Origin: Hydrogenophaga crocea
GTDB lineage: Bacteria > Pseudomonadota > Gammaproteobacteria > Burkholderiales > Burkholderiaceae_C
DNA: 64,000 nucleotides
Reading direction: 5' to 3'
Assembly: GCF_011388215.1 (NCBI RefSeq)
Contig: NZ_CP049989.1
Span: 2,604,001 to 2,668,000, forward strand
A program made the translations under genes and the position numbers. Below are positions 1 to 64,000 of this stretch, one piece after another. Each line of letters begins with the position of its first letter. The first letter of the stretch is position 1. The notes beneath the pieces are model-generated. The model worked only from the letters and a program-made list of their open reading frames with translations. It was not told the DNA's origin and made no database searches.

Positions 1-652
1 CGTGCCCTTCATGACGCGCTGCCGCGAGCTCTGCACGAAGCACGGCGCGCTGCTGGCCTTCGACGAGGTCATGACGGGTTTCCGCGTGGCGCTGGGCGGC
101 GCGCAAAGCGTCTACGCCAAACTCATCCCCGGCTTCGAGCCCGACATGACGGTGATGGGCAAGGTCATTGGCGGCGGCATGCCGCTGGCCGCCTTCGGCG
201 GCAAGCGCGCGGTGATGGAGCAGCTCGCGCCGCTGGGCCCGGTCTACCAGGCCGGCACGCTCTCGGGCAACCCGGTGGCCACGGCCTGCGGCCTGGCCAC
301 GCTGGCCGAGATCCGCAAGCCCGGCTTCTTCGACGCCCTGTCGGCGCGCACACGCGCGCTGGTGGACGGTCTCAAGGCCGAGGCGCGCGACGCCGGTGTG
401 GCCTTCAGCGGCGACAGCGAGGGCGGCATGTTCGGCTTCTTCCTCATGCCCGAGCTGCCGCAGAACTACCAGACCGTGATGAAGACCGACGGCGCGCGCT
501 TCAACGCGCTGTTCCACGGCCTGCTCGATCGCGGCGTGTACATCGCCCCGGCGCTGTACGAGGCCGGCTTCGTGAGCGCGGCCCACAGCGAGCAGGACAT
601 CGCCGACACCCTGTCGGCCGCGCGCGAGGCCTTGCGCCAGTTGCCGCGCTGA
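1..652 (+). CDS. hemL: Glutamate-1-semialdehyde 2,1-aminomutase, C-terminal part (5' end outside window)
   Basis: PLP enzyme that converts glutamate-1-semialdehyde to 5-aminolevulinate, the C5-route entry to heme. The window enters the gene in progress; about 216 C-terminal residues remain of a family of roughly 430. Class-III aminotransferase features are visible: the cofactor-binding Asp in '[12 protein letters not shown]' and the Schiff-base lysine in '[11 protein letters not shown]' (residue 54 of the visible part), then '[10 protein letters not shown]'. The GTG near the left edge is internal, not the true start. It runs convergently toward the efflux gene on the other strand, with only about 20 bases between and no clear terminator. 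Confidence 0.93.
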
Positions 653-673
653 GCGCCGGCAACCGCGGCGCGC

Positions 674-2047
674 TCAGCGCGCCAGCCGCGTGAGGCTGAA
701 AGCCCCGGCCAGGCAGGCCAGGCCGGCGGCCAGGCCCAAGGCCACGAAAGGCCCGTGGCCCTGCGCGGGCGGCCACAGGCTGAACACGGTGGCCGCGGCC
801 ATGGCCCCGATCAGGTGACCCGTGAGGCGCGCGGCGCTCTGCATGCCCCCGGCGCCGCCGCTGCGGTGGGCCGGCGCCGAGGTCACGATGGTGTGGTTGT
901 TGGGCGACTGGAACAGGCCGAAGCCCGCCCCGCACAACAGCAGGCCCGCGACGATGCGCGGCACGCCTGCGGTGTCGGGCAACACGGCCAGCAGGGCCAG
1001 GCCCAGCGACATCGTGCCCAGGCCGATGCCGCCCAGCAGACCGGCCGGGACACGCCCGATCAGGCGGCCCGCGAACGGCGCCACCGCGATGGTCGCGACC
1101 GGCCAGGCCATCATCAGCAGACCGGTTTCCCAGTGGCTGCGGCGCAGCAGGTCGAGAAACAGGAAGGGCAGCGACACGTAGGCCAGCATCTGCGCGCTGA
1201 ATGCGCTCACCGAGGTGCACATGGACAAGGCGAACACGCGGATGCGCAACAGGTCGAGTGGCAGCAGGGGCGTGGCCTGCACCAGTTGCCGCCGCACATA
1301 GACCGCGCCCACCAGCAGGCCCGCGGCCAGCAGGGCGGCGGCCAGGTCGCCGCGCAGCCAGCCGCCGTGCGCACCCTGCCCCGTGGCCAGCGCGTCGACC
1401 CCGAGGAACACCAGCCCGAAGGTGAGCACATTCAGCACCACATCGAGCGGGCCGACCCGGCTCGCCACCGCGCCGGCATGGTCCGGCAGCGCGTGCGCGC
1501 CCATCCACAGCAGCCACAGGCCCACGGGCACGTTCACCGCGAACAGCCAGGGCCAGTCGGCCACCGACAGCACCGCCGCCGCGAGCGAGGGCCCGAGCAC
1601 CGAGGCCGAGGCCACCACCATGGAATTGAGCGCGATGCCGCGCCCCAGCAGCGCACGCGGGTAGGTGGCGCGCACCAGCGCGAGGTTGACGCTCATCATG
1701 CCGGCGGCCCCCAGGCCCTGCACGAAGCGCATGGCCGCCAGCCAGAACAGGCTGGGCGCGAGCGCACAGGCCAGCGAGGCCAGCGTGAACAGCGCCGTGC
1801 CCGCGAGGTACACACGCCGGTAGCCCAGACGGTCGCCGAGCGAGGCCAGCGGCAGCAGCACGCACAGCACCGCGAGCTGGAAGGCGTTGACCACCCAGAT
1901 CGCGCTCTCGGGCGGGGCGCCGAAATCGGACGCCAGCGTGGGCAGCGCGAGGTTGACCAGGGTGCTGTCGAGCACCGCCATGGCGATGCCCACGAGGATC
2001 ACGAGCACCGCCCAGCGGCGCTGCGGCTGCGGCAGGCCGTCGGGCAA
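674..2047 (-). CDS. MFS transporter, DHA2 (14-helix, EmrB/QacA-like) family
   Basis: Predicted inner-membrane proton-driven drug or metabolite exporter. The first helix carries the DHA2 signature 'LDSTLVNLALPTLA', followed by the loop motif 'LGDRLGYRRVYLAG'. About 457 residues with roughly 14 hydrophobic segments fits DHA2 rather than the 12-helix type. The reading frame opens with a TTG only 7 bases after the purH stop and no good Shine-Dalgarno is visible, so the start is uncertain; a GTG 13 codons downstream (near 2008) is an alternative. It may be read through from dusB-fis-purH. The substrate cannot be told from sequence. Confidence 0.82.
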   Translation of the reverse strand: MPDGLPQPQRRWAVLVILVGIAMAVLDSTLVNLALPTLASDFGAPPESAIWVVNAFQLAVLCVLLPLASLGDRLGYRRVYLAGTALFTLASLACALAPSLFWLAAMRFVQGLGAAGMMSVNLALVRATYPRALLGRGIALNSMVVASASVLGPSLAAAVLSVADWPWLFAVNVPVGLWLLWMGAHALPDHAGAVASRVGPLDVVLNVLTFGLVFLGVDALATGQGAHGGWLRGDLAAALLAAGLLVGAVYVRRQLVQATPLLPLDLLRIRVFALSMCTSVSAFSAQMLAYVSLPFLFLDLLRRSHWETGLLMMAWPVATIAVAPFAGRLIGRVPAGLLGGIGLGTMSLGLALLAVLPDTAGVPRIVAGLLLCGAGFGLFQSPNNHTIVTSAPAHRSGGAGGMQSAARLTGHLIGAMAAATVFSLWPPAQGHGPFVALGLAAGLACLAGAFSLTRLAR

Positions 2048-2054
2048 GGAACGC

Positions 2055-3641
2055 TCAGTGGCGGAAATGGCGCACCCCGGAGAACACCATCACCACGCCG
2101 CGCTCGTTCGCGGCGTCGATGACCTCCTGGTCGCGCATGGAGCCGCCGGGCTGGATCACGCAGCTCGCGCCCGCGTCCACCACCACGTCGAGGCCGTCGC
2201 GGAAGGGGAAGAAGGCGTCGCTGGCCACCGCCGTGCCCTGGAGCGAGAGCTTGGCGTGTTCGGCCTTGATGCTCGCGATGCGCGCGGAATCGAGGCGGCT
2301 CATCTGGCCCGCGCCCACGCCCATGGTCATGCCGTCCTTGCAGAACACGATGGCGTTGGACTTGACGAACTTGGCCACCTTCCAGGCGAACATGAGGTCG
2401 TCGAGCTGCTGCGCCGTGGGCTGCAGCTTCGTGACCACCTTGAGGTCTTCGCGCTGCAGCACGTGGTTGTCGGCGCTCTGGATCAGCAGGCCCGAGCCCA
2501 CGCGCTTGACGTCGCTCAGGTTCAGGCCCTTGTCCCAGGCCGTGGGGCCGCCGGGCGGCAGATCGATCTGCAGCACGCGCACGTTGGCCTTGGCCTTGAA
2601 CACGGCGAGCGCCTCGGGCGTGTAGCCGGGCGCCATCAGCACCTCGACGAACTGCTTGCTGATGGCCTCGGCCGCCGCGCCGTCGAGCGGGCGGTTGAGC
2701 GCGATGATGCCGCCGAAGGCGCTCGTGGGATCGGTCTGGAAGGCCTTCTGGTAGGCCTGAAGCGGGCCCTCGCCCACGGCCACGCCGCAGGGGTTGGCGT
2801 GCTTGACGATCACGCAGGCCGGCGCGTCGAAGCTCTTGACGCATTCCCAGGCCGCGTCGGCGTCGGCGATGTTGTTGTACGAAAGCTCCTTGCCCTGCAG
2901 CTGCTTGGCGGTGACCAGCGAACCGGGCGCGGGGTACAGGTCGCGGTAGAAGGCCGCGGTCTGGTGCGGGTTCTCGCCGTAGCGCAGGTCTTGCAGCTTG
3001 ATGAAGCGGCCGTTCGACTGGCCCGGGTAGGCGCTGCGCGTGGGCACCTCGGCGGCCTCGTCGAATTCGATGGCCGAGAGGTAGTCGCTGATCGCGCCGT
3101 CGTACTGGCTGATGCGGTTGAAGGCGGCGACCGACAGCGCGAAGCGCGTCTTGAGCGAGAGCGTGCCGCCGGCCTTGAGCTCGTCGATCACGGCCGCGTA
3201 CTGCGAAGCGTCGGTGAGCACGGCCACGTCACGCCAGTTCTTGGCCGCGCTGCGCACCATGGCCGGGCCGCCGATGTCGATGTTCTCGATCGCGTCGGCC
3301 AGCGTGCAGCCGGGCTTGGCCACGGTGGCCTCGAAGGGGTAGAGGTTGACCACCAGGATGTCGATGGTGGCGATGCCGTGTTCCTTCAGGGCCGCCATGT
3401 GCTCGGGCAGATCGCGGCGCGCCAGCAGGCCGCCGTGCACCTTGGGGTGCAGCGTCTTCACGCGGCCATCGAGCATCTCGGGAAAGCCGGTGACCTCGGC
3501 CACCTCGGTCACGGGCAGGCCCTGCTCGGCCAGCAGCTTGGCGGTGCCGCCGGTGGACAGCAGTTGCACACCGAGCGCGTGCAGCGAGCGGGCGAGATCG
3601 ACGATGCCGGTCTTGTCGGAAACGGAGAGAAGGGCGCGCAT
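2055..3641 (-). CDS. purH: Bifunctional AICAR formyltransferase / IMP cyclohydrolase
   Basis: Catalyses the last two steps of de novo IMP synthesis in the cytosol. The product has 528 residues, the usual family length. The N-terminal cyclohydrolase domain begins '[17 protein letters not shown]'; the C-terminal AICAR transformylase domain carries 'RYGENPHQ' and 'VKHANPCG'. The frame stays open upstream into fis, but the ATG at 3641 gives the canonical N-terminus and lies 26 bases after the fis stop, so longer starts are rejected. It is third in a dusB-fis-purH operon. In many betaproteobacteria ruvC follows purH; here an MFS gene follows instead. Confidence 0.96.
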
Positions 3642-3667
3642 GGGAGTTCGGAAGAAAAGGAAAAGGG

Positions 3668-3922
3668 TCAGTCGATCAGGCCGTGCTCGAGCAGCTTCTT
3701 GCGCAGCGTGTTGCGGTTGAGGCCCAGCCATTGCGCGGCGCGCGACTGGTTGTGCTGCGCCTGCTCCATCACCACCTCGAGCAGCGGGCGCTCGACCGCG
3801 CGCACCAGCATGTCGTGCAGGTTCGCGGGCTCGGTGCCGTCGAGGTCACGGAAATAGGCTTGCAGGCTGTCGCGGACGCAGGCGTCCAGCGGGTTGCCCG
3901 AGGGGTGCTTCTTGTTGCTCAT
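3668..3922 (-). CDS. fis: DNA-binding protein Fis
   Basis: Small nucleoid-associated regulator of 84 residues. The C-terminal Fis-type helix-turn-helix '[20 protein letters not shown]' (about residues 58-77) is intact and the chain ends 'LLEHGLID'. The N-terminal region (residues 10-50) has the dimerisation helices. It starts 8 bases after the dusB stop, the classic dusB-fis order, and is followed closely by purH. A longer open frame through dusB on this strand is a shadow. Confidence 0.95.
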
Positions 3923-3930
3923 TCGGTGGC

Positions 3931-4953
3931 CTAGGCGGCGAGTTTCCAGGCGGGCGACGCGGCGGCGTCGATCCAGGCATCGAAGGCGTCGGCCACCACG
4001 CGGCGCTGCGCGTCGATGGTGGTCGTGGCGTTCACACGGCTGCGGAAATCGCTCACCTGTTCGCGCGACAGCGGCAGCGACTGCGCGTACCAGCCCAGGT
4101 GCTTGCGCGCGCTGCGCACGCCGGTGTTCTCGCCGTAGAGACTGTAGTGGTCGTCGAGGTGTTCGAGCAGCCAGCCGCGCACCTCGGCCAGGTCGGGCGC
4201 GGGCAGCGGTTCGCCCGTGGCCAGGAAGTGCGCGATCTCGCGGAAGATCCAGGGCCGGCCCTGGGCCGCGCGACCGATCATGATGGCATCGGCCCCGGTG
4301 CGCTGCAGCACCTCGCGCGCGCGCTCGGGCGAATCGATGTCGCCATTGGCCACCACGGGAATGCGCACGCGGCTCTTGATCAGCGCCACCGTGTCGTGCT
4401 CGGCCTCGCCGCGGTAGCCCTGCTCGCGCGTGCGGCCGTGCACGGTGAGCATCTGCACGCCCGCGGCCTCGGCCGCCAGCGCCAGCACCGGCGCGTTGCG
4501 CGCGCTGTCGCACCAGCCGGTGCGCATCTTGAGCGTCACCGGCACGCCGTGCGGCGCACAGGCCTGCACCACGGCCTCGACGATGGCGATGGCCAGCGCT
4601 TCGTCCTGCATGAGCGCGCTGCCGGCCCACTTGTTGCAAACCTTCTTGGCCGGGCAGCCCATGTTGATGTCGATGATCTGCGCGCCGCGGTCGATGTTGT
4701 AGCGCGCAGCGTCGGCCATCATGGCCGCATCGGTGCCCGCGATCTGCACCGCGATCGGCGCCGCCTCGCCCTCGTGGTTGGCGCGGCGCGAGGTCTTGAG
4801 GCTGTCCCACAGGTCGCGCCGGCTCGTCACCATCTCGCTCACGGCGTAGCCCGCACCCAGCCGCTTGCACAGCTTGCGGAACGGCCGGTCCGTCACGCCC
4901 GCCATGGGCGCGACAAAAAGGGCATTGGGCAGGCGGTGGGGCCCGATCTGCAT
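3931..4953 (-). CDS. dusB: tRNA-dihydrouridine synthase B
   Basis: FMN-dependent enzyme reducing uridine to dihydrouridine in the tRNA D-loop. The product has 340 residues starting 'MQIGPHRLPNALFVAPMAG'. Dus landmarks are present: 'APMAGVTDRPFRK' (flavin/phosphate binding), 'INMGCPAKKVCNKWAGSAL' with the catalytic cysteine, and 'MTVHGRTREQGYRG'. The frame is open further upstream, but that extension has no family similarity and runs into the opposite gene. It heads the operon dusB-fis-purH. The 133 bases to the divergent DedA-like gene must carry promoters for both; I did not find a convincing -35/-10 pair. Confidence 0.95.
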   Translation of the reverse strand: MQIGPHRLPNALFVAPMAGVTDRPFRKLCKRLGAGYAVSEMVTSRRDLWDSLKTSRRANHEGEAAPIAVQIAGTDAAMMADAARYNIDRGAQIIDINMGCPAKKVCNKWAGSALMQDEALAIAIVEAVVQACAPHGVPVTLKMRTGWCDSARNAPVLALAAEAAGVQMLTVHGRTREQGYRGEAEHDTVALIKSRVRIPVVANGDIDSPERAREVLQRTGADAIMIGRAAQGRPWIFREIAHFLATGEPLPAPDLAEVRGWLLEHLDDHYSLYGENTGVRSARKHLGWYAQSLPLSREQVSDFRSRVNATTTIDAQRRVVADAFDAWIDAAASPAWKLAA

Positions 4954-5086
4954 GGCGATGGGAGAATGTGGCGGTCTTGTCGGCGCCGCGGGCCCCTGCG
5001 GGCGGGCGCGAAGGGTGCGCATTGTACCTGCCTGTTTTTTCAGCAGACGGGAGCCCGAGAGAGCGCACGCGACCGACCCCAACACC

Positions 5087-5569
5087 ATGCCCGACTGGTT
5101 TTCCACCCTTGCCCAATGGCTGGCCCTGCCCGAGGTCGGCCTGAGCACCGTTTTCGTGGTGGCCTTCGTTTCGGCCACGCTGCTGCCGCTGGGCTCCGAG
5201 CCCGCGGTCTTCGCCCTGGTCAAGCTCAACCCCGAGCTGTTCTGGCCCGCTGTGCTGGTGGCCACGGCGGGCAACACGCTGGGCGGCGCGGTGAGCTGGC
5301 TCATGGGCCTGGGCACCCACCGCCTGGTCGACCGCGCACGCGGCAACCCGACCGAGTTGCGCGCCCTGCACTGGCTCGAACGCTTCGGCCCCAAGGCCTG
5401 CCTGCTGAGCTGGCTGCCCGTGGTGGGCGACCCGCTGTGCGCGGTGGCCGGCTGGTTGCGCTTTGCGTTCTGGCCCTGCCTGTTCTACATGGCCATCGGC
5501 AAGTTCGCGCGCTACCTCGTCATGACGGCCGCGCTGCTGTGGGCCTTCCCCGGCGCGTTTCCATCATGA
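5087..5569 (+). CDS. YqaA-like DedA-family membrane protein
   Basis: A 160-residue integral membrane protein. The glycine-containing motif 'ATAGNTLGGAVSWLMGLG' and 'ERFGPKACLLSWLPVVGDPL' are typical of the YqaA branch of the DedA/SNARE-associated superfamily, whose members are linked to lipid flipping and envelope homeostasis. Four or five hydrophobic stretches are visible. The ATG at 5087 is preferred over an in-frame upstream start at 4865, which would read through the promoter region shared with dusB. Its stop overlaps the next start (ATGA at 5566-5569), suggesting translational coupling to the MFS gene. Confidence 0.83.
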   Translation: MPDWFSTLAQWLALPEVGLSTVFVVAFVSATLLPLGSEPAVFALVKLNPELFWPAVLVATAGNTLGGAVSWLMGLGTHRLVDRARGNPTELRALHWLERFGPKACLLSWLPVVGDPLCAVAGWLRFAFWPCLFYMAIGKFARYLVMTAALLWAFPGAFPS

Positions 5570-6723
5570 GCCGACCTGCCCTGCCGCGCGCCCTGTGGGC
5601 GCTGATGGTCGGCAACCTCGTGATCGGCACCGGCGTGATGGCCGTGGCCGGCACGCTCAACGACATCGCACGCTCCCTGGGTGTGTCCATTCCTCAAGCC
5701 GGGCTGCTGATCACCGCGGGCGCGGCCCTGATCGGCGTGGGCGCGCCCCTGTTCGCCACCCTGGTCGCCGGCTGGGACCGGCGCCGCCTGCTCGCCTGGT
5801 CCCTGGTCTGGTACGCGGTGCTGCACGCGGCCTGCGCGCTGGCCCCCAACTACCCCACCCTCATGGTGTTGCGCGTGCTCGCCATGGTCCCGCCCGCGGT
5901 CTTCACGCCCCAGGCCGCGGCCAGCGTGGGCCTGCTCGTGGGCCCGGCGCACCGGGGCCGGGCCATCACTTTCGTGTTCCTGGGCTGGTCCGTCGCCTCG
6001 GTGATGGGCATGCCGCTGTCGGCCTGGATCGGCGGCGAGCTGGGCTGGCGCTGGGCCTTCGGCCTGGTCGCCGTGATGGCCATGCTCAGCGGCGCCTGGG
6101 TCTGGCGCGAAATGCCCGACGGCGTTCGGCCCGCCGCCCTCTCGCGCGAAGCCTGGGGCCGCGCACTGGGGTCGCCCCCGCTGATGATGGCCGTGGGGGT
6201 CACGCTGCTGTCGGCCTTCGGGCAGTTCACGCTGTTCTCCTACTTCGCGCCTTACCTGACCCAGACCCTGGGGGCCGGCGGGGCGGGCCTGTCGCTGCTC
6301 TTTCTCTGGTTCGGGGCCTTCGGCCTGCTGGGCAACGTAGCCGTCACGCGCCAGATCGACCGCCTGGGCGCCGCGCGCGCGGTGCTCATCACGCTCGGCC
6401 TCATGGCCCTGAGCCTGCTGCTCTGGCCGCTGGGACGCGGCCACTGGTGGGGCCAGGCCCTGGTGATGGTGCCCTGGGCGCTGGGCTGCTTCGCGGCCAA
6501 TTCGGCCCAGCAGGCGCGGCTGGTGCAGGCCTCGCCGGTGCTCGCGCCGGCCACGGTGGCCCTGAACACCTCGGCCATGTACGGCGGACAGGCGCTGGGG
6601 GCGGCGCTCGGGGGGCTGCTCATCGCCCAGGGCCAGTTGCTGCAGCTGCACTGGGTGGGCCTGGTGCTGATGGGCCTGTCCATGGGACTCAGCGCCTGGG
6701 CGGCGGCGCGCGCCCAGGCCTAG
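5566..6723 (+). CDS. MFS transporter, DHA1 (12-helix, AraJ/YdhP-like) family
   Basis: A 385-residue inner-membrane transporter with about 12 hydrophobic helices. Features include the N-terminal helix 'LMVGNLVIGTGVMAVAGTL', the conserved loop 'AGWDRRRLLAWSLV' after helix 2, and 'GPAHRGRAITFVFLGWSVAS' at helix 5, as in DHA1 sugar or drug exporters. The start ATG overlaps the stop of the upstream DedA-like gene by 4 bases, so the two form an operon. No regulator is adjacent and the substrate is not predictable. Confidence 0.86.
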   Translation: MSRPALPRALWALMVGNLVIGTGVMAVAGTLNDIARSLGVSIPQAGLLITAGAALIGVGAPLFATLVAGWDRRRLLAWSLVWYAVLHAACALAPNYPTLMVLRVLAMVPPAVFTPQAAASVGLLVGPAHRGRAITFVFLGWSVASVMGMPLSAWIGGELGWRWAFGLVAVMAMLSGAWVWREMPDGVRPAALSREAWGRALGSPPLMMAVGVTLLSAFGQFTLFSYFAPYLTQTLGAGGAGLSLLFLWFGAFGLLGNVAVTRQIDRLGAARAVLITLGLMALSLLLWPLGRGHWWGQALVMVPWALGCFAANSAQQARLVQASPVLAPATVALNTSAMYGGQALGAALGGLLIAQGQLLQLHWVGLVLMGLSMGLSAWAAARAQA

Positions 6724-6796
6724 TCCACCGCGGGCGCGGGAACCTCGGGTGGGTATGCGTTACCCAGCTTCGCCCCAGCTTTCATCCCGCGATCCC

Positions 6797-7276
6797 ATGA
6801 ACGCCATTCCCTCTCCCGATGCCGCGGCCCGGTGCCTGGTGGCCGCCGCCGAACACGCCGAGGCCATGGAGGCGGTGGTCGAACTCTCGCCGGGCACCTG
6901 GTTCGTGCACTTCGAAACCGGTGGCGAGTGCCTGGTGGAATGGGCCGAGTCCCCCCAACGGCTCGTCATCACGGCAGGCGTCGGGCAACCCCGCGAGGAC
7001 GTGCAGGCCAAGGTGCACGCCAGTTGCCTCAGCTTCAACACGCTGTGGAGCGAACTGGGGGCCATGCGGCTGGCGCGCGACGACGAAGACGGCCACCTGC
7101 TGCTGATCAACGACATCCAGCTCGACGACGCCGAGGCGGCCCACGTGCTGCTCGCCAACACCCTGCTGCGCCACGAAGGCATGCGCCTGTTCTGGACCAT
7201 GCTGGTGGAGAACGCCGAAGCCGGCGACGGCGGGCCTTCGAAGGCCCTGGACATGATGGCCCTGCAGCGCGCCTGA
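6797..7276 (+). CDS. Small acidic protein resembling CesT/SycE-type type III secretion chaperones
   Basis: A 159-residue acidic protein (pI clearly low). The pattern of a strand-rich N-terminal half ('TWFVHFETGGECLVEWA'), then 'SFNTLWSELGAMRLARDDED' and 'HLLLINDIQLDDAEAAHVLL', with a C-terminal helix, resembles class I T3S chaperones, in which a conserved N...G precedes a hairpin and a 'l.L...l' strand. This is fold-level pattern recognition, not a secure match. The ATG at 6797 is chosen; an ATG at 6749 would add 16 residues. It heads a tight three-gene set with two unknown genes, and no secretion apparatus genes are in the window. Confidence 0.5.
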   Translation: MNAIPSPDAAARCLVAAAEHAEAMEAVVELSPGTWFVHFETGGECLVEWAESPQRLVITAGVGQPREDVQAKVHASCLSFNTLWSELGAMRLARDDEDGHLLLINDIQLDDAEAAHVLLANTLLRHEGMRLFWTMLVENAEAGDGGPSKALDMMALQRA

Positions 7277-7288
7277 GGGAGCACGTCC

Positions 7289-7651
7289 ATGAGCAAGATC
7301 GACGCAACACATCCCGACAACGCCGGCACCCCCATCGGTGCGGCGCTTCCCCCGGCGGGGGCTCAACCCGACAACGCCCCCTCGGGCGCACGCACCCTGT
7401 ATGCGCGCCCTGGCCATGAACCGGCGCAGACACCGCCCGATGCGCGCACGCAGGCCCGGCGCGACCGCCTGCTCACGCACGCCCAGGGCCATGCAGCGCG
7501 CCGCCAGGCCCTGGCCGAACTGCTGCGCAGCGGCGCGCTGGCCGATGTGGTGCAGGTCGACCCGCTGCTGCGGCGCGACGTGGACAAGCTCATGGCCTTC
7601 GTTCTCGATGACGACGCGGCCGCTTCCGCCGCTCACCCCGCCTCCAACTGA
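7289..7651 (+). CDS. Hypothetical protein, disordered N-terminus, second gene of chaperone-like cassette
   Basis: A 120-residue protein I do not recognise. The first 45 or so residues are rich in Pro, Ala and Gly and look disordered. The rest ('RRQALAELLRSGALADVVQV' and 'LLRRDVDKLMAFVLDD') looks like two amphipathic helices, with an Arg-rich centre and acidic end. No signal peptide or membrane segment is present. A good ribosome site (GAGGGAG) lies about 10 bases before the ATG. It sits 12 bases after the chaperone-like gene and 18 before the third gene, so it is very likely co-transcribed. It could be a small secreted partner or a regulator; this is inference from position only. Confidence 0.6.
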   Translation: MSKIDATHPDNAGTPIGAALPPAGAQPDNAPSGARTLYARPGHEPAQTPPDARTQARRDRLLTHAQGHAARRQALAELLRSGALADVVQVDPLLRRDVDKLMAFVLDDDAAASAAHPASN

Positions 7652-7669
7652 TCAGGCCCCGGAGCCCCC

Positions 7670-8230
7670 ATGACCTCTCGCCTCACCAACCCCGTCAAGC
7701 TCCTGCAGGCACGCGTCGCGGCGTCACAGCAAAGGGCCCAGGACAAGCGCACGATCGCGGACGAAACCAAGGGCACGGGCGAACGCCTGCAGGCACTTGA
7801 CCGGTACCTCCAGAACACCGGCAAATACAAGGTGCTGGTGCTGCGCACGGATCGCCATGGCGAAGCGCGGCTTTCAACGCGCCGCGCAAGCTGGATCGAC
7901 AGGCACCTGATTCCGACCAACGTCGAAGAGCGCCGCATCTCGGGGCTCAATCACATGCTCGAGAACCTGTTCGTCAAGGTTTCTTCGGAAACCCTGTTGC
8001 CTCAGATGCGCAAGGCCGTGACCCCATTGGTCGACATGTTCAAAAAGGACATGGGGCAAGAGGCCGTCTCTTCGGCCACGACGTTCACCTTGCGCGAAAA
8101 GGTCAAGGAACTGGCGCGGGCCTACGAGCTCACGTCGGTGAACCGGCAACAGCCCACCGCAGCAACCGGTCAGTTGCAGTCGGTTGGCGCCACGCGCATC
8201 ACCCTCGACGAACTGCCCCCCACGGCCTGA
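7670..8230 (+). CDS. Hypothetical protein, third gene of chaperone-like cassette
   Basis: A 186-residue, lysine-richer, basic protein with no domain I recognise. It is predominantly helical, with no signal peptide and no long hydrophobic segment. Regions such as 'ALDRYLQNTGKYKVLVLRTD' and 'LLPQMRKAVTPLVDMFKKD' look like amphipathic elements. Lower GC and more AAG/AAC/TTG codons than its neighbours hint at a different history. It follows the second gene by 18 bases, with GGAG before the ATG. If the first gene is really a T3S-type chaperone, this or the second protein would be the natural cargo; that is a hypothesis only. It ends convergently 24 bases from ychF. Confidence 0.6.
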   Translation: MTSRLTNPVKLLQARVAASQQRAQDKRTIADETKGTGERLQALDRYLQNTGKYKVLVLRTDRHGEARLSTRRASWIDRHLIPTNVEERRISGLNHMLENLFVKVSSETLLPQMRKAVTPLVDMFKKDMGQEAVSSATTFTLREKVKELARAYELTSVNRQQPTAATGQLQSVGATRITLDELPPTA

Positions 8231-8254
8231 GCCTGGCGGGACGAAGGGGCGGGT

Positions 8255-9346
8255 TCAGCCCGAGAACAGGAAGTTCATCACGTCGCCGTCCTGCACGACG
8301 TAGTCCTTGCCCTCCGCGCGCATCTTGCCGGCCTCCTTCGCGCCCTGCTCGCCCTTGTGGGCGATGTAGTCGGCAAAGGCAATCGTCTGGGCGCGGATGT
8401 AGCCCTTCTCGAAATCGGTGTGGATCACGCCGGCCGCCTGCGGGCCGGTGTCGCCCTTGTGGATGGTCCAGGCGCGCACCTCTTTTTCACCCGCGGTGAA
8501 ATAGGTTTGCAGGCCCAGCAGGCCATAGGCCGCGCGGATCAGGCGGTTCAGGCCGGGCTCTTCCTGGCCCAGCTCTTCGAGGAACATCTGGCGGTCCTCG
8601 TCGCTCATCTCGGCCATTTCGGCCTCGAGCTTGGCGCAGATGGCCACCACCGGCGCGTGCTGCGCCTCGGCGTAGGCCTTGAGGCGATCGAGCAGCGGGT
8701 TGTTCTCGAACCCGTCCTCGGCCACGTTGCCCACGAACATCGCGGGCTTGGCGGTGATGAGGAACAAGGGCTTGAGCAGCGCGCGCTCTTCCTTGGACAG
8801 GTCGAGCGTGCGCACGGGTTTCGCCTCGTTGAGCGCGGCCTGGCATTTCTCGAGCAGCACCAGCAGCTTCTGCGCGTCCTTGTCGCCCGCGCGCGCGGTT
8901 TTCTGCGCGCGCTGGATGGTCTTTTCCACGGTGGACAGGTCGGCCAGGCAAAGCTCGGTCTGGATCACCTCGATGTCGGCGATCGGGTCGACCTTGCCCG
9001 CCACGTGGATCACGTTCGGGTCTTCGAAGCAGCGCACCACGTTCACTGTGGCGTCGGTCTCGCGGATGTGGGCCAGGAACTGGTTCCCCAGGCCTTCGCC
9101 CTTGCTCGCGCCGGCCACCAGGCCCGCGATGTCCACGAACTCGACGATCGCCGGCACCACGCGCTGCGGCTGGACGATCTCGGCCAGCTGCGCGAGGCGC
9201 GGGTCGGGCACTTCCACCACGCCCGTGTTGGGCTCGATGGTGCAGAACGGGTAGTTCTCGGCCGCGATGCCGGCCTTGGTGAGGGCGTTGAAGAGCGTGG
9301 ACTTGCCCACGTTGGGCAGGCCCACGATGCCGCATTTCAAGCTCAT
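8255..9346 (-). CDS. ychF: Redox-regulated ATPase/GTPase YchF (OLA1 family)
   Basis: Universally conserved TRAFAC P-loop NTPase that binds ribosomes and prefers ATP. The product has 363 residues, exactly the family length. The P-loop '[16 protein letters not shown]' is at the N-terminus, the switch region includes '[13 protein letters not shown]', the G3 motif is '[17 protein letters not shown]', and the C-terminal TGS domain ends '[15 protein letters not shown]'. The ATG at 9346, preceded by an AGG-type ribosome site, gives the canonical 'MSLKCGIVG' start; a longer in-frame start at 9397 is rejected. No pth gene is adjacent. Confidence 0.96.
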
Positions 9347-9479
9347 GGGGGGAACCTCGTGACGAACCCGGCAGTGTAGCCCAGGGGGTGTTCCCACCCG
9401 GTCGCCGCATGGCGCGCAGGTTCAAGACGGCGGCGCGCCGGCCACGCACCATGCCGCCCATTCAACCCAAGGAGCCGGC

Positions 9480-9953
9480 ATGGAACTCATGGTGAACGGG
9501 GAGCGCCGCGGCGTGGCGCCCGAGTGGCAGGACGAGGCGCTGTTGTGGGTGTTGCGCGAGCACCTGGCGCTGACGGGCGCCAAGTACGGTTGCGGCCAGG
9601 GCCTGTGCGGCGCCTGCACGGTGCTGCTGGACGGCCGGCCGCAGCGCAGTTGCCTGTTGCCCGTGCGCTCGGCGCAGGGCCGGCGCATCACCACGATCGA
9701 AGGCCTGGCCGGCCCCGACGGCCGGCTGCACCCAGTGCAACAGGCCTGGCTCGACGAGCGCGTGCCGCAGTGCGGCTACTGCCAGGCCGGCCAGATCCTC
9801 GCCTGCGCCGCGCTGCTCGATCAACACCCCCGGCCCACGGACGCACAAACCACCGACGCCCTCGCGGGCCACCTCTGCCGCTGCGGCACCCAGCAGCGCA
9901 TCCGGGCCGCTGTGAAGCGTGCTTCGGGGCAGCCCGGCGGGGAGCCGTCATGA
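9480..9953 (+). CDS. (2Fe-2S)-binding subunit of a xanthine dehydrogenase/isoquinoline 1-oxidoreductase family enzyme
   Basis: Small electron-transfer subunit of a molybdenum hydroxylase. All eight cluster cysteines are visible: the plant-ferredoxin-type set in 'YGCGQGLCGACTVLLDG' (C38, C43, C46) with C58, and the C-terminal set C98/C101 ('QCGYCQAGQI') and C133/C135 ('CRCGT'). Length (157 residues) matches IorA-like subunits. An AAGGAG ribosome site precedes the ATG. Its stop overlaps the start of the Mo-binding subunit (ATGA), so they are made together. No signal peptide is seen, so the subunit is either cytoplasmic or exported as a hitchhiker with its Tat-tagged partner. Confidence 0.93.
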   Translation: MELMVNGERRGVAPEWQDEALLWVLREHLALTGAKYGCGQGLCGACTVLLDGRPQRSCLLPVRSAQGRRITTIEGLAGPDGRLHPVQQAWLDERVPQCGYCQAGQILACAALLDQHPRPTDAQTTDALAGHLCRCGTQQRIRAAVKRASGQPGGEPS

Positions 9954-12031
9954 AGCGCCGCAGCCTGTTGCTGGCGGGAAGCGGCCTGGGTGTGAGCTTC
10001 TGGCTGGGCGGCTGCGCGCTGCCGGTGTTTCCCAAGCGGCCTGCCGCCAGCCCGCACGACGCGCTGGGCTGGATCCACCACGAGAACGGCCGCTACACGC
10101 TGCGGCTGCCCCGCGCCGAAATGGGCCAGCAGATCGCCACCGCCCTGCGCCAGGTCGCCGCCGACGAACTGGGCGTGGCCGCAGAGGCCGTGGCCGTGCG
10201 GCTCGCGGGCACGGCCGACCTGGCGCGCGTGCGCGCCACGGTGGGCAGCGAATCGGTGCGCGACTTCGCCCTGCCGCTGGCCCAGGCCTGCGCCACGCTG
10301 CGCGAGGCCTTCGCGCGCGGCGAGACGCACGGCTGGCGCGATGCCGACCCCCTGCCGCCCACGGCCCTGCGATCGTTCCGGCGCCCGGCCGGCGCCACAC
10401 CCGCGCCCGGGGCGCGCAGGCCGGTGCCGCGTGTGCACGACCGCGAGATCGTGACCGGCGCGCCGCTCTACGTGGCCGACGTGCGCCTGCCCGGACTGCT
10501 GCACGGCCGCGTGCTGCGCGCCCCGCTGTCGCCCGAGCTGCCCTCGCGCGTGCTCGGCCTGGACGAGCGCGCGGCGCGCGCCGTGCCCGGCTTCGTCGCG
10601 CTGGTGCGCGACCAGCGCCTGCAGCAGGCCCAGGCCGAAGGCCTGGGCATCGTGGCGCGCACGCCGGGCGCGCTCGATCGCATCGAGGCCGCGCTCGCGG
10701 TGCAGTGGGGCGTGGACGGCACCGGCGACGACCCCGCCATCGCGCGCCGCATCGACGTCGACGCGCATGCCGCACAAGGCCGGCTGCCGAACACGGTGCT
10801 CGACGAAGGCCGCATCGACCCCGCCGCGCCCTGGGACCTCGACCTGCGCATCGACGTGCCGCTCGCGGCGCACGCGGCCATCGAGCCGCGCGCCGCCGTG
10901 GCCGCCCTCGATGCCGCGGGCGTGCTCGACCTCTGGGTCGGCACGCAGGACGCTTGGTACCAGCGCGACGTGGTCGGCAAGGCGCTGGGCCGCGGCGAAA
11001 CGCAGCTGCGCGTGCACCCCTGCCGCGTGGGCGGCGCCTTCGGCGGCAAGACGATCTGCACCGTGGAGCTCGAAGCCGCGCTGCTGTGCGAAGCGGTGCG
11101 CGCCCCGGTGAAGGTGCAATGGACGCGCACGCAGGAGTTCCGCCAGGGCTTTCACCGCCCGCCCTCCAGCCACCGCCTGCGCGCCCGCTGGCGCGACGGT
11201 CGCCTGCAGGACTGGCAGCACCATTTCGCGAGCAGCCACATCCTGTTCACCGCGGCCGGCGTGCCCGCCTGGCTGCAGCGCATCACCGACGTGGTGGCGG
11301 GCGACCCGGGCGTGGCGCGCGGCGCCGCCCCGCCCTACCGGGCGCCCCGGCGCGAGGTGCGCTTCGCGCTCGCGCGCCTGCCCGTGTTCACCGGCCCGTG
11401 GCGCGGCCTGGGCGCAGGCCCCAACGGCCTGGCAATCGAATCGGCCATCGACGAATGCGCCTGGCTCGCTGGGCAGGACCCGGTGGCGTTTCGCCTCGCG
11501 CACATCGGCGAGCCGCGGCTCGCGCGCGTGCTGCGCGCCGCGGTGCAGGCCGCGCCGCCCCTCCCGCCTGCGACCGCTGGCGAACGGCGCGGCCGCGGCG
11601 TGGCCTGCGGCACCTACAAGCAGAGCAGCCACGCCGCGGTGGTGGCGGACGTGAGCGTGGCCGCCGATGGCCGGGTGCGGGTGACGCGCCTGGGCTGCGC
11701 GCACGACTGCGGCCACGTCATCGACGCCGACGGCGTGCGCGCGCAGTGCGAAGGCAACCTGGTGTGGGGACTGGGCATGGCGCTCAGCGATGCGCTGACG
11801 GTGGCCGATGGCCGCGTTGCGAGCGACAGCTTCGCGAGCGCGCCCATTCCGCGGCTGGATGCGGTGCCGCCGCTGCACGTGGTGCTGGTGGACGAAGGCG
11901 AGCCGCCGGGCGGCGCGGGCGAGACGGTGATCGTGGCCGCGGCCGCGGCCATCGCCAACGCGGTGCGCGCGGCCACCGGGCGGCGGCCCACGCGCTTCCC
12001 GCTCGACCCCGCCGCCTTCGCGCAGACTTGA
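9950..12031 (+). CDS. Molybdopterin-binding subunit, isoquinoline 1-oxidoreductase (IorB)/aldehyde dehydrogenase family, exported
   Basis: Catalytic Mo subunit (693 residues) of a two-subunit hydroxylase. The family motif 'VGGAFGGKTICTVELEAALL' and the C-terminal 'PPGGAGETVIVAAAAAIAN', containing the active-site glutamate, are present. The N-terminus has a twin arginine ('MKRRSLLLAGSG') and a hydrophobic stretch ending 'LGGC' at Cys22, so it looks like a Tat substrate and possibly a lipoprotein. No cytochrome c third subunit and no XdhC-type maturation gene are nearby. The substrate is unknown; N-heteroaromatics or aldehydes are the family's range. The downstream AraC gene likely regulates it. 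Confidence 0.88.
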   Translation: MKRRSLLLAGSGLGVSFWLGGCALPVFPKRPAASPHDALGWIHHENGRYTLRLPRAEMGQQIATALRQVAADELGVAAEAVAVRLAGTADLARVRATVGSESVRDFALPLAQACATLREAFARGETHGWRDADPLPPTALRSFRRPAGATPAPGARRPVPRVHDREIVTGAPLYVADVRLPGLLHGRVLRAPLSPELPSRVLGLDERAARAVPGFVALVRDQRLQQAQAEGLGIVARTPGALDRIEAALAVQWGVDGTGDDPAIARRIDVDAHAAQGRLPNTVLDEGRIDPAAPWDLDLRIDVPLAAHAAIEPRAAVAALDAAGVLDLWVGTQDAWYQRDVVGKALGRGETQLRVHPCRVGGAFGGKTICTVELEAALLCEAVRAPVKVQWTRTQEFRQGFHRPPSSHRLRARWRDGRLQDWQHHFASSHILFTAAGVPAWLQRITDVVAGDPGVARGAAPPYRAPRREVRFALARLPVFTGPWRGLGAGPNGLAIESAIDECAWLAGQDPVAFRLAHIGEPRLARVLRAAVQAAPPLPPATAGERRGRGVACGTYKQSSHAAVVADVSVAADGRVRVTRLGCAHDCGHVIDADGVRAQCEGNLVWGLGMALSDALTVADGRVASDSFASAPIPRLDAVPPLHVVLVDEGEPPGGAGETVIVAAAAAIANAVRAATGRRPTRFPLDPAAFAQT

Positions 12032-12035
12032 GGCC

Positions 12036-12977
12036 ATGGACGATTTCGCTTCGGCCGCGATGATGCGCGTGGTGCGCGAGGGCCTGCGCCGCCAGGGCCT
12101 GCCGGCGCCCGCGCCCCCGCCCAGCCACCTGGGCCGTGTCGCCCTGCCCGACAAACGCGCGCAGCTGCAGGCCTTGTGGCAGGCGCACGGGCCATGCGCC
12201 ATCGCCCGCCTGGGCGAAGCGGTGCAGACGCTGCACGGCGACCCCATGGGGCGCGTGTTCGTGCACGCGAGCGGCCCCGGCGACCTGCTGGAGCGCTGGC
12301 AGCGGCTCGAACGCTTCGTGCATTCGCGCCACCGGGTGCTGGTGCTCGACGCCGGACCGCAGCACCTGCGCTGGCGCCACGCCTCGCTGCGATCGCAGGC
12401 GCCGCCCACCGCGGCCGAAGACCTGCTCGTCGCCGGCCTGCTGCTGGCACTCGCCGCACGCCTGCCCGCCGTGCACGGGCTGCGCGCGCGGCCCGCAGGG
12501 GCGACGGCCTGGACCTTCGACGGCCGCTGGGCCGCGCCCGACGCAAGCAGCGCCTGGCCCGCAGCGCTGGCCGAGTGGGAATGGCGCTGGCAGCAGCGCC
12601 CGGCGTCCGCGGCCGACGGGCCGTCGGCGACGGCATCGACGCCCGGCCCGCTCGCGCTGCTTGAGCGGGACCCCGCGGGCGGCTGGACGCTCGCGCGACT
12701 GGCCGAGGCGCTGCACACGGCGCCGCGCACGCTGCAGCGCCGGCTGGCGCGCGAGCAGCAGAGCTTCAGCGCCCTGCTGGCCCAGGCGCGCCTGAACCAC
12801 GCGGCGCGCTGGCTCACCGACAGCGATGCGCCCCTGGCCGAGGTGGGTTACGCCAGCGGCTTCGCCGACCAGCCGCACTTCGCGCGCCGCTTCCGTGCGC
12901 ACACCGGCCTCACGCCGGCGCAGTACCGCGCGCAGTTCGGCCGCGCCGGCCTCAGTCGAAGCGCCAGTCGCCGCTGA
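12036..12977 (+). CDS. AraC-family transcriptional regulator
   Basis: A 313-residue regulator. The C-terminal AraC/XylS DNA-binding domain (about residues 205-305) has two helix-turn-helices, the first around 'TLARLAEALHTAPRTLQRRL' and the second in 'PLAEVGYASGFADQPHFARR', closing with 'HTGLTPAQYR'. The N-terminal 200 residues look like the arabinose-binding-like type 2 sensor domain of OruR/ArgR relatives. It starts 4 bases after the Mo-subunit stop, so it is probably in the same transcript and a candidate local regulator. Its 3' end overlaps the convergent MOSC gene by 26 bases. Confidence 0.87.
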   Translation: MDDFASAAMMRVVREGLRRQGLPAPAPPPSHLGRVALPDKRAQLQALWQAHGPCAIARLGEAVQTLHGDPMGRVFVHASGPGDLLERWQRLERFVHSRHRVLVLDAGPQHLRWRHASLRSQAPPTAAEDLLVAGLLLALAARLPAVHGLRARPAGATAWTFDGRWAAPDASSAWPAALAEWEWRWQQRPASAADGPSATASTPGPLALLERDPAGGWTLARLAEALHTAPRTLQRRLAREQQSFSALLAQARLNHAARWLTDSDAPLAEVGYASGFADQPHFARRFRAHTGLTPAQYRAQFGRAGLSRSASRR

Positions 12978-13836
12978 CGCGCTGCCCCACACGCAGCAGG
13001 CGGCCGTCGCCTTCGAGCACGATGGCGTTCATGCCGAAGGTCAGAGCGCCCTTCACGCGCGCATCGGCGCGGTAGCCGCGCAGCGTGTCGTTGACCGCGG
13101 TGCCGGTTTCGGCGGTGTCGGGGTTCACATCGGGAATCGGGCAACGCGCGCAGGGCTTCACGGGCTCGATCAGGGCCGGGCCACCCTCGGCCTCGATGCG
13201 CAGCGCGCCCACACGGTCCTCGTCGTGCGCCTGCAGGCCGCCCAGCACGATGTTGGGCCGCATGCGGCGCGCGTCCACCGGCGCGTGGCCCGCCGCGGCG
13301 AGCCGCGCATTGAGCTCGTCGTGCGACGCGGTGCTCGTGACCAGCAGCGCGAAGCCGTCGGCGAACTGGGTGCCGGCCTCGCGGCCGCCGGTCCACCGGG
13401 GATCGCTGGCGCGCTTCAACTCGGGGTCGAAGCGCGCCAGACGCAGTTTCTTGAGCGCGGCCGGCGCCCCGGGGCCGAGGAAGTCGCTGAACCACTGCGC
13501 GGCCAGGTCGCCCATGTCCCAGGCGGCCACCTCGTCGTCCCACACGCGCACCTTCATCGGGCGCTCGGCGGCGTCGAGCTGCAGGTGCAGCGCCAGCATG
13601 CCGGGCGCACGCAGCACCAGTTGGCCCATCTTGAAGCTGGGCTGGATCAGCGCCATGCGCGGCAGCTCGCGCTGGCTCACGAATTCGCCGTCGGCGTCCA
13701 CCACCATCCAGGCGCGGTCGTAGAGCAGGCCGGTCTCGGTGAGCTCGGCCTCCTGCAGGCGCACGCCGGCGCAGGATTTCACGGGGTAGACCCAGAGGGC
13801 GTCGATGGTGGCTTGGACGTCGGCGGTGTCGGACAT
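12952..13836 (-). CDS. MOSC domain protein (YcbX/mARC-like)
   Basis: A 294-residue protein with an N-terminal beta-barrel MOSC_N domain ('ALWVYPVKSCAGVRLQEAEL') and a C-terminal MOSC domain with the conserved cysteine region 'PVKPCARCPIPDVNPDTAET'. Relatives bind the molybdenum cofactor and reduce N-hydroxylated bases. Unlike E. coli YcbX there is no C-terminal ferredoxin domain; the chain ends soon after 'VGQRVSGDWRFD'. It lies next to a molybdenum hydroxylase operon, but convergently, so a shared role is only suggestive. Confidence 0.88.
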   Translation of the reverse strand: MSDTADVQATIDALWVYPVKSCAGVRLQEAELTETGLLYDRAWMVVDADGEFVSQRELPRMALIQPSFKMGQLVLRAPGMLALHLQLDAAERPMKVRVWDDEVAAWDMGDLAAQWFSDFLGPGAPAALKKLRLARFDPELKRASDPRWTGGREAGTQFADGFALLVTSTASHDELNARLAAAGHAPVDARRMRPNIVLGGLQAHDEDRVGALRIEAEGGPALIEPVKPCARCPIPDVNPDTAETGTAVNDTLRGYRADARVKGALTFGMNAIVLEGDGRLLRVGQRVSGDWRFD

Positions 13837-13887
13837 GGCGCTGGGGACTTGGGGGTGGCGCGAAAGCGCCGGATTGTGCCCTGCTCC

Positions 13888-13893
13888 TAGAAT
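13888..13893 (+). promoter_or_regulatory. -10 box positioned for a leaderless start
   Basis: TAGAAT lies exactly 6 bases before the ATG at 13900, in the context 'cctagaatccgggcATG', with no Shine-Dalgarno between. A transcript from this box would begin at or next to the start codon. No matching -35 is evident. The same arrangement recurs before mpl. Confidence 0.5.
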
Positions 13894-13899
13894 CCGGGC

Positions 13900-15036
13900 A
13901 TGTCTTCCAACGCCACCTCACGACGCGCCGACGTGGTCATCCGCGGTGCGGGCGTGGTGGGCCAGGCCCTGGCCCTGCTGCTGGCGCAAGAGCGCCTGCG
14001 CGTGGCGCTCGTGGCCCCTGCCGCCGCCCCCCGCCCCGACGACGTGCGCGCCTACGCGCTCAACACCGCCTCGCGCGAGCTGCTGCGCGCCCTGCGCGCC
14101 TGGCCCGACGACGTGCCGGGCGCGGTCACCCCGGTGCGCGCCATGCAGGTGCAGGGCGACGCCGATGGCTCGCTGCGCTTCGAGGCGGCCGAGCTCGGCG
14201 CCGAAGCCCTCACCTGGATCGTCGACGTGCCTGCCCTGGAGCGGCGGCTCGCGGACGCGATCGGCTTCGCCGCCGGTGTGGAGCGCGTGACCGAGGCACC
14301 GGCCGCGCGCCTGACCGTGGTCTGCGAAGGCCGGCACAGCAGCACGCGCGAGGCCCTGGGCATCGAGCACGAGGTGCGGCCCTACCCGCACAAGGCCATC
14401 GCGGCGCGGCTGCGTGCCGCGCAGCCGCACGGCGGCGTCGCGCGCCAGTGGTTCACCGAGGGCGAAGTGCTCGCGCTGCTGCCGCTGGGCGGCGAAGGCG
14501 CGCACGAGCTCGCGCTGGTGTGGTCGCTGCCCGCCGAGCGCACCGCCGCCTGGCTGGGTGCCGAGCCCGCGGCCTTCGCCCAGGCGGTGCAGGAGCGCTC
14601 GCAGCAGGCGCTCGGCGTACTCACGCTGCTGGGCGCGCCCCAGGCCTGGCCGCTGCAGCTGTCGCGCGCGCGACGCTGGATCGCCCAGGGCGACCAGGGC
14701 ACGGTGGTGCTCGCGGGCGACGCCGCCCACGCCGTGCACCCCCTGGCCGGCCAGGGCCTCAACCTGGGCCTGGCCGACGCGGCCGAGCTCGCGCGCGTGC
14801 TGCATGCACGCGAGTACTGGCGCGAACTCGACGACCCCAAACTGCTCAGACGCTACGAGCGCGCACGCGCCGGCGACCTGCAGGCCATGGCCTGGGTGAC
14901 CGACGGGCTGTTCTCGCTGTTCGGCCTGGCCGATACACGGGTGCAGCTGCTGCGCAACCGGGGCCTGTCGGGCTTCGACCGCAGCGGACCGCTCAAGCGC
15001 TGGCTGGCGCGCCAGGCCATGGGCCTGTCGCTCTGA
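13900..15036 (+). CDS. UbiH/UbiF-family FAD-dependent hydroxylase
   Basis: Flavoprotein monooxygenase of 378 residues of the ubiquinone-hydroxylase family, cytoplasmic or membrane-associated. Visible are the N-terminal Rossmann dinucleotide region ('DVVIRGAGVVGQALALLLAQ') and the C-terminal FAD-ribityl motif 'LAGDAAHAVHPLAGQGLNLG', both strongly conserved. The middle DG-type motif reads 'RLTVVCEGRHSSTREAL', with E in place of the usual D. It is close to but not clearly one of UbiH, UbiF or UbiI, so no symbol is given. dsbC follows by about 30 bases on the same strand. Confidence 0.85.
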   Translation: MSSNATSRRADVVIRGAGVVGQALALLLAQERLRVALVAPAAAPRPDDVRAYALNTASRELLRALRAWPDDVPGAVTPVRAMQVQGDADGSLRFEAAELGAEALTWIVDVPALERRLADAIGFAAGVERVTEAPAARLTVVCEGRHSSTREALGIEHEVRPYPHKAIAARLRAAQPHGGVARQWFTEGEVLALLPLGGEGAHELALVWSLPAERTAAWLGAEPAAFAQAVQERSQQALGVLTLLGAPQAWPLQLSRARRWIAQGDQGTVVLAGDAAHAVHPLAGQGLNLGLADAAELARVLHAREYWRELDDPKLLRRYERARAGDLQAMAWVTDGLFSLFGLADTRVQLLRNRGLSGFDRSGPLKRWLARQAMGLSL

Positions 15037-15068
15037 CGCCTTTCCGATTCTTCGCCCGGGCCTGCCCC

Positions 15069-15785
15069 ATGAACATTCTCAAAACCCTGCTGCTCGGCCT
15101 GCTCGCCGGCCTGAGCCTGTCGGCCGCGGCCCAGGACGCGACCATCCGCAAGAACCTCGCCGAGCGCCTGCCCAACCTGCCGCCCATCGAAGAGGTGAGC
15201 AAGACGCCCTTCCCCGGCCTGTGGGAGGTGCGCCTGAGCGGCAACCAGCTCGTCTACACCGACGACAACGCCACCTACGTGCTCGGCGGCCCGCTGATCG
15301 ACACCAAGAACCGCACCAACCTCACCGACGCCCGGCTCGACAAGCTCAACGCCGTGGCCTTCAAGGACCTGCCCTTCAAGGACTCGTTCAAGCTGGTCAA
15401 GGGCAAGGGCACGCGCCAGCTCGCGGTGTTCGAAGACCCCAACTGCGGCTTCTGCAAGCGCCTGCACCAGGAACTCACCAAGGTCGACGACGTGACCCTG
15501 CACGTGTTCCTGATCCCCGTGCTCGGCCCCGACTCGGTGGTGAAGTCGCAGCGCATCTGGTGCGCCAAGGACCGCGCCAAGACCTACAGCAGCTGGATGC
15601 TCAACCAGCAGCCGCCCGCCGAGGCGAGCTGCGACACCGCGGCCATCGAACGCAACGCCGCGCTGGCCGCCAAACACGGCATCAACGGCACGCCCACGCT
15701 GATCTTCGCCAACGACACGCGGGTGCCGGGCTTCATCACTGCCGACCGCATCGAGGCCCAGTTCAAGGAAGCGAAGGCCAAATGA
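15069..15785 (+). CDS. dsbC: Thiol:disulfide interchange protein DsbC
   Basis: Periplasmic disulfide isomerase of 238 residues. A Sec signal peptide ('LKTLLLGLLAGLSLSAAA', cleavage near residue 21) precedes the DsbC N-terminal dimerisation domain and a thioredoxin domain with active site C126-G-F-C129 ('FEDPNCGFCKRL'); the usual motif is CGYC, so Phe for Tyr is a mild variant. The cis-proline region is 'INGTPTLIFAN'. Its TGA overlaps the ATG of the M61 peptidase by 4 bases, suggesting coupled translation. Confidence 0.93.
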   Translation: MNILKTLLLGLLAGLSLSAAAQDATIRKNLAERLPNLPPIEEVSKTPFPGLWEVRLSGNQLVYTDDNATYVLGGPLIDTKNRTNLTDARLDKLNAVAFKDLPFKDSFKLVKGKGTRQLAVFEDPNCGFCKRLHQELTKVDDVTLHVFLIPVLGPDSVVKSQRIWCAKDRAKTYSSWMLNQQPPAEASCDTAAIERNAALAAKHGINGTPTLIFANDTRVPGFITADRIEAQFKEAKAK

Positions 15786-17584
15786 GCCGCCCGCGCGGCA
15801 AGGCGGCCGCTTCCGTGCACTTCCGCGTCGAGGTGCTGAACCTGCACGCCCACCTCTTCAGCGTCACGCTCACCGTCACCGAACCCGCGCGCGCCCAGCG
15901 CTTCGCGTTGCCGGTGTGGATTCCGGGCAGCTACCTGGTGCGCGAGTTCTCGCAGCACCTGCAAGGCCTGCAGGCCAGCCAGGGCGGCGCGCCCGTGGCC
16001 CTGAAGCAGCTCGACAAGCACCGCTGGCAGGCCGCCAACGCGGCCGGCGCACCGCTCGAGCTGCGCTACCAGATCTACGCCTTCGACGCCTCGGTGCGCA
16101 CAGCCTGGCTCGACGCCACGCGCGGCTTCTTCAACGCCACCAGCACCTGCCTGCGCGTGCTCGGCCACGAAGACCGGCCGCACACGCTGGACATCGCGCG
16201 CGGCAACGCACCGGCCGACTGGGCCGTGGCCACCGGCCTGGCGCCGCAACGGGTGGACGAACAGGGCTGGGGCACGCACCACGCGGCCGACTACGACGAG
16301 CTCGCCGACTGCCCCGTCACCCTGGGCCGCTTCTTCAGCGCCGAGTTCACCGCGGGCGGTGTGCCGCACCGCTTCGTGATGACGGGCGCGGGCGGCTGGG
16401 CCGACACCGAGCGCCTGGTCGAAGACACGCGCCGCATCTGCGAAACCCAGATCGCGTTCTGGCACGGCGACGGTGCGCCGCCCTTCGAGCGCTACGTGTT
16501 CATGCTGCACGCCAGCGGCGACGGCTACGGCGGGCTCGAACACCGCAACAGCACCGCGCTGATCTGCCAGCGCAGCGACCTGCCCGCGCGCCGCACGGGC
16601 GACACCAAGCCCGCAGCCCTCAAGGCCGGCGACGGCTACACCACGCTGCTGGGCCTGATCAGCCACGAATACTTCCACACCTGGAACGTGAAGCGGCTGC
16701 GCCCGGCCGAGTTCGCGCGCTACGACTACGACCGCGAGAACCACACCGAGCTGCTGTGGTTCTTCGAGGGCTTCACGAGCTATTACGACGACCTGTTCCT
16801 GCGCCGCGCCGGCCTGATCGACGACGCCGCCTACCTGCAGCTGGTCACCAAGACCGTGAACCAGGTGCTGCAGACCCCGGGCCGGCAGGTGCAGACCGTG
16901 GCCCAGGCCAGCTTCGATGCCTGGACCAAGTACTACCGCGTGGGCGAGAACACGCCCAACGCCACGGTGAGCTACTACACCAAGGGCGCGCTGGTGGCGC
17001 TGGCGCTCGACCTCACGCTGCGCCAGGAAGGCCGCACCACGCTCGACGACGTGATGCGCGCGCTCTGGCAACGCTGCGAGGCCGGCCCCATGCGCGAGAC
17101 CGACCTGCGCCGCACGCTGCGCCAGCTCGGCGGCCGCGCCTTCGACGCCGAGCTCGATGCCTGGGTGCACGGCACCGCCGACCTGCCGCTCGAAGCGCTG
17201 CTGCAGGCCCTGGGCGCGAAGGTGCAGCACGACCCGGCGCCGCTCGCGCAGCAGCTCGGCCTGCGCGTGGCCGAAGCCGGCGGCACGCTCACGGTGAAGG
17301 CCGTGCTGCGCGGCGGGGCCGGCGAAGCGGCTGGCCTGGCCGCGGGGGATGAATGGCTGGGTGTGGAATTCGCGCCCGCGCGGCGCGGCGGCGCACCCGA
17401 GGCCTGGCGCGTGGGCAAGCTCGACGAGGTGCAGGCCCTGCGCGGGCCGCGCACCCAGCTCACCGCGCTGGTGTCGCGCGACCGCCAGCTGCTGCGCCTG
17501 CCGCTGCAGTGGCCCGCGCCGCAAACCGCCTGGCGCGTTACTGTGGGCGACGCCACCCGCCTGGCGCCCTGGCTGTCGGTCTGA
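15782..17584 (+). CDS. M61-family peptidase (glycyl aminopeptidase-like) with C-terminal PDZ
   Basis: A 600-residue metallopeptidase. The zinc motif HEYFH is at H295-H299 in 'LGLISHEYFHTWNVKRLRP', followed by 'LLWFFEGFTSYYDDLFLRRA', which carries the third ligand glutamate. The N-terminal beta domain has the family hallmark 'LPVWIPGSYLVREFSQH'. The C-terminal 100 residues, with 'VLRGGAGEAAGLAAGDEWLG', are PDZ-like. No signal peptide is visible, so it is probably cytosolic. It is translationally coupled to dsbC and ends 3 bases from the convergent paaK. Confidence 0.9.
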   Translation: MSRPRGKAAASVHFRVEVLNLHAHLFSVTLTVTEPARAQRFALPVWIPGSYLVREFSQHLQGLQASQGGAPVALKQLDKHRWQAANAAGAPLELRYQIYAFDASVRTAWLDATRGFFNATSTCLRVLGHEDRPHTLDIARGNAPADWAVATGLAPQRVDEQGWGTHHAADYDELADCPVTLGRFFSAEFTAGGVPHRFVMTGAGGWADTERLVEDTRRICETQIAFWHGDGAPPFERYVFMLHASGDGYGGLEHRNSTALICQRSDLPARRTGDTKPAALKAGDGYTTLLGLISHEYFHTWNVKRLRPAEFARYDYDRENHTELLWFFEGFTSYYDDLFLRRAGLIDDAAYLQLVTKTVNQVLQTPGRQVQTVAQASFDAWTKYYRVGENTPNATVSYYTKGALVALALDLTLRQEGRTTLDDVMRALWQRCEAGPMRETDLRRTLRQLGGRAFDAELDAWVHGTADLPLEALLQALGAKVQHDPAPLAQQLGLRVAEAGGTLTVKAVLRGGAGEAAGLAAGDEWLGVEFAPARRGGAPEAWRVGKLDEVQALRGPRTQLTALVSRDRQLLRLPLQWPAPQTAWRVTVGDATRLAPWLSV

Positions 17585-17587
17585 CGC

Positions 17588-18883
17588 TTACCTCGGGCGC
17601 TGGTCGAGCACGCGCTTGGCCTTGCCCTGGCTGCGCTCCACGCCGCCCTCGGCCTGCAACTGCACGTCGATGCTGGTGCCCACGAAGGTCTTCACATCGT
17701 GCTGCAGCGCGCGCGCCGCGGCCACGGCCTCGGCGGCCTTCGGGTCGAGACCCGGGCGGGTTTCCACGCGCACGGTCAGGCAGTCCATGGGCCCTTCGCG
17801 CGTGAGCACGCACTGGTAGTGCGCGGTCAGCGCGGGCTGCTTGAGGATCAGCTCCTCGATCTGCGTGGGGAACACGTTCACGCCGCGCACGATCATCATG
17901 TCGTCGCTGCGGCCGGTGATCTTTTCCATGCGGCGCATGGTGCGCGCCGTGCCCGGCAGCAGCCGCGTGAGATCGCGCGTGCGGTAGCGGATGATGGGCA
18001 GCGCCTCCTTGGTGAGGCTGGTGAACACCAGCTCACCCAGTTCGCCATCGGGCAGCACCGCGCCGGTCTCGGGGTCGATGATCTCGGGGTAGAAGTGGTC
18101 TTCCCAGATCGTCGGGCCGTCCTTGGTTTCCACGCACTCGTTGGCCACGCCCGGGCCCATCACCTCGGACAGGCCGTAGATGTCGACCGCGTCGATGCCC
18201 ATGCGCTGCTCGATCGCCTGGCGCATGTCATTGGTCCAGGGCTCGGCGCCGAAGATGCCGATGCGCAGGCTGCTCTCGCGCGGGTCCAGGCCCAGGCGCT
18301 GGAACTCGTCGGCGATGGCGAGCATGTAGCTCGGCGTGACCATGATGATGTCGGGCCGGAAGTCCTGGATCAGCTGCACCTGGCGCTCGGTCTGGCCGCC
18401 GCCGAAGGGCACCACCGTGAGGCCCAGCTTCTCGGCGCCGTAGTGCGCGCCCAGGCCGCCCGTGAACAGGCCATAGCCGTAGCTCACGTGCACCAGGTCG
18501 CCCGCGCGCGCGCCGCTGGCGCGGATGCTGCGCGCCACCACGGTGGCCCAGGTGTCGATGTCGCGCTGCGTGTAGCCCACCACCGTGGGCTTGCCCGTGG
18601 TGCCGCTGCTCGCGTGGATGCGCGCGCATTGCGCGCGCGGCACCGCGAACATGCCGAAGGGGTAGTTGTCGCGCAGGTCGGCCTTGGTCGTGAAGGGGAA
18701 CTTCGCCAGGTCGTCCAGGCTGCGGCAGTCGTCGGGGTGCACGCCCGCGGCGTCGAACTTGGCGCGGTAGACGGGCGAGTTCGCGTAGGCGTGCTGCAGC
18801 GTGGCGCGCAGGCGCTTGAGCTGCAGTGCGCGCAGCTCGTCGACGCTGGCCTTTTCGATCGGTTCAAGCGGAAGCTGGCTCAT
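17588..18883 (-). CDS. paaK: Phenylacetate-CoA ligase
   Basis: Activates phenylacetate to phenylacetyl-CoA with ATP, the entry step of the paa pathway. The product has 431 residues, as expected. Adenylate-forming motifs are 'HASSGTTGKPTVVGYTQRD', 'YGLSEVMGPGVANEC' and 'RTRDLTRLLPGTART', with the C-terminal Lys region 'GVERSQGKAKRVLDQRPR'. The ATG at 18883 overlaps the paaI stop (ATGA), so it is the last gene of paaG-paaI-paaK. The ring-epoxidase genes paaABCDE, often next in line, are absent here; a convergent peptidase gene follows instead. Confidence 0.96.
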   Translation of the reverse strand: MSQLPLEPIEKASVDELRALQLKRLRATLQHAYANSPVYRAKFDAAGVHPDDCRSLDDLAKFPFTTKADLRDNYPFGMFAVPRAQCARIHASSGTTGKPTVVGYTQRDIDTWATVVARSIRASGARAGDLVHVSYGYGLFTGGLGAHYGAEKLGLTVVPFGGGQTERQVQLIQDFRPDIIMVTPSYMLAIADEFQRLGLDPRESSLRIGIFGAEPWTNDMRQAIEQRMGIDAVDIYGLSEVMGPGVANECVETKDGPTIWEDHFYPEIIDPETGAVLPDGELGELVFTSLTKEALPIIRYRTRDLTRLLPGTARTMRRMEKITGRSDDMMIVRGVNVFPTQIEELILKQPALTAHYQCVLTREGPMDCLTVRVETRPGLDPKAAEAVAAARALQHDVKTFVGTSIDVQLQAEGGVERSQGKAKRVLDQRPR

Positions 18884-19326
18884 GCCGGGTCCTCTTCGGG
18901 AAACACATTGCCGGGAATCTGCGCGCTCTTGCCGCGGAACAGGGCCACGACCTCGCCGCGCTGGTTGCTGACCTTCATGTCGTACACGCCGTGGCGGCCC
19001 GACAGCGTCTGCTCCACGCCCTCGCAGGTGAGCACGTCGCCCACGTGCGTGGGCCGCAGGAATTCGATGCTGCAACCCGCGGCCACCGCGTTGCGGTTGT
19101 GGCTGTTGCAGGCGAAGGCGAAGGTGGAGTCGGCGAGCGTGAAGATGAAGCCGCCGTGGCAGATCTGGTGGCCATTGAGGTGCAGCGGCTTGACCACCAT
19201 GCGCATCACGGCGCGGCCAGGCTCGCAGGCCAGCAGCTCCATGCCCATGGTGTCCTTGCTCGCGGTGTCGACGGCGAACATGGTCTGGCCGACCTTGGCG
19301 GCGCGTTCGGCAGGCGTCATGCTCAT
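18880..19326 (-). CDS. paaI: Hydroxyphenylacetyl-CoA thioesterase PaaI
   Basis: Hot-dog-fold thioesterase of 148 residues that clears dead-end acyl-CoAs in phenylacetate degradation. The catalytic region 'GHQICHGGFIFTLADSTFAF' is the PaaI signature (HGG followed by the active-site Asp), and 'NRNAVAAGCSIEFLRPTHVG' follows. Of two close ATGs (19326 and 19320) the first is chosen because it overlaps the paaG stop as ATGA; paaK is likewise coupled downstream. Confidence 0.94.
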   Translation of the reverse strand: MSMTPAERAAKVGQTMFAVDTASKDTMGMELLACEPGRAVMRMVVKPLHLNGHQICHGGFIFTLADSTFAFACNSHNRNAVAAGCSIEFLRPTHVGDVLTCEGVEQTLSGRHGVYDMKVSNQRGEVVALFRGKSAQIPGNVFPEEDPA

Positions 19327-20117
19327 GCGCCCTTGAAGCGCGCCGGACGCTTCTCGCGGAAGGCCATCACGCCCTCGATGTAGTCGTGCGTCTTGCCCAG
19401 GGCCGACTGCGCGTCGCGCTCGGCGTCGAGCTGGGCGTCGAAGCTGCGCGTGCCGGCCTCGCGCAGCAGGCGGCGCGTGGCCACCAGCGCCTGCGTGGGC
19501 ATGGCGGCGAGCTTGTCGGCCATGGCGAGCGAGGCGGCCAGGCAGTCGTCGGCCACGTCCCACACCATGCCCCACTCCTTGGCCTGCGCGGCGGGCAGCT
19601 TGTCGCCCGTCATGGCCAGCGCCATCGCGCGCGCCAGGCCCAGGCGCTCCACCAGCAGCCAGCTGCCGCCGGCGTCGGGGATCAGGCCGATCTTGCTGAA
19701 GGCCTGGATGAAGCTCGCGCCGGGCGCGGCGATCGCGATGTCGCAGCACATCACCAGCGAGGCGCCCGCGCCCGCGGCCACGCCGTTCACCGCGGCGAGG
19801 GTGGGCATGCGCAGCGCCATGAGGCGCCGCGCCGTGGGGTTGAAGGCCTGCTCGATCACCGGGCCGGGGTCGGCGCGCTTCACCAGGTCGGGGCCGGGCT
19901 CGAAATCGAACTCGGCGAGGTCGGCGCCGGCGCAGAAGCCGCGGCCCGCGCCCGTGATCACCAGCGCGCGGATCGCGGCGTTGGCCTCGGCGCGGTCGAG
20001 CGCGGCCCACAGGTCGCGGTGCATGGCGCGCGTGAAGCTGTTGAGCGCTTCGGGCCGGTTCAGCGTGAGCAGGGCCACGGCCCCGCGCTCTTCGTACACC
20101 ACGGTGGTGTCGCTCAT
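19323..20117 (-). CDS. paaG: Enoyl-CoA isomerase/hydratase PaaG
   Basis: Crotonase-family enzyme of 264 residues. By context it is the isomerase acting on ring-epoxyphenylacetyl-CoA. Oxyanion-hole motifs are 'GAGRGFCAGADLAEF' and 'NGVAAGAGASLVMCCDIAIA', and the catalytic acid region is 'FSKIGLIPDAGGSWLL', with Asp at the PaaG position. It is first in paaG-paaI-paaK, and its promoter region contains a palindromic PaaR-like operator 41 bases upstream. A longer in-frame start at 20228 would run through that operator and is rejected. Confidence 0.92.
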   Translation of the reverse strand: MSDTTVVYEERGAVALLTLNRPEALNSFTRAMHRDLWAALDRAEANAAIRALVITGAGRGFCAGADLAEFDFEPGPDLVKRADPGPVIEQAFNPTARRLMALRMPTLAAVNGVAAGAGASLVMCCDIAIAAPGASFIQAFSKIGLIPDAGGSWLLVERLGLARAMALAMTGDKLPAAQAKEWGMVWDVADDCLAASLAMADKLAAMPTQALVATRRLLREAGTRSFDAQLDAERDAQSALGKTHDYIEGVMAFREKRPARFKGA

Positions 20118-20157
20118 CGTCTGGTCTCCTCGGTGGGTGGCTGGGGCGCAATCTACC

Positions 20158-20183
20158 ATTAACCAACCGATCGGTCGGCTAAT
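20158..20183. promoter_or_regulatory. Palindromic operator, PaaR (TetR-family) type
   Basis: Two 13-base half-sites, attaaccaaccga and tcggtcggctaat, form an inverted repeat with 11 of 13 positions matching, centred between 20170 and 20171. The core ACCGATCGGT is typical of TetR-family operators in front of phenylacetate genes in betaproteobacteria. It lies between the divergent paaG and enoyl-CoA hydratase genes and could control both. No paaR gene is in the window. Confidence 0.75.
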
Positions 20184-20206
20184 GAATACCCCTAGCCCGG
20201 GGTCGC

Positions 20207-20212
20207 TATAGT
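20207..20212 (+). promoter_or_regulatory. Likely -10 box for the enoyl-CoA hydratase gene
   Basis: TATAGT lies 36 bases before the ATG at 20249 and 24 bases after the PaaR-like palindrome. No good -35 is visible at the standard distance, consistent with an activated or weak promoter. Confidence 0.4.
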
Positions 20213-20248
20213 GCCTGGCTGAGCCCACAAACCGCCACAGGAGACCCC

Positions 20249-21031
20249 ATGAGCCAGGCCCCCGAACTGATCACCGTGCGCACCGAAGGCCGCGTCGGCA
20301 TCGTCACGCTCAACCGACCCAAGCAGCTCAACGCGCTGAACAACCAGCTCATGGACGAGCTCGGCGCCGCGCTCAAGGCCTTCGACGCCGACGCCGGCAT
20401 CGGCTGCATGATCGTCACCGGCAGCGAAAAGGCCTTCGCCGCGGGCGCCGACATCGGCGCCATGGCCAAGTACACCTTCGCCGACGCCTACAACGGCGAC
20501 TACATCACCCGCAACTGGGAAACCATCCGCAGCATCCGCAAGCCCGTGATCGCGGCCGTGAGCGGCTTTGCGCTCGGTGGCGGCTGCGAGCTGGCCATGA
20601 TGTGCGACTTCATCATCGCAGCCGACAACGCCAAGTTCGGCCAGCCCGAGATCAAGCTGGGCATCATCCCCGGCGCCGGCGGCACCCAGCGCCTGCCGCG
20701 CGCCGTCGGCAAGTCCAAGGCCATGGACCTGGTGCTCACCGGCCGCATGATGGACGCCACCGAGGCCGAGCGGGCTGGCCTGGTGAGCCGCGTGGTGCCG
20801 CTGGACAAGCTCATGGACGAGGCCCTGGGTGCGGCCCTGACCATCTGCGAGTTCTCGCTGCCCAGCGTGATGGCGGCCAAGGAATCGGTGAACCGCTCGT
20901 TCGAGGGCGGCCTGTCCGACGGCGTGATGTTCGAGCGCCGCATGTTCCACGCCATGTTTGCCACCGAAGACCAGAAAGAAGGCATGGACGCCTTCGTGAA
21001 CAAGCGCAAGCCGGTGTTCACGCACCGCTGA
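20249..21031 (+). CDS. Enoyl-CoA hydratase (PaaF/crotonase-like)
   Basis: Crotonase of 260 residues. The oxyanion-hole motifs are '[19 protein letters not shown]' and '[20 protein letters not shown]', and both catalytic glutamates are placed as in true hydratases ('[20 protein letters not shown]'). Divergent from paaG across a shared PaaR-like operator, it is a good candidate for PaaF (2,3-dehydroadipyl-CoA hydratase) or a general short-chain hydratase. Ribosome site AGGAGA precedes the ATG. The tRNA-Met promoter overlaps its stop codon. Confidence 0.92.
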
Positions 21032-21061
21032 TTGATCAGGCCCGCGCGCATGGTCTATAAT
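21032..21061 (+). promoter_or_regulatory. tRNA-Met promoter
   Basis: TTGATC (21032-21037) and TATAAT (21056-21061) are separated by 18 bases, and the tRNA begins 11 bases after the -10 box. It is one of the clearest sigma-70 promoters in the window and overlaps the end of the upstream hydratase gene. Confidence 0.75.
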
Positions 21062-21071
21062 GCAGGGCTTC

Positions 21072-21148
21072 GGCGATATAGCTCAGTTGGTTAGAGCGCA
21101 GCATTCATAATGCTGATGTCGGTGGTTCAAGTCCACCTATCGCCACCA
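21072..21148 (+). tRNA. tRNA-Met (CAU), elongator
   Basis: A complete cloverleaf: acceptor GGCGATA/TATCGCC, D-stem GCTC/GAGC, anticodon stem CAGCA/TGCTG with anticodon CAT at 21106-21108, T-stem GGTGG/CCACC with TTCAAGT loop, and encoded CCA at 21146-21148. The paired first acceptor base and lack of the three-GC initiator anticodon stem mark it as an elongator rather than initiator tRNA. A terminator hairpin follows at once. Confidence 0.95.
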
Positions 21149-21157
21149 AACCCCAGA

Positions 21158-21189
21158 AGGCGGGCCCCGGCAACGGGTCCCGCCTTTTT
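21158..21189 (+). terminator. Rho-independent terminator after tRNA-Met
   Basis: A stem of about 10 bp (ggcgggcccc / gggtcccgcc, one mismatch) is followed by five T residues, starting 10 bases after the tRNA CCA end. Confidence 0.8.
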
Positions 21190-21221
21190 CATTGCCCGCG
21201 CACCGCCGCCCCGTTCTCGCC

Positions 21222-21782
21222 ATGGCCCTCAAGTCCACCATCTTCAAGGCAAGCCTGCAGATCGCCGACATCGACCATGGCTACTACGCCGACCACGCGC
21301 TGACGCTGGCCCGCCACCCGAGCGAGACCGACGAGCGCATGATGGCCCGCCTGGTCGCGCTTGCGCTCAACGCGCACGAGCTCACCGACACCTGCGGCGG
21401 CGACGGCACCCTGGCGTTCGGCGCCGGCCTGTCCGACCCGAACGACCCCGACCTGCACCTCACCGACTTCACCGGCCGCAAGCGCCTGTGGGTGGAGGTG
21501 GGTCAGCCCGAGGACAAGCCGCTGTCCAAGGCCTGCAGCCAGGCCGATGCGGTGCGCGTCTACGCCTATGGCTCGGCCGCCGAGGTCTGGTGGCGCGGCA
21601 TCGAGAACAAGCTCACGCGGCTCGACAAGCTGCAGGTCTGGCGGCTGCCCACCGAGGGCATCAACGCGCTCGCCGCCCTGGCCGAACGCAGCATGCAGCT
21701 GCAGGCCACGGTGCTCGAAGGCGTGCTCACGCTCTCGGGCGAGCGCGGCAGTGTGAGCCTGGAGCCGGTGCGCTGGCGCTGA
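21222..21782 (+). CDS. YaeQ family protein
   Basis: A 186-residue conserved protein of unknown exact role with a PD-(D/E)XK nuclease-like fold. The family start 'MALKSTIFKASLQIADIDHG' and 'DTCGGDGTLAFGAGLSDPND' are characteristic, and 'RLWVEVGQPEDKPLSKACSQ' contains the conserved acidic/Lys region. In enterobacteria YaeQ was reported to compensate for RfaH loss, but its biochemical activity is not settled. It lies downstream of the tRNA-Met terminator with its own start; no strong promoter is seen. Confidence 0.9.
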   Translation: MALKSTIFKASLQIADIDHGYYADHALTLARHPSETDERMMARLVALALNAHELTDTCGGDGTLAFGAGLSDPNDPDLHLTDFTGRKRLWVEVGQPEDKPLSKACSQADAVRVYAYGSAAEVWWRGIENKLTRLDKLQVWRLPTEGINALAALAERSMQLQATVLEGVLTLSGERGSVSLEPVRWR

Positions 21783-21831
21783 GCCCCTGCGTGAGACAAT
21801 CCCGGCCTTGTTCAGCCTCTGGATCTACACC

Positions 21832-22233
21832 ATGAACCGCTGCCTAAGCCCCCTGCTGCTCGCCCTGGCCCTCGTGGGCACGGCGCACGCGCAGAACACC
21901 CAGGTGCGCAACTTCCCCCGGGAAGCCTGGCGTGGCGAAATGACCATCAAGCAGCCGCCCATCGTCGAGATGGACGACAAGATCACGCGCCTGTCGCCCG
22001 GCGCGCGGCTGTTCGACGAAGACAACCGCGTGTTGCGCCCCGCGTCGCTGATCGGCCGCCCGCTCACGGTCAACTACCTGGTCGACCGCCGCGGCCAGGT
22101 CACGCAGGCCTGGGTGCTCACGGCCGAAGAAAAGAAGCAGAAGCGGCCCAGCTACGGCGTGGAACGCAACTTCGAGTTCGAGTCGCAGCAGACCCCGGCC
22201 AACCCGCGCACGGCACCCGCGCGCCCCAACTGA
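21832..22233 (+). CDS. Small exported hypothetical protein
   Basis: A 133-residue protein with a Sec signal peptide ('[16 protein letters not shown]', cleavage before QN around residue 21). The mature part is charged with no recognised domain: '[20 protein letters not shown]' near its start, then '[20 protein letters not shown]'. The ATG at 21832 gives a normal signal peptide; an in-frame TTG at 21808 would add 8 residues and lies 7 bases after a GACAAT box, so it cannot be fully excluded. It precedes miaB on the same strand by 70 bases. Confidence 0.72.
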
Positions 22234-22303
22234 TTCCCCCGCCAGACCGCGCGCCCGCGCCGGGCGTGCACCAGGGCGCGCCCGCGCCCGCAGGAGCCAT
22301 GCC

Positions 22304-23674
22304 ATGACCCAGAAAAAGGTCTACATCAAGACCTTCGGCTGCCAGATGAACGAGTACGACTCGGACAAGATGGCCGACGTGCTCAACGCCGCCGAAGGCT
22401 ACGAACCCACGAACGACCCCGAGCAGGCCGATCTCATCCTGTTCAACACCTGCTCGGTGCGCGAGAAGGCGCAGGAAAAGGTGTTCTCCGACCTCGGCCG
22501 GGTCAAGCACCTCAAGCAAAAGGGCGTGCTGATCGGCGTCGGCGGCTGCGTGGCCAGCCAGGAGGGTGAGGCCATCATCCAGCGCGCGCCCTTCGTCGAC
22601 GTGGTGTTCGGCCCGCAGACCCTGCACCGCCTGCCCGAGCTGCTCGCTCAGCGCAGCCGCCAGGCGCGGCCGCAGGTCGACATCAGCTTTCCCGAGATCG
22701 AGAAGTTCGACCACCTGCCGCCGGCCAAGGTCGACGGCGCCTCGGCCTTCGTGTCCATCATGGAAGGCTGCTCCAAATACTGCAGCTATTGCGTGGTGCC
22801 CTACACGCGCGGCGAAGAAGTGAGCCGCCCCTTCGACGACGTGCTGGTGGAGATCGCGGGCCTGGCCGACCAGGGCGTGAAAGAGGTGACGCTGCTGGGC
22901 CAGAACGTCAACGCCTACCGCGGCGCCATGGGTGACACCGCCGAGATCGCCGACTTCGCGCTGCTGCTCGAGTACGTGGCCGACATCCCCGGCATCGAGC
23001 GCATCCGCTACACCACCAGCCACCCCAACGAGTTCACGCCGCGCCTGATCGAGGCCTACGCGAAGATCCCGCAACTCGTGAACCACCTGCACCTGCCGGT
23101 GCAGCACGGCTCGGACCGCATCCTCATGGCCATGAAGCGCGGCTACACCGCCATGGAATACAAGAGCACCATCCGCAAGCTGCGCGCGATCCGCCCCGAC
23201 ATCTCGATGAGCAGCGACTTCATCGTGGGCTTCCCCGGCGAGACCGACGACGATTTCAACAAGATGATGAAGCTCATCGAAGACATCGGCTTCGACAGCA
23301 GCTTCTCCTTCATCTTCAGCCCGCGCCCCGGCACGCCCGCGGCCAACCTCGCCGACGACACGCCGCACGAGCTCAAGCTGCAGCGCCTGCAGCACCTGCA
23401 GGCCACCATCGAGGCCAATGTGCGCCGCATCAGCGCGAGCCGCGAAGGCACGGTGCAGCGCATCCTGGTCGAAGGTCCGTCGCGCCGCCCGGGCAAGGAC
23501 GAGCACGGCCAGGCGAAGGCCGAGCTCATGGGCCGCACCGAGTGCAACCGCATCGTCAACTTCGACGGCGGCCCGCAGGGTGCGCGCCTGGTGGGGCAGA
23601 TGATCGACGTGCGCATCACGCAGGCGCTGCCGCACTCGCTGCGCGGCGAGGTGCTGGTGCGCGAGACCGCCTGA
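22304..23674 (+). CDS. miaB: tRNA-2-methylthio-N6-dimethylallyladenosine synthase
   Basis: Radical-SAM methylthiotransferase modifying A37 of tRNAs reading UNN codons. The product has 456 residues. The N-terminal UPF0004 domain carries the auxiliary cluster cysteines C13, C50 and C82. The radical-SAM motif is C156/C160/C163 in '[19 protein letters not shown]'. The C-terminal TRAM domain includes '[15 protein letters not shown]' and '[13 protein letters not shown]'. A GGAG ribosome site precedes the ATG. It is followed within 14 bases by the GlrK-like kinase, so read-through is likely. Confidence 0.97.
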
Positions 23675-23688
23675 GCCTGCCTCGCACC

Positions 23689-25107
23689 GTGCGGCCCTCC
23701 TCGCTGTCCTTCCAGCAGTTGCTGCTGGTCGCCTTCCTGCTGATCGGCGCGCTGCTGGGCGCCGCGGCGGTGCGCGCGCTGTTCTCGCTCGAGACCCTGC
23801 TCGAACAAAGCCGCGAAGGCACGGCGCAGGCGATCGCCCTGTCCACCGCGGCGCAGTCGCTGTCCGAGCGCAGCCTCACCATGGAACGCGCGGCGCGCCA
23901 GTCGCTGGTGCTGCGCGACAACCAGCTGCGCCAGCGCTTCACCGAGGCCGCGGGCAATGCGCGCGACATCCTGCGGCAGCTGCAGGACAACGAGCTGCCG
24001 CCCGAGTTCGCCGACGACTGGAGCCGCACGCTCGACTCCGTGAGCGCGCTGCTCGACGGTCCTGCCGACACCATGCTCGAGCGCGAGCGCGAAGTGGCGC
24101 TGGCCTTTCGCGAGATCGACGGCCACAGCGCCGCGATCGCGCAGCAGGTGCAGGCCATCATCGCGGCGCGCAACAGCGCCCTGCAGGCCGGCTTCAAGCG
24201 CAGCCAGGACCAGCTCACGCAGATCGTGACCGGCTCCATCCTGCTGGCCGCGGCCATGGCCCTGGGCTTCGGCATCTGGCTGGCCAAGCCCTTCCAGCGC
24301 CTGGAGCGCGCCATCGTGGGCCTGGGCGAGAACCGGCTCGACCAGCCGATCGACATCCCCGGCCCCAGGGACGTGCGCCGCGTGGGCCAGCAGCTCGAGT
24401 GGCTGCGCCTGCGCCTCACCGAACTCGACGCCGACAAGGCGCGCTTCCTGCGGCACATCTCGCACGAGCTCAAGACGCCGCTGGCCTCGATGAGCGAAGG
24501 CGTGGCGGTGCTGCGCGACGGCGTGGCCGGGCCGCTCAACACCGACCAGGCCGAGGTCGCGCACATCCTGCAGCACAACACGCAGGTGCTGCAGTCGCAG
24601 ATCGAAGCCCTGCTGCGCTTCAACGCCGCGGCCTTCGAGGCGCGGCAGCTCAAGCGCGAGCGCACCGACCTGCGCGCCCTGCTCGAGGAGCAGGTGGAAT
24701 CGCAGCGCCTGCACTGGCAGTCGCACGGCCTGCAGGTGCGCGTGGAAGGCGATGCGGTGCACGTGCCGGTGGACCGCGAGAAGATGGCCTCGGCGATCGG
24801 CAACCTGCTGCTCAACGCCATCCGCTTTTCGCCGCACGGTGGCACCATCCGCCTGGGGCTGCAGAGCCAGGCCGCTCGCGTGAGCATCGACATCGTCGAC
24901 CAGGGCGCGGGCGTGGCGCCGGCCGATCGCGACCGGATCTTCGAACCCTTCTACCGCGGTGAGCGGCAGCCCGAGGGCGCGGTGCGCGGCACCGGCATCG
25001 GGCTGTCCATCGTCCATGAGTACATCGTCGCCCACGGTGGCCGCATCGAGCTGGTCGATGCCCCGCAGGGCGCCCACTTCCGCATCGAGTTGCCCCATGC
25101 CTCATGA
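23689..25107 (+). CDS. Sensor histidine kinase, GlrK/QseE-like
   Basis: A 472-residue membrane kinase, start GTG at 23689. TM1 is near residues 9-29 ('QQLLLVAFLLIGALLG'), with a periplasmic helical domain of about 150 residues, TM2 near 180-202 ('IVTGSILLAAAMALGFGIWL'), then HAMP, and a HisKA domain with phospho-acceptor H259 in 'RHISHELKTPLASMSEG'. The HATPase boxes are 'NLLLNAIRFSPHGG', 'DQGAGVAPADRDRIFEPFYR' and 'GTGIGLSIVHEYI'. With the lipoprotein and sigma-54 regulator that follow, it matches the enterobacterial glrK-qseG-glrR order, which responds to envelope stress. It overlaps the next start by 11 bases. Confidence 0.85.
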   Translation: MRPSSLSFQQLLLVAFLLIGALLGAAAVRALFSLETLLEQSREGTAQAIALSTAAQSLSERSLTMERAARQSLVLRDNQLRQRFTEAAGNARDILRQLQDNELPPEFADDWSRTLDSVSALLDGPADTMLEREREVALAFREIDGHSAAIAQQVQAIIAARNSALQAGFKRSQDQLTQIVTGSILLAAAMALGFGIWLAKPFQRLERAIVGLGENRLDQPIDIPGPRDVRRVGQQLEWLRLRLTELDADKARFLRHISHELKTPLASMSEGVAVLRDGVAGPLNTDQAEVAHILQHNTQVLQSQIEALLRFNAAAFEARQLKRERTDLRALLEEQVESQRLHWQSHGLQVRVEGDAVHVPVDREKMASAIGNLLLNAIRFSPHGGTIRLGLQSQAARVSIDIVDQGAGVAPADRDRIFEPFYRGERQPEGAVRGTGIGLSIVHEYIVAHGGRIELVDAPQGAHFRIELPHAS

Positions 25108-25872
25108 CCCCCGACGCGCCCCGCGCAGATCTCCCGGCGCCCGCGCGCTGCGCCTGGGCTGCGCGCTGGCGCTGAGCGCGCTCGCCGGCGCCTGCGCCGT
25201 CACGCCGCTGCCGCCGGCCCAGGCCCCGCGGGCCCGGCGCCCGCCGCCACCGCACCGGCCGGCACACCCGCGAGCGCGCCCGCGAGCGCGGGTCGCGCCG
25301 GCGTCCGCGCCCGCCGCATCGAGCGCCACGCCCGGGGCCGCACAGCCCCCGGCGCCGGCCGCCGCACCGGCCCTGGCCGAACCCGCCGCCCCCGCACCCA
25401 CACTGGCACCCTCGCTCGTGATGCCCGCGCCCAACGGCCTCAACGCCAACGAAGCCACCGCCGCGCTGCTGCGCTACGCCGACCGCGTGCGCGCCCTCAC
25501 GCCCGCCGAGCTCGCGCTCGAGATCGCCGCGCTCGGCGATCCCGGCAACCAGCCCGCGCGCCAACTGCAGCTCGCGCTCGCGCTCGCCAGCACCAGCCAG
25601 GCGGTGGACACGGCGCGCGCGCTCGGGCTGGCCCAGCGCGCCGCCAACAGCAACGCGGCCGACGCCACCCCCTACCGGCCGATCGCGCGCCTGATCGCGC
25701 ACCGCCTGCTCGAGCAGCGCAAGCTCGAGGAAAACATCGATCGCCAGGCGCAGCAGCTGCGCGAGCAGCAACGGCGCATCGACCTGCTCAACGAACGCCT
25801 CGAGGCGATGCGCGCGATCGAGCGCAGCCTCAACAACCGCACACCGGCCACCGCCCCGCGGCCGCCATCGCC

Positions 25873-25876
<4 letters not shown>
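25097..25876 (+). CDS. Putative lipoprotein, QseG-like, with Pro/Ala/Arg-rich linker
   Basis: A 259-residue protein in the position of QseG. The N-terminus has a hydrophobic stretch ending at Cys33 ('LALSALAGACAVTPLP'), an imperfect lipobox. Residues 36-110 are Pro/Ala-rich linker. The C-terminal half is helical, with 'LLRYADRVRALTPAELALEI' and a coiled-coil end 'DRQAQQLREQQRRIDLLNER'. Residues 44-65 are unusually Arg-rich, while the -1 frame over the same bases encodes ordinary Ala/Pro/Thr/Ser linker, so two compensating indels are possible. Its start overlaps the kinase and its stop overlaps the regulator (ATGA). Confidence 0.72.
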
Positions 25877-27294
<1,418 letters not shown>

Positions 27295-27301
27295 CACGCC
27301 C

Positions 27302-27329
27302 AAGCCCTTGTTTTACAAGGGCTTTTTTT
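27302..27329 (+). terminator. Rho-independent terminator after the GlrR-like gene
   Basis: A perfect 9-bp stem (aagcccttg / caagggctt) with a 5-base loop is followed by a run of seven T. It begins 8 bases after the regulator's stop and insulates opgG. Confidence 0.92.
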
Positions 27330-27485
27330 CGAACGACGGACACCGCGTCGCCCATTGGCGACAAAAAACCCGGGTTTACCCTGATCGGCAGGGGCCCGGG
27401 TCGGGCGTGCGCCCGTCAGTTTCGTGCAAGCCTTTGATCTGCAACGACTTTTCAGAGCTGGCACAGGGTTTGCCCTAGACAGGGC

Positions 27486-29045
27486 ATGCCAAGGAGTTTC
27501 CTCAGCTTTCCCACCCTTCGCCAACGCCTGACCAGCGCCCTGTTTGCCGCGCCCCTGCTCGCCTTCGCCCCGGCGCATGCCTTCGACTGGGACCAGCTCA
27601 CCCACCTCGCCCAGGTGCGCGCGAGCGAGCCCTGGCGTGAAAGCGGCGACAAGCTGCCCGAGCCCCTCGCCAGCATCACCTACGACCAGCTGCGCGACAT
27701 CCGCTTCCGCCCCGAGCGCTCGACTTGGCGCGACCTGAAGCTGCCCTTCGAGGCCCAGTACTTCCACCTCGGCCTGTACCAGACGCAGCCGGTGCGCATC
27801 CACGAACTGATGCCCGACGGCAGCGTGCGCCACCTGCCCTACCGCACCGAAGACTTCCACTTCGGCGCCAACCGCTTCGATACCACCGCCTGGGGCGACC
27901 TCGGCCACGCGGGCTTTCGCCTGCACTACCCGCTCAACAACGTCGCCTACAAGGACGAGCTCGTGGTGTTCCTGGGCGCGAGCTACTTCCGCGCGCTCGG
28001 TGCGCAGCAGCAGTACGGGCTGTCGGCGCGCGGGCTCGCGGTCGACACCGCGGGCGGCAACGGCGAGGAATTCCCGCGCTTTTCCGAGTTCTGGATCCAG
28101 CGCCCCGCACCCGACGCCAAGGCGCTCACGGTCTTCGCGCTGCTCGAGTCGCCGCGCGTGACCGGTGCCTACCGCTTCGACATCCGCCCCGGCTTCAACA
28201 CCACCCTGGGCGTGCGCGCCCGGCTGTTCGCGCGCGATGGCGCAGCCCCCATCAAGACCCTGGGCGTGGCCCCGCTCACGAGCATGTTCCTGTCGGGCGA
28301 GAACCAGCCCATGGCGAGCGACTTCCGCCCCGAGGTGCACGACTCCGACGGCCTGATGCTGGCCACCGGCGAGGGCGAATGGCTGTGGCGGCCGCTGCAG
28401 CGCCCGGCCACGCCGCAGGTGAGCTCGTTCACCACCACCGACCCCCGCGGCTTCGGCCTCATGCAGCGCGACCGCCGCTTCTCGAGCTACGAAGACGTGG
28501 AGGCGCGCTACGAGCGCCGCCCCAGCGCCTGGATCACGCCGCGCGGCGCCTGGGGCGCGGGCCGTGTCGAGCTGGTGCAGTTGCCCACGCCCGACGAGAC
28601 GCACGACAACATCGTGGCCTACTGGGTGCCCGCGCAGCCGCTGGTGGCGGGCCAGCCGCTCGAATTCGCCTACGACATCGCCTGGCAGGGCGACGAGCAG
28701 CAGCGCCCGCCCTCGAGCTGGGTGACACAGAGCCGCCGCGGCCATGGTTACACCCGGCTCAGCGCCCAGGAACAGGCCGCTCAGCCGCAGTACGTGCTCG
28801 ATTTCGCCGGCCCTGCGATCGACGCCCTGCCCCCCAATGCCGACGTGCGTGCCGTGGTCAGCGCCAACGCCAACGGCCGCGTCATCCAGGCCATCGCCTA
28901 CCCGAACCCGGCCACGCGCAGCTGGCGCGTGAGCCTGCGCGTCACGCGCATCGATCCCACGCAGCCCGTCGAGCTGCGCGCCTTCCTGCAACACCAGCAA
29001 CACACCGTGAGCGAAACATGGACGCACCTGCTTCTGCCCGAATGA
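27486..29045 (+). CDS. opgG: Osmoregulated periplasmic glucan biosynthesis protein G
   Basis: Periplasmic protein (519 residues) required for osmoregulated periplasmic glucan synthesis. A Sec signal peptide ends near 'LLAFAPAHAFDW'. The family N-terminus after cleavage, 'ASITYDQLRDIRFRPERSTW', and 'YFHLGLYQTQPVRIHE' are clear MdoG/OpgG features, as is 'NNVAYKDELVVFLGASYFRA'. It is followed by opgH, whose start overlaps its end. The 156 bases between the preceding terminator and this ATG should hold the promoter, but I see no confident -35/-10. Confidence 0.95.
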   Translation: MPRSFLSFPTLRQRLTSALFAAPLLAFAPAHAFDWDQLTHLAQVRASEPWRESGDKLPEPLASITYDQLRDIRFRPERSTWRDLKLPFEAQYFHLGLYQTQPVRIHELMPDGSVRHLPYRTEDFHFGANRFDTTAWGDLGHAGFRLHYPLNNVAYKDELVVFLGASYFRALGAQQQYGLSARGLAVDTAGGNGEEFPRFSEFWIQRPAPDAKALTVFALLESPRVTGAYRFDIRPGFNTTLGVRARLFARDGAAPIKTLGVAPLTSMFLSGENQPMASDFRPEVHDSDGLMLATGEGEWLWRPLQRPATPQVSSFTTTDPRGFGLMQRDRRFSSYEDVEARYERRPSAWITPRGAWGAGRVELVQLPTPDETHDNIVAYWVPAQPLVAGQPLEFAYDIAWQGDEQQRPPSSWVTQSRRGHGYTRLSAQEQAAQPQYVLDFAGPAIDALPPNADVRAVVSANANGRVIQAIAYPNPATRSWRVSLRVTRIDPTQPVELRAFLQHQQHTVSETWTHLLLPE

Positions 29046-30997
29046 ACCTGCGCAGCACCCTGCGCGAGGAGCGCCACCCGAACGCGGTGACGGCCCCGCC
29101 GATCCACCGCGGCTCCATGGTGCCGCGTCCCTGGCGCGGTTTCTGGAACAGCGTGGGCACCGCGCTGCTGAGCACCGCGAGCGACCTGCTGCCGCCCTAC
29201 GGCCAGCGCGCCGCGCGCGTGCAGGAGCCGCGCGAGCCCTGGCAGGGTGCGGCGAACCGCCGCCGCGCGGTGTTCGCCGCACTCACGCTGGCCTGGACGG
29301 TGATGGCCGCGATGATGTTCTCGCACCTGCAGCCCGAAGAGGGCAACCCCTGGCTGCAGGCTGGGCAGCTGGTGCTGTTCGTGACGCTTTCGGCCTGGGT
29401 GCTGACCGGTTTCGTCACCGCGCTCATGGGTTTCTGGGTCTCGCTGTTCGGTGACAAGCACACGCTGCGCGCGGCCGACGTGCGCGGCCACGCCATGAAC
29501 CCCGAGGCGCGCACCGCCATCATCATGCCGATCTGCAACGAAGACGTGGCCACCGTCTTCGCCGGCCTGCGCGCCACCTGCGATTCGCTCGCCGCCACCG
29601 GCGAGGCCCGCGTGTTCGACGTCTTCGTGCTGTCCGACAGTTACGACCCGGCGATCCAGCGCGCCGAGCGCGCCGCCTGGGAAAACCTGCGCACCGAACT
29701 CGCCACCCAGAGCGGCCGCGCCTCGGTCGAGGTGTACTACCGGCTGCGCACGCGCCGCACCCACCGCAAGGCCGGCAACGTGGCCGACTTCTGCCGCCGC
29801 TGGGGCAAGGACTACCGCTACATGATCGTGCTCGACGCCGACAGCGTCATGAGCGGCAACTGCTTGGTCGACATGGTCAAGCTCATGGAAGCGAATCCGC
29901 GCGCCGGCATCATCCAGACCGCCACCCAGGCCGTGGGCCACGCCACGCTGCACGCGCGCGCGCAGCAGTTCGCCTCGCGCGTCACGGGCCGCCTGTTCAC
30001 GCTGGGCATGCAGTTCTGGCAGCTCGGCGAATCGCACTACTGGGGCCACAACGCCATCATCCGCGTCGAGCCCTTCATGCAGCACTGCGCGCTCGCGCCC
30101 ATCCCGGGCAAGGGCGGCATGTCGGGCGGCATCATGTCGCACGACTTCGTCGAAGCCGCGCTGATGCGCCGCGCCGGCTACCACGTGTGGCTGGTGTCCG
30201 ACCTGCAGGGCAGCTACGAACAGCAGCCGCCCGACCTGCTGAGCGAACTGCAGCGCGACCGCCGCTGGTGCCAGGGCAACCTGCAGAACGCCCGCCTGAT
30301 GGCCGAGCCCGGCATCCACCGCGTGCACCGCAGCATGTTCGCCATCGGCGCCATGTCCTACCTGTCGGCGCCGCTGTGGCTGGCCTTCCTGGCCTTCGGC
30401 ACCGCGCTGTGGGTGACCGACCAGACCGTGGTGCCGAGCTGGGACGCCGTGCCCATGGAGCTGCGCGGCCTGTGGGTGTGGACGCTGTGCCTGCTGTTCA
30501 TGCCGCGCGTGCTCGGCCTGGTGGCCGTGTTCCTCAAGCGCGAACAGCGCCAGTTCGGCGGTGGCCGCACCCTGGTGATGAGCGCCGTGATCGAGACCGG
30601 CCTGGCGCTGCTGCAGGCGCCCATCCGCATGCTCGCGCACTCGCTGTTCGTGCTGGTGGCGCTCACCGGCATCAAGCTCGAATGGAAGTCGCCCCCGCGC
30701 GAAGCCAATGGCATCGGCTGGATCGACGCGGCCCAGCGCCTGGCCCCCATGAGCGTGGTGATCGGCCTGATGGGCGTGGGCGTGGCCCTGCTCAACGCCG
30801 ACGCCCTGCTCTGGCTGGCCCCGGTGGCGCTGCCGCTGCTGCTGGCCATTCCGCTCACCGTGGCCACCAGCCATGTCGACCTGGGCGCCTGGATGCGCTC
30901 GCGCGGCGTGCTGCTGATCCCCGAGGAGTCGTGGTCCCCCGCGGTGCTGCGCAGCGCCTGGCGCCACGCCAGCCGGCTGGCGCTCAAGGCCGCCTGA
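29018..30997 (+). CDS. opgH: Glucans biosynthesis glucosyltransferase H
   Basis: Inner-membrane GT2 glucosyltransferase building the beta-glucan backbone of periplasmic glucans from UDP-glucose. The product has 659 residues, shorter at both ends than the roughly 850-residue E. coli protein. The catalytic core has 'TAIIMPICNEDVATVFAGLR', 'MIVLDADSVMSG', 'GIMSHDFVEAALMRRAGY' and 'LQRDRRWCQGNLQNARLM'. Several TM helices flank it. The ATG at 29018 overlaps opgG by 28 bases; the in-frame ATG at 29042 forms an ATGA overlap with the opgG stop and is an equally plausible start. Confidence 0.95.
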   Translation: MDAPASARMNLRSTLREERHPNAVTAPPIHRGSMVPRPWRGFWNSVGTALLSTASDLLPPYGQRAARVQEPREPWQGAANRRRAVFAALTLAWTVMAAMMFSHLQPEEGNPWLQAGQLVLFVTLSAWVLTGFVTALMGFWVSLFGDKHTLRAADVRGHAMNPEARTAIIMPICNEDVATVFAGLRATCDSLAATGEARVFDVFVLSDSYDPAIQRAERAAWENLRTELATQSGRASVEVYYRLRTRRTHRKAGNVADFCRRWGKDYRYMIVLDADSVMSGNCLVDMVKLMEANPRAGIIQTATQAVGHATLHARAQQFASRVTGRLFTLGMQFWQLGESHYWGHNAIIRVEPFMQHCALAPIPGKGGMSGGIMSHDFVEAALMRRAGYHVWLVSDLQGSYEQQPPDLLSELQRDRRWCQGNLQNARLMAEPGIHRVHRSMFAIGAMSYLSAPLWLAFLAFGTALWVTDQTVVPSWDAVPMELRGLWVWTLCLLFMPRVLGLVAVFLKREQRQFGGGRTLVMSAVIETGLALLQAPIRMLAHSLFVLVALTGIKLEWKSPPREANGIGWIDAAQRLAPMSVVIGLMGVGVALLNADALLWLAPVALPLLLAIPLTVATSHVDLGAWMRSRGVLLIPEESWSPAVLRSAWRHASRLALKAA

Positions 30998-31015
30998 GAC
31001 CGGCAGGCCGCCGCC

Positions 31016-31633
31016 TCACTCCCGGTCGGGCGTGCGCAGGTAGCGCGCGTCCGACCACGTGGCCAGCCACTGCGGCACGAAGGCCACGAACACCGCGACC
31101 AGCAGGCCGGTGAGAAACGCATCGCCCCAGGCCATCAACCAGGCCGCGACCAACGCCTGGTCCGCCGCCACCGGATGGGCCCATTGCATGAGCGCGCCGG
31201 CCGCGAAGCCGGCCAGCGCGGTGCCGATGAAGCCGCGGCCGAGCGTGTAGACAAAGGGGTTGGGCGGCAGCCAGCGCCGCAGCACGGCCCCGATGCCCAG
31301 CACCAGCGTGGCTGGCACCACACCCAGCCACCAGAGGCGGCCCACCGCGTCCAGCGCACCACCCGACCCGAGCAGCCAGACCAGCGCGGCCACCGCGGCC
31401 AGCACGGGCACCGCGAGCGGCCAACCCAGCATCAGCACCAGCAGGCTCGCGCCCGAGAGCTGGATGCGCAGCCCCGCCGGCATGAGCTGCGGCGTGAGCC
31501 ACAGCAGCGGCAGCAGCACCAGCGCGCCGAGCGCGGGCGTGAGCAATGGCCCGCGCAGCAGCCGCCAGGGGCGCAGCGCGAGCGCGAGCATCAGGGCCAG
31601 CGCGGTGCCGGCGGTTTCGATCAGGGGCCACAT
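31016..31633 (-). CDS. Multi-pass membrane protein, CbiM-like/COG3235 family
   Basis: A 205-residue protein almost entirely hydrophobic, with about six TM helices. The arrangement of helices and motifs such as 'LTPQLMPAGLRIQLSGASLL' and 'NPFVYTLGRGFIGTALAGFA' resemble the 'energy-coupling factor permease-like' (CbiM-related) membrane proteins found singly in Burkholderiales. No ATPase or substrate-binding partner is adjacent, so a transport role is unproven. It is convergent with opgH and sits downstream of ffh on the same strand, 45 bases from the ffh start-distal gap. Confidence 0.65.
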   Translation of the reverse strand: MWPLIETAGTALALMLALALRPWRLLRGPLLTPALGALVLLPLLWLTPQLMPAGLRIQLSGASLLVLMLGWPLAVPVLAAVAALVWLLGSGGALDAVGRLWWLGVVPATLVLGIGAVLRRWLPPNPFVYTLGRGFIGTALAGFAAGALMQWAHPVAADQALVAAWLMAWGDAFLTGLLVAVFVAFVPQWLATWSDARYLRTPDRE

Positions 31634-31678
31634 GCGCCGCAGTATGCGAGCGAGCGGGCCGGGCGGGTTTGACGCGGG

Positions 31679-33049
31679 TCAGCCCATGCCGGGCAGCTTG
31701 GGCAGGCCCTTCATGCCGCCCATGCGCTTCATCATCTTCATGAGGCCGCCGCCCTTCATCTTCTTCATCATGTCGCGCATCTGCTCGAACTCCTTGAGCA
31801 GGCGGTTGACTTCCTGCACGTGCACGCCGGCGCCGGCGGCGATGCGGCGCTTGCGCGTGGCCTTGATGAGATCGGGCTTGCGGCGCTCGGTGGGCGTCAT
31901 GCTGCAGATGATGCCTTCCTTGCGCTTGATGTCTTTCTCGGCGCGCGAGAGGTCGGCCTCACCCGCCTTGGCCGCGAGCTGCGCGGGCAGCTTGTCGATC
32001 AGGTTCGACAGCCCGCCCATCTGCTTCATCTGGCGCAACTGCTCCAGGAAATCCTCGAGGTCGAAGCCTTCGCCGCTCTTGACCTTGGCCGCGAGCTTCT
32101 GTGCCGCGGCCATGTCCACGCCGGCGGTGACCTGTTCGACCAGGGCCACGATGTCGCCCATGCCGAGCACGCGCTGCGCGTGGCGGTCGGCGTCGAACAC
32201 CTCGAGACCGTCGATCTTCTCGGACACGCCAGCGAACTTGATCGGCACGCCCGTGACCGAGCGCACCGACAGCGCCGCACCGCCGCGCGCGTCGCCGTCG
32301 AGCTTGGTGAGCACGATGCCGGTGAGCGGCAGCGCCTCCTTGAAGGCCTTGGCGGTGTTGACCGCGTCCTGGCCCTGCATGGCGTCGACCACGAACAGCG
32401 TCTCCACCGGCTTGAGCACGGCGTGCAGTTCCTGGATCTCGCGCATCAGCGCCTCGTCGATCGCGAGCCGGCCCGCGGTGTCGACCAGCAGCACCTCGAA
32501 GTGGTGGCGGCGCGCGTGGTCGAGCGCGGCGCGCGCGATGTCGGCGGGCTTCTGGTCGGGCGTGCTGGGGAACCACTCGGCGCCGGCCTGGGCGGTCACG
32601 GTCTTGAGCTGTTCGATGGCCGCGGGGCGGTAGACGTCGCCCGACACGGTGAGCACCTTCTTCTTGCGCTTCTCGATCAGGTGGCGCGCGAGCTTGGCGG
32701 TGGTGGTGGTCTTGCCCGCGCCCTGCAGGCCGGCCATGAGGATCACCGCGGGCGGCTGGGCCGCGAGGTTGAGGTCGGCCACGCCCTCGCCCATGGTGGC
32801 GGCGAGTTCGCGGTTGACGATACCGACCAGCGCCTGACCCGGCGTGAGCGAACCCACCACATCAGCGCCCAGGGCCTTGTCCTTCACGCGCGCGATGAAG
32901 TCGCGCACCACGGGCAGCGCCACGTCGGCCTCGAGCAGCGCCATGCGCACCTCGCGCAGCATGTCGCTGACGTTGCTTTCGGTGATGCGCGCCTGCCCGC
33001 GCATCTCCTTGACGATGCGTGACAGGCGTTCGGACAGGGCGGAGGCCAT
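31679..33049 (-). CDS. ffh: Signal recognition particle protein Ffh
   Basis: GTPase that binds 4.5S RNA and signal peptides for co-translational membrane targeting. The product has 456 residues: N domain from 'MASALSERLSRIVKEMRGQA', G domain with P-loop 'GLQGAGKTTTTAKLA' and 'VDTAGRLAIDEALM', and a methionine-rich M domain ending 'KGGGLMKMMKRMGGMKGLP'. The ATG at 33049 gives the canonical N-terminus; the open frame upstream is Pro/Arg filler. It is divergent from the CcsA-like gene across 138 bases. Confidence 0.97.
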   Translation of the reverse strand: MASALSERLSRIVKEMRGQARITESNVSDMLREVRMALLEADVALPVVRDFIARVKDKALGADVVGSLTPGQALVGIVNRELAATMGEGVADLNLAAQPPAVILMAGLQGAGKTTTTAKLARHLIEKRKKKVLTVSGDVYRPAAIEQLKTVTAQAGAEWFPSTPDQKPADIARAALDHARRHHFEVLLVDTAGRLAIDEALMREIQELHAVLKPVETLFVVDAMQGQDAVNTAKAFKEALPLTGIVLTKLDGDARGGAALSVRSVTGVPIKFAGVSEKIDGLEVFDADRHAQRVLGMGDIVALVEQVTAGVDMAAAQKLAAKVKSGEGFDLEDFLEQLRQMKQMGGLSNLIDKLPAQLAAKAGEADLSRAEKDIKRKEGIICSMTPTERRKPDLIKATRKRRIAAGAGVHVQEVNRLLKEFEQMRDMMKKMKGGGLMKMMKRMGGMKGLPKLPGMG

Positions 33050-33187
33050 GGGCTGAGCTCGGTGTGAGGGGATGGAGGGTGGCCGCGGCAGCGGCCGCGG
33101 GCCGGGGCGCAGGCGGCCGGGCATTCGCGGCCGGAGGCACCGTTAAGATGTGCGGGTGATTTTAGTGCCCTGCCCCAGCCCACGGTC

Positions 33188-33991
33188 ATGAACCTGCTGC
33201 CCCAACTGGCGCTGAACCTGCCGGCGGCGGTGCTGTCGGCCGTCACCGCGCTGGCCTATGCGCTGGCGCCCTGGGCCTATCCCCGCATGGGCGCCCTGCA
33301 AGCGCGCGCGGTGCTGGGCATCACCTGGGGTCTGCACCTGCTGGCGCTGCTCACCGGGCTCATGAGCGACCCGGTGCGTTTCGGCTTCGCGCCCGCGCTG
33401 TCGGTCACGGCCTGGCTGGTGCTCACCGTCTACCTGGTCGAAACCCGCTTCTACCCGCAACTGCGTGCACGCTGGACCCTCTCGGCGCTGGGCGCGGCCG
33501 TGATGTTGCTGGCGCTGCTCTTTCCGGGCGCCCACCACCCGGCGCTGCCCTCCGTCTGGATGCCGCTGCACTGGGCGCTGGGCATCGCCTCCTACGGGCT
33601 GATCGCGGCCGCGGTGGTGCACGCGCTGCTGATGCAGCGCGCCGAACGGGCCATGCGCAGCGGCCAGGCGAACGAGGCGGCCATGCCGCTGCTCACGCTC
33701 GAGCGCCTGACCTTCCGCTTCGTGGCCGCCGGCTTCGTGCTGCTGAGCCTCACGCTGGCCGCGGGCTGGTACTTCTCGGAACTCGTCAACCAGCGCATGG
33801 TGTGGAACCACAAGGCCGTGTTCTCGGTGCTGGCCTGGCTCACCATGGGCGTGCTGCTCTGGGGCCGCTGGCGCCTGGGCTGGCGCGGGCGCATGGCGGT
33901 GCGCATGCTCTACCTCGGTGCGGGCTTTCTGCTGCTCGGCTACGTGGGGTCGCGCTTCGTGCTCGAGGTGCTGCTGCAGCGCGCCGTGTAG
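33188..33991 (+). CDS. CcsA/YpjD-like cytochrome c biogenesis membrane protein
   Basis: A 267-residue membrane protein with eight or so TM helices of the CcsA/HemX superfamily. The conserved region 'WMPLHWALGIASYGLIAAAV' has the heme-handling His, and 'WYFSELVNQRMVWNHKAVFS' has the late conserved His. Single CcsA-like proteins next to ffh are common in betaproteobacteria (also called YpjD); whether they take part in cytochrome c assembly is unclear. It is followed by a small zinc-finger-like gene and pilSR. Confidence 0.82.
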   Translation: MNLLPQLALNLPAAVLSAVTALAYALAPWAYPRMGALQARAVLGITWGLHLLALLTGLMSDPVRFGFAPALSVTAWLVLTVYLVETRFYPQLRARWTLSALGAAVMLLALLFPGAHHPALPSVWMPLHWALGIASYGLIAAAVVHALLMQRAERAMRSGQANEAAMPLLTLERLTFRFVAAGFVLLSLTLAAGWYFSELVNQRMVWNHKAVFSVLAWLTMGVLLWGRWRLGWRGRMAVRMLYLGAGFLLLGYVGSRFVLEVLLQRAV

Positions 33992-34011
33992 ACCCCCTGG
34001 ATACTGCCCGC

Positions 34012-34257
34012 ATGAAATACCTGCTCGTGATCGCCGTGGTGATGGTCGCCTTCTGGATCTGGCGCAACAACCGGCGCGCCGAGGCGGCCGAACGCGCCGC
34101 ACAGCGCCCCGCCCCCCGCCCGGCCGGCCAGCCGGTGACCATGGTGGCCTGCCGCGTCTGCGGCACCCACCTGCCGCAGACCGAAGCCGTGACCGGACGC
34201 CAGGGCAGCTATTGCAGCGCCGAACACCGCCAACGGCTCGAAGGCCCCGCCGGCTGA
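34012..34257 (+). CDS. PP0621-like small membrane-anchored protein with putative zinc site
   Basis: An 81-residue protein with one N-terminal TM helix ('MKYLLVIAVVMVAFWIW'), a basic/Pro linker, and a C-terminal Cys cluster: 'VACRVCGTHLPQTEAV' then 'SYCSAEHRQRLEG', giving a plausible C-C-C-H zinc site. It matches the PP0621 family of uncharacterised proteins. GATACT lies 6 bases before the ATG and no ribosome site is present, so it may be made from a leaderless transcript. pilS starts 7 bases after its stop. Confidence 0.75.
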   Translation: MKYLLVIAVVMVAFWIWRNNRRAEAAERAAQRPAPRPAGQPVTMVACRVCGTHLPQTEAVTGRQGSYCSAEHRQRLEGPAG

Positions 34258-34264
34258 TCGCACC

Positions 34265-36070
34265 ATGCCTTCCGACGACAGCTCCCAGTTCGCCACCTCC
34301 TGGTACTCGGCTTTCGAAAGCCCGGTCAACCGCTCGCGCGAGCAACGCCACCAGGCCTTCGTGCGCCTGTGGCGCGCCTTCATGCGTGCACGCATGGTGG
34401 TGGCGCTGGTGATCCTGGGCCTGCAGGTGTTCCTGCTGCTGGGCGGCGGCAACGGCTCGATCGGGCTCACCACGCTGGCCTCGCTGCACCTGCTGGCCTG
34501 CGTGCTGGTCATGCTGTTCTGGCGGCCGGCCGAACACGGCCGCGCGCCCAGCCTGCAATGGCTGTTCACCATCGGCGTCGACGTGGCGGTGTTCGCCGCG
34601 CTGCAGTACTTCGACGCCAGCACCATCAGCTTCACGCCGCTGTTCGCGCTGCCGGTGTTGCTCGGCGCCATCCTGGGCCCCTTGCTCATGGGCCTGGGCA
34701 CGGCCGCCGCGGTCACGCTGCTGATGCTGGCCGAGGCCTGGATCGCGCCCGGGCATGGCGCGGCCGACGCCACGCGCCTGCTGCAGGCGGGCCTCACCGG
34801 CACCGGCTTCTTCGTGGTCGCGGTGCTGGCCCACCAGCTCGCGCTGCGGCTGGCCCGCGAAGAGGCGGTGTCGGCCAGCAACCAGGCCGCCGCGCGGGCC
34901 CAGGCCGCGGTCAATGAGGTGATCATCGAAACGCTGGGCGTGGGTGTGCTGGTGATCGATCCGCACGGCGTGGTGCGCAACGCCAACCCGGCCGCGCGCG
35001 CCATGCTCATGGGCGAAGGCTTCCCGGCCGGTGCCAAGCTGCTGCTGTCGGCGCGACCGAGCTGGGCCCACCTGGCGGCGCTGGTGCAGGAGAGCTTCGC
35101 GATCGACGCCGCGCTCGAAACCGAAACCACCATCGACCACGCCGACCGGCCCAACCAGCGCCTGCACGCGCGCACCCAGCTCACGCCCGTGATGGGCGAG
35201 CGCGGCGCGCTGTGCGTGCTGTTCCTCGAAGACCTGCGCGAGGTCGAGGCGCGGGTGCGCACCGAAAAGCTCGCGTCCATGGGCCGCATGTCGGCCGCGG
35301 TGGCGCACGAGATCCGCAACCCGCTGTCGGCGATCACGCAGGCCAACGCGCTGCTCGACGAGGAGGTGAAGACGCCCGAGCACAAGCGGCTCACGCGCAT
35401 GATCGACCAGAACGCGCAACGCCTCTCGCGCATCGTCGACGACATCCTCAACGTGGCGCGGCCCCAGCCGAACCGGGCCGACGGCCAGACCAGCCCGGTG
35501 CCGCTCGACAGCGTGATGCGCCAGGTGACCGGTGAATGGTCGCGCCAGAACCAGGTCGCGCAGGCGCTGGGCGTGCACCTGCACGCGGGCCAGGGGCAGG
35601 TGGTCTTCGACCCCGAGCACCTGCGCCGCCTGCTTGTGAACCTGCTCGACAACGCGCTGCGCCACGCCAGCGGCAAGCCCGCCTCGATCCGCGTGATCAC
35701 CCAACCCAGCGGCGGCCACCTGCGCATCTCGGTCTGGAGCGACGGCGGCCCGCTCGAGGCCACCGTGCACAAGCACCTGTTCGAGCCCTTCTTCTCGTCC
35801 GAGAGCCGTTCCAGCGGCCTGGGCCTCTACATCTGCCGTGAGCTCTGCGAGCGCTACGGCGCCGAAATCGCCTACCAGCGCTCACGCCTGGACCAGCGCG
35901 AGGGCAACGAGTTCTTCGTCCTGATCCCCGCGGTGCGCAGCGGCAGCGCCGCCCCCGCGCGCGACGCCGGCCACCAGCAGAGCCTGCCCTACCCGGCCGA
36001 GCCTGGCGATCTCGAACGCACCATCGTCGACCCCCTGCGCTCGGGACGCCCGCCGCTGGCCGCGTCCTGA
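34265..36070 (+). CDS. pilS: Sensor histidine kinase PilS
   Basis: A 601-residue kinase of the type IV pilus PilS/PilR pair. The N-terminal 200 residues carry about six TM helices, followed by a PAS domain ('[19 protein letters not shown]'), a HisKA domain with H348 ('[18 protein letters not shown]') and an HATPase domain ('[15 protein letters not shown]', '[17 protein letters not shown]'). The G1-like box reads '[12 protein letters not shown]', somewhat degenerate. The kinase is directly followed by pilR. Neither pilin nor assembly genes are in the window, so regulation would be in trans. Confidence 0.9.
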
Positions 36071-36087
36071 GCCCGAGCGCCGCCCGC

Positions 36088-37578
36088 ATGCCTTCGCCCA
36101 CGCCGAGTGCCTCCATCCTGGTCGTCGACGACGAGCCGGACCTGCGCACGCTGTACGAACTCACGCTGCTGCGCGAGGGCCATGCCGTGACCACCGCGGC
36201 CGACCTGCAACAGGCGCGCGAGCAGCTCGCCAGCCGCCGCTTCGACGTGCTGATCTCCGACATGCAGCTGCCCGACGGCCTGGGCCTGTCGCTGCTGCGC
36301 GAGGTCGCCGAGCGCCAGCGCAGCGAGAAGTGCATCGTCATCACCGCGCACGGCTCGGCCGAGAACGCCGTTGAATCGCTCAAGGCCGGCGCCTTCGACT
36401 ACCTCACCAAACCGGTCGATCTGCGCCAGCTGCGCAGCGCCGTGAGCGCCGCGCTGCTGAGCCAGCGCGCGCCGGCCGCGGCGCCCAACGAACCCCAGCG
36501 CGTCGCGCCGCCGCCGCCGTCGGGCGTGCGCGCGCTCGAACGCATCGTGGGCCGCTCGTCCAGCATCGTGCAGATCAAGGGCCGCATCGAGAAGGTCGCC
36601 ACCAGCATGGCGCCGGTGCTCATCCTGGGCGAATCGGGCACCGGCAAGGAGCTGGTGGCGCGCGCGGTGCACGAATGCAGCCACCGCGCACACGGCCCGT
36701 TCATCGCGGTCAACTGCGGCGCCATTCCCGAGAACCTGATCGAGGCCGAGTTCTTCGGCGCGCGCAAAGGCGCCTACACCGGTGCCAGCGCCGACCGCGA
36801 AGGCTACTTCCAGGCCGCGCACGGCGGCACCCTCTTCCTCGACGAGATCGGCGACCTGCCGCTGGCCATGCAGGCCAAGCTGCTGCGCGTGATCCAGGAG
36901 CGCCGCGTGCGCGCCCTGGGCGCGGTGCAGGAAGAAGCGGTCGACGTGCGCCTGGTCAGCGCCACGCACCGCGACCTGCCCGCGCTGGTGCAGGCGGGCC
37001 AGTTCCGGCAAGACCTCTACTACCGCCTCAACGTCATCGGCCTGCGCACCCCCGCGCTGCGCGACCGGCCCGAGGACCTGCCCGAGCTCGCGCACGCGCT
37101 GCTCGTGCGCCTGTGCCACGACGCGGGTCAGGCCGTGCCCGACCTGTCGCCCGCGGCCCTGCACTGGCTGCAGTCGCGCGAGCTGCCGGGCAACGTGCGC
37201 GAACTCGAAAACCTGCTGCAGCGCGCGCTCGCGCTGTCCAGCGGCGCGGTGCTGCACCCGGCCGATTTCGGCGAGATCAGCGACACCATCCCCGACACCC
37301 TGGTCGATCCCCTGCCTGCCGCCGTGGACGCGTTCGCGCGGCCCTCCGCGGCGAGCGATGCGCGCGATGCGGCGCTGCCCGACGACCTGCAACGCTACCT
37401 CGACGAGCAGGAGCGCCGCGTGCTGCTGCAGGCGCTGCAGGCCTGCGGCTTCAACCGCACCGCGGCCGCGGCCCGGCTCGGGCTGAACCTGCGGCAGATG
37501 CGCTACCGCATCCAGCGCCTGGGCATCATGCTGCCCGGCGCCGCCGGCGGCGCCGACACCGAAGCCGGCGATGTCTGA
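36088..37578 (+). CDS. pilR: Sigma-54-dependent response regulator PilR
   Basis: A 496-residue NtrC-class activator, partner of PilS. The receiver has its Asp in '[15 protein letters not shown]'. The AAA+ domain has Walker A '[14 protein letters not shown]', the sigma-54 loop GAYTGA (the common F-to-Y variant) and Walker B '[13 protein letters not shown]'. The C-terminal Fis-like HTH is '[20 protein letters not shown]'. Unlike the other regulator in this window, its contact loop keeps the second glycine. It overlaps ampD by 8 bases. Confidence 0.92.
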
Positions 37579-38185
37579 GGCCTGGCAGCGGGGCTGGTGG
37601 GCCGGTGCCCAAGCCCTGGGCTCGCCCAACTTCGGTGCGCGGCCAGCGCACACCGCCATCGACCTCGTGGTGGTGCACTCCATCAGCCTGCCGCCCGGCG
37701 AGTTCGGCGGCGACGCGGTGGAGCGGCTGTTCACGAACCGCCTCGACTGGGACGCCCACCCCTACTTCCAGACCATCCGCGGCATCGAGGTCTCGGCGCA
37801 CTTCTTCGTGCGCCGCGACGGCCGCGTGCAGCAGTTCGTGTCCACGCTCGACCGCGCGTGGCACGCGGGCCGCTCGGCCTGGCGGGGCCGCGAGAACTGC
37901 AACGACTTTTCCATTGGCATCGAACTCGAAGGCCTGGAAGGTGGCACCTTCGAAGACGCGCAGTACACGGCACTGGCCCGCGTGTTCCGCGCCTTGGCCG
38001 CGCACCACCCGCTGACACAGGTCGTGGGCCACGAACACATCGCGCCCGGCCGCAAGCAAGACCCCGGCGCGGGCTTCGATTGGTGCCGTTTGCGCCACAC
38101 GCTCGGCTGGTCGGCCACGTGTTTTCCCGAGGTCGAAAAAAAATTCATCGGCAGCGCCCCGGCGATGCCTTCGAACAGCGCCTGA
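37571..38185 (+). CDS. ampD: 1,6-anhydro-N-acetylmuramyl-L-alanine amidase AmpD
   Basis: Cytosolic zinc amidase (204 residues) that cleaves anhydromuropeptides during cell-wall recycling. Zinc ligands are visible as H36 ('[15 protein letters not shown]'), H154 and D164 in '[14 protein letters not shown]', with catalytic K162. '[20 protein letters not shown]' is the family's substrate-binding region. Its start overlaps the pilR stop by 8 bases, so it can be read from the pilSR transcript. Confidence 0.95.
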
Positions 38186-38366
38186 ACGCCGAATGCAGGC
38201 GCCATGCGGGCCGCCACGGCAAAACGCCCTGCAAGGCGCGTCGCCACTGCGTTCGCGCGCCGATCCGCACGCGGGAACTGAGGCCCTGGCGGGTGTGGGG
38301 AATGGCCCTCGGCGATACCATGCAGGGGTAGCTCAAGCACACGCGTAAAACGCTAGCGGTAGTGCC

Positions 38367-38395
38367 TTGAAGCCCCCCTACACACCAGATATAGT
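38367..38395 (+). promoter_or_regulatory. nrdA promoter
   Basis: TTGAAG (38367-38372) and TATAGT (38390-38395) are separated by exactly 17 bases, a good sigma-70 promoter. Transcription would start about 115 bases before the nrdA ATG. Confidence 0.7.
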
Positions 38396-38397
38396 GT
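38382..38397. promoter_or_regulatory. NrdR box overlapping the nrdA -10 element
   Basis: The 16-mer ACACCAGATATAGTGT is a near-palindrome matching the NrdR-box pattern (ACAC-w-ATAT-w-GTGT). It covers the -10 box, so bound NrdR would block RNA polymerase. A second box at the usual three-helical-turn spacing is not evident. Confidence 0.7.
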
Positions 38398-38516
38398 GCC
38401 CCCAGAGATGCTCGTGGGCGCGCACAAAGGCCCGGCCCGCCGACCGCAACGGGCATGCAGCGGGCATCGACACCAGCCACCCAATAAAGAAACCCGACCG
38501 GACCGCAAGAGGAACC

Positions 38517-41420
38517 ATGCTGACCGCCACCACCCCCCAGACCCCTCCGCAATCGACTGCCCGGCCGGCCAGCGGCATGCCCAGCGGCGGCAGCACCGGC
38601 AGCGCTTCGCTCTACGCGCAGTACCAGATCATCCGCCGCAACGGCGCGGTGGTGCCCTTCGAGCCCAGCAAGATCGCCGTGGCCATGATGAAGGCTTTCC
38701 TGGCGGTGCACGGCACCCAGGGCGCGGCCTCGGCCAGCGTGCGCGAAACCGTGGACGAGCTGACCCAGAACGTGGTGCGCGCGCTGCTGCGCTCGCGCCC
38801 GGGTGGCGGCACCTTCCACATCGAAGACGTGCAGGACCAGGCCGAGCTCGGCCTGATGCGCAGCGGCCACCATGAAGTGGCGCGCGCCTACGTGCTCTAC
38901 CGCGAACGCCGCGCCGCCGAGCGCGCCAGCCAGGCCGCCGCCGCGCGCGCCAACGAGCCGGTGCTGCACGTGATCGACAATGGCCAGCGCGTGCCGCTCG
39001 ACGTCGAGGCCCTCACCCGCCTGCTCACCGACGCCTGCGCCGGCCTGGGCGCCGACGTGAAGGCCGAGCCCATCGTGGCCGAGACCAAGCGCAACCTGTA
39101 CGACGGCGTGCCGATGGAAGAGGTCTACAAGGCCGCCATCCTCGCCGCGCGCACGCTGATCGAAAAAGACCCCGACTACACCTACGCCACCGCGCGCCTG
39201 CTGCTGCACACCATCGTCAAGGAGATCCTGGGCGAAGAAGTGCCGCGCGAGCAGATGGGCCAGCGCTACGCCGATTACTTCCCCGGCTTCATCAAGAAGG
39301 GCGTGGACAACGAGCTGCTCAACCCCGACCTGCTGCAGTTCGACCTGGCCCGCCTGGGCGCCGCGCTCAAGCCCGAGCGCGACCTGCAGTTCGACTACCT
39401 CGGTCTGCAAACCCTCTACGACCGCTACTTCCTGCACGTGCGCAAGTCGCGCATCGAACTGCCCCAGGCCTTCTTCATGCGCGTGGCCATGGGCCTGTCG
39501 CTCAACGAAATCGACCGCGAAGCGCGCGCCATCGAGTTCTACGAGATCCTGTCCACCTTCGACTTCATGAGCAGCACGCCCACGCTGTTCAACAGCGGCA
39601 CGCTGCGCTCGCAGCTCTCGAGCTGCTACCTCACCACGGTGCCCGACGACCTCGACGGCATCTACGAGTCGATCAAGGAAAACGCCCTGCTGTCGAAGTT
39701 CGCGGGCGGCCTGGGCAACGACTGGACCCGCGTGCGCGCACTCGGCAGCCACATCAAGGGCACCAACGGCGAATCGCAGGGCGTGGTGCCCTTCCTGAAG
39801 GTGGTCAACGACACGGCCGTGGCCGTGAACCAGGGCGGCAAGCGCAAGGGCGCGGTCTGCACCTACCTCGAGACCTGGCACCTCGACATCGAGGAATTCC
39901 TCGAGCTGCGCAAGAACACCGGCGACGACCGCCGCCGCACCCACGACATGAACACCGCGAACTGGATTCCGGACCTGTTCATGAAGCGCGTGCTGGAAAA
40001 AGGCGAGTGGAGCCTGTTTTCGCCCTCCAACACCCCCGATCTGCACGACAAGTTCGGCACCGACTTCGAAAAGGCCTATGTGGCCTACGAAGAAAAGGCC
40101 GCGCGCGGCGAGATCAAGCCCTACAAGAAGGTGCCCGCCACCGACCTGTGGCGCAAGATGCTCTCGATGCTGTTCGAGACCGGCCACCCCTGGATCACCT
40201 TCAAGGACGCCTGCAACGTGCGCAGCCCGCAGCAGCACGCCGGCGTGGTGCACAGCTCCAACCTCTGCACCGAGATCACGCTCAACACCAGCGACAGCGA
40301 AACCGCGGTCTGCAACCTGGGCTCGGTCAACTTGCTGCGCCACCTCAAAGACGGTGAAAACGGCAAGGTGCTCGACCACGACAAGCTCAAGCGCACCATC
40401 GCCACCGCGATGCGCATGCTCGACAACGTGATCGACATCAACTACTACGCGGTCAAGAAGGCGCGCGACTCCAACCTGCGCCACCGCCCTGTGGGCCTGG
40501 GCATCATGGGCTTCCAGGACGCGCTGTACGAGCTGCGCCTGCCCTACGCCTCCAACGAAGCGGTGGAGTTCGCCGACCGCTCGATGGAAGCCGTCTGCTA
40601 CTACGCCTACTGGGCCTCGACCGAACTCGCCAAGGAGCGCGGCCGCTACAGCAGCTTCAAAGGCTCGCTGTGGGACAAGGGCATCCTGCCGCCCGACACG
40701 CTCGACCTGCTGGCGCGCGAGCGCGGCGGCTACGTCGACGTCGACCGCTCCACCAGCCTCGACTGGGAAGCCCTGCGCCGCAAGATCGCGCAGGACGGCA
40801 TGCGCAACTCCAACTGCGTGGCCATCGCGCCGACCGCGACCATCTCCAACATCATCGGCGTGGACGCCTCGATCGAGCCCTGCTTCGGCAACCTCTCGGT
40901 CAAGTCGAACCTGTCGGGCGAGTTCACCGTCATCAACAGCTACCTCGTCAAGGACCTCAAGCGCCTGGGCCTGTGGGACGACGTGATGGTGATGGACCTC
41001 AAGCACTTCGACGGTTCGCTGCGCCCCATCGACCGCGTGCCGCAGGACGTGAAGGCGCTCTACGCCACCGCGTTCGAGGTCGAGCCGGTGTGGCTGGTGG
41101 AGGCCGCCGCCCGCCGCCAGAAATGGATCGACCAGGCGCAGAGCCTGAACATCTACATGGCCGGCGCCTCGGGCAAGAAGCTCGACGAGACCTACAAGCT
41201 CGCCTGGCTGCGCGGCCTCAAGACCACCTATTACCTGCGCACCACCTCGGCCACGCAGGTCGAGAAATCGACCGGCCGCACGGGCCAGCTCAACGCCGTG
41301 TCGGTGACGCCGAGCGCACCGGCCGCGGCCGCTGCGAGCAGCGCTGCGATGGCGAGCGAACCCGCCACCGATGTGAAGTTCTGCGCCATCGACGACCCGG
41401 GCTGCGAGGCTTGCCAGTGA
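38517..41420 (+). CDS. nrdA: Ribonucleoside-diphosphate reductase class Ia, alpha subunit
   Basis: Large catalytic subunit (967 residues) making deoxyribonucleotides. An N-terminal ATP-cone ('IIRRNGAVVPFEPSKIAVAM') provides allosteric overall-activity control. The catalytic barrel has 'LSSCYLTTVPDDLDGIYES', the active-site loop 'SSNLCTEITLNTSD' (N-x-C-x-E) and 'ETAVCNLGSVNL'. The C-terminal redox cysteines are in 'DDPGCEACQ'. The ATG at 38517 has AAGAGG upstream; the in-frame start at 38367 would include the promoter and is rejected. nrdB follows after 145 bases containing inverted repeats. Confidence 0.97.
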   Translation: MLTATTPQTPPQSTARPASGMPSGGSTGSASLYAQYQIIRRNGAVVPFEPSKIAVAMMKAFLAVHGTQGAASASVRETVDELTQNVVRALLRSRPGGGTFHIEDVQDQAELGLMRSGHHEVARAYVLYRERRAAERASQAAAARANEPVLHVIDNGQRVPLDVEALTRLLTDACAGLGADVKAEPIVAETKRNLYDGVPMEEVYKAAILAARTLIEKDPDYTYATARLLLHTIVKEILGEEVPREQMGQRYADYFPGFIKKGVDNELLNPDLLQFDLARLGAALKPERDLQFDYLGLQTLYDRYFLHVRKSRIELPQAFFMRVAMGLSLNEIDREARAIEFYEILSTFDFMSSTPTLFNSGTLRSQLSSCYLTTVPDDLDGIYESIKENALLSKFAGGLGNDWTRVRALGSHIKGTNGESQGVVPFLKVVNDTAVAVNQGGKRKGAVCTYLETWHLDIEEFLELRKNTGDDRRRTHDMNTANWIPDLFMKRVLEKGEWSLFSPSNTPDLHDKFGTDFEKAYVAYEEKAARGEIKPYKKVPATDLWRKMLSMLFETGHPWITFKDACNVRSPQQHAGVVHSSNLCTEITLNTSDSETAVCNLGSVNLLRHLKDGENGKVLDHDKLKRTIATAMRMLDNVIDINYYAVKKARDSNLRHRPVGLGIMGFQDALYELRLPYASNEAVEFADRSMEAVCYYAYWASTELAKERGRYSSFKGSLWDKGILPPDTLDLLARERGGYVDVDRSTSLDWEALRRKIAQDGMRNSNCVAIAPTATISNIIGVDASIEPCFGNLSVKSNLSGEFTVINSYLVKDLKRLGLWDDVMVMDLKHFDGSLRPIDRVPQDVKALYATAFEVEPVWLVEAAARRQKWIDQAQSLNIYMAGASGKKLDETYKLAWLRGLKTTYYLRTTSATQVEKSTGRTGQLNAVSVTPSAPAAAAASSAAMASEPATDVKFCAIDDPGCEACQ

Positions 41421-41477
41421 TTGCATCGCGTGCAATCGAAGTGCGTCGCGCTGCATTGCATCGATTCATTCGATGCA
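41419..41477 (+). repeat. Inverted repeats in the nrdA-nrdB gap
   Basis: Just after the nrdA stop, gattgca/tgcaatc forms 7-bp arms around 5 bases (about 41419-41437). Then gcatcga/tcgatgc (41458-41476) forms a second small hairpin. No T-run follows. They could slow 3' decay or bind a protein; function unknown. The 13-mer tgcatcgattcat at 41457-41469 recurs after nrdB at 42765-42777. Confidence 0.5.
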
Positions 41478-41565
41478 GCATCGCAACAAAATTTGATCGC
41501 ACGCGCGCTGATCGCTTTGCAATTCGCACAGACACTTTGATAATCCGCTGAATCGGACCGACCCT

Positions 41566-42708
41566 ATGTTGACCTGGGAAGAACCCACAACACCCCATTC
41601 GCCATCGAAGCAGAACCCGAACGCCGCCAGCGAATCGGATCTGCAAGCTGCAGTGACCGCTGAAGCAAAGCATGGCGAGAGCGCAGCGCAGCGCCGCATC
41701 AACGTCGCGGACAAGCGCATCATCAACGGCCAGACCGACGTCAACCAGCTCGTCCCCTTCAAGTACAAGTGGGCCTGGGAGAAGTACCTGGCCACCTGCG
41801 CCAACCACTGGATGCCGCAGGAAGTGAACATGAGCCGCGACATCGCGCTCTGGAAAGACCCCAACGGCCTGACCGAAGACGAGCGCCGCATCGTCAAGCG
41901 CAACCTCGGCTTCTTCGTCACCGCCGACTCGCTGGCCGCCAACAACATCGTGCTGGGCACCTACCGGCACATCACGGCGCCCGAGTGCCGCCAGTTCCTG
42001 CTGCGCCAGGCCTTCGAAGAGGCCATCCACACGCACGCCTACCAGTACATCGTGGAGTCGCTCGGCCTCGACGAGGGCGAGATCTTCAACGCCTACAACG
42101 AAGTCCAGGCCATCCGCGACAAGGACGAGTTCCTGATCCCGTTCATCGACGCGATCATGGACCCCAACTTCCACACCGGCACGCCCGAGAACGACCAGAA
42201 GCTGCTCAAGAGCCTGATCGTGTTCGCCTGCCTCATGGAAGGCCTGTTCTTCTACGTCGGCTTCACCCAGATCCTGGCGCTGGGCCGGCAGAACAAGATG
42301 ACCGGCGCCGCCGAGCAGTACCAGTACATCCTGCGCGACGAGTCGATGCACTGCAATTTCGGCATCGACCTGATCAACGCGATCAAGATGGAGAACCCGC
42401 TGCTCTGGACGCCCGAGTTCAAGGCCGAGATCAAGGGCCTGTTCCTCAAGGCCGTCGACCTCGAATACCGCTATGCCGAGGACACCATGCCGCGCGGCGT
42501 GCTGGGCCTCAACGCCTCCATGTTCAAGGGCTACCTGCGCTACATCGCCAACCGGCGCGCCACGCAGATCGGCCTCGAGCCCCTGTTCCCGAACGAAGAG
42601 AACCCGTTCCCCTGGATGAGCGAGATGATCGATCTCAAGAAGGAACGCAATTTCTTCGAGACACGGGTGATTGAGTACCAATCGGGCGGCGCGCTGTCCT
42701 GGGACTGA
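41566..42708 (+). CDS. nrdB: Ribonucleoside-diphosphate reductase class Ia, beta subunit
   Basis: Diiron-tyrosyl radical subunit (380 residues) that activates NrdA. Iron-ligand regions are visible: '[18 protein letters not shown]', '[20 protein letters not shown]' (E-x-x-H) and '[18 protein letters not shown]' (second E-x-x-H). The C-terminus '[10 protein letters not shown]' is the flexible tail that docks to NrdA. It is separated from nrdA by 145 bases with small inverted repeats, so it may have some independent control. Confidence 0.96.
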
Positions 42709-42776
42709 GGCTTTCAAAGGCCGAGGGCTCACACCGCATTGCCATCCCACAAGAAGAAAGACCCTGCATCGATTCA

Positions 42777-42819
42777 TCAGGTCAGCCCGACACAGCGCCC
42801 AGACGCTGCGCTGACCTGA
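42777..42819 (+). repeat. Long stem-loop downstream of nrdB
   Basis: A perfect 10-bp inverted repeat, tcaggtcagc (42777-42786) and gctgacctga (42810-42819), encloses a second 5-bp stem (cagcg/cgctg). There is no U-run, so it is not a standard intrinsic terminator. It may mark the nrdB 3' end or act in RNA stability. Confidence 0.55.
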
Positions 42820-42880
42820 AACCCGGATTCAGCCCCCTGGGGTTGCCGCGGCACCGCCGCACAACCACAAGGCGTTGAAT

Positions 42881-42911
42881 CACTTCACCGGCCATCCGAC
42901 CGGATGAAGTG
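42881..42911 (+). promoter_or_regulatory. Stem-loop in the 5' region of the histone-like gene
   Basis: cacttcaccgg and ccggatgaagtg pair with one bulge around a short loop, ending 29 bases before the ATG and about 20 before the AAGGAG ribosome site. It may affect mRNA stability or protein binding; no function can be assigned. Confidence 0.45.
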
Positions 42912-42940
42912 CTCTTTGCAACTTGATCAAGGAGAAAGCA

Positions 42941-43456
42941 ATGGCAACTGCGAAGAAAGCCCCGGCCAAGAAGGCTGCGGCGAAAAAAGCCCCGGCCAAA
43001 AAGGCCGCGGTGAAGAAGGCACCGGCGAAGAAAGTCGCCGCGAAGAAAGCCCCGGCCAAGAAGGTCGTGGCGAAGAAGGCACCGGCGAAGAAAGTCGCTG
43101 CCAAGAAAGCCCCGGCCAAGAAGGCCGTGGCGAAGAAGGCACCGGCGAAGAAAGTCGCTGCCAAGAAAGCCCCGGCCAAGAAGGCCGCGGTGAAGAAGGC
43201 GCCGGCCAAGAAGGCCGTTGCCAAGAAAGCGCCGGCCAAGAAAGCCGCGCCTGCGAAGAAGGCCCCGGCCAAGAAAGCCGCGCCTGCGAAGAAAGCCGCT
43301 GCGAAAAAGGCCGCCCCTGCGAAGAAGGCAGCCCCCGCAAAAAAAGCTGAGCCGGCCAAGAAGCCGGCTGCCCCTGCGCCCGCGGCCGCTCCTGCCGCTC
43401 AGACCAAACTCAATCCTCAGGCTGCCTGGCCGTTCCCCACGTCCAGCAAACCCTGA
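42941..43456 (+). CDS. Histone H1-like Lys/Ala/Pro-rich DNA-binding protein
   Basis: A 171-residue protein built almost wholly of KKAPAKK/KKAAAKK-type repeats, very basic and surely disordered, ending in a short distinct tail ('[17 protein letters not shown]'). It resembles the eukaryotic H1 C-terminal tail and the AlgP/BpH1-type nucleoid proteins of Burkholderiales, which bind DNA non-specifically. A strong AAGGAG site lies 5 bases before the ATG; a longer in-frame start at 42923 is rejected. A strong terminator follows. The coding DNA contains 60-bp tandem repeats, so length may vary between strains. Confidence 0.88.
42961..43200 (+). repeat. 60-bp tandem repeat array inside the histone-like gene
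   Basis: Four consecutive 60-base units (20 codons each) start at 42961, 43021, 43081 and 43141. Units 2 and 3 differ at 3 of 60 positions; units 3 and 4 differ at only 2. Unit 1 is more diverged and a partial fifth unit follows. Such near-identity suggests recent duplication or homogenisation. Confidence 0.9.
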
Positions 43457-43478
43457 GACCCTTTGGGTTGATCTGAAA

Positions 43479-43508
43479 AGCCCGGTGCGAAAGCGCCGGG
43501 CTTTTTTT
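43479..43508 (+). terminator. Rho-independent terminator after the histone-like gene
   Basis: A 10-bp stem (agcccggtgc / gcgccgggct, one G-T pair) closed by a GAAA tetraloop, with a T-run through 43508. An A-run on the other side might let it also serve the convergent kinase gene. Confidence 0.92.
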
Positions 43509-43528
43509 ATGCATGGACGCCGCCGGCT

Positions 43529-44425
43529 TCAGCCCTGCAGGCCGCCGAGCGTGTAGTTCTGCGGGCCGCGCACCGCGATCTTGAGCGCGCCCATGCGGTT
43601 GCCCAGCTCGGCGCAACGCCGCAGCGGCCAACCCTGCGAGAGGCCGTGCAGCAGCGCGGCACGGAAGGCGTCGCCGCAACCCGTGGGGTCGACCACCTGC
43701 TCGGCCTTCACACCGGCCACACGCACCGCCTCGCCTTGCTCCCACACGTCGCAGCCGTGTTCGCCCAAGGTGACGATCAGGCCCTTCACCTGGCGCGAGA
43801 TGTCGGCCAGCGACAGGCCCGTGCGCTCGCTGAGCATGCGCCCTTCGTAATCGTTGACGGCCACCCAGGTGGCCTGCGCGATGAAGGCGCGCAGTTCGTC
43901 GCCGTTGAACATGGGCAGGCCCTGGCCCGGGTCGAACACGAAGGGAATGCCCGCGGCCTGGAGCTGCGCGGCGTGCTGCAGCATGCCGTCGCGGCCGTCG
44001 GGGGCCACGATGCCGAGCTGAAGATCGCTGCGCGCCGGCACCGGGTTCTGGTGCGCGAACGACATCGCGCCTGGGTGGAAGGCGGTGATCTGGTTGTTGT
44101 CGCGGTCGGTCATGATCATGGCCTGCGCGGTGTACGACTCGGGCACGGTCTGCACATGGCTCACGTCCACACCCAGGCCGCGCATGCGCTCGAGGTACTC
44201 GGCACCGTCGTTGCCGATCGCGGCCAGCGGCACCACTTCGCTGCCGAGCTGGCGCAGCCCGTAGGCGATATTGCCCGCGCACCCGCCGTAGTCGCGCCGC
44301 AGGCCGGGCACGAGGAAGGACACGTTCAGGATGTGCAGCTGATCGGGCAGGATCTGGTCGGCGAACCGGCCCTCGAAGGTCATGATGGTGTCGAAGGCAA
44401 GCGAGCCGCAGACGAGGATGGCCAT
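43529..44425 (-). CDS. PfkB-family carbohydrate (adenosine/ribokinase-like) kinase
   Basis: A 298-residue cytosolic sugar or nucleoside kinase. The N-terminal PfkB signature region is 'LRRDYGGCAGNIAYGLRQLG', and the C-terminal signature 'VVDPTGCGDAFRAALLHGLS' contains the catalytic Asp and anion hole. Burkholderiales orthologues are often labelled adenosine kinase; the substrate cannot be proven here. It is downstream of the zinc-ribbon gene on the same strand by 24 bases, the tail of the accB-accC-prmA run. Confidence 0.88.
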   Translation of the reverse strand: MAILVCGSLAFDTIMTFEGRFADQILPDQLHILNVSFLVPGLRRDYGGCAGNIAYGLRQLGSEVVPLAAIGNDGAEYLERMRGLGVDVSHVQTVPESYTAQAMIMTDRDNNQITAFHPGAMSFAHQNPVPARSDLQLGIVAPDGRDGMLQHAAQLQAAGIPFVFDPGQGLPMFNGDELRAFIAQATWVAVNDYEGRMLSERTGLSLADISRQVKGLIVTLGEHGCDVWEQGEAVRVAGVKAEQVVDPTGCGDAFRAALLHGLSQGWPLRRCAELGNRMGALKIAVRGPQNYTLGGLQG

Positions 44426-44449
44426 GGCGATGGGAATGAAGGGTGGAGG

Positions 44450-45658
44450 TCAGGGGTAAAAGACCAGCGCGCGGTAGCCCGCGGTGGGTGCATCGTCACC
44501 GAGCATGAGCGACAGCCGCAGGCTGACGGACACGCGCCCGTTGGGCGCGAGCGCGGCGGGGGCGTCGGGCCAGTCTTGCGGCAGGAAGACCCGCCGCGCC
44601 ACCGCCTGTTCGCCGATGTTGGTGAGCGTGAGTTCGAGCGCGGGCAGCGCCACTTCGAGTGCCGAGCGGTTGCGCAGCACGAAGTCGAACGAATAGAAGT
44701 TGCCCAGGCGGCGCACGAGCTCGGCGCTTTCGATCTCGACCTCGTCGATGCGGCGCAGCGGCTGCAGGTCACAACCCAGCCAGCCGCAAGCCTGCTCGAT
44801 CGCGGGCCGCAGCGGCGGGTGCGCGGCCACGAGCTGGTGGCGGTGCTGCACCGCCCACTGGCCCGCGAGCAGGCCGGCGAGCAGCACGGCGATCAGGCCC
44901 AGGCCGATGCGCATGCCCGGCGACGACCAGAACGCACGGCGCTGCGCCTGGCGCACGAAGCCGGGCACGGCCGGGGTGTGGTCTTCGTCGTCGGCAACGG
45001 GCGGCAGGGCAACGGAGGGCGCAGCCGTTTCGGCCGCAGGCGCATCGAAGCCGCTGTCGGTGGAATGGTCCTGACGCGCCGTGGCGGGCAGCGTGGGCAG
45101 CACCTCGAGCGGGCCTCGGGTCGATTGCGCGAAGCGTTCGAGCTCGGCCCGGAATTCGGACGACGGGCCCTCGTCGCGCACCTCGACCGGGGGTGCTTCG
45201 TGCGGCACGGGATTGACCGCTGCCGCTTCGGGCGGCGCCGCTTCGGCAGCGGCCGGCGCGTCGAGCGGGCCATCACCGAACCAGGCGCGCAGGTCATCGT
45301 CGGCGATAGTTTCCTCCGCGGGCGCAGGCACAAGCGGTTCGGGCTCGGGCTCGGGTTCGATCACGAGGTCGGGCTCGCCCGCCGCAACGACCGCGACCTC
45401 GGGTGCGGGCGGTGTGGGCTCGGGGGGTGGCGGGGGCGGGGCCAGCGGTTCGTCGGGCTGCGGCACGGCCGGCGGTGTCGGCGCGGCCACGGGTTCGGCG
45501 ACCGGCCGCGCGGGCGGCGTCCAGGGCTGCAGGTGAATGGTGGCGTCGAAGACGTCCGAGCAATGCCCGCAACGCACCCAGCCATCCGAGATCTTGAGTT
45601 GGTCGGCCACCACGCGGAACACGGTGCCGCAAGCCGGACAGCGGGTGGTGAAACTCAT
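44450..45658 (-). CDS. Zinc-ribbon DUF3426 membrane protein
   Basis: A 402-residue protein. The N-terminal MJ0042-type zinc ribbon has C7, C10 and C30, C33 ('TTRCPACGTVFRVVADQL', 'WVRCGHCSDVFDA'). A long Pro/Ala/Glu-rich disordered linker (about residues 45-210) follows, then one TM helix ('IGLGLIAVLLAGLLAGQWAV') and a C-terminal DUF3426 domain ('RRIDEVEIESAELVRRLG'). The family has no established function. It sits right after prmA in the conserved accBC-prmA neighbourhood. Confidence 0.88.
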   Translation of the reverse strand: MSFTTRCPACGTVFRVVADQLKISDGWVRCGHCSDVFDATIHLQPWTPPARPVAEPVAAPTPPAVPQPDEPLAPPPPPPEPTPPAPEVAVVAAGEPDLVIEPEPEPEPLVPAPAEETIADDDLRAWFGDGPLDAPAAAEAAPPEAAAVNPVPHEAPPVEVRDEGPSSEFRAELERFAQSTRGPLEVLPTLPATARQDHSTDSGFDAPAAETAAPSVALPPVADDEDHTPAVPGFVRQAQRRAFWSSPGMRIGLGLIAVLLAGLLAGQWAVQHRHQLVAAHPPLRPAIEQACGWLGCDLQPLRRIDEVEIESAELVRRLGNFYSFDFVLRNRSALEVALPALELTLTNIGEQAVARRVFLPQDWPDAPAALAPNGRVSVSLRLSLMLGDDAPTAGYRALVFYP

Positions 45659-45696
45659 GCGCGGATTATGGCGGCCTCACGCCCGGCCCGGCCCGC

Positions 45697-46602
45697 TCAG
45701 GCCTTGCGCGCGGTCATGAGGATCCAGCCGTCCTCTTCGTCGCTCACCTCGAGCGCGACCCAGGGCGCATAGGCCGCCTTGAGCTCGTCGGCCTGGCGCG
45801 CGAGGATGCCTGCGAGCACCAGGTGGCCGCCGCTGCGCACGTGCGCACACAGCAGCGGCGCGAGCACCTTGAGCGGCGTGGCGAGGATGTTGGCGAGCAC
45901 CAGGTCGTGTTCGCCCACGGCGGCATCGGGCAGGCCGGCCACGAGCTGCACGTGGTTGGCCTCGGCGTTCAGCCGCGTGGCCTCCACGGCCGCGGGGTCG
46001 ATGTCGACCGCGAGGATCTGTTGCGCCCCGTGCTTGGCCGCGCCGATGGCGAGGATGCCCGAGCCGCAGCCGTAGTCGAGCACGCGCGGGCCCACGGGCG
46101 CGTGACCCGCGGTCCAGCGCAGGCACATGCGCGTGGTGGGGTGGGTGCCGGTGCCGAAGGCCAGGCCCGGGTCGAGCCGGATGATGCGCTCGGCCTGCGC
46201 CGGTGGCTCGTGCCACGACGGCACGATCCAGAAGCTCGGCGTGATCTCGACCGGGTCGAACTGCGACTGCGTGAGCCGCACCCAGTCCTGCTCGGCCACG
46301 GGGCGCATGCCCTGCACCGCGCAGCCGTCGAAGAAGTCCTGCGCCTGCAGCAGCGTGGCGGCTTCACGCGCCGCGGCTTCGGTATTGAACAGCGCGACCA
46401 CGCGCGAGCGCTGCCAGCCCTCTTTGGGCGGCGGCATGCCCGGCTCGCCGAACAAGGCCTGCTCGGCCTCGGTCATGGCGTCGGCGTCTTCGACCGAGGT
46501 GCTCAGCGCGTCGAGCGCGTCGAGGGCATCGCCCACGGGTTCGACCGCCTGCTCGGGCACGAGCAGCACCAGCTCGAACAAGGACCCGGGCTCAGCGCTC
46601 AC
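45697..46602 (-). CDS. prmA: Ribosomal protein L11 methyltransferase
   Basis: SAM-dependent enzyme (301 residues) that trimethylates L11. The N-terminal substrate domain begins '[20 protein letters not shown]'. The methyltransferase core has '[20 protein letters not shown]', motif I '[20 protein letters not shown]' and '[18 protein letters not shown]'. The GTG at 46602 overlaps the accC stop by 11 bases, giving the family length; an upstream ATG at 46662 lies inside accC and would add unrelated residues. Confidence 0.95.
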
Positions 46603-47941
46603 GTTGCGACAGCCACTCTTCGAGGTAGTGGATGTTGGTGCCGCCGGCCACGAAGTTGGCATCGACCATGATCTCGCGGTGCAGCGGGATGTTGGTCTTG
46701 ATGCCCTCGACCACGGTCTCGGCCAGCGCGGTGCGCATGCGCGCCAGCGCCTGCTCGCGCGTGTCGCCGTGCACGATGATCTTGCCGATCATCGAGTCGT
46801 AGTTGGGCGGCACGAAGTAGTTGGCGTAGGCGTGCGAGTCCACGCGCACACCGGGCCCGCCCGGCGGGTGCCAGGTCGAGATGCGGCCTGGCGAAGGCGT
46901 GAACTTGTAGGGGTCTTCGGCGTTCACGCGGCACTCGATCGCATGGCCCTTGAGCTGGATCTGGCGCTGCGTGAACGGCAGCTTCTCGCCCGCGGCCACG
47001 GCGATCTGCGTGCGCACGATGTCGATGCCCGTGATCCATTCGGTCACCGGGTGCTCGACCTGCACGCGCGTGTTCATCTCGATGAAATAGAACTCGCCGT
47101 TCTCGAACAGGAACTCGAAGGTGCCCGCACCGCGGTAGCCGATCTTCTTGCAGGCCGCCGCGCAGCGCTCACCGATCTTCTCGATCAGGCGGCGCGGAAT
47201 GCCCGGCGCCGGCGCTTCCTCGATCACCTTCTGGTGGCGCCGCTGCATGGAGCAGTCGCGCTCGCCCAGGTAGACGGCGTTGCGGTGCTGGTCGGCCAGC
47301 ACCTGGATCTCGATGTGCCGCGGGTTCTGGAGAAACTTCTCCATGTAGACCTCGGCGTTGCCGAACGCGGCGCCGGCCTCGGCCTTGGTGGTCTGCACCG
47401 CGTGCAGCAGCGCGGCCTCGGTGTGCACCACGCGCATGCCGCGGCCACCGCCACCGCCCGCGGCCTTGATGATCACCGGGTAGCCGATGGCCTTGGCGGT
47501 GCGCTTGATCACCACCGGGTCGTCGGGCAATGCGCCGTCGGAGCCGGGCACGCAGGGCACCCCAGCACGGATCATGGCCTGCTTGGCCGAAACCTTGTCG
47601 CCCATGAGGCGGATCGAGTCGGGCGTGGGGCCGATGAAGGTGAAACCGCTCTTCTCGACGCGCTCGGCGAAATCGGCGTTCTCGCTCAGGAAGCCGTAGC
47701 CCGGATGGATGGCCTCGGCGTCGGTCACCTCGGCGGCCGAGATGATCGCGGGCATGTTCAGGTAGCTTTGCCCCGACTGCGCCGGACCGATGCACACCGC
47801 TTCTTCGGCGAGCTTGACGTACTTGGCATCGCGGTCGGCCTCGGAATAGACCATCACCGCCTTGATGCCCATCTCGCGGCAGGCGCGCTGGATGCGCAGC
47901 GCGATCTCGCCGCGGTTGGCGATCAGGATCTTCTTGAACAT
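46592..47941 (-). CDS. accC: Acetyl-CoA carboxylase, biotin carboxylase subunit
   Basis: ATP-grasp enzyme (449 residues) that carboxylates biotin on AccB, the committing step of fatty acid synthesis. The N-terminus '[20 protein letters not shown]', the glycine-rich ATP loop '[14 protein letters not shown]', '[20 protein letters not shown]' and '[20 protein letters not shown]' are canonical. It lies 13 bases after accB and overlaps prmA. Confidence 0.97.
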
Positions 47942-47954
47942 GGGTGAGCGGTCC

Positions 47955-48419
47955 TCACTCGATCACGAACAGCGGCTGGCCGTACTCGACCGCCTGGCCG
48001 TTCTGGACCAGGATCTGCGTCACCGTGCCGCTCTTGTCGGCCTCGATCTCGTTGAGGATCTTCATGGCCTCGACGATGCAGATGGTCTCGCCTTCCTTGA
48101 CGGTGGAGCCCACTTCGACGAAAGGCTTTGCGCCGGGCGCGGAGGAGCGGTAGAACGTGCCGACCATGGGCGACTTGACCACGTGTCCGGTGGGCGCCGC
48201 GGGGGCGGCAACGGGCGCGGGTGCTGCAGCAACTTCCACGGCGGGAACCGCCGCCATGGGGGCGGGAGCGGGGGCCATGCTGTAGGTCACCGGCGCCGGC
48301 ATGACCGCCGGGCTGGCCTTGACGATGCGGACCTTGCCTTCGGCCTCGGTGATCTCGAGCTCCGAGACGTTCGACTCCGACACCAGATCGATCAGAGTCT
48401 TAAGTTTTCGCAAATCCAT
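47955..48419 (-). CDS. accB: Acetyl-CoA carboxylase, biotin carboxyl carrier protein
   Basis: Biotinylated carrier (154 residues). The N-terminal AccB region is '[20 protein letters not shown]', followed by a Pro/Ala linker (about 40-78) and the biotinyl domain with biotin lysine K120 in '[18 protein letters not shown]'. A TTGGAG ribosome site precedes the ATG. The upstream 176-base region contains overlapping palindromes likely to be regulatory. First gene of accB-accC-prmA. Confidence 0.97.
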
Positions 48420-48454
48420 GGTATCTCCAACGATTTCTGCACCAAATTGGCTCT

Positions 48455-48480
48455 ATTGCATGCAATTTCGCGAAATCGCA
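48455..48480. promoter_or_regulatory. Overlapping palindromes upstream of accB
   Basis: Two perfect 12-base palindromes share two bases: ATTGCATGCAAT (48455-48466) and ATTTCGCGAAAT (48465-48476). The second extends to a 20-base inverted repeat (48461-48480) with one mismatch. They lie 36-60 bases upstream of the accB ATG, within the probable promoter. The binding protein is unknown. Confidence 0.6.
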
Positions 48481-48595
48481 CAGCACCGGCCGGCGCAAGG
48501 GTGCAGCAGTGTACACGATGGGTTTCCCCGGATCCAAACGCCCATCACCCCGCACTTGGCAGGGCGATCAACGACGTTGGCGTGATTTCAGCGCT

Positions 48596-49123
48596 TCAGA
48601 TGGATTTCGCCCAGCCCGCGAGGTCGTCGGGTTTGAGCTGGCCGATCTTGCGCTGGACGATGCCGCCCCCGGGCCCGAAGACCACGGTGAACGGCAGGCC
48701 GCCCGAGGGATTGCCGAGCTTGCGGCTCAGGTCGGCCCCCGCGAAGCCGGTCATGGCGACCGGGAATTCGAGCGGCAGCTTCTTGAGGAAGGCCTGCACG
48801 GCGTCCACCCGATCGACCGCGAGGCCAAGCAGCTGCCAGCCTTTGGCCGATTGCTCGCGCTGGAAGGCGTTGAGCATGGGCAGTTCCTCGATGCAGGGCG
48901 GACACCAGGTGGCCCAGAAGTTCACCAGCAGCGGCTTGCCGCGGTAGGGCGCCATCGCCAGCGGCTGGCCCTCGGGCGTGTCGAAGCGGGACGCCCAGAA
49001 CTCGGCCTCCGTGCCATCGAGCACGGGTTGGGGGCGCCAGCGGCGCTCCGCCCAGAAGACCCCCGCGCCCGCGGCGGCCACCGCCACGCCGCCCGTGAGC
49101 AAGTGTCGGCGCTGCAGCTTCAT
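48596..49123 (-). CDS. TlpA/ResA-like thioredoxin-family protein, exported
   Basis: A 175-residue periplasmic thiol-disulfide protein. The N-terminus carries a twin-arginine signal ('MKLQRRHLLTGGVAVAAAGA'), unusual for this family, which mostly uses Sec or a membrane anchor. The redox motif is C74-P-P-C77 in 'NFWATWCPPCIEELPML', and the cis-proline is in 'PSGGLPFTVVFGPGG'. It is translationally coupled (ATGA) to the upstream hypothetical gene. The 176 bases to accB downstream hold the accB promoter. Confidence 0.88.
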   Translation of the reverse strand: MKLQRRHLLTGGVAVAAAGAGVFWAERRWRPQPVLDGTEAEFWASRFDTPEGQPLAMAPYRGKPLLVNFWATWCPPCIEELPMLNAFQREQSAKGWQLLGLAVDRVDAVQAFLKKLPLEFPVAMTGFAGADLSRKLGNPSGGLPFTVVFGPGGGIVQRKIGQLKPDDLAGWAKSI

Positions 49124-49725
49124 GCCCGGCCCTCCGTGGCCAGCAGCGCACGCACCGCGGCCGCGTCGCCACGCGGCTTGCGGCCCTGGCTGTCGGGCTT
49201 GAGCGCGCCGCGCTGGGCATCGTGGTCGTGCACCAGCAGGTGCAACAGCACCCACTGGCCCAGCGCCTCGCTGCGGGTGCGCACGGTGAGCGCCTGCACC
49301 GCGTCGCCGCGCCAGTCGCTGGCGGTGCCGGGGTGGTAGTCCACGCGGTGGTCGATCAAGGCCCATTCGGCCTGCTTGGGGTCGTCACAGAAGAGGTGCA
49401 TGTGAATGTCGCTGTGGCGCGTGGCCGTGCCGTGCCAGACGGCGCCGCCCAGGTGCGGGCGGAATGCCTGCAAACGATCCATCCAGACCAGCGCCAGTTC
49501 CCGCAGCGCGCGCAGCTCGCCGGGCTGGGTGTCGGCGCAGAACACGGCGATGTGCTCGCGCACGGCGGCTTCGAGCAGGTCGTTGTCGGGCAAGGCGGTG
49601 CGCGGCGGCAGGCCGAGTTGGCGGACCGCGGCGCGTTTGGCCGCGGCGTAGTCCTGCCCTTCGTCGACCACCAGACCGGCGGCCACGGCAGCGATTTCGG
49701 CAGCGGTGTCGTCTCGCGAAAGCAT
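49120..49725 (-). CDS. Conserved hypothetical protein next to mpl
   Basis: A 201-residue soluble protein with no domain I can name with confidence. The N-terminus is acidic and helical ('MLSRDDTAAEIAAVAAGLVV'); the middle has a His-rich strand segment 'RHSDIHMHLFCDDPKQAEWA' and 'DHRVDYHPGTASDWRGDAVQ', which could bind metal. It is divergent from mpl across 39 bases and overlaps the TlpA-like gene downstream by 4 bases. Database labels transferred from mpl would be wrong: no Mur-ligase motif is present. Confidence 0.68.
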   Translation of the reverse strand: MLSRDDTAAEIAAVAAGLVVDEGQDYAAAKRAAVRQLGLPPRTALPDNDLLEAAVREHIAVFCADTQPGELRALRELALVWMDRLQAFRPHLGGAVWHGTATRHSDIHMHLFCDDPKQAEWALIDHRVDYHPGTASDWRGDAVQALTVRTRSEALGQWVLLHLLVHDHDAQRGALKPDSQGRKPRGDAAAVRALLATEGRA

Positions 49726-49752
49726 CCCGCATTGTGCCCGGGGCGCCAAACC

Positions 49753-49758
49753 TAGAAT
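49753..49758 (+). promoter_or_regulatory. -10 box positioned for a leaderless mpl start
   Basis: TAGAAT lies 6 bases before the mpl ATG in the context 'cctagaatccgcacATG', closely matching the arrangement at 13888. No Shine-Dalgarno intervenes. Confidence 0.5.
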
Positions 49759-49764
49759 CCGCAC

Positions 49765-51150
49765 ATGCATATTCACATCCTGGGCATCTGCGGCACCTTC
49801 ATGGGCGGTGTCGCGGCCCTGGCCCGCGAAGCGGGCCACCGCGTCACCGGCTGCGACGCCGGCGTCTACCCCCCCATGAGCGACCAGTTGCGGGCCCTGG
49901 GCATCGAGCTCATCGAAGGTTTCGGCGCCGAACAGATGGCGCTCCAGCCCGACGTCTGGGTGATCGGCAACGTGGTGAGCCGCGCGCGATTGGCCGACGG
50001 CTCGCCCAAGTTCCCGCTGATGGAAGCCATCCTCGACGCGGGCGCGCCCTACACCAGCGGGCCGCAGTGGCTGGCCGAAAACGTGCTGCAGGGGCGGCAT
50101 GTGCTCGCGGTGGCCGGCACACACGGCAAGACCACCACCACCTCGATGCTGGCCTGGGTGCTCGACGCCTGCGGCCAGCAACCCGGTTTCCTGGTGGGCG
50201 GCGTGCCGATGAACTTCGGCGTCTCGGCCCGGCTCGGCGAGGGCAAGGCCTTCGTGATCGAGGCCGACGAGTACGACACCGCCTTCTTCGACAAGCGCAG
50301 CAAGTTCGTGCACTACCGCCCGCGCACGGCCGTGCTCAACAACCTCGAGTTCGACCACGCCGACATCTTCGACGACCTCAAGGCGATCGAGCGCCAGTTC
50401 CACCACCTGGTGCGCACCGTGCCCGCGAGTGGCCGTGTCGTGGTCAACGGCCTCGAAGAAAGCCTCACACGCGTGCTGCACCAGGGCTGCTGGAGCGAGG
50501 TCTGCAGCTTCGGCAGCGCGGTGAGCGACTTCACCGCCGAGGGCGAGCCGCACGACTTCGCGGTGCAGCGCAACGGCCGGCCCGTGGGCCGCGTGCAATG
50601 GGCACTGTCGGGCGTGCACAACCAGCTCAATGCGCTCGCGGCCATCGCCGCGGCCGAGCACCTGGGCGTGCCGCCGGCCGAGGCTGCGGCCGCGCTCGGG
50701 CGCTTCCAGAACGTGCGCCGCCGCATGGAGCTGCGCGGCAGCGTGGCGCGCGCGGGCGGCGACATCACTGTCTACGACGACTTCGCCCACCACCCCACGG
50801 CCATCCGCACCACGCTCGACGGCCTGGCGCGCCGCCTGGGCACACCGCGCGGGCGCATCCTTGCGGTGTTCGAGCCGCGCAGCAACACCATGAAGCTGGG
50901 CACCATGAAGTCGCAACTGCCCTGGAGCCTGGAGAACGCCGACCTGGCTTTCTGCCATTCGGGCGGGCTCGACTGGGATGCGGCCGAGGCACTGGCCCCC
51001 ATGGGCGCGCGCGCGGCGGTGGCCGCCAACATCGACACCCTGGTGCAGCAGGTGGTGCAGGCCGCGCGCGGCGGCGACCACATCGTCTGCATGAGCAACG
51101 GCGGCTTCGGGGGCATCCACGAGCGCCTGCTGAAGGCGCTCAAGACCTGA
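49765..51150 (+). CDS. mpl: UDP-N-acetylmuramate:L-alanyl-gamma-D-glutamyl-meso-diaminopimelate ligase
   Basis: Murein-recycling ligase (461 residues) that joins recovered tripeptide to UDP-MurNAc. The start 'MHIHILGICGTFMGGVAALA' is diagnostic of Mpl. The ATP-binding loop is 'VAGTHGKTTTTSMLAWVLD', with 'VIEADEYDTAFFDKRSKFVH' and 'VYDDFAHHPTAIRTTLDGLA' (Mur ligase C-terminal). With ampD also in the window, two steps of cell-wall recycling are represented, though not co-located. A -10 box sits 6 bases before the ATG, suggesting a leaderless mRNA. Confidence 0.96.
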   Translation: MHIHILGICGTFMGGVAALAREAGHRVTGCDAGVYPPMSDQLRALGIELIEGFGAEQMALQPDVWVIGNVVSRARLADGSPKFPLMEAILDAGAPYTSGPQWLAENVLQGRHVLAVAGTHGKTTTTSMLAWVLDACGQQPGFLVGGVPMNFGVSARLGEGKAFVIEADEYDTAFFDKRSKFVHYRPRTAVLNNLEFDHADIFDDLKAIERQFHHLVRTVPASGRVVVNGLEESLTRVLHQGCWSEVCSFGSAVSDFTAEGEPHDFAVQRNGRPVGRVQWALSGVHNQLNALAAIAAAEHLGVPPAEAAAALGRFQNVRRRMELRGSVARAGGDITVYDDFAHHPTAIRTTLDGLARRLGTPRGRILAVFEPRSNTMKLGTMKSQLPWSLENADLAFCHSGGLDWDAAEALAPMGARAAVAANIDTLVQQVVQAARGGDHIVCMSNGGFGGIHERLLKALKT

Positions 51151-51166
51151 AGGCCCGCGCGCCGGC

Positions 51167-51487
51167 TCAGTAAGCCAGCGCCTGGCCGGGCACGTCCACC
51201 GTGATGACCGGCTTGGCCAGGGCCGCGCTCGCGGCGCGCGCATAGGCCAGCGCCCATTCGCGGTGGCCCGGATCGCGGAAGTGGTCCTGCCCCGCCGCCT
51301 GCGCGATGCACAGGATCTTGTCGACCGTGAGCACCTTGCCCGTGGCGCGCAGCGGCTCGCAACCCATCTGCGTGAACTGCTCGTCGAGCCACTGCCTTGC
51401 CTGGTCGTGTGGCATGGGCTGTACCTCCTCGAGATCGATGCGGTAGGCGGCGGGCTCGCCCCAGGTGACGGTGACTTGGCTGCGCAT
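51167..51487 (-). CDS. Small hypothetical protein between aroG and mpl
   Basis: A 106-residue soluble protein I do not recognise. It starts 'MRSQVTVTWGEPAAYRIDLE', continues 'DQARQWLDEQFTQMGCEPLR' and ends 'AALAKPVITVDVPGQALAY'. A good GAGGAG site precedes the ATG at 51487, which is preferred over an upstream in-frame start at 51535. It is on the same strand as aroG, 84 bases downstream of it, so may share the attenuated transcript. Confidence 0.65.
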   Translation of the reverse strand: MRSQVTVTWGEPAAYRIDLEEVQPMPHDQARQWLDEQFTQMGCEPLRATGKVLTVDKILCIAQAAGQDHFRDPGHREWALAYARAASAALAKPVITVDVPGQALAY

Positions 51488-51571
51488 GGGGGCTCCTCGG
51501 CTGGTCTGCAATGTCGGGGCATTGTGCCCCGCCACCGCCGCGCGCTGCTCCGGGCAAGCCCCGATGCGAGC

Positions 51572-52699
<1,128 letters not shown>

Positions 52700-52739
52700 G
52701 GGCTCCAGGGTGGGTTTGGGGGAATACGGCGAATGGGCG

Positions 52740-52774
52740 AAAAAAAACCGCCGGGCTTTGGGGGCCCGGCGGTT
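52740..52774 (-). terminator. Intrinsic terminator (attenuator) in the aroG leader
   Basis: On the minus strand a perfect 11-bp stem, AACCGCCGGGC (52774-52764) with GCCCGGCGGTT (52756-52746), has a 7-base loop and is followed by eight U (52747-52740). It lies 41 bases before the aroG start and after the leader reading frame, where it would stop transcription before aroG. Confidence 0.93.
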
Positions 52775-52795
52775 TCTGTTCGAGATTCTTGGCGC

Positions 52796-52857
52796 GCTTA
52801 CGACTTCGCCTCTCGTCCGCCGGGGACAGAGAACCAAAAGTAAAAAGCGAAGTAAGC
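52796..52857 (-). promoter_or_regulatory. Competing RNA pairings in the aroG leader (pause stem and antiterminator segment)
   Basis: Minus-strand GCTTACTTCGC (52857-52847, covering Tyr-Phe codons) pairs with GCGAAG plus TAAGC (52809-52796, 3-base bulge) around the leader stop, giving a 1:2 pause-type stem. CCCGGCGG (52824-52817), inside its loop, pairs perfectly with CCGCCGGG (52772-52765) of the terminator. Ribosome stalling on aromatic codons would favour the second pairing and so read-through. Confidence 0.7.
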
Positions 52858-52872
52858 GGAGCGCGAAACCAT
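52798..52872 (-). CDS. Aromatic-rich leader peptide of the aroG attenuator
   Basis: A 24-codon frame (ATG 52872, TAA 52798) just upstream of the aroG terminator. Residues 7-14 read YFAFYFWF: four Phe, two Tyr and one Trp in eight codons, in a genome where such a cluster is most unlikely by chance. This is the layout of pheL/trpL-type leaders, whose translation speed senses charged tRNA. An 8-base segment within codons 17-19 (52817-52824) is complementary to the terminator's 5' arm and can act as antiterminator. No Shine-Dalgarno is visible, but an extended -10 lies 7 bases before the ATG, so translation may be leaderless. Confidence 0.85.
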   Translation of the reverse strand: MVSRSAYFAFYFWFSVPGGREAKS

Positions 52873-52879
52873 GGCCGGC

Positions 52880-52888
52880 AATGTAGCA
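52880..52888 (-). promoter_or_regulatory. Extended -10 box for the aroG leader transcript
   Basis: TGCTACATT on the minus strand has the TG-n extension directly before TACATT and ends 7 bases before the leader-peptide ATG. No good -35 is present, as is common for extended -10 promoters. It lies in the 37-base gap after chrA. Confidence 0.45.
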
Positions 52889-52909
52889 CAGGCGATCGGG
52901 GGGCTGCGC

Positions 52910-54258
52910 TCAGCCGGCCAGACCGGTGGTTTTGAGCAACACACCGAGCAGCGCGCAGGCCGCGATCACGGCAATGACACCCAGCTTGAACCGCAGCAGG
53001 GCGAGCGCGGCCAGCGCTGCAATCAGCAGGGCCGCCACGTCCACCGGCCCGCCGGGCACGGGCCAGGCGATGTGCACCAGGAAGAACAGCCCCAGGCTCG
53101 CGATCACGCCCACCACCGCGGCCGTGATGGCCGTGAGCGGCGCGGTGAAGCCGAGCTGTCCGTGCGTGCGCTCCACCAGCGGCCCGCCCGCGAGGATGAA
53201 GATGAACGAGGGCAGGAAGGTGAACCAGGTGACCACGCAGGCGGCGAGCGCCGCGCCGAGAAAGCGCGCCTCTGGCCCCAGGACACCGGTGTGCCAGCCG
53301 CCCAGAAAGCCCACGAAGGCCACCACCATGATCAGCGGTCCGGGCGTGGTTTCACCGAGCGCGAGCCCGTCGATCATCTGCGGTCCGCTGAGCCAGCCGT
53401 GCTGTACCACCGCACCCTGGTACACGTAGGGCAGCACCGCGTAGGCGCCGCCGAAGGTGAGCAGCGCGGCCTTCGAAAAGAACAGGCCCATGGTGGGCAG
53501 CGTGCCCTGCAGGCCCTGCCAGGCCAGCAGAACGCCCATGGGCAGCAGCCACAACGCGGCGCCCGCGAACAGCACGCGCAGCAGGCGCGGCCGCGTGAAG
53601 CGCGCGTGCTGGGGCGTGGGGGTGTCGTCGTCGATCAGCGCGGGCGGGTGCTGGCTGCCGTCGGCCGCGGCGCGCCCGTGGCCACCCGCAGGCAGGAACT
53701 GCGCAGGCGCCACGCGCCCGCCCAGCCAGCCCAAGGCCAGCGCCGACAGCACCACAAGCGGAAACGGCAGCTTGAGCAGCGCGATCGCCACGAAGCTGCC
53801 GATGGCCAGCGCCCAGAGCCAGGGCGCGCGGCGCGGGCTGCGCAGCACACGCCCGCCGATGCGCCAGACCGCCTGCAGCACGATCGCCGCCACCGCGGGC
53901 TTGATGCCGTAGAGCAGGCCTGCGACCCAGCCGACCTGCCCGTACACCACATAGACCCAGCTCAGGCCGATGAGCAGCAGCAGCGAAGGCAGCACGAACA
54001 GCGCACCCGCCACGATGCCGCCCCAGCTGCGGTGCATCAGCCAGCCGATGTAGGTCGCGAGCTGCTGCGCCTCGGGGCCGGGCAGCAGCATGCAGTAGTT
54101 GAGCGCGTGCAGGAAGCGGCGCTCGCTGATCCAGCGCCGCTGCTCCACGAGCTCGCGGTGCATCACCGCGATCTGGCCGGCCGGGCCGCCGAAGCTGATG
54201 AAGCCGAGCTTGAGCCAGAAGCGCAGGGCCTGGCCGAACGGCACGGCCCCGCGCGCGC

Positions 54259-54262
<4 letters not shown>
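52910..54262 (-). CDS. chrA: Chromate transporter ChrA
   Basis: Inner-membrane CHR-family chromate efflux protein (450 residues), a long type with two homologous halves. The signature appears in the N half ('FWLKLGFISFGGPAGQIAVM', 'MLLPGPEAQQLATYIGWLMH') and again in the C half ('KAALLTFGGAYAVLPYVYQG', 'GETTPGPLIMVVAFVGFLGG'), joined by a His/Pro-rich linker. The start is a GTG overlapping the tldD stop (GTGA). It lies between tldD and the aroG leader; no chrB regulator is present. It may simply be a housekeeping CHR paralogue. Confidence 0.93.
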
Positions 54263-55728
<1,466 letters not shown>

Positions 55729-55757
55729 TGTAGGAAGCGCGCGCCCGCGCGCGCGGC

Positions 55758-56666
55758 TCAGGGTTTTGGCAGGCCGCCGGGGTGGTCGCGCATCCAGTGC
55801 AGCAGCGCGCCGTCGTCCTCGCCAGCCATGCCGTCGCCCAGGGCGGCGGCGAACACGGCGCTGGCCAGCGGCCCGAGCACGCCCTCGTGGCCGGCCGAGC
55901 GGCCCGCGGCCACGGCGAGCCGGGTGTCCTTGGCCAGCAGGGTCATGTGGGCGCGCGGCGCGGTGTCACCGGCCAGCGCGCGGCCCAGGCGGTCGCCGCC
56001 GATCCAGCTTTGGCCGCTGGAGCGCTCGATCACATCGAGCGTGCCGCGCGGGTCCAGGCCCAGGCGCTCGGCCAGCGCGATGGCCTCGGCCGCGCCCGCG
56101 AGGTTGATGCCCGCGAGCAGGTTGTTCACGAGCTTGGTGCGCGCCCCGTCGCCCACGCGCTCGCCCACGCGGAACACCGCGTTCGACAGGTCGCCGATCA
56201 GGCGCGCGTGGCGATCGACCACGCCGGCCGGCCCCGCGAGCATCAGGCTCATGGTGCCGGCGCGCGCCCGGGCGGGGCCGCCCGACATTGGCGCGTCGAG
56301 CGTGTGCACGCCCTGCCCGGCCAGGCGCAGCGCGATCGCCTCCACGTCTTCGGGCGCGATGGTGGGGCACAGCAGCACGGTCTGACCCGCGCGCAGCGCC
56401 GCGGCCGCACCGGCCGCACCCCACAGCACTTCGCGGCATTGGGCCGCGTCGACCACCACGACGGCCAGCAAGCCACCCTCGCCCAGCGTGGCTGCGGCGG
56501 CGTGCGGCGTGTCGCACACGGTGGCGCCGGCCTCGCGCGCCTCGCGCTGGCGCAACGGGTCGATGTCGCACACGGCCACGGGCCAGCCGCGCTCGCGCAG
56601 GCGCTGCACCATGGCGCCGCCCATGATGCCGGCACCCACGAAGGCCACGGGATCGAGAAGGTTCAT
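55758..56666 (-). CDS. NAD(P)-dependent beta-hydroxyacid dehydrogenase (3-hydroxyisobutyrate dehydrogenase family)
   Basis: A 302-residue cytosolic dehydrogenase. The Rossmann motif 'VAFVGAGIMGGAMVQRLRER' is at the N-terminus, with the substrate motif 'TLDAPMSGGPARARAGTMSL' and catalytic lysine in 'GDGARTKLVNNLLAGINLAG'. The family includes tartronate semialdehyde, 3-hydroxyisobutyrate and threonate dehydrogenases; which one is unclear. Its ATG overlaps the rodA stop (ATGA), an odd partner for a cell-shape gene. An open frame extending to 58676 is a shadow through rodA. Confidence 0.87.
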   Translation of the reverse strand: MNLLDPVAFVGAGIMGGAMVQRLRERGWPVAVCDIDPLRQREAREAGATVCDTPHAAAATLGEGGLLAVVVVDAAQCREVLWGAAGAAAALRAGQTVLLCPTIAPEDVEAIALRLAGQGVHTLDAPMSGGPARARAGTMSLMLAGPAGVVDRHARLIGDLSNAVFRVGERVGDGARTKLVNNLLAGINLAGAAEAIALAERLGLDPRGTLDVIERSSGQSWIGGDRLGRALAGDTAPRAHMTLLAKDTRLAVAAGRSAGHEGVLGPLASAVFAAALGDGMAGEDDGALLHWMRDHPGGLPKP

Positions 56667-57820
56667 GTGGGGACGAGCCGCTTGGCCCGGGAAATCGACA
56701 GCAACATGCCCAGGCCCACGCCCATGGTGACCATGGCGGTGCCGCCGTAGCTCACGAAGGGCAGCGGCACGCCCACCACCGGCAGGATGCCGCTGACCAT
56801 GCCCATGTTGACGAAGGCGTAGACGAAGATGTTGAGCGTGAGCGCGCCCGCCAGCAGGCGCGCGAACAGCGTGGGCGCTTCGGCCGCGATCATCAGCCCG
56901 CGGCCGATCAGCGCCGTGAAGCCCGCGAGCAGCAGCAGCACGCCGAGCAGGCCGAACTCCTCGGAGAAGGCGGCGTAGATGAAGTCGGTGGTGCGCTCGG
57001 GAATGAACTCGAGGTGGGTCTGCGTGCCCTGCATGAAGCCCTTGCCCCAGACGCCGCCCGAGCCGATAGCGATCATGCCCTGGATGATGTGGAAGCCCTT
57101 GCCCAGCGGGTCCTTGGTGGGGTCGAGCAGGGTGCACACGCGCTGGCGCTGGTATTCGTGCAGCACGTGCCAGTCGACCCCCGGCGCGCACCACGACGAC
57201 TCGTTGGTGATCAGCACCACGACGCCGACAGCCGCGATCAGCACCGGCGGAATGATGAGCTTCCAGCTCAGTCCGGCGAAAAAGATCACCGCCAGGCCCG
57301 AAGCCACCACCAGCAGCGTGGTGCCGAGATCGGGTTGCTTGAGGATCAGGGCCGCGGGCACCGCGAGGATCAGTCCCGCGACCAGGAAGTCGGCCGCCTT
57401 GAGCTGCCCTTCGCGCCGGTGGAACCACCAGGCCAGCATCATGGGCATGGCGATCTTCATGAGCTCGCTGGGCTGGATCACGGTCACGCCGACGTCGAGC
57501 CAGCGCTGCGCGCCCTTGCGCACGATGCCCGCCACCTCCACCCCCAGCAGCAGCACCACGCCCACCACGTACAGCGGCAGTGCCAGGCGCATGAGGCGCT
57601 GCGGCGGGATCTGCGAGAACACCAGCATCACGGTGGCGCCGATCAGCATGTTGCGGCTGTGCTGGGCGAAGCGCGAGCCGTGGTCGAAGCCCACCGAGTA
57701 CATGGTCGTCAGGCCCAGCGCCGCCATGAACAGCACGATGGTGATCAGCGGCCAGTCGAAGCCCTTGAGGAAGGGCACGATCCGCTGCATCAGGCTGGGT
57801 TTTTCGATCACGATGGCCAT
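56663..57820 (-). CDS. rodA: Rod shape-determining protein RodA (SEDS glycosyltransferase)
   Basis: SEDS-family peptidoglycan polymerase of the elongasome (385 residues, about 10 TM helices). Family motifs are 'GGVWGKGFMQGTQTHLEFIP', 'TDFIYAAFSEEFGLLGVLLL' and 'GILPVVGVPLPFVSYGGTAM'. The N-terminus 'SLMQRIVPFLKGFDWPLITI' is standard. The usual neighbours mreBCD and mrdA (PBP2) are not beside it; it is divergent from yqiA with only 22 bases between and coupled downstream to a dehydrogenase gene. Confidence 0.95.
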   Translation of the reverse strand: MAIVIEKPSLMQRIVPFLKGFDWPLITIVLFMAALGLTTMYSVGFDHGSRFAQHSRNMLIGATVMLVFSQIPPQRLMRLALPLYVVGVVLLLGVEVAGIVRKGAQRWLDVGVTVIQPSELMKIAMPMMLAWWFHRREGQLKAADFLVAGLILAVPAALILKQPDLGTTLLVVASGLAVIFFAGLSWKLIIPPVLIAAVGVVVLITNESSWCAPGVDWHVLHEYQRQRVCTLLDPTKDPLGKGFHIIQGMIAIGSGGVWGKGFMQGTQTHLEFIPERTTDFIYAAFSEEFGLLGVLLLLAGFTALIGRGLMIAAEAPTLFARLLAGALTLNIFVYAFVNMGMVSGILPVVGVPLPFVSYGGTAMVTMGVGLGMLLSISRAKRLVPT

Positions 57821-57842
57821 GGCCGGCGATTATCCTGCGGCC

Positions 57843-58478
57843 ATGGACACCCCGGTCTTCGAGCCCCTCACCGAACCCGTCACCCACCTGCTCTACCTGC
57901 ACGGCTTCCGCTCCTCGCCGCTGTCGCAGAAGGCGCAGCTGGTGGCCGAGCGCGTGGCGCGCGAGCATCCGGGCGTCACCTGGTGGTGCCCGCCCCTGCC
58001 GCCCTCGCCGCGCGAGGCCATGGGCCTGGTCAGTGCGGGCGTGGCGGGCTGGCCGCGCGCGCGCATGGCCGTGGTGGGCTCGTCGCTGGGCGGCTTCTAC
58101 GCGCGCTGGCTGGCGCTGCACACGGGCTGCCGCGCCGCCCTGCTCAACCCCGCACCGCGGCCGGCCGACAGCCTGGCGGCCCACATCGGCGAGCACAGCA
58201 CCTGGCAAAAGCCCGACGAGCACTTCTTCTTCGAGGCCCGCTTCGTCGACGAGCTGCGCGCGCAGGAGACCGACATCACGCGCCTGGCGCTGCAGCACCC
58301 GGCCACGCCCGAACGGCTGTTCGCCCTCATCGCCCAGGGCGACGAGCTGCTCGACTGGCGCGAGATGCAGGCCTTCGCCGCGGGCGGGCAGATCCGCCTG
58401 CTGGAACACAGCGACCACGCGATCAGCGACTTCGATCGGCACATCGACGCCTTGTTCGCGTTTCTGCGCCTGGCCTGA
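57843..58478 (+). CDS. YqiA/YcfP-type alpha/beta hydrolase
   Basis: A 211-residue esterase-like protein. 'HLLYLHGFRSSPLSQKAQLV' provides the oxyanion region, the nucleophile is S81 in 'AVVGSSLGGFYARWLALHTG', the acid region is 'ALIAQGDELLDWREMQAFAA' and the catalytic His is in 'LLEHSDHAISDFDRHIDALF'. Substrate unknown (E. coli YqiA hydrolyses short acyl esters). The ATG at 57843 is chosen; the open frame upstream is antisense to rodA. A GATTAT box lies 9 bases before the ATG. Confidence 0.88.
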   Translation: MDTPVFEPLTEPVTHLLYLHGFRSSPLSQKAQLVAERVAREHPGVTWWCPPLPPSPREAMGLVSAGVAGWPRARMAVVGSSLGGFYARWLALHTGCRAALLNPAPRPADSLAAHIGEHSTWQKPDEHFFFEARFVDELRAQETDITRLALQHPATPERLFALIAQGDELLDWREMQAFAAGGQIRLLEHSDHAISDFDRHIDALFAFLRLA

Positions 58479-58515
58479 GCGCGGGGCCGCGAGGCGGAAT
58501 GGGACAATGCCGCCC

Positions 58516-60582
58516 ATGCACATCCTGTTCGACGAGGCCGGCAAGTTCCTGACCGGCCGATTGATGTCCGAGGCCGAGAGTTCGATGCAGGTCGAACTCG
58601 ACTCGGGCAAGCGCGTGAAAGTGAAAGCGGCCAACGCGCTGCTGCGCTTCGACAAACCCGCCCCGGCCGAGCTCATGGCCGAGGCCGCACAGATCGCCCA
58701 GACCCTGGAGCTCGAGCTCGCCTACGAATTCGCGCCCGACGACGAATTCGGCTTCGCCGACCTGGCGCGCGAGTACTTCAGCGCCCAGGCCAGCCCCGCC
58801 CAGCAGGTGGCCGCGCTGCTCACGCTGCAGGGCGCGCCGCACTATTTCCGTCGCGCGGGCAAGGGCCGCTTCAAGAAGGCGCCGCCCGAGATCGTGGCCC
58901 AGGCCCTGGCCGCGATCGAGAAGAAGCAGCAGTTGCAGGCGCAGATCGAGGCCTGGACCGAAGAACTGGTGCAGGGCCGCTGCCCGCCGCCGGTGCTCGA
59001 CCAGCTCTACCGCATCCTCTTCAAGCCCGACAAGAACGGCCCCGAGTACAAGGCCGTGGTCGAGGCCGCCAAGCGCAGCCTGACCGCGCCGCTCGCGCTC
59101 CTGCAGCAGGCTGGCGCGATCCGCAGCGCCTACCAGTTCCACTGGCAGCGCTTCCTGTTCGAGCACTTTCCCAAGGGCACAGGCTTCGCGGCCATGCAGG
59201 CGCCCGCCATCACCGACGACCTGCCGCTCGCGCCGGTGCAGGCCGTCTCCATCGACGACTCGGCCACCACCGAGATCGACGACGCGCTCTCGCTGCAGGG
59301 CCTGGGCACGGGCACGGTCACGCTGGGCATCCACATCGCGGCGCCGGGCCTGGCCATCACGCCCGACAGCGTGCTCGATCAGATCGCGCGCCACCGCCTG
59401 TCCACCGTCTACATGCCGGGCCACAAGATCACCATGCTGCCCGACGCCGTGGTGCAGGCCTACACGCTGCAGGAGGGGCGCGACTGCCCCGCGGTGTCGC
59501 TCTACGTGGTGTTCGACGAAGCCACGCTCGAGGTGCGCGACAGCCGCACCGCGCTCGAACGCGTGCCCATCGTGCGCAACCTGCGCCACGACAAGCTGGA
59601 CGCCGTCATCACCGAGGCCTGGCTGGGCGGCGCACCGAGTGCCGACGCACCCGCCGATCTCGCCGCGCTGCAGCCCATGCTGGCCTTCCTGCACCGTTTC
59701 GCGCAGCACCACAAGGCGCAGCGCGAGGTGGTGCGCGGCAAGCCCGAAACCTTCACGCGGCCCGACTACACCTTCAAGCTCGACGGCGTGCAGGGCGACG
59801 AACCCGATGGCAGCGAGCGCGTGCTCATCGGCACGCGCTCGCGCGGCGCCCCCCTCGACCTGATCGTGGCCGAGGCCATGATCCTGGCCAACAAGACCTG
59901 GGGCCAGTGGCTCGCCGACTGCGGCGTGCCCGGCATCTACCGCAGCCAGGCCAGCCTGCTGCCTGGCATCAAGGTGCGCATGGGCACCAAGGCGCTGCCG
60001 CACGCGGGCATCGGGGTCAAGTGCTACACCTGGGCCACCTCGCCGCTGCGCCGCTACGTGGACCTGGTCAACCAGTGGCAGATCATTGCCTGCGCGCGCC
60101 ACGGCAAGACCGCCGCGCTGGCCGCGCCCTTCAAGCCCAAGGACGCCAACCTGTTCGCGGTCATCAGCGCCTTTGACGCCGCCTACAGCGCCTACAACGG
60201 CTTCCAGGGCGGCATGGAGCGCTACTGGACGCTGCAGTACCTGCGGCAGAACGCCATCACCGAGCTCAGCGCCACCCTCATCAAGGACGGCCTGGTGCGC
60301 GCCGACACCCTGCCCCTGGTGCTGCCCGTGCTGGGCGCCGAGGGCCTGCCGCGAGGCGCCCGCCTGCGCGTGCGCCTGGGCCAGGCCGACGACATCACCC
60401 TGGAGATCTCGGGCACCGTGATCGAACGCCTGGACCCGCCGGTGGACAGCGCCGCCGCGCTCGACACCGAGGCCGAGGCCGAGGACGAGGAGGAACCGCT
60501 CGGCGCCCCGCTGGCGCTGGCCATCGACGTGAACGACGCCCAGCCCGACAACGCCGCTGCGGCACCCGACGAGAACGGATAA
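58516..60582 (+). CDS. RNB-domain exoribonuclease (RNase II/R family)
   Basis: A 688-residue 3'-5' exoribonuclease-like protein. The RNB catalytic centre is 'QAVSIDDSATTEIDDALSLQ', with the conserved acidic cluster; 'MPGHKITMLPDAVVQAYTLQ' and 'CYTWATSPLRRYVDLVNQWQ' are also characteristic. The N-terminal 200 residues ('MHILFDEAGKFLTGRLMSEA') are the variant seen in Burkholderiales rather than cold-shock domains. An in-frame ATG at 58507 is an alternative, but GACAAT (58503-58508) sits 7 bases before 58516, which supports a leaderless start there. tonB-like gene follows after 8 bases. Confidence 0.88.
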   Translation: MHILFDEAGKFLTGRLMSEAESSMQVELDSGKRVKVKAANALLRFDKPAPAELMAEAAQIAQTLELELAYEFAPDDEFGFADLAREYFSAQASPAQQVAALLTLQGAPHYFRRAGKGRFKKAPPEIVAQALAAIEKKQQLQAQIEAWTEELVQGRCPPPVLDQLYRILFKPDKNGPEYKAVVEAAKRSLTAPLALLQQAGAIRSAYQFHWQRFLFEHFPKGTGFAAMQAPAITDDLPLAPVQAVSIDDSATTEIDDALSLQGLGTGTVTLGIHIAAPGLAITPDSVLDQIARHRLSTVYMPGHKITMLPDAVVQAYTLQEGRDCPAVSLYVVFDEATLEVRDSRTALERVPIVRNLRHDKLDAVITEAWLGGAPSADAPADLAALQPMLAFLHRFAQHHKAQREVVRGKPETFTRPDYTFKLDGVQGDEPDGSERVLIGTRSRGAPLDLIVAEAMILANKTWGQWLADCGVPGIYRSQASLLPGIKVRMGTKALPHAGIGVKCYTWATSPLRRYVDLVNQWQIIACARHGKTAALAAPFKPKDANLFAVISAFDAAYSAYNGFQGGMERYWTLQYLRQNAITELSATLIKDGLVRADTLPLVLPVLGAEGLPRGARLRVRLGQADDITLEISGTVIERLDPPVDSAAALDTEAEAEDEEEPLGAPLALAIDVNDAQPDNAAAAPDENG

Positions 60583-60590
60583 TCCGCCGC

Positions 60591-61505
60591 GTGAAGCCCG
60601 ACCGCGTGAAGCCCGCCCGCGCGCCCTCGCGCCCCGCCCCGTCGGCGGTGGCCCGCCGGCTGCGCAACCTGAGCACCCTGCAGCTCGCGCTGCTGGTGTC
60701 GCTCGGTGTTCACGCGGCGCTGCTGACGGTGCGTTTCGTGGGCCCCGAGCGCATCGAGCGCGTCTTCAAGGACACGCCGCTCGAAGTCATCCTGGTGAAC
60801 GCGCGCAGCGACCAGCGCCCCGAGAAGGCCCAGGCCATCGCCCAGGCCTCGCTCGCGGGCGGCGGCGACGCCGAACGCGGCCGCGCCACCTCGCCGCTGC
60901 CGCCCTCGGCCATCGCGCGCCTGGGCGACGCGCCCGACGAAGAAGCCCGACGCATCGAGGCGCTGCGCGAACAGCAGGACCGCCTGCTGGCCCAGGTGCG
61001 TTCGGCGCTCGCGGCCATGCCGCCACCCGAGAAGGCCAGCGCCCAGCCCAGCCCCGAAGCGCGCGAGCGCGAGCAGAAGCGCCAGGCGCTGGTCAAGATC
61101 CTGGCCGAGATCGAAAAGCGCATCAACGAAGAGAACGCGCGGCCCAAGAAGCGCTACATCAGCCCGGCCACGCGCGAGGCCGTGTACGCCGTGTACTACG
61201 ACAGCCTGCGCCGGCGCATCGAGCAGCACGGCACGGCCAACTTCCCCGAGGCCAACGGCCGCAAGCTCTATGGCGAGCTCACCATGCTGATCACCGTGAA
61301 CCACACCGGCCAGGTGCTCGAGAGCGAGGTGGTGCAGGGCTCGGGCAACGCCCTGCTCGACCGCCGTGCCCAGGCCATCGTGCGCGGCCTCATGTTCGGC
61401 CGCTTCAGCGACGCCATGCGCCGCCAGGCCGACCAGATCCTGGTGGTCTCCCGTTTCCGCTTCACGCGCGAAGACGGCCTGCAGACCCAGCTCTCGGGCC
61501 AGTAG
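60591..61505 (+). CDS. TonB-like energy transducer protein
   Basis: A 304-residue protein with an N-terminal TM anchor ('LQLALLVSLGVHAALLTVRF', with the TonB-type helix residues S and H), a long charged coiled-coil middle ('RRIEALREQQDRLLAQVRSA') and a TonB C-terminal domain ('LYGELTMLITVNHTGQVLES', then 'FRFTREDGLQTQL'). GTG start. GATAAT, overlapping the upstream stop, lies 7 bases before it with no ribosome site. No exbBD is nearby. In related bacteria aroE usually sits between this gene and mtgA; here it is missing. Confidence 0.85.
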   Translation: MKPDRVKPARAPSRPAPSAVARRLRNLSTLQLALLVSLGVHAALLTVRFVGPERIERVFKDTPLEVILVNARSDQRPEKAQAIAQASLAGGGDAERGRATSPLPPSAIARLGDAPDEEARRIEALREQQDRLLAQVRSALAAMPPPEKASAQPSPEAREREQKRQALVKILAEIEKRINEENARPKKRYISPATREAVYAVYYDSLRRRIEQHGTANFPEANGRKLYGELTMLITVNHTGQVLESEVVQGSGNALLDRRAQAIVRGLMFGRFSDAMRRQADQILVVSRFRFTREDGLQTQLSGQ

Positions 61506-61512
61506 TCGCGCG

Positions 61513-62268
61513 ATGGCGGTGCTGCGCTCCCTGGGTCGCTGGCTGCTCTGGCTCCTGCTCGCGGGCGCCGCGCTGCAGCTGTTCTTTCTCGCGCGCATCG
61601 CGCTCATGGCCGTGGTCGACCCGCAAAGCACCGCGTTCCAGCGCTCGGAGGCCTGGCGCATCGCGGTCAAGAGCGCGCGCCGCGACGGCGACTGGCGCTG
61701 GCGCCAGCAGTGGGTCGACGGCGGGCAGATCAGCCCGCACCTGTGGCGCGCGGTGGTGGCGTCCGAGGACGCGGGCTTCTTCCAGCACCGCGGCATCGAG
61801 TGGGAGGCCATCCAGCAGGCGCGGCAGAAGAACGAGCGCCGCCAGGAACTGGCCGAGCGCCGCGCCGCGCAGAACCCCGATCGGCCCGCGCGCGAGGCCA
61901 AGGTGGTGGGCGGCTCCACCATCACGCAGCAGCTCGCCAAGAACCTGCTGCTGTCGGGCGAGCGCACGCTGCTGCGCAAGGGCCAGGAGCTCGTGCTCTC
62001 GCTCATGCTCGAACTCGTGCTCGACAAGCGCCGCATCCTCGAGATCTACCTCAACAGCGTGGAATGGGGCGAGGGCGTGTTCGGCGCCGAGGCCGCCGCC
62101 CAGCGCTACTTCAACAAGCCCGCGAGCCGGCTCACGGCCTACGAGGCCGCGCGGCTCGCCGTGATGCTGCCCTCGCCCAAGTTCTTCGAGACCCGCCCCG
62201 GTTCGGCCTACCTGGCGCGCCGCGCCGGCACCATCGCCGCGCGCATGGGCGAGGTGCGCCTGCCATGA
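61513..62268 (+). CDS. mtgA: Monofunctional peptidoglycan glycosyltransferase
   Basis: GT51 glycan polymerase (251 residues) with one N-terminal TM anchor ('LLWLLLAGAALQLFFLARIA'). Catalytic motifs are 'VVASEDAGFFQHRGIEWEAI' (motif 1 Glu), 'GGSTITQQLAKNLLLSGERT' (motif 2) and 'RKGQELVLSLMLELVLDKRR' (motif 3), then 'ILEIYLNSVEWGEGVFGAEA'. It starts 7 bases after the TonB-like gene and is coupled (ATGA) to the acyltransferase gene. Confidence 0.96.
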   Translation: MAVLRSLGRWLLWLLLAGAALQLFFLARIALMAVVDPQSTAFQRSEAWRIAVKSARRDGDWRWRQQWVDGGQISPHLWRAVVASEDAGFFQHRGIEWEAIQQARQKNERRQELAERRAAQNPDRPAREAKVVGGSTITQQLAKNLLLSGERTLLRKGQELVLSLMLELVLDKRRILEIYLNSVEWGEGVFGAEAAAQRYFNKPASRLTAYEAARLAVMLPSPKFFETRPGSAYLARRAGTIAARMGEVRLP

Positions 62269-62882
62269 GACTCGCCGCCACCGCCGTCGGCTACTTCCTG
62301 CTCGGCCTGGTGCGCCTGCTCACGGGCGCGCAGGCGCGCTGGTACGGCTGCCCGCCCAAGGCCGAGCAGCGCATCTACTTCGCCAACCACCAGAGCCACG
62401 CCGACCTGGTGCTGATCTGGGCCGCGCTGCCCAAGGAGCTGCGCAGCATCACGCGCCCGATCGCGGCCAAAGACTACTGGACGGCCTCGCCCCTGAAGCG
62501 CTGGATCACCACCGAGGTGTTCAACGCGGTCTACGTGGAACGCGAGCGCAAGGGCGACGAAGACCCGCTCGCGCCGCTGATCGCGGCCCTGCAAAGCGGC
62601 GATTCGCTGATCCTGTTCCCCGAAGGCACGCGCGGCTTCGAGGAAGACCCGCAGCCCTTCAAGAGCGGCCTCTACAACCTGGCCACGCGCTTCCCCGACG
62701 TGGTGCTCGTGCCCACCTGGATCCACAACGTGCAGCGCGTGATGCCCAAGGGCGAGGTCGTGCCCGTGCCGGTGCTGTGCTCGGTCACCTTCGGCGAGCC
62801 CGTGAAGCCTGGCGCCGACGAGCCGCGCGCCGATTTCCTGGTGCGCGCGCGCGCCGCCGTCATGGCGCTGAGGGACGTCTGA
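62265..62882 (+). CDS. PlsC-like 1-acyl-glycerol-3-phosphate acyltransferase
   Basis: A 205-residue membrane-associated acyltransferase. The catalytic motif NHxSxxD is in '[19 protein letters not shown]' and the substrate motif is '[19 protein letters not shown]'. It is coupled at both ends: ATGA with mtgA and TGATG with the CdsA-like gene. Together the pair may form a specialised lipid-modifying module rather than the essential PlsC/CdsA enzymes, since the CdsA partner has an altered signature. Confidence 0.88.
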
Positions 62883-63871
62883 TGACCAGCTACCTGCGCA
62901 ACCTCAGCGCCAACGAGCAGGTGGGTCTGCTGTTTCTGGTGCTGTTCGGCCTGCTCGCGCTGGTGTCGGTGGCGGGCGTGCTGCTGTCGCTGCGCGAGCG
63001 CCGCGCGCACGGCGACGACCTCGCGCTGGCCCAGCGCCGCCAGGACAACGCCGCGCTGCTCAACATCTCCTGGATCATGGCCCTCGTGTTCTGGGTCGGC
63101 TGGGTGCTCGGCGAGGGCGTGTCCATTGCGCTGTTCGGCATCCTCTCGTTCTTCGCGTTGCGCGAGTTCATCAGCCTCTCGCCCACGCGCCGCGGCGACC
63201 ACCGCAGCCTGGTGCTGGCCTTCTTCGTGGTGCTGCCGCTGCAGTACGCGCTGGTGTGGAACGGCCACTTCAACCTGTTCACGGTGTTCATCCCGGTCTA
63301 CGTGTTCCTGGCGCTGCCCGTGGTGAGCGCGCTGCGCAACGACCCGCAGCGCTTCCTCGAACGCAACGCCAAGCTGCAGTGGGGCATCATGGTCTGCATC
63401 TACGGCCTGAGCCACGTGCCTGCGCTGCTGCTGCTGCAGTTCCCGCGCTGGCTCGGCAACAACGCCTTCCTGGTGTTCTTCCTGGTGCTGGTGGTGCAGA
63501 CCTGCATGCTGGTGCAGCACCTCGCGGCGCGCGGCCGTCGCAAGCCCGTGGCGCCGGCCATCAGTGCGAGCTTTCACTGGCAGAGCTGGGGCTGGGGCCT
63601 GCTCGCGGGCGGCCTGGTGGGCGGCCTGCTCGCGGGCGTCACGCCCTTCAAGCCGGTGCAGGCCGTGGCCATGGCGCTGGTGGCCTGCGTGGCGGGCACC
63701 GCGGGCCACCTGGTGATGAAGGCCATCAAGCGCGACCGCGGCGTGACGAACTGGGGCGGCGAGCGCCGCTCGGTCACGGGCGCCGCGGGCCTGCTCGACC
63801 GCGTCGATGCGCTGTGCTTCGCCGCGCCCGTGTTCTTCCACGCGCTGCGCGCGGCAACGCCCCTGCTATGA
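62882..63871 (+). CDS. CdsA-like phosphatidate cytidylyltransferase family protein
   Basis: A 329-residue protein with eight or more TM helices. The C-terminus matches the CDP-diglyceride synthase region: '[18 protein letters not shown]' and '[20 protein letters not shown]'. The canonical signature has K-R-x4-K-D, then a P-G-H-G-G stretch before D-R-x-D; here the K-D is T-N and the PGHGG is replaced by VTGAAG, while DR-x-D is kept. This makes it a divergent paralogue that may use another substrate. Its start overlaps the acyltransferase stop (TGATG), and its stop overlaps ruvC (ATGA). Confidence 0.8.
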
Positions 63872-64000
63872 GGATCCTCGGCATCGACCCCGGCCTGCAG
63901 TGCACCGGCTTCGGCGTGCTCGACACCGACGGCCCGCGGCTGCACTACGTGGCCAGCGGCACCATCCGCACCAGCCCCGCTGACGGCGCGCTGCTGCCCG
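63868..64000 (+). CDS. ruvC: Holliday junction endodeoxyribonuclease RuvC, N-terminal part (3' end outside window)
   Basis: The first 44 codons of the resolvase are present. The start '[19 protein letters not shown]' includes the first catalytic Asp (D7) and is diagnostic, followed by '[11 protein letters not shown]'. The ATG overlaps the CdsA-like stop by 4 bases, so it would be co-translated with the lipid genes. In many betaproteobacteria ruvC follows purH, but here purH is some 60 kb away on the opposite strand. Confidence 0.92.

Follow-up and report, generated by a model that had tools for sequence, protein, structure and literature searches.

An aromatic-rich leader and putative ribosome-mediated attenuator upstream of the DAHP synthase gene aroG in Hydrogenophaga crocea and its relatives

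The aroG gene of Hydrogenophaga crocea, which encodes DAHP (3-deoxy-7-phosphoheptulonate) synthase, is very probably controlled by a ribosome-mediated transcription attenuator. This had been proposed in a first-pass annotation of a 64,000-nucleotide stretch of DNA, referred to here as the window, in which a short open reading frame (ORF) rich in aromatic codons and a hairpin precede the gene. The observation of leader and hairpin is confirmed. The attenuator reading is supported by in-frame constraint on the ORF, by a terminator and an antiterminator that are kept in relatives and in part covary, and by the link to DAHP synthase; the observations presented here also include the anatomy of the region and the spacing of a promoter-like element. 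Positions are those of the window, and aroG, its leader and all elements of the leader lie on the minus strand.

Anatomy of the leader region

The leader ORF (52872-52798) has 24 codons, encoding MVSRSAYFAFYFWFSVPGGREAKS followed by a stop, and is predicted to be leaderless, with the RNA 5′ end at or adjoining its ATG. Its length, its frame and the residues YFAFYFWF at codons 7-14 (the aromatic run, 52831-52854) agree with the original claim, and the features claimed for the attenuator were found on the sequence where they had been placed. Within the run, conservation is highest at the three final codons, F-W-F. No other ORF of 10-45 amino acids in the window, on either strand, has six or more Phe, Tyr or Trp in eight residues, and none was found in 20 simulated sequences of 64 kb with its dinucleotide composition. 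The region has several of the parts by which ribosome-mediated attenuators are recognized: a small ORF ahead of the gene in which end-product codons follow one another, an intrinsic terminator between this ORF and the gene, a mutually exclusive antiterminator that uses the terminator 5′ arm, and a downstream gene (DAHP synthase) whose product belongs to the pathway of the amino acid presumed to be sensed.

The intrinsic terminator (52740-52775) is a GC-rich hairpin, with the stem AAACCGCCGGGC/GCCCGGCGGUUU, and a tract of eight U at 52747-52740. It had been described as CCGCCGGGC (52772-52764) paired with GCCCGGCGG (52756-52748), lengthened by A-U pairs and followed by eight U, and this description is correct; the hairpin before aroG was absent from the list produced by a simple terminator scan. 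Its 5′ arm, segment 3 (CCGCCGGG, 52765-52772), can pair either with the 3′ arm or with segment 2, the 5′ strand of the antiterminator (CCCGGCGG, 52817-52824), which lies inside the leader ORF. The eight-base complementarity reported between segment 2 (52824-52817) and segment 3 (52772-52765) is exact, and CCCGGCGG is identical to the terminator 3′ arm. Folding suggests that the antiterminator can be lengthened by pairing of CGAGA (52815-52811) with UCUCG (52785-52781), which lies upstream of the terminator; the antiterminator pairing claimed is present and, in the window, extends in this way beyond the eight bases first described. A candidate segment 1, UUCUC (codons 14-15; 52829-52833), has as candidate partner GAGAG (52810-52814), which was obtained from a fold of the isolated region.

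Genomic context of aroG

The aroG gene (51572-52699) encodes a type I DAHP synthase (TIGR00034, 536.9 bits; PF00793). It is the only type I DAHP synthase match in the H. crocea genome, in which no match was obtained to a type II DAHP synthase, to TrpR or to PF18024. We take PF18024 to be a TyrR-type domain. Upstream of the leader, on the same strand, lies a chromate-transporter gene (52910-54262; PF02417), and behind aroG there is a small ORF (51167-51535) that includes a stretch without Pfam match (51170-51490).

We had considered a single DAHP synthase per genome as a general reason for mixed sensing of the aromatic amino acids. This explanation was dropped because two type I DAHP synthase genes are present in seven of the nine genomes compared from the own family of H. 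crocea. The second copies at L300 and L301, in two own-family genomes, have no such aromatic leader.

Coding constraint and amino acid composition

Across 80 own-family leaders, the aromatic run has a pN/pS of 0.21 in frame, versus 3.9 and 0.9 when the frame is shifted, in an alignment based on nucleotides only. A peptide-anchored alignment gave 0.21 in frame, and 3.05 and 0.98 in the shifted frames; since the peptide anchor itself fixed one F, the count was redone on the nucleotide alignment, with the same outcome. The unanchored nucleotide alignment places F in 79/80, W in 75/80 and F in 77/80 leaders at the last codons of the run.

Phe codons occur in all 80 leaders, Tyr codons in 77 and Trp codons in 76, all three being present in 73, with means per leader of 4.7 Phe, 1.56 Tyr and 0.96 Trp codons; the ORF taken for each locus was the most aromatic one, which inflates these counts, and the negative control given below was chosen in the same way. 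Codon usage around the Trp codon (52839-52831) is also restricted: the Phe codon before it is TTT in 73/79 own-family leaders and that after it is TTC in 74/79. A third base so nearly fixed goes beyond coding constraint and probably means that the RNA of this stretch is conserved as well.

Among 64 order-level leaders from outside the own family, 34 combine Phe and Tyr, 23 have all three aromatic amino acids, five have Phe only and two have Phe and Trp. Trp is absent from the run in 39 of these 64.

Conservation of the RNA pairings

The terminator and the antiterminator are both kept in relatives. Paired bases occupy 96.7% of cells in the terminator, 27 of them with changes on both sides, and none of 500 shuffles was as high. 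The antiterminator is paired in 93.8% of cells with 21 two-sided changes in an alignment of 58 rows, and in 92.5% of cells with 34 two-sided changes in a larger alignment of 98 rows, no shuffle out of 500 being as high in either case. The core, GGCGG/CCGCC, hardly varies, so that the covariation rests on two flanking pairs; these are broken more often than any others (in 15 and 9 of 58 rows, and in 24 and 22 of 98). Near-invariance of GGCGG is expected if each of its bases must suit two partners. Within the leader ORF, the core is read in frame 0 in 57 of 80 own-family leaders, in frame 2 in 15 and in frame 1 in two, and is missing from six, which argues that at this place the RNA is kept and the peptide is not. 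In some genera (loci L012, L019, L025 and L026) the leader stops right after GGCGGA and the peptide ends in PGG or LGG; a terminating ribosome would there sit on segment 2. For the lower antiterminator helix, the mean of 4.46 compares with up to 3.84 for shuffles and up to 4.43 for swaps between genomes, and weakly suggests that this helix is kept.

On its own, the antiterminator region has no exceptional stability (29 of 200 shuffles equal it), and the fold shifts to the terminator once the 3′ arm is present, which implies that the switch must be kinetic. The minimum-free-energy fold obtained for the H. crocea sequence has -60.1 kcal/mol (z -4.25; 1/200 shuffles as stable). It includes the third pairing claimed by the first-pass annotation, between the aromatic codons and the stretch before the stop. 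This pairing stands for the window but is poorly kept in relatives: in 58 rows it is paired in 61.2% of cells versus 43.6-60.3% for slid versions of itself, and of 500 shuffles none was as high in cells paired, four in covariation score and 339 in two-sided changes. At best, it appears to be weakly kept.

UUCUC and GAGAG are commoner in relatives than this third pairing, both being present in 62/75 own-family leaders. They are paired in 85.9% of cells, but their covariation score does not differ from that of shuffles (244/500 as high), and the helix is no longer in the own-family set than after shuffling (5.17 versus 5.47). A protector hairpin of UUCUC and GAGAG at the codon run is thus a candidate structure and is unproven. 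A ribosome stalled at the final F-W-F codons, just before UUCUC, would cover this segment.

Promoter and transcript start

An extended -10 element, TGCTACATT/TGTGCTACATT (52880-52888), ends 7 nt upstream of the leader ATG. The element was first spotted by eye and then counted, with a pattern picked after the sequences had been viewed: T[GA]nTAnnnT ending 5-9 nt before the start codon is found in 68/80 own-family leaders, and in 200 shuffles it occurred in 0.42 on average and in three at most. This spacing suggests that the leader ORF is probably leaderless, with the transcript probably starting at its ATG. Shine-Dalgarno-like 4-mers were found in 0/80 own-family leaders, where shuffling itself leads one to expect only 2.85, and a plain sigma-70 scan gave no promoter. 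Among the 64 order-level leaders outside the own family, only 17 have the -10 element beside the start codon. In leaders from another class, a TATA-like box can be made out by eye at about this position.

Distribution among relatives

At least 80 named loci encoding a close AroG were listed, and 57 with an aromatic leader and a terminator entered alignment A1. The organisms represented include Hydrogenophaga, Polaromonas, Variovorax, Acidovorax, Limnohabitans and Ramlibacter, and also Burkholderia, Caballeronia, Massilia, Janthinobacterium, Cupriavidus lacunae and one Xanthomonas. Five loci were left out by hand: L021, which has almost no upstream DNA, L039, L062, L063, whose leader is the same as that of L058, and L065. 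At 18 of 80 listed AroG loci, no upstream ORF reached five aromatic residues in ten; these 18 include loci of Polynucleobacter, Thauera, Azoarcus and two Cupriavidus. One of these 18 aromatic-poor loci, from Comamonadaceae (L024:1290-1403), has His in place of several aromatic residues (VRYHFWHFH) and is possibly decaying. Alignment A2 comprises 98 hand-picked sources, with false matches left out.

A covariance model, R1, found matches (E up to 0.01) in 194/200 own-family genomes, 176 of the 179 good-quality ones among them. The own-family set used above consists of the window and 79 of 80 fetched loci, mostly the better-scoring among the listed places of these 194 genomes; L226 was dropped because its core is identical. 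At the same E value, R1 matches 90 of 300 genomes of the order and 14 of 274 of the class, and at E up to 1e-4 it matches 33 of 299 of the phylum, the larger searches applying stricter filters by which weak matches are lost.

The association with DAHP synthase extends through these searches. Of 96 order-level places, the 71 scoring at least 44.3 bits all have a DAHP synthase in the fetched stretch, and the 25 below this score comprise seven with and 18 without it. To judge by eye, these last 18 look like ordinary gene-end terminators and were rejected. Five of the 78 places with a DAHP synthase (L147, L151, L155, L160 and L171) have fewer than five aromatic residues in ten. In the class search, two matches beyond the own family, L258 and L259 from a single family, have both DAHP synthase and an aromatic leader, and ten weak places beyond the own family have no DAHP synthase. 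Seventeen phylum-level matches were fetched. One lies before pheS and the other 16 have a DAHP synthase; of these, 14, each located before the DAHP synthase gene, come from another class, and every one of their leaders holds Phe, Tyr and Trp (for example MITVATNYFWYFSYDSSLAAGGSRSI). Judged by codon content, three-aromatic leaders characterize the own family and this other class, and not the whole group.

The 30 best-scoring DAHP synthase loci fetched from the search across the class, used as a negative control, reached at most five aromatic residues in ten. The off-target match before pheS (L316) served as a positive control: it is a Phe-rich leader, with a peptide of 14 letters and without a Trp codon, and is presumably PheM. 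The conservation that the original proposal asked for was found: both the alternative pairing and the aromatic codons, which drift at their third bases, are kept across the family and beyond.

Proposed mechanism and alternative explanations

We propose the following sequence of events, in which leader translation, stalling, premature termination and the response to each aromatic amino acid are inferred. The RNA would start at or beside the leader ATG, and a ribosome would load on the leaderless 5′ end. When charged aromatic tRNAs are scarce, it would stall in the run, chiefly at the last codons F-Y-F-W-F, leaving CCCGGCGG free to pair with the emerging 5′ arm of the terminator, so that RNA polymerase would continue into aroG. 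With ample charged tRNAs, the ribosome would reach the stop codon, CCCGGCGG would be masked or re-paired, the terminator would form and transcription would end at the U tract. Shortage of any one aromatic amino acid may relieve termination, because codons for Phe, Tyr and Trp are all present in the run; sensing of all three is suggested on this basis. That Phe is sensed most strongly, a claim drawn from codon count alone, is not established.

Taken further, the attenuator may be a leaderless integrator of three aromatic amino acids, found in at least two classes, in which shortage of Phe, Tyr or Trp opens transcription of DAHP synthase and which, in genomes such as that of H. crocea with one DAHP synthase and no match to TrpR or to a TyrR-type domain, would do a job for which E. 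coli uses three feedback-regulated isoenzymes together with two repressors; we put the chance that this is right a little short of even. Lineages differ on Trp, and its absence from most leaders outside the own family lowers the odds of the three-aromatic reading. It also favours an alternative that we consider possible, if doubtful, namely that a genuine attenuator responds essentially to Phe alone, or perhaps to Phe and Tyr, and that the Trp codon, and possibly the Tyr codons as well, are passengers or kept for the sake of the RNA. The predominance of Phe codons in own-family leaders (4.7 per leader versus 1.56 for Tyr and 0.96 for Trp) points the same way, as do the 34/64 order-level leaders outside the own family with Phe and Tyr only and the 5/64 with Phe only, and the Corynebacterium AroR leader responds to Phe and not to Tyr according to the portions available of PMC11802643. 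This alternative has to account, however, for a Trp codon directly ahead of segment 1 in 75/80 own-family leaders, and for leaders of unlike sequence in another class that combine all three aromatic amino acids in 14 cases out of 14.

Two further explanations were considered. The hairpin might merely be the terminator of the chromate-transporter gene, which ends at 52910 on the same strand and whose transcripts it could also stop, with the aromatic ORF being due to chance or a relic. Purifying selection on the ORF, the promoter-like element 7 nt upstream of it, the paired segment 2 and the link to DAHP synthase make this highly improbable. The main role of the element might also lie in trans, with the released leader RNA or the peptide acting on other genes. 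A short leaderless RNA of about 133 nt with a strong terminator is predicted, resembling rnTrpL as described in the accessible part of PMC7298713; action in trans has been reported for rnTrpL and the peTrpL peptide in Sinorhizobium. Genera differ, however, in the frame in which the C-terminal part of the peptide is read, which speaks against conservation of a peptide function, and we regard a main role in trans as very unlikely. Attenuation of aroG in cis is the reading retained in the comparison that follows.

Comparison with known systems

DAHP synthase is the entry point to the aromatic amino acids. According to the portions of PMC5343134 that were available, DAHP synthase genes in gammaproteobacteria are under the control of TyrR and TrpR. 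A leader that is near-universal in one family and present in another class offers a simple, testable account of control without TyrR and TrpR. It would also be a new entry of the Rfam type. Trp_leader, Phe_leader and other Rfam leader families gave no match at gathering score in the window, and seven weak matches in the window include no amino-acid leader family. The sole Rfam match in the window at gathering score is a tRNA gene (21072-21145). No aroG leader in Burkholderiales was found in the literature among the matches listed, which comprised titles and the beginnings of abstracts, so that older predictions may exist. The main text of a survey of premature terminators (PMC2965389) does not name aroG, aroF or DAHP.

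The aroG leader is similar to trpL of the E. coli trp operon and to Sinorhizobium rnTrpL in combining a short ORF rich in product codons with a terminator and an alternative pairing. In the available parts of PMC7298713 and PMC10117765, the Sinorhizobium trpL attenuator RNA is described as leaderless, beginning at the ATG. In contrast to trpL, which senses a single amino acid and precedes trpE, the aroG leader mixes Phe, Tyr and Trp codons and precedes a DAHP synthase gene. It also resembles pheL and pheM in having a Phe-rich leader and a terminator, while their target genes, pheA and pheST, are different; attenuation of both is mentioned in the portions seen of PMC11802643. Attenuators were predicted before tyrA operons (Merino website; Table 7 of PMC1173090), including operons which start with DAHP synthase, for instance aroAI-alpha-Y > tyrA of two Vibrio species. 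These predictions concern other genes and lineages, and the part of that paper available describes neither a leader peptide nor sensing for them.

A closer precedent is the aroR leader of Corynebacterium glutamicum, compared here by description only, which likewise specifies an aromatic leader peptide before a DAHP synthase gene. The source study is reportedly that of Neshat et al. 2014. In the parts of PMC11802643 and PMC4046766 that were available, this leader (Phe-Tyr-Phe) precedes aroF and acts by ribosome-mediated attenuation. It belongs to a different phylum and is reported to respond to Phe and not to Tyr, with Trp unmentioned in those parts.

The ilvGMEDA and ilvBNC systems likewise have a single leader whose codons represent more than one end product of a branched pathway, with branched-chain amino acids there and aromatic ones here. 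The ilvGMEDA leader contains codons for several branched-chain end products; the ilvBNC leader is named in the available portion of PMC4046766. The drift between Phe-Tyr-Trp and Phe-Tyr leaders among relatives provides a natural test of the integration of several amino acids by one leader. The mechanism proposed is already known, with trpL, pheL and Corynebacterium aroR as precedents; what appears to be new is the target of this leader family in Proteobacteria, its run of three aromatic amino acids, its spread and its leaderless form.
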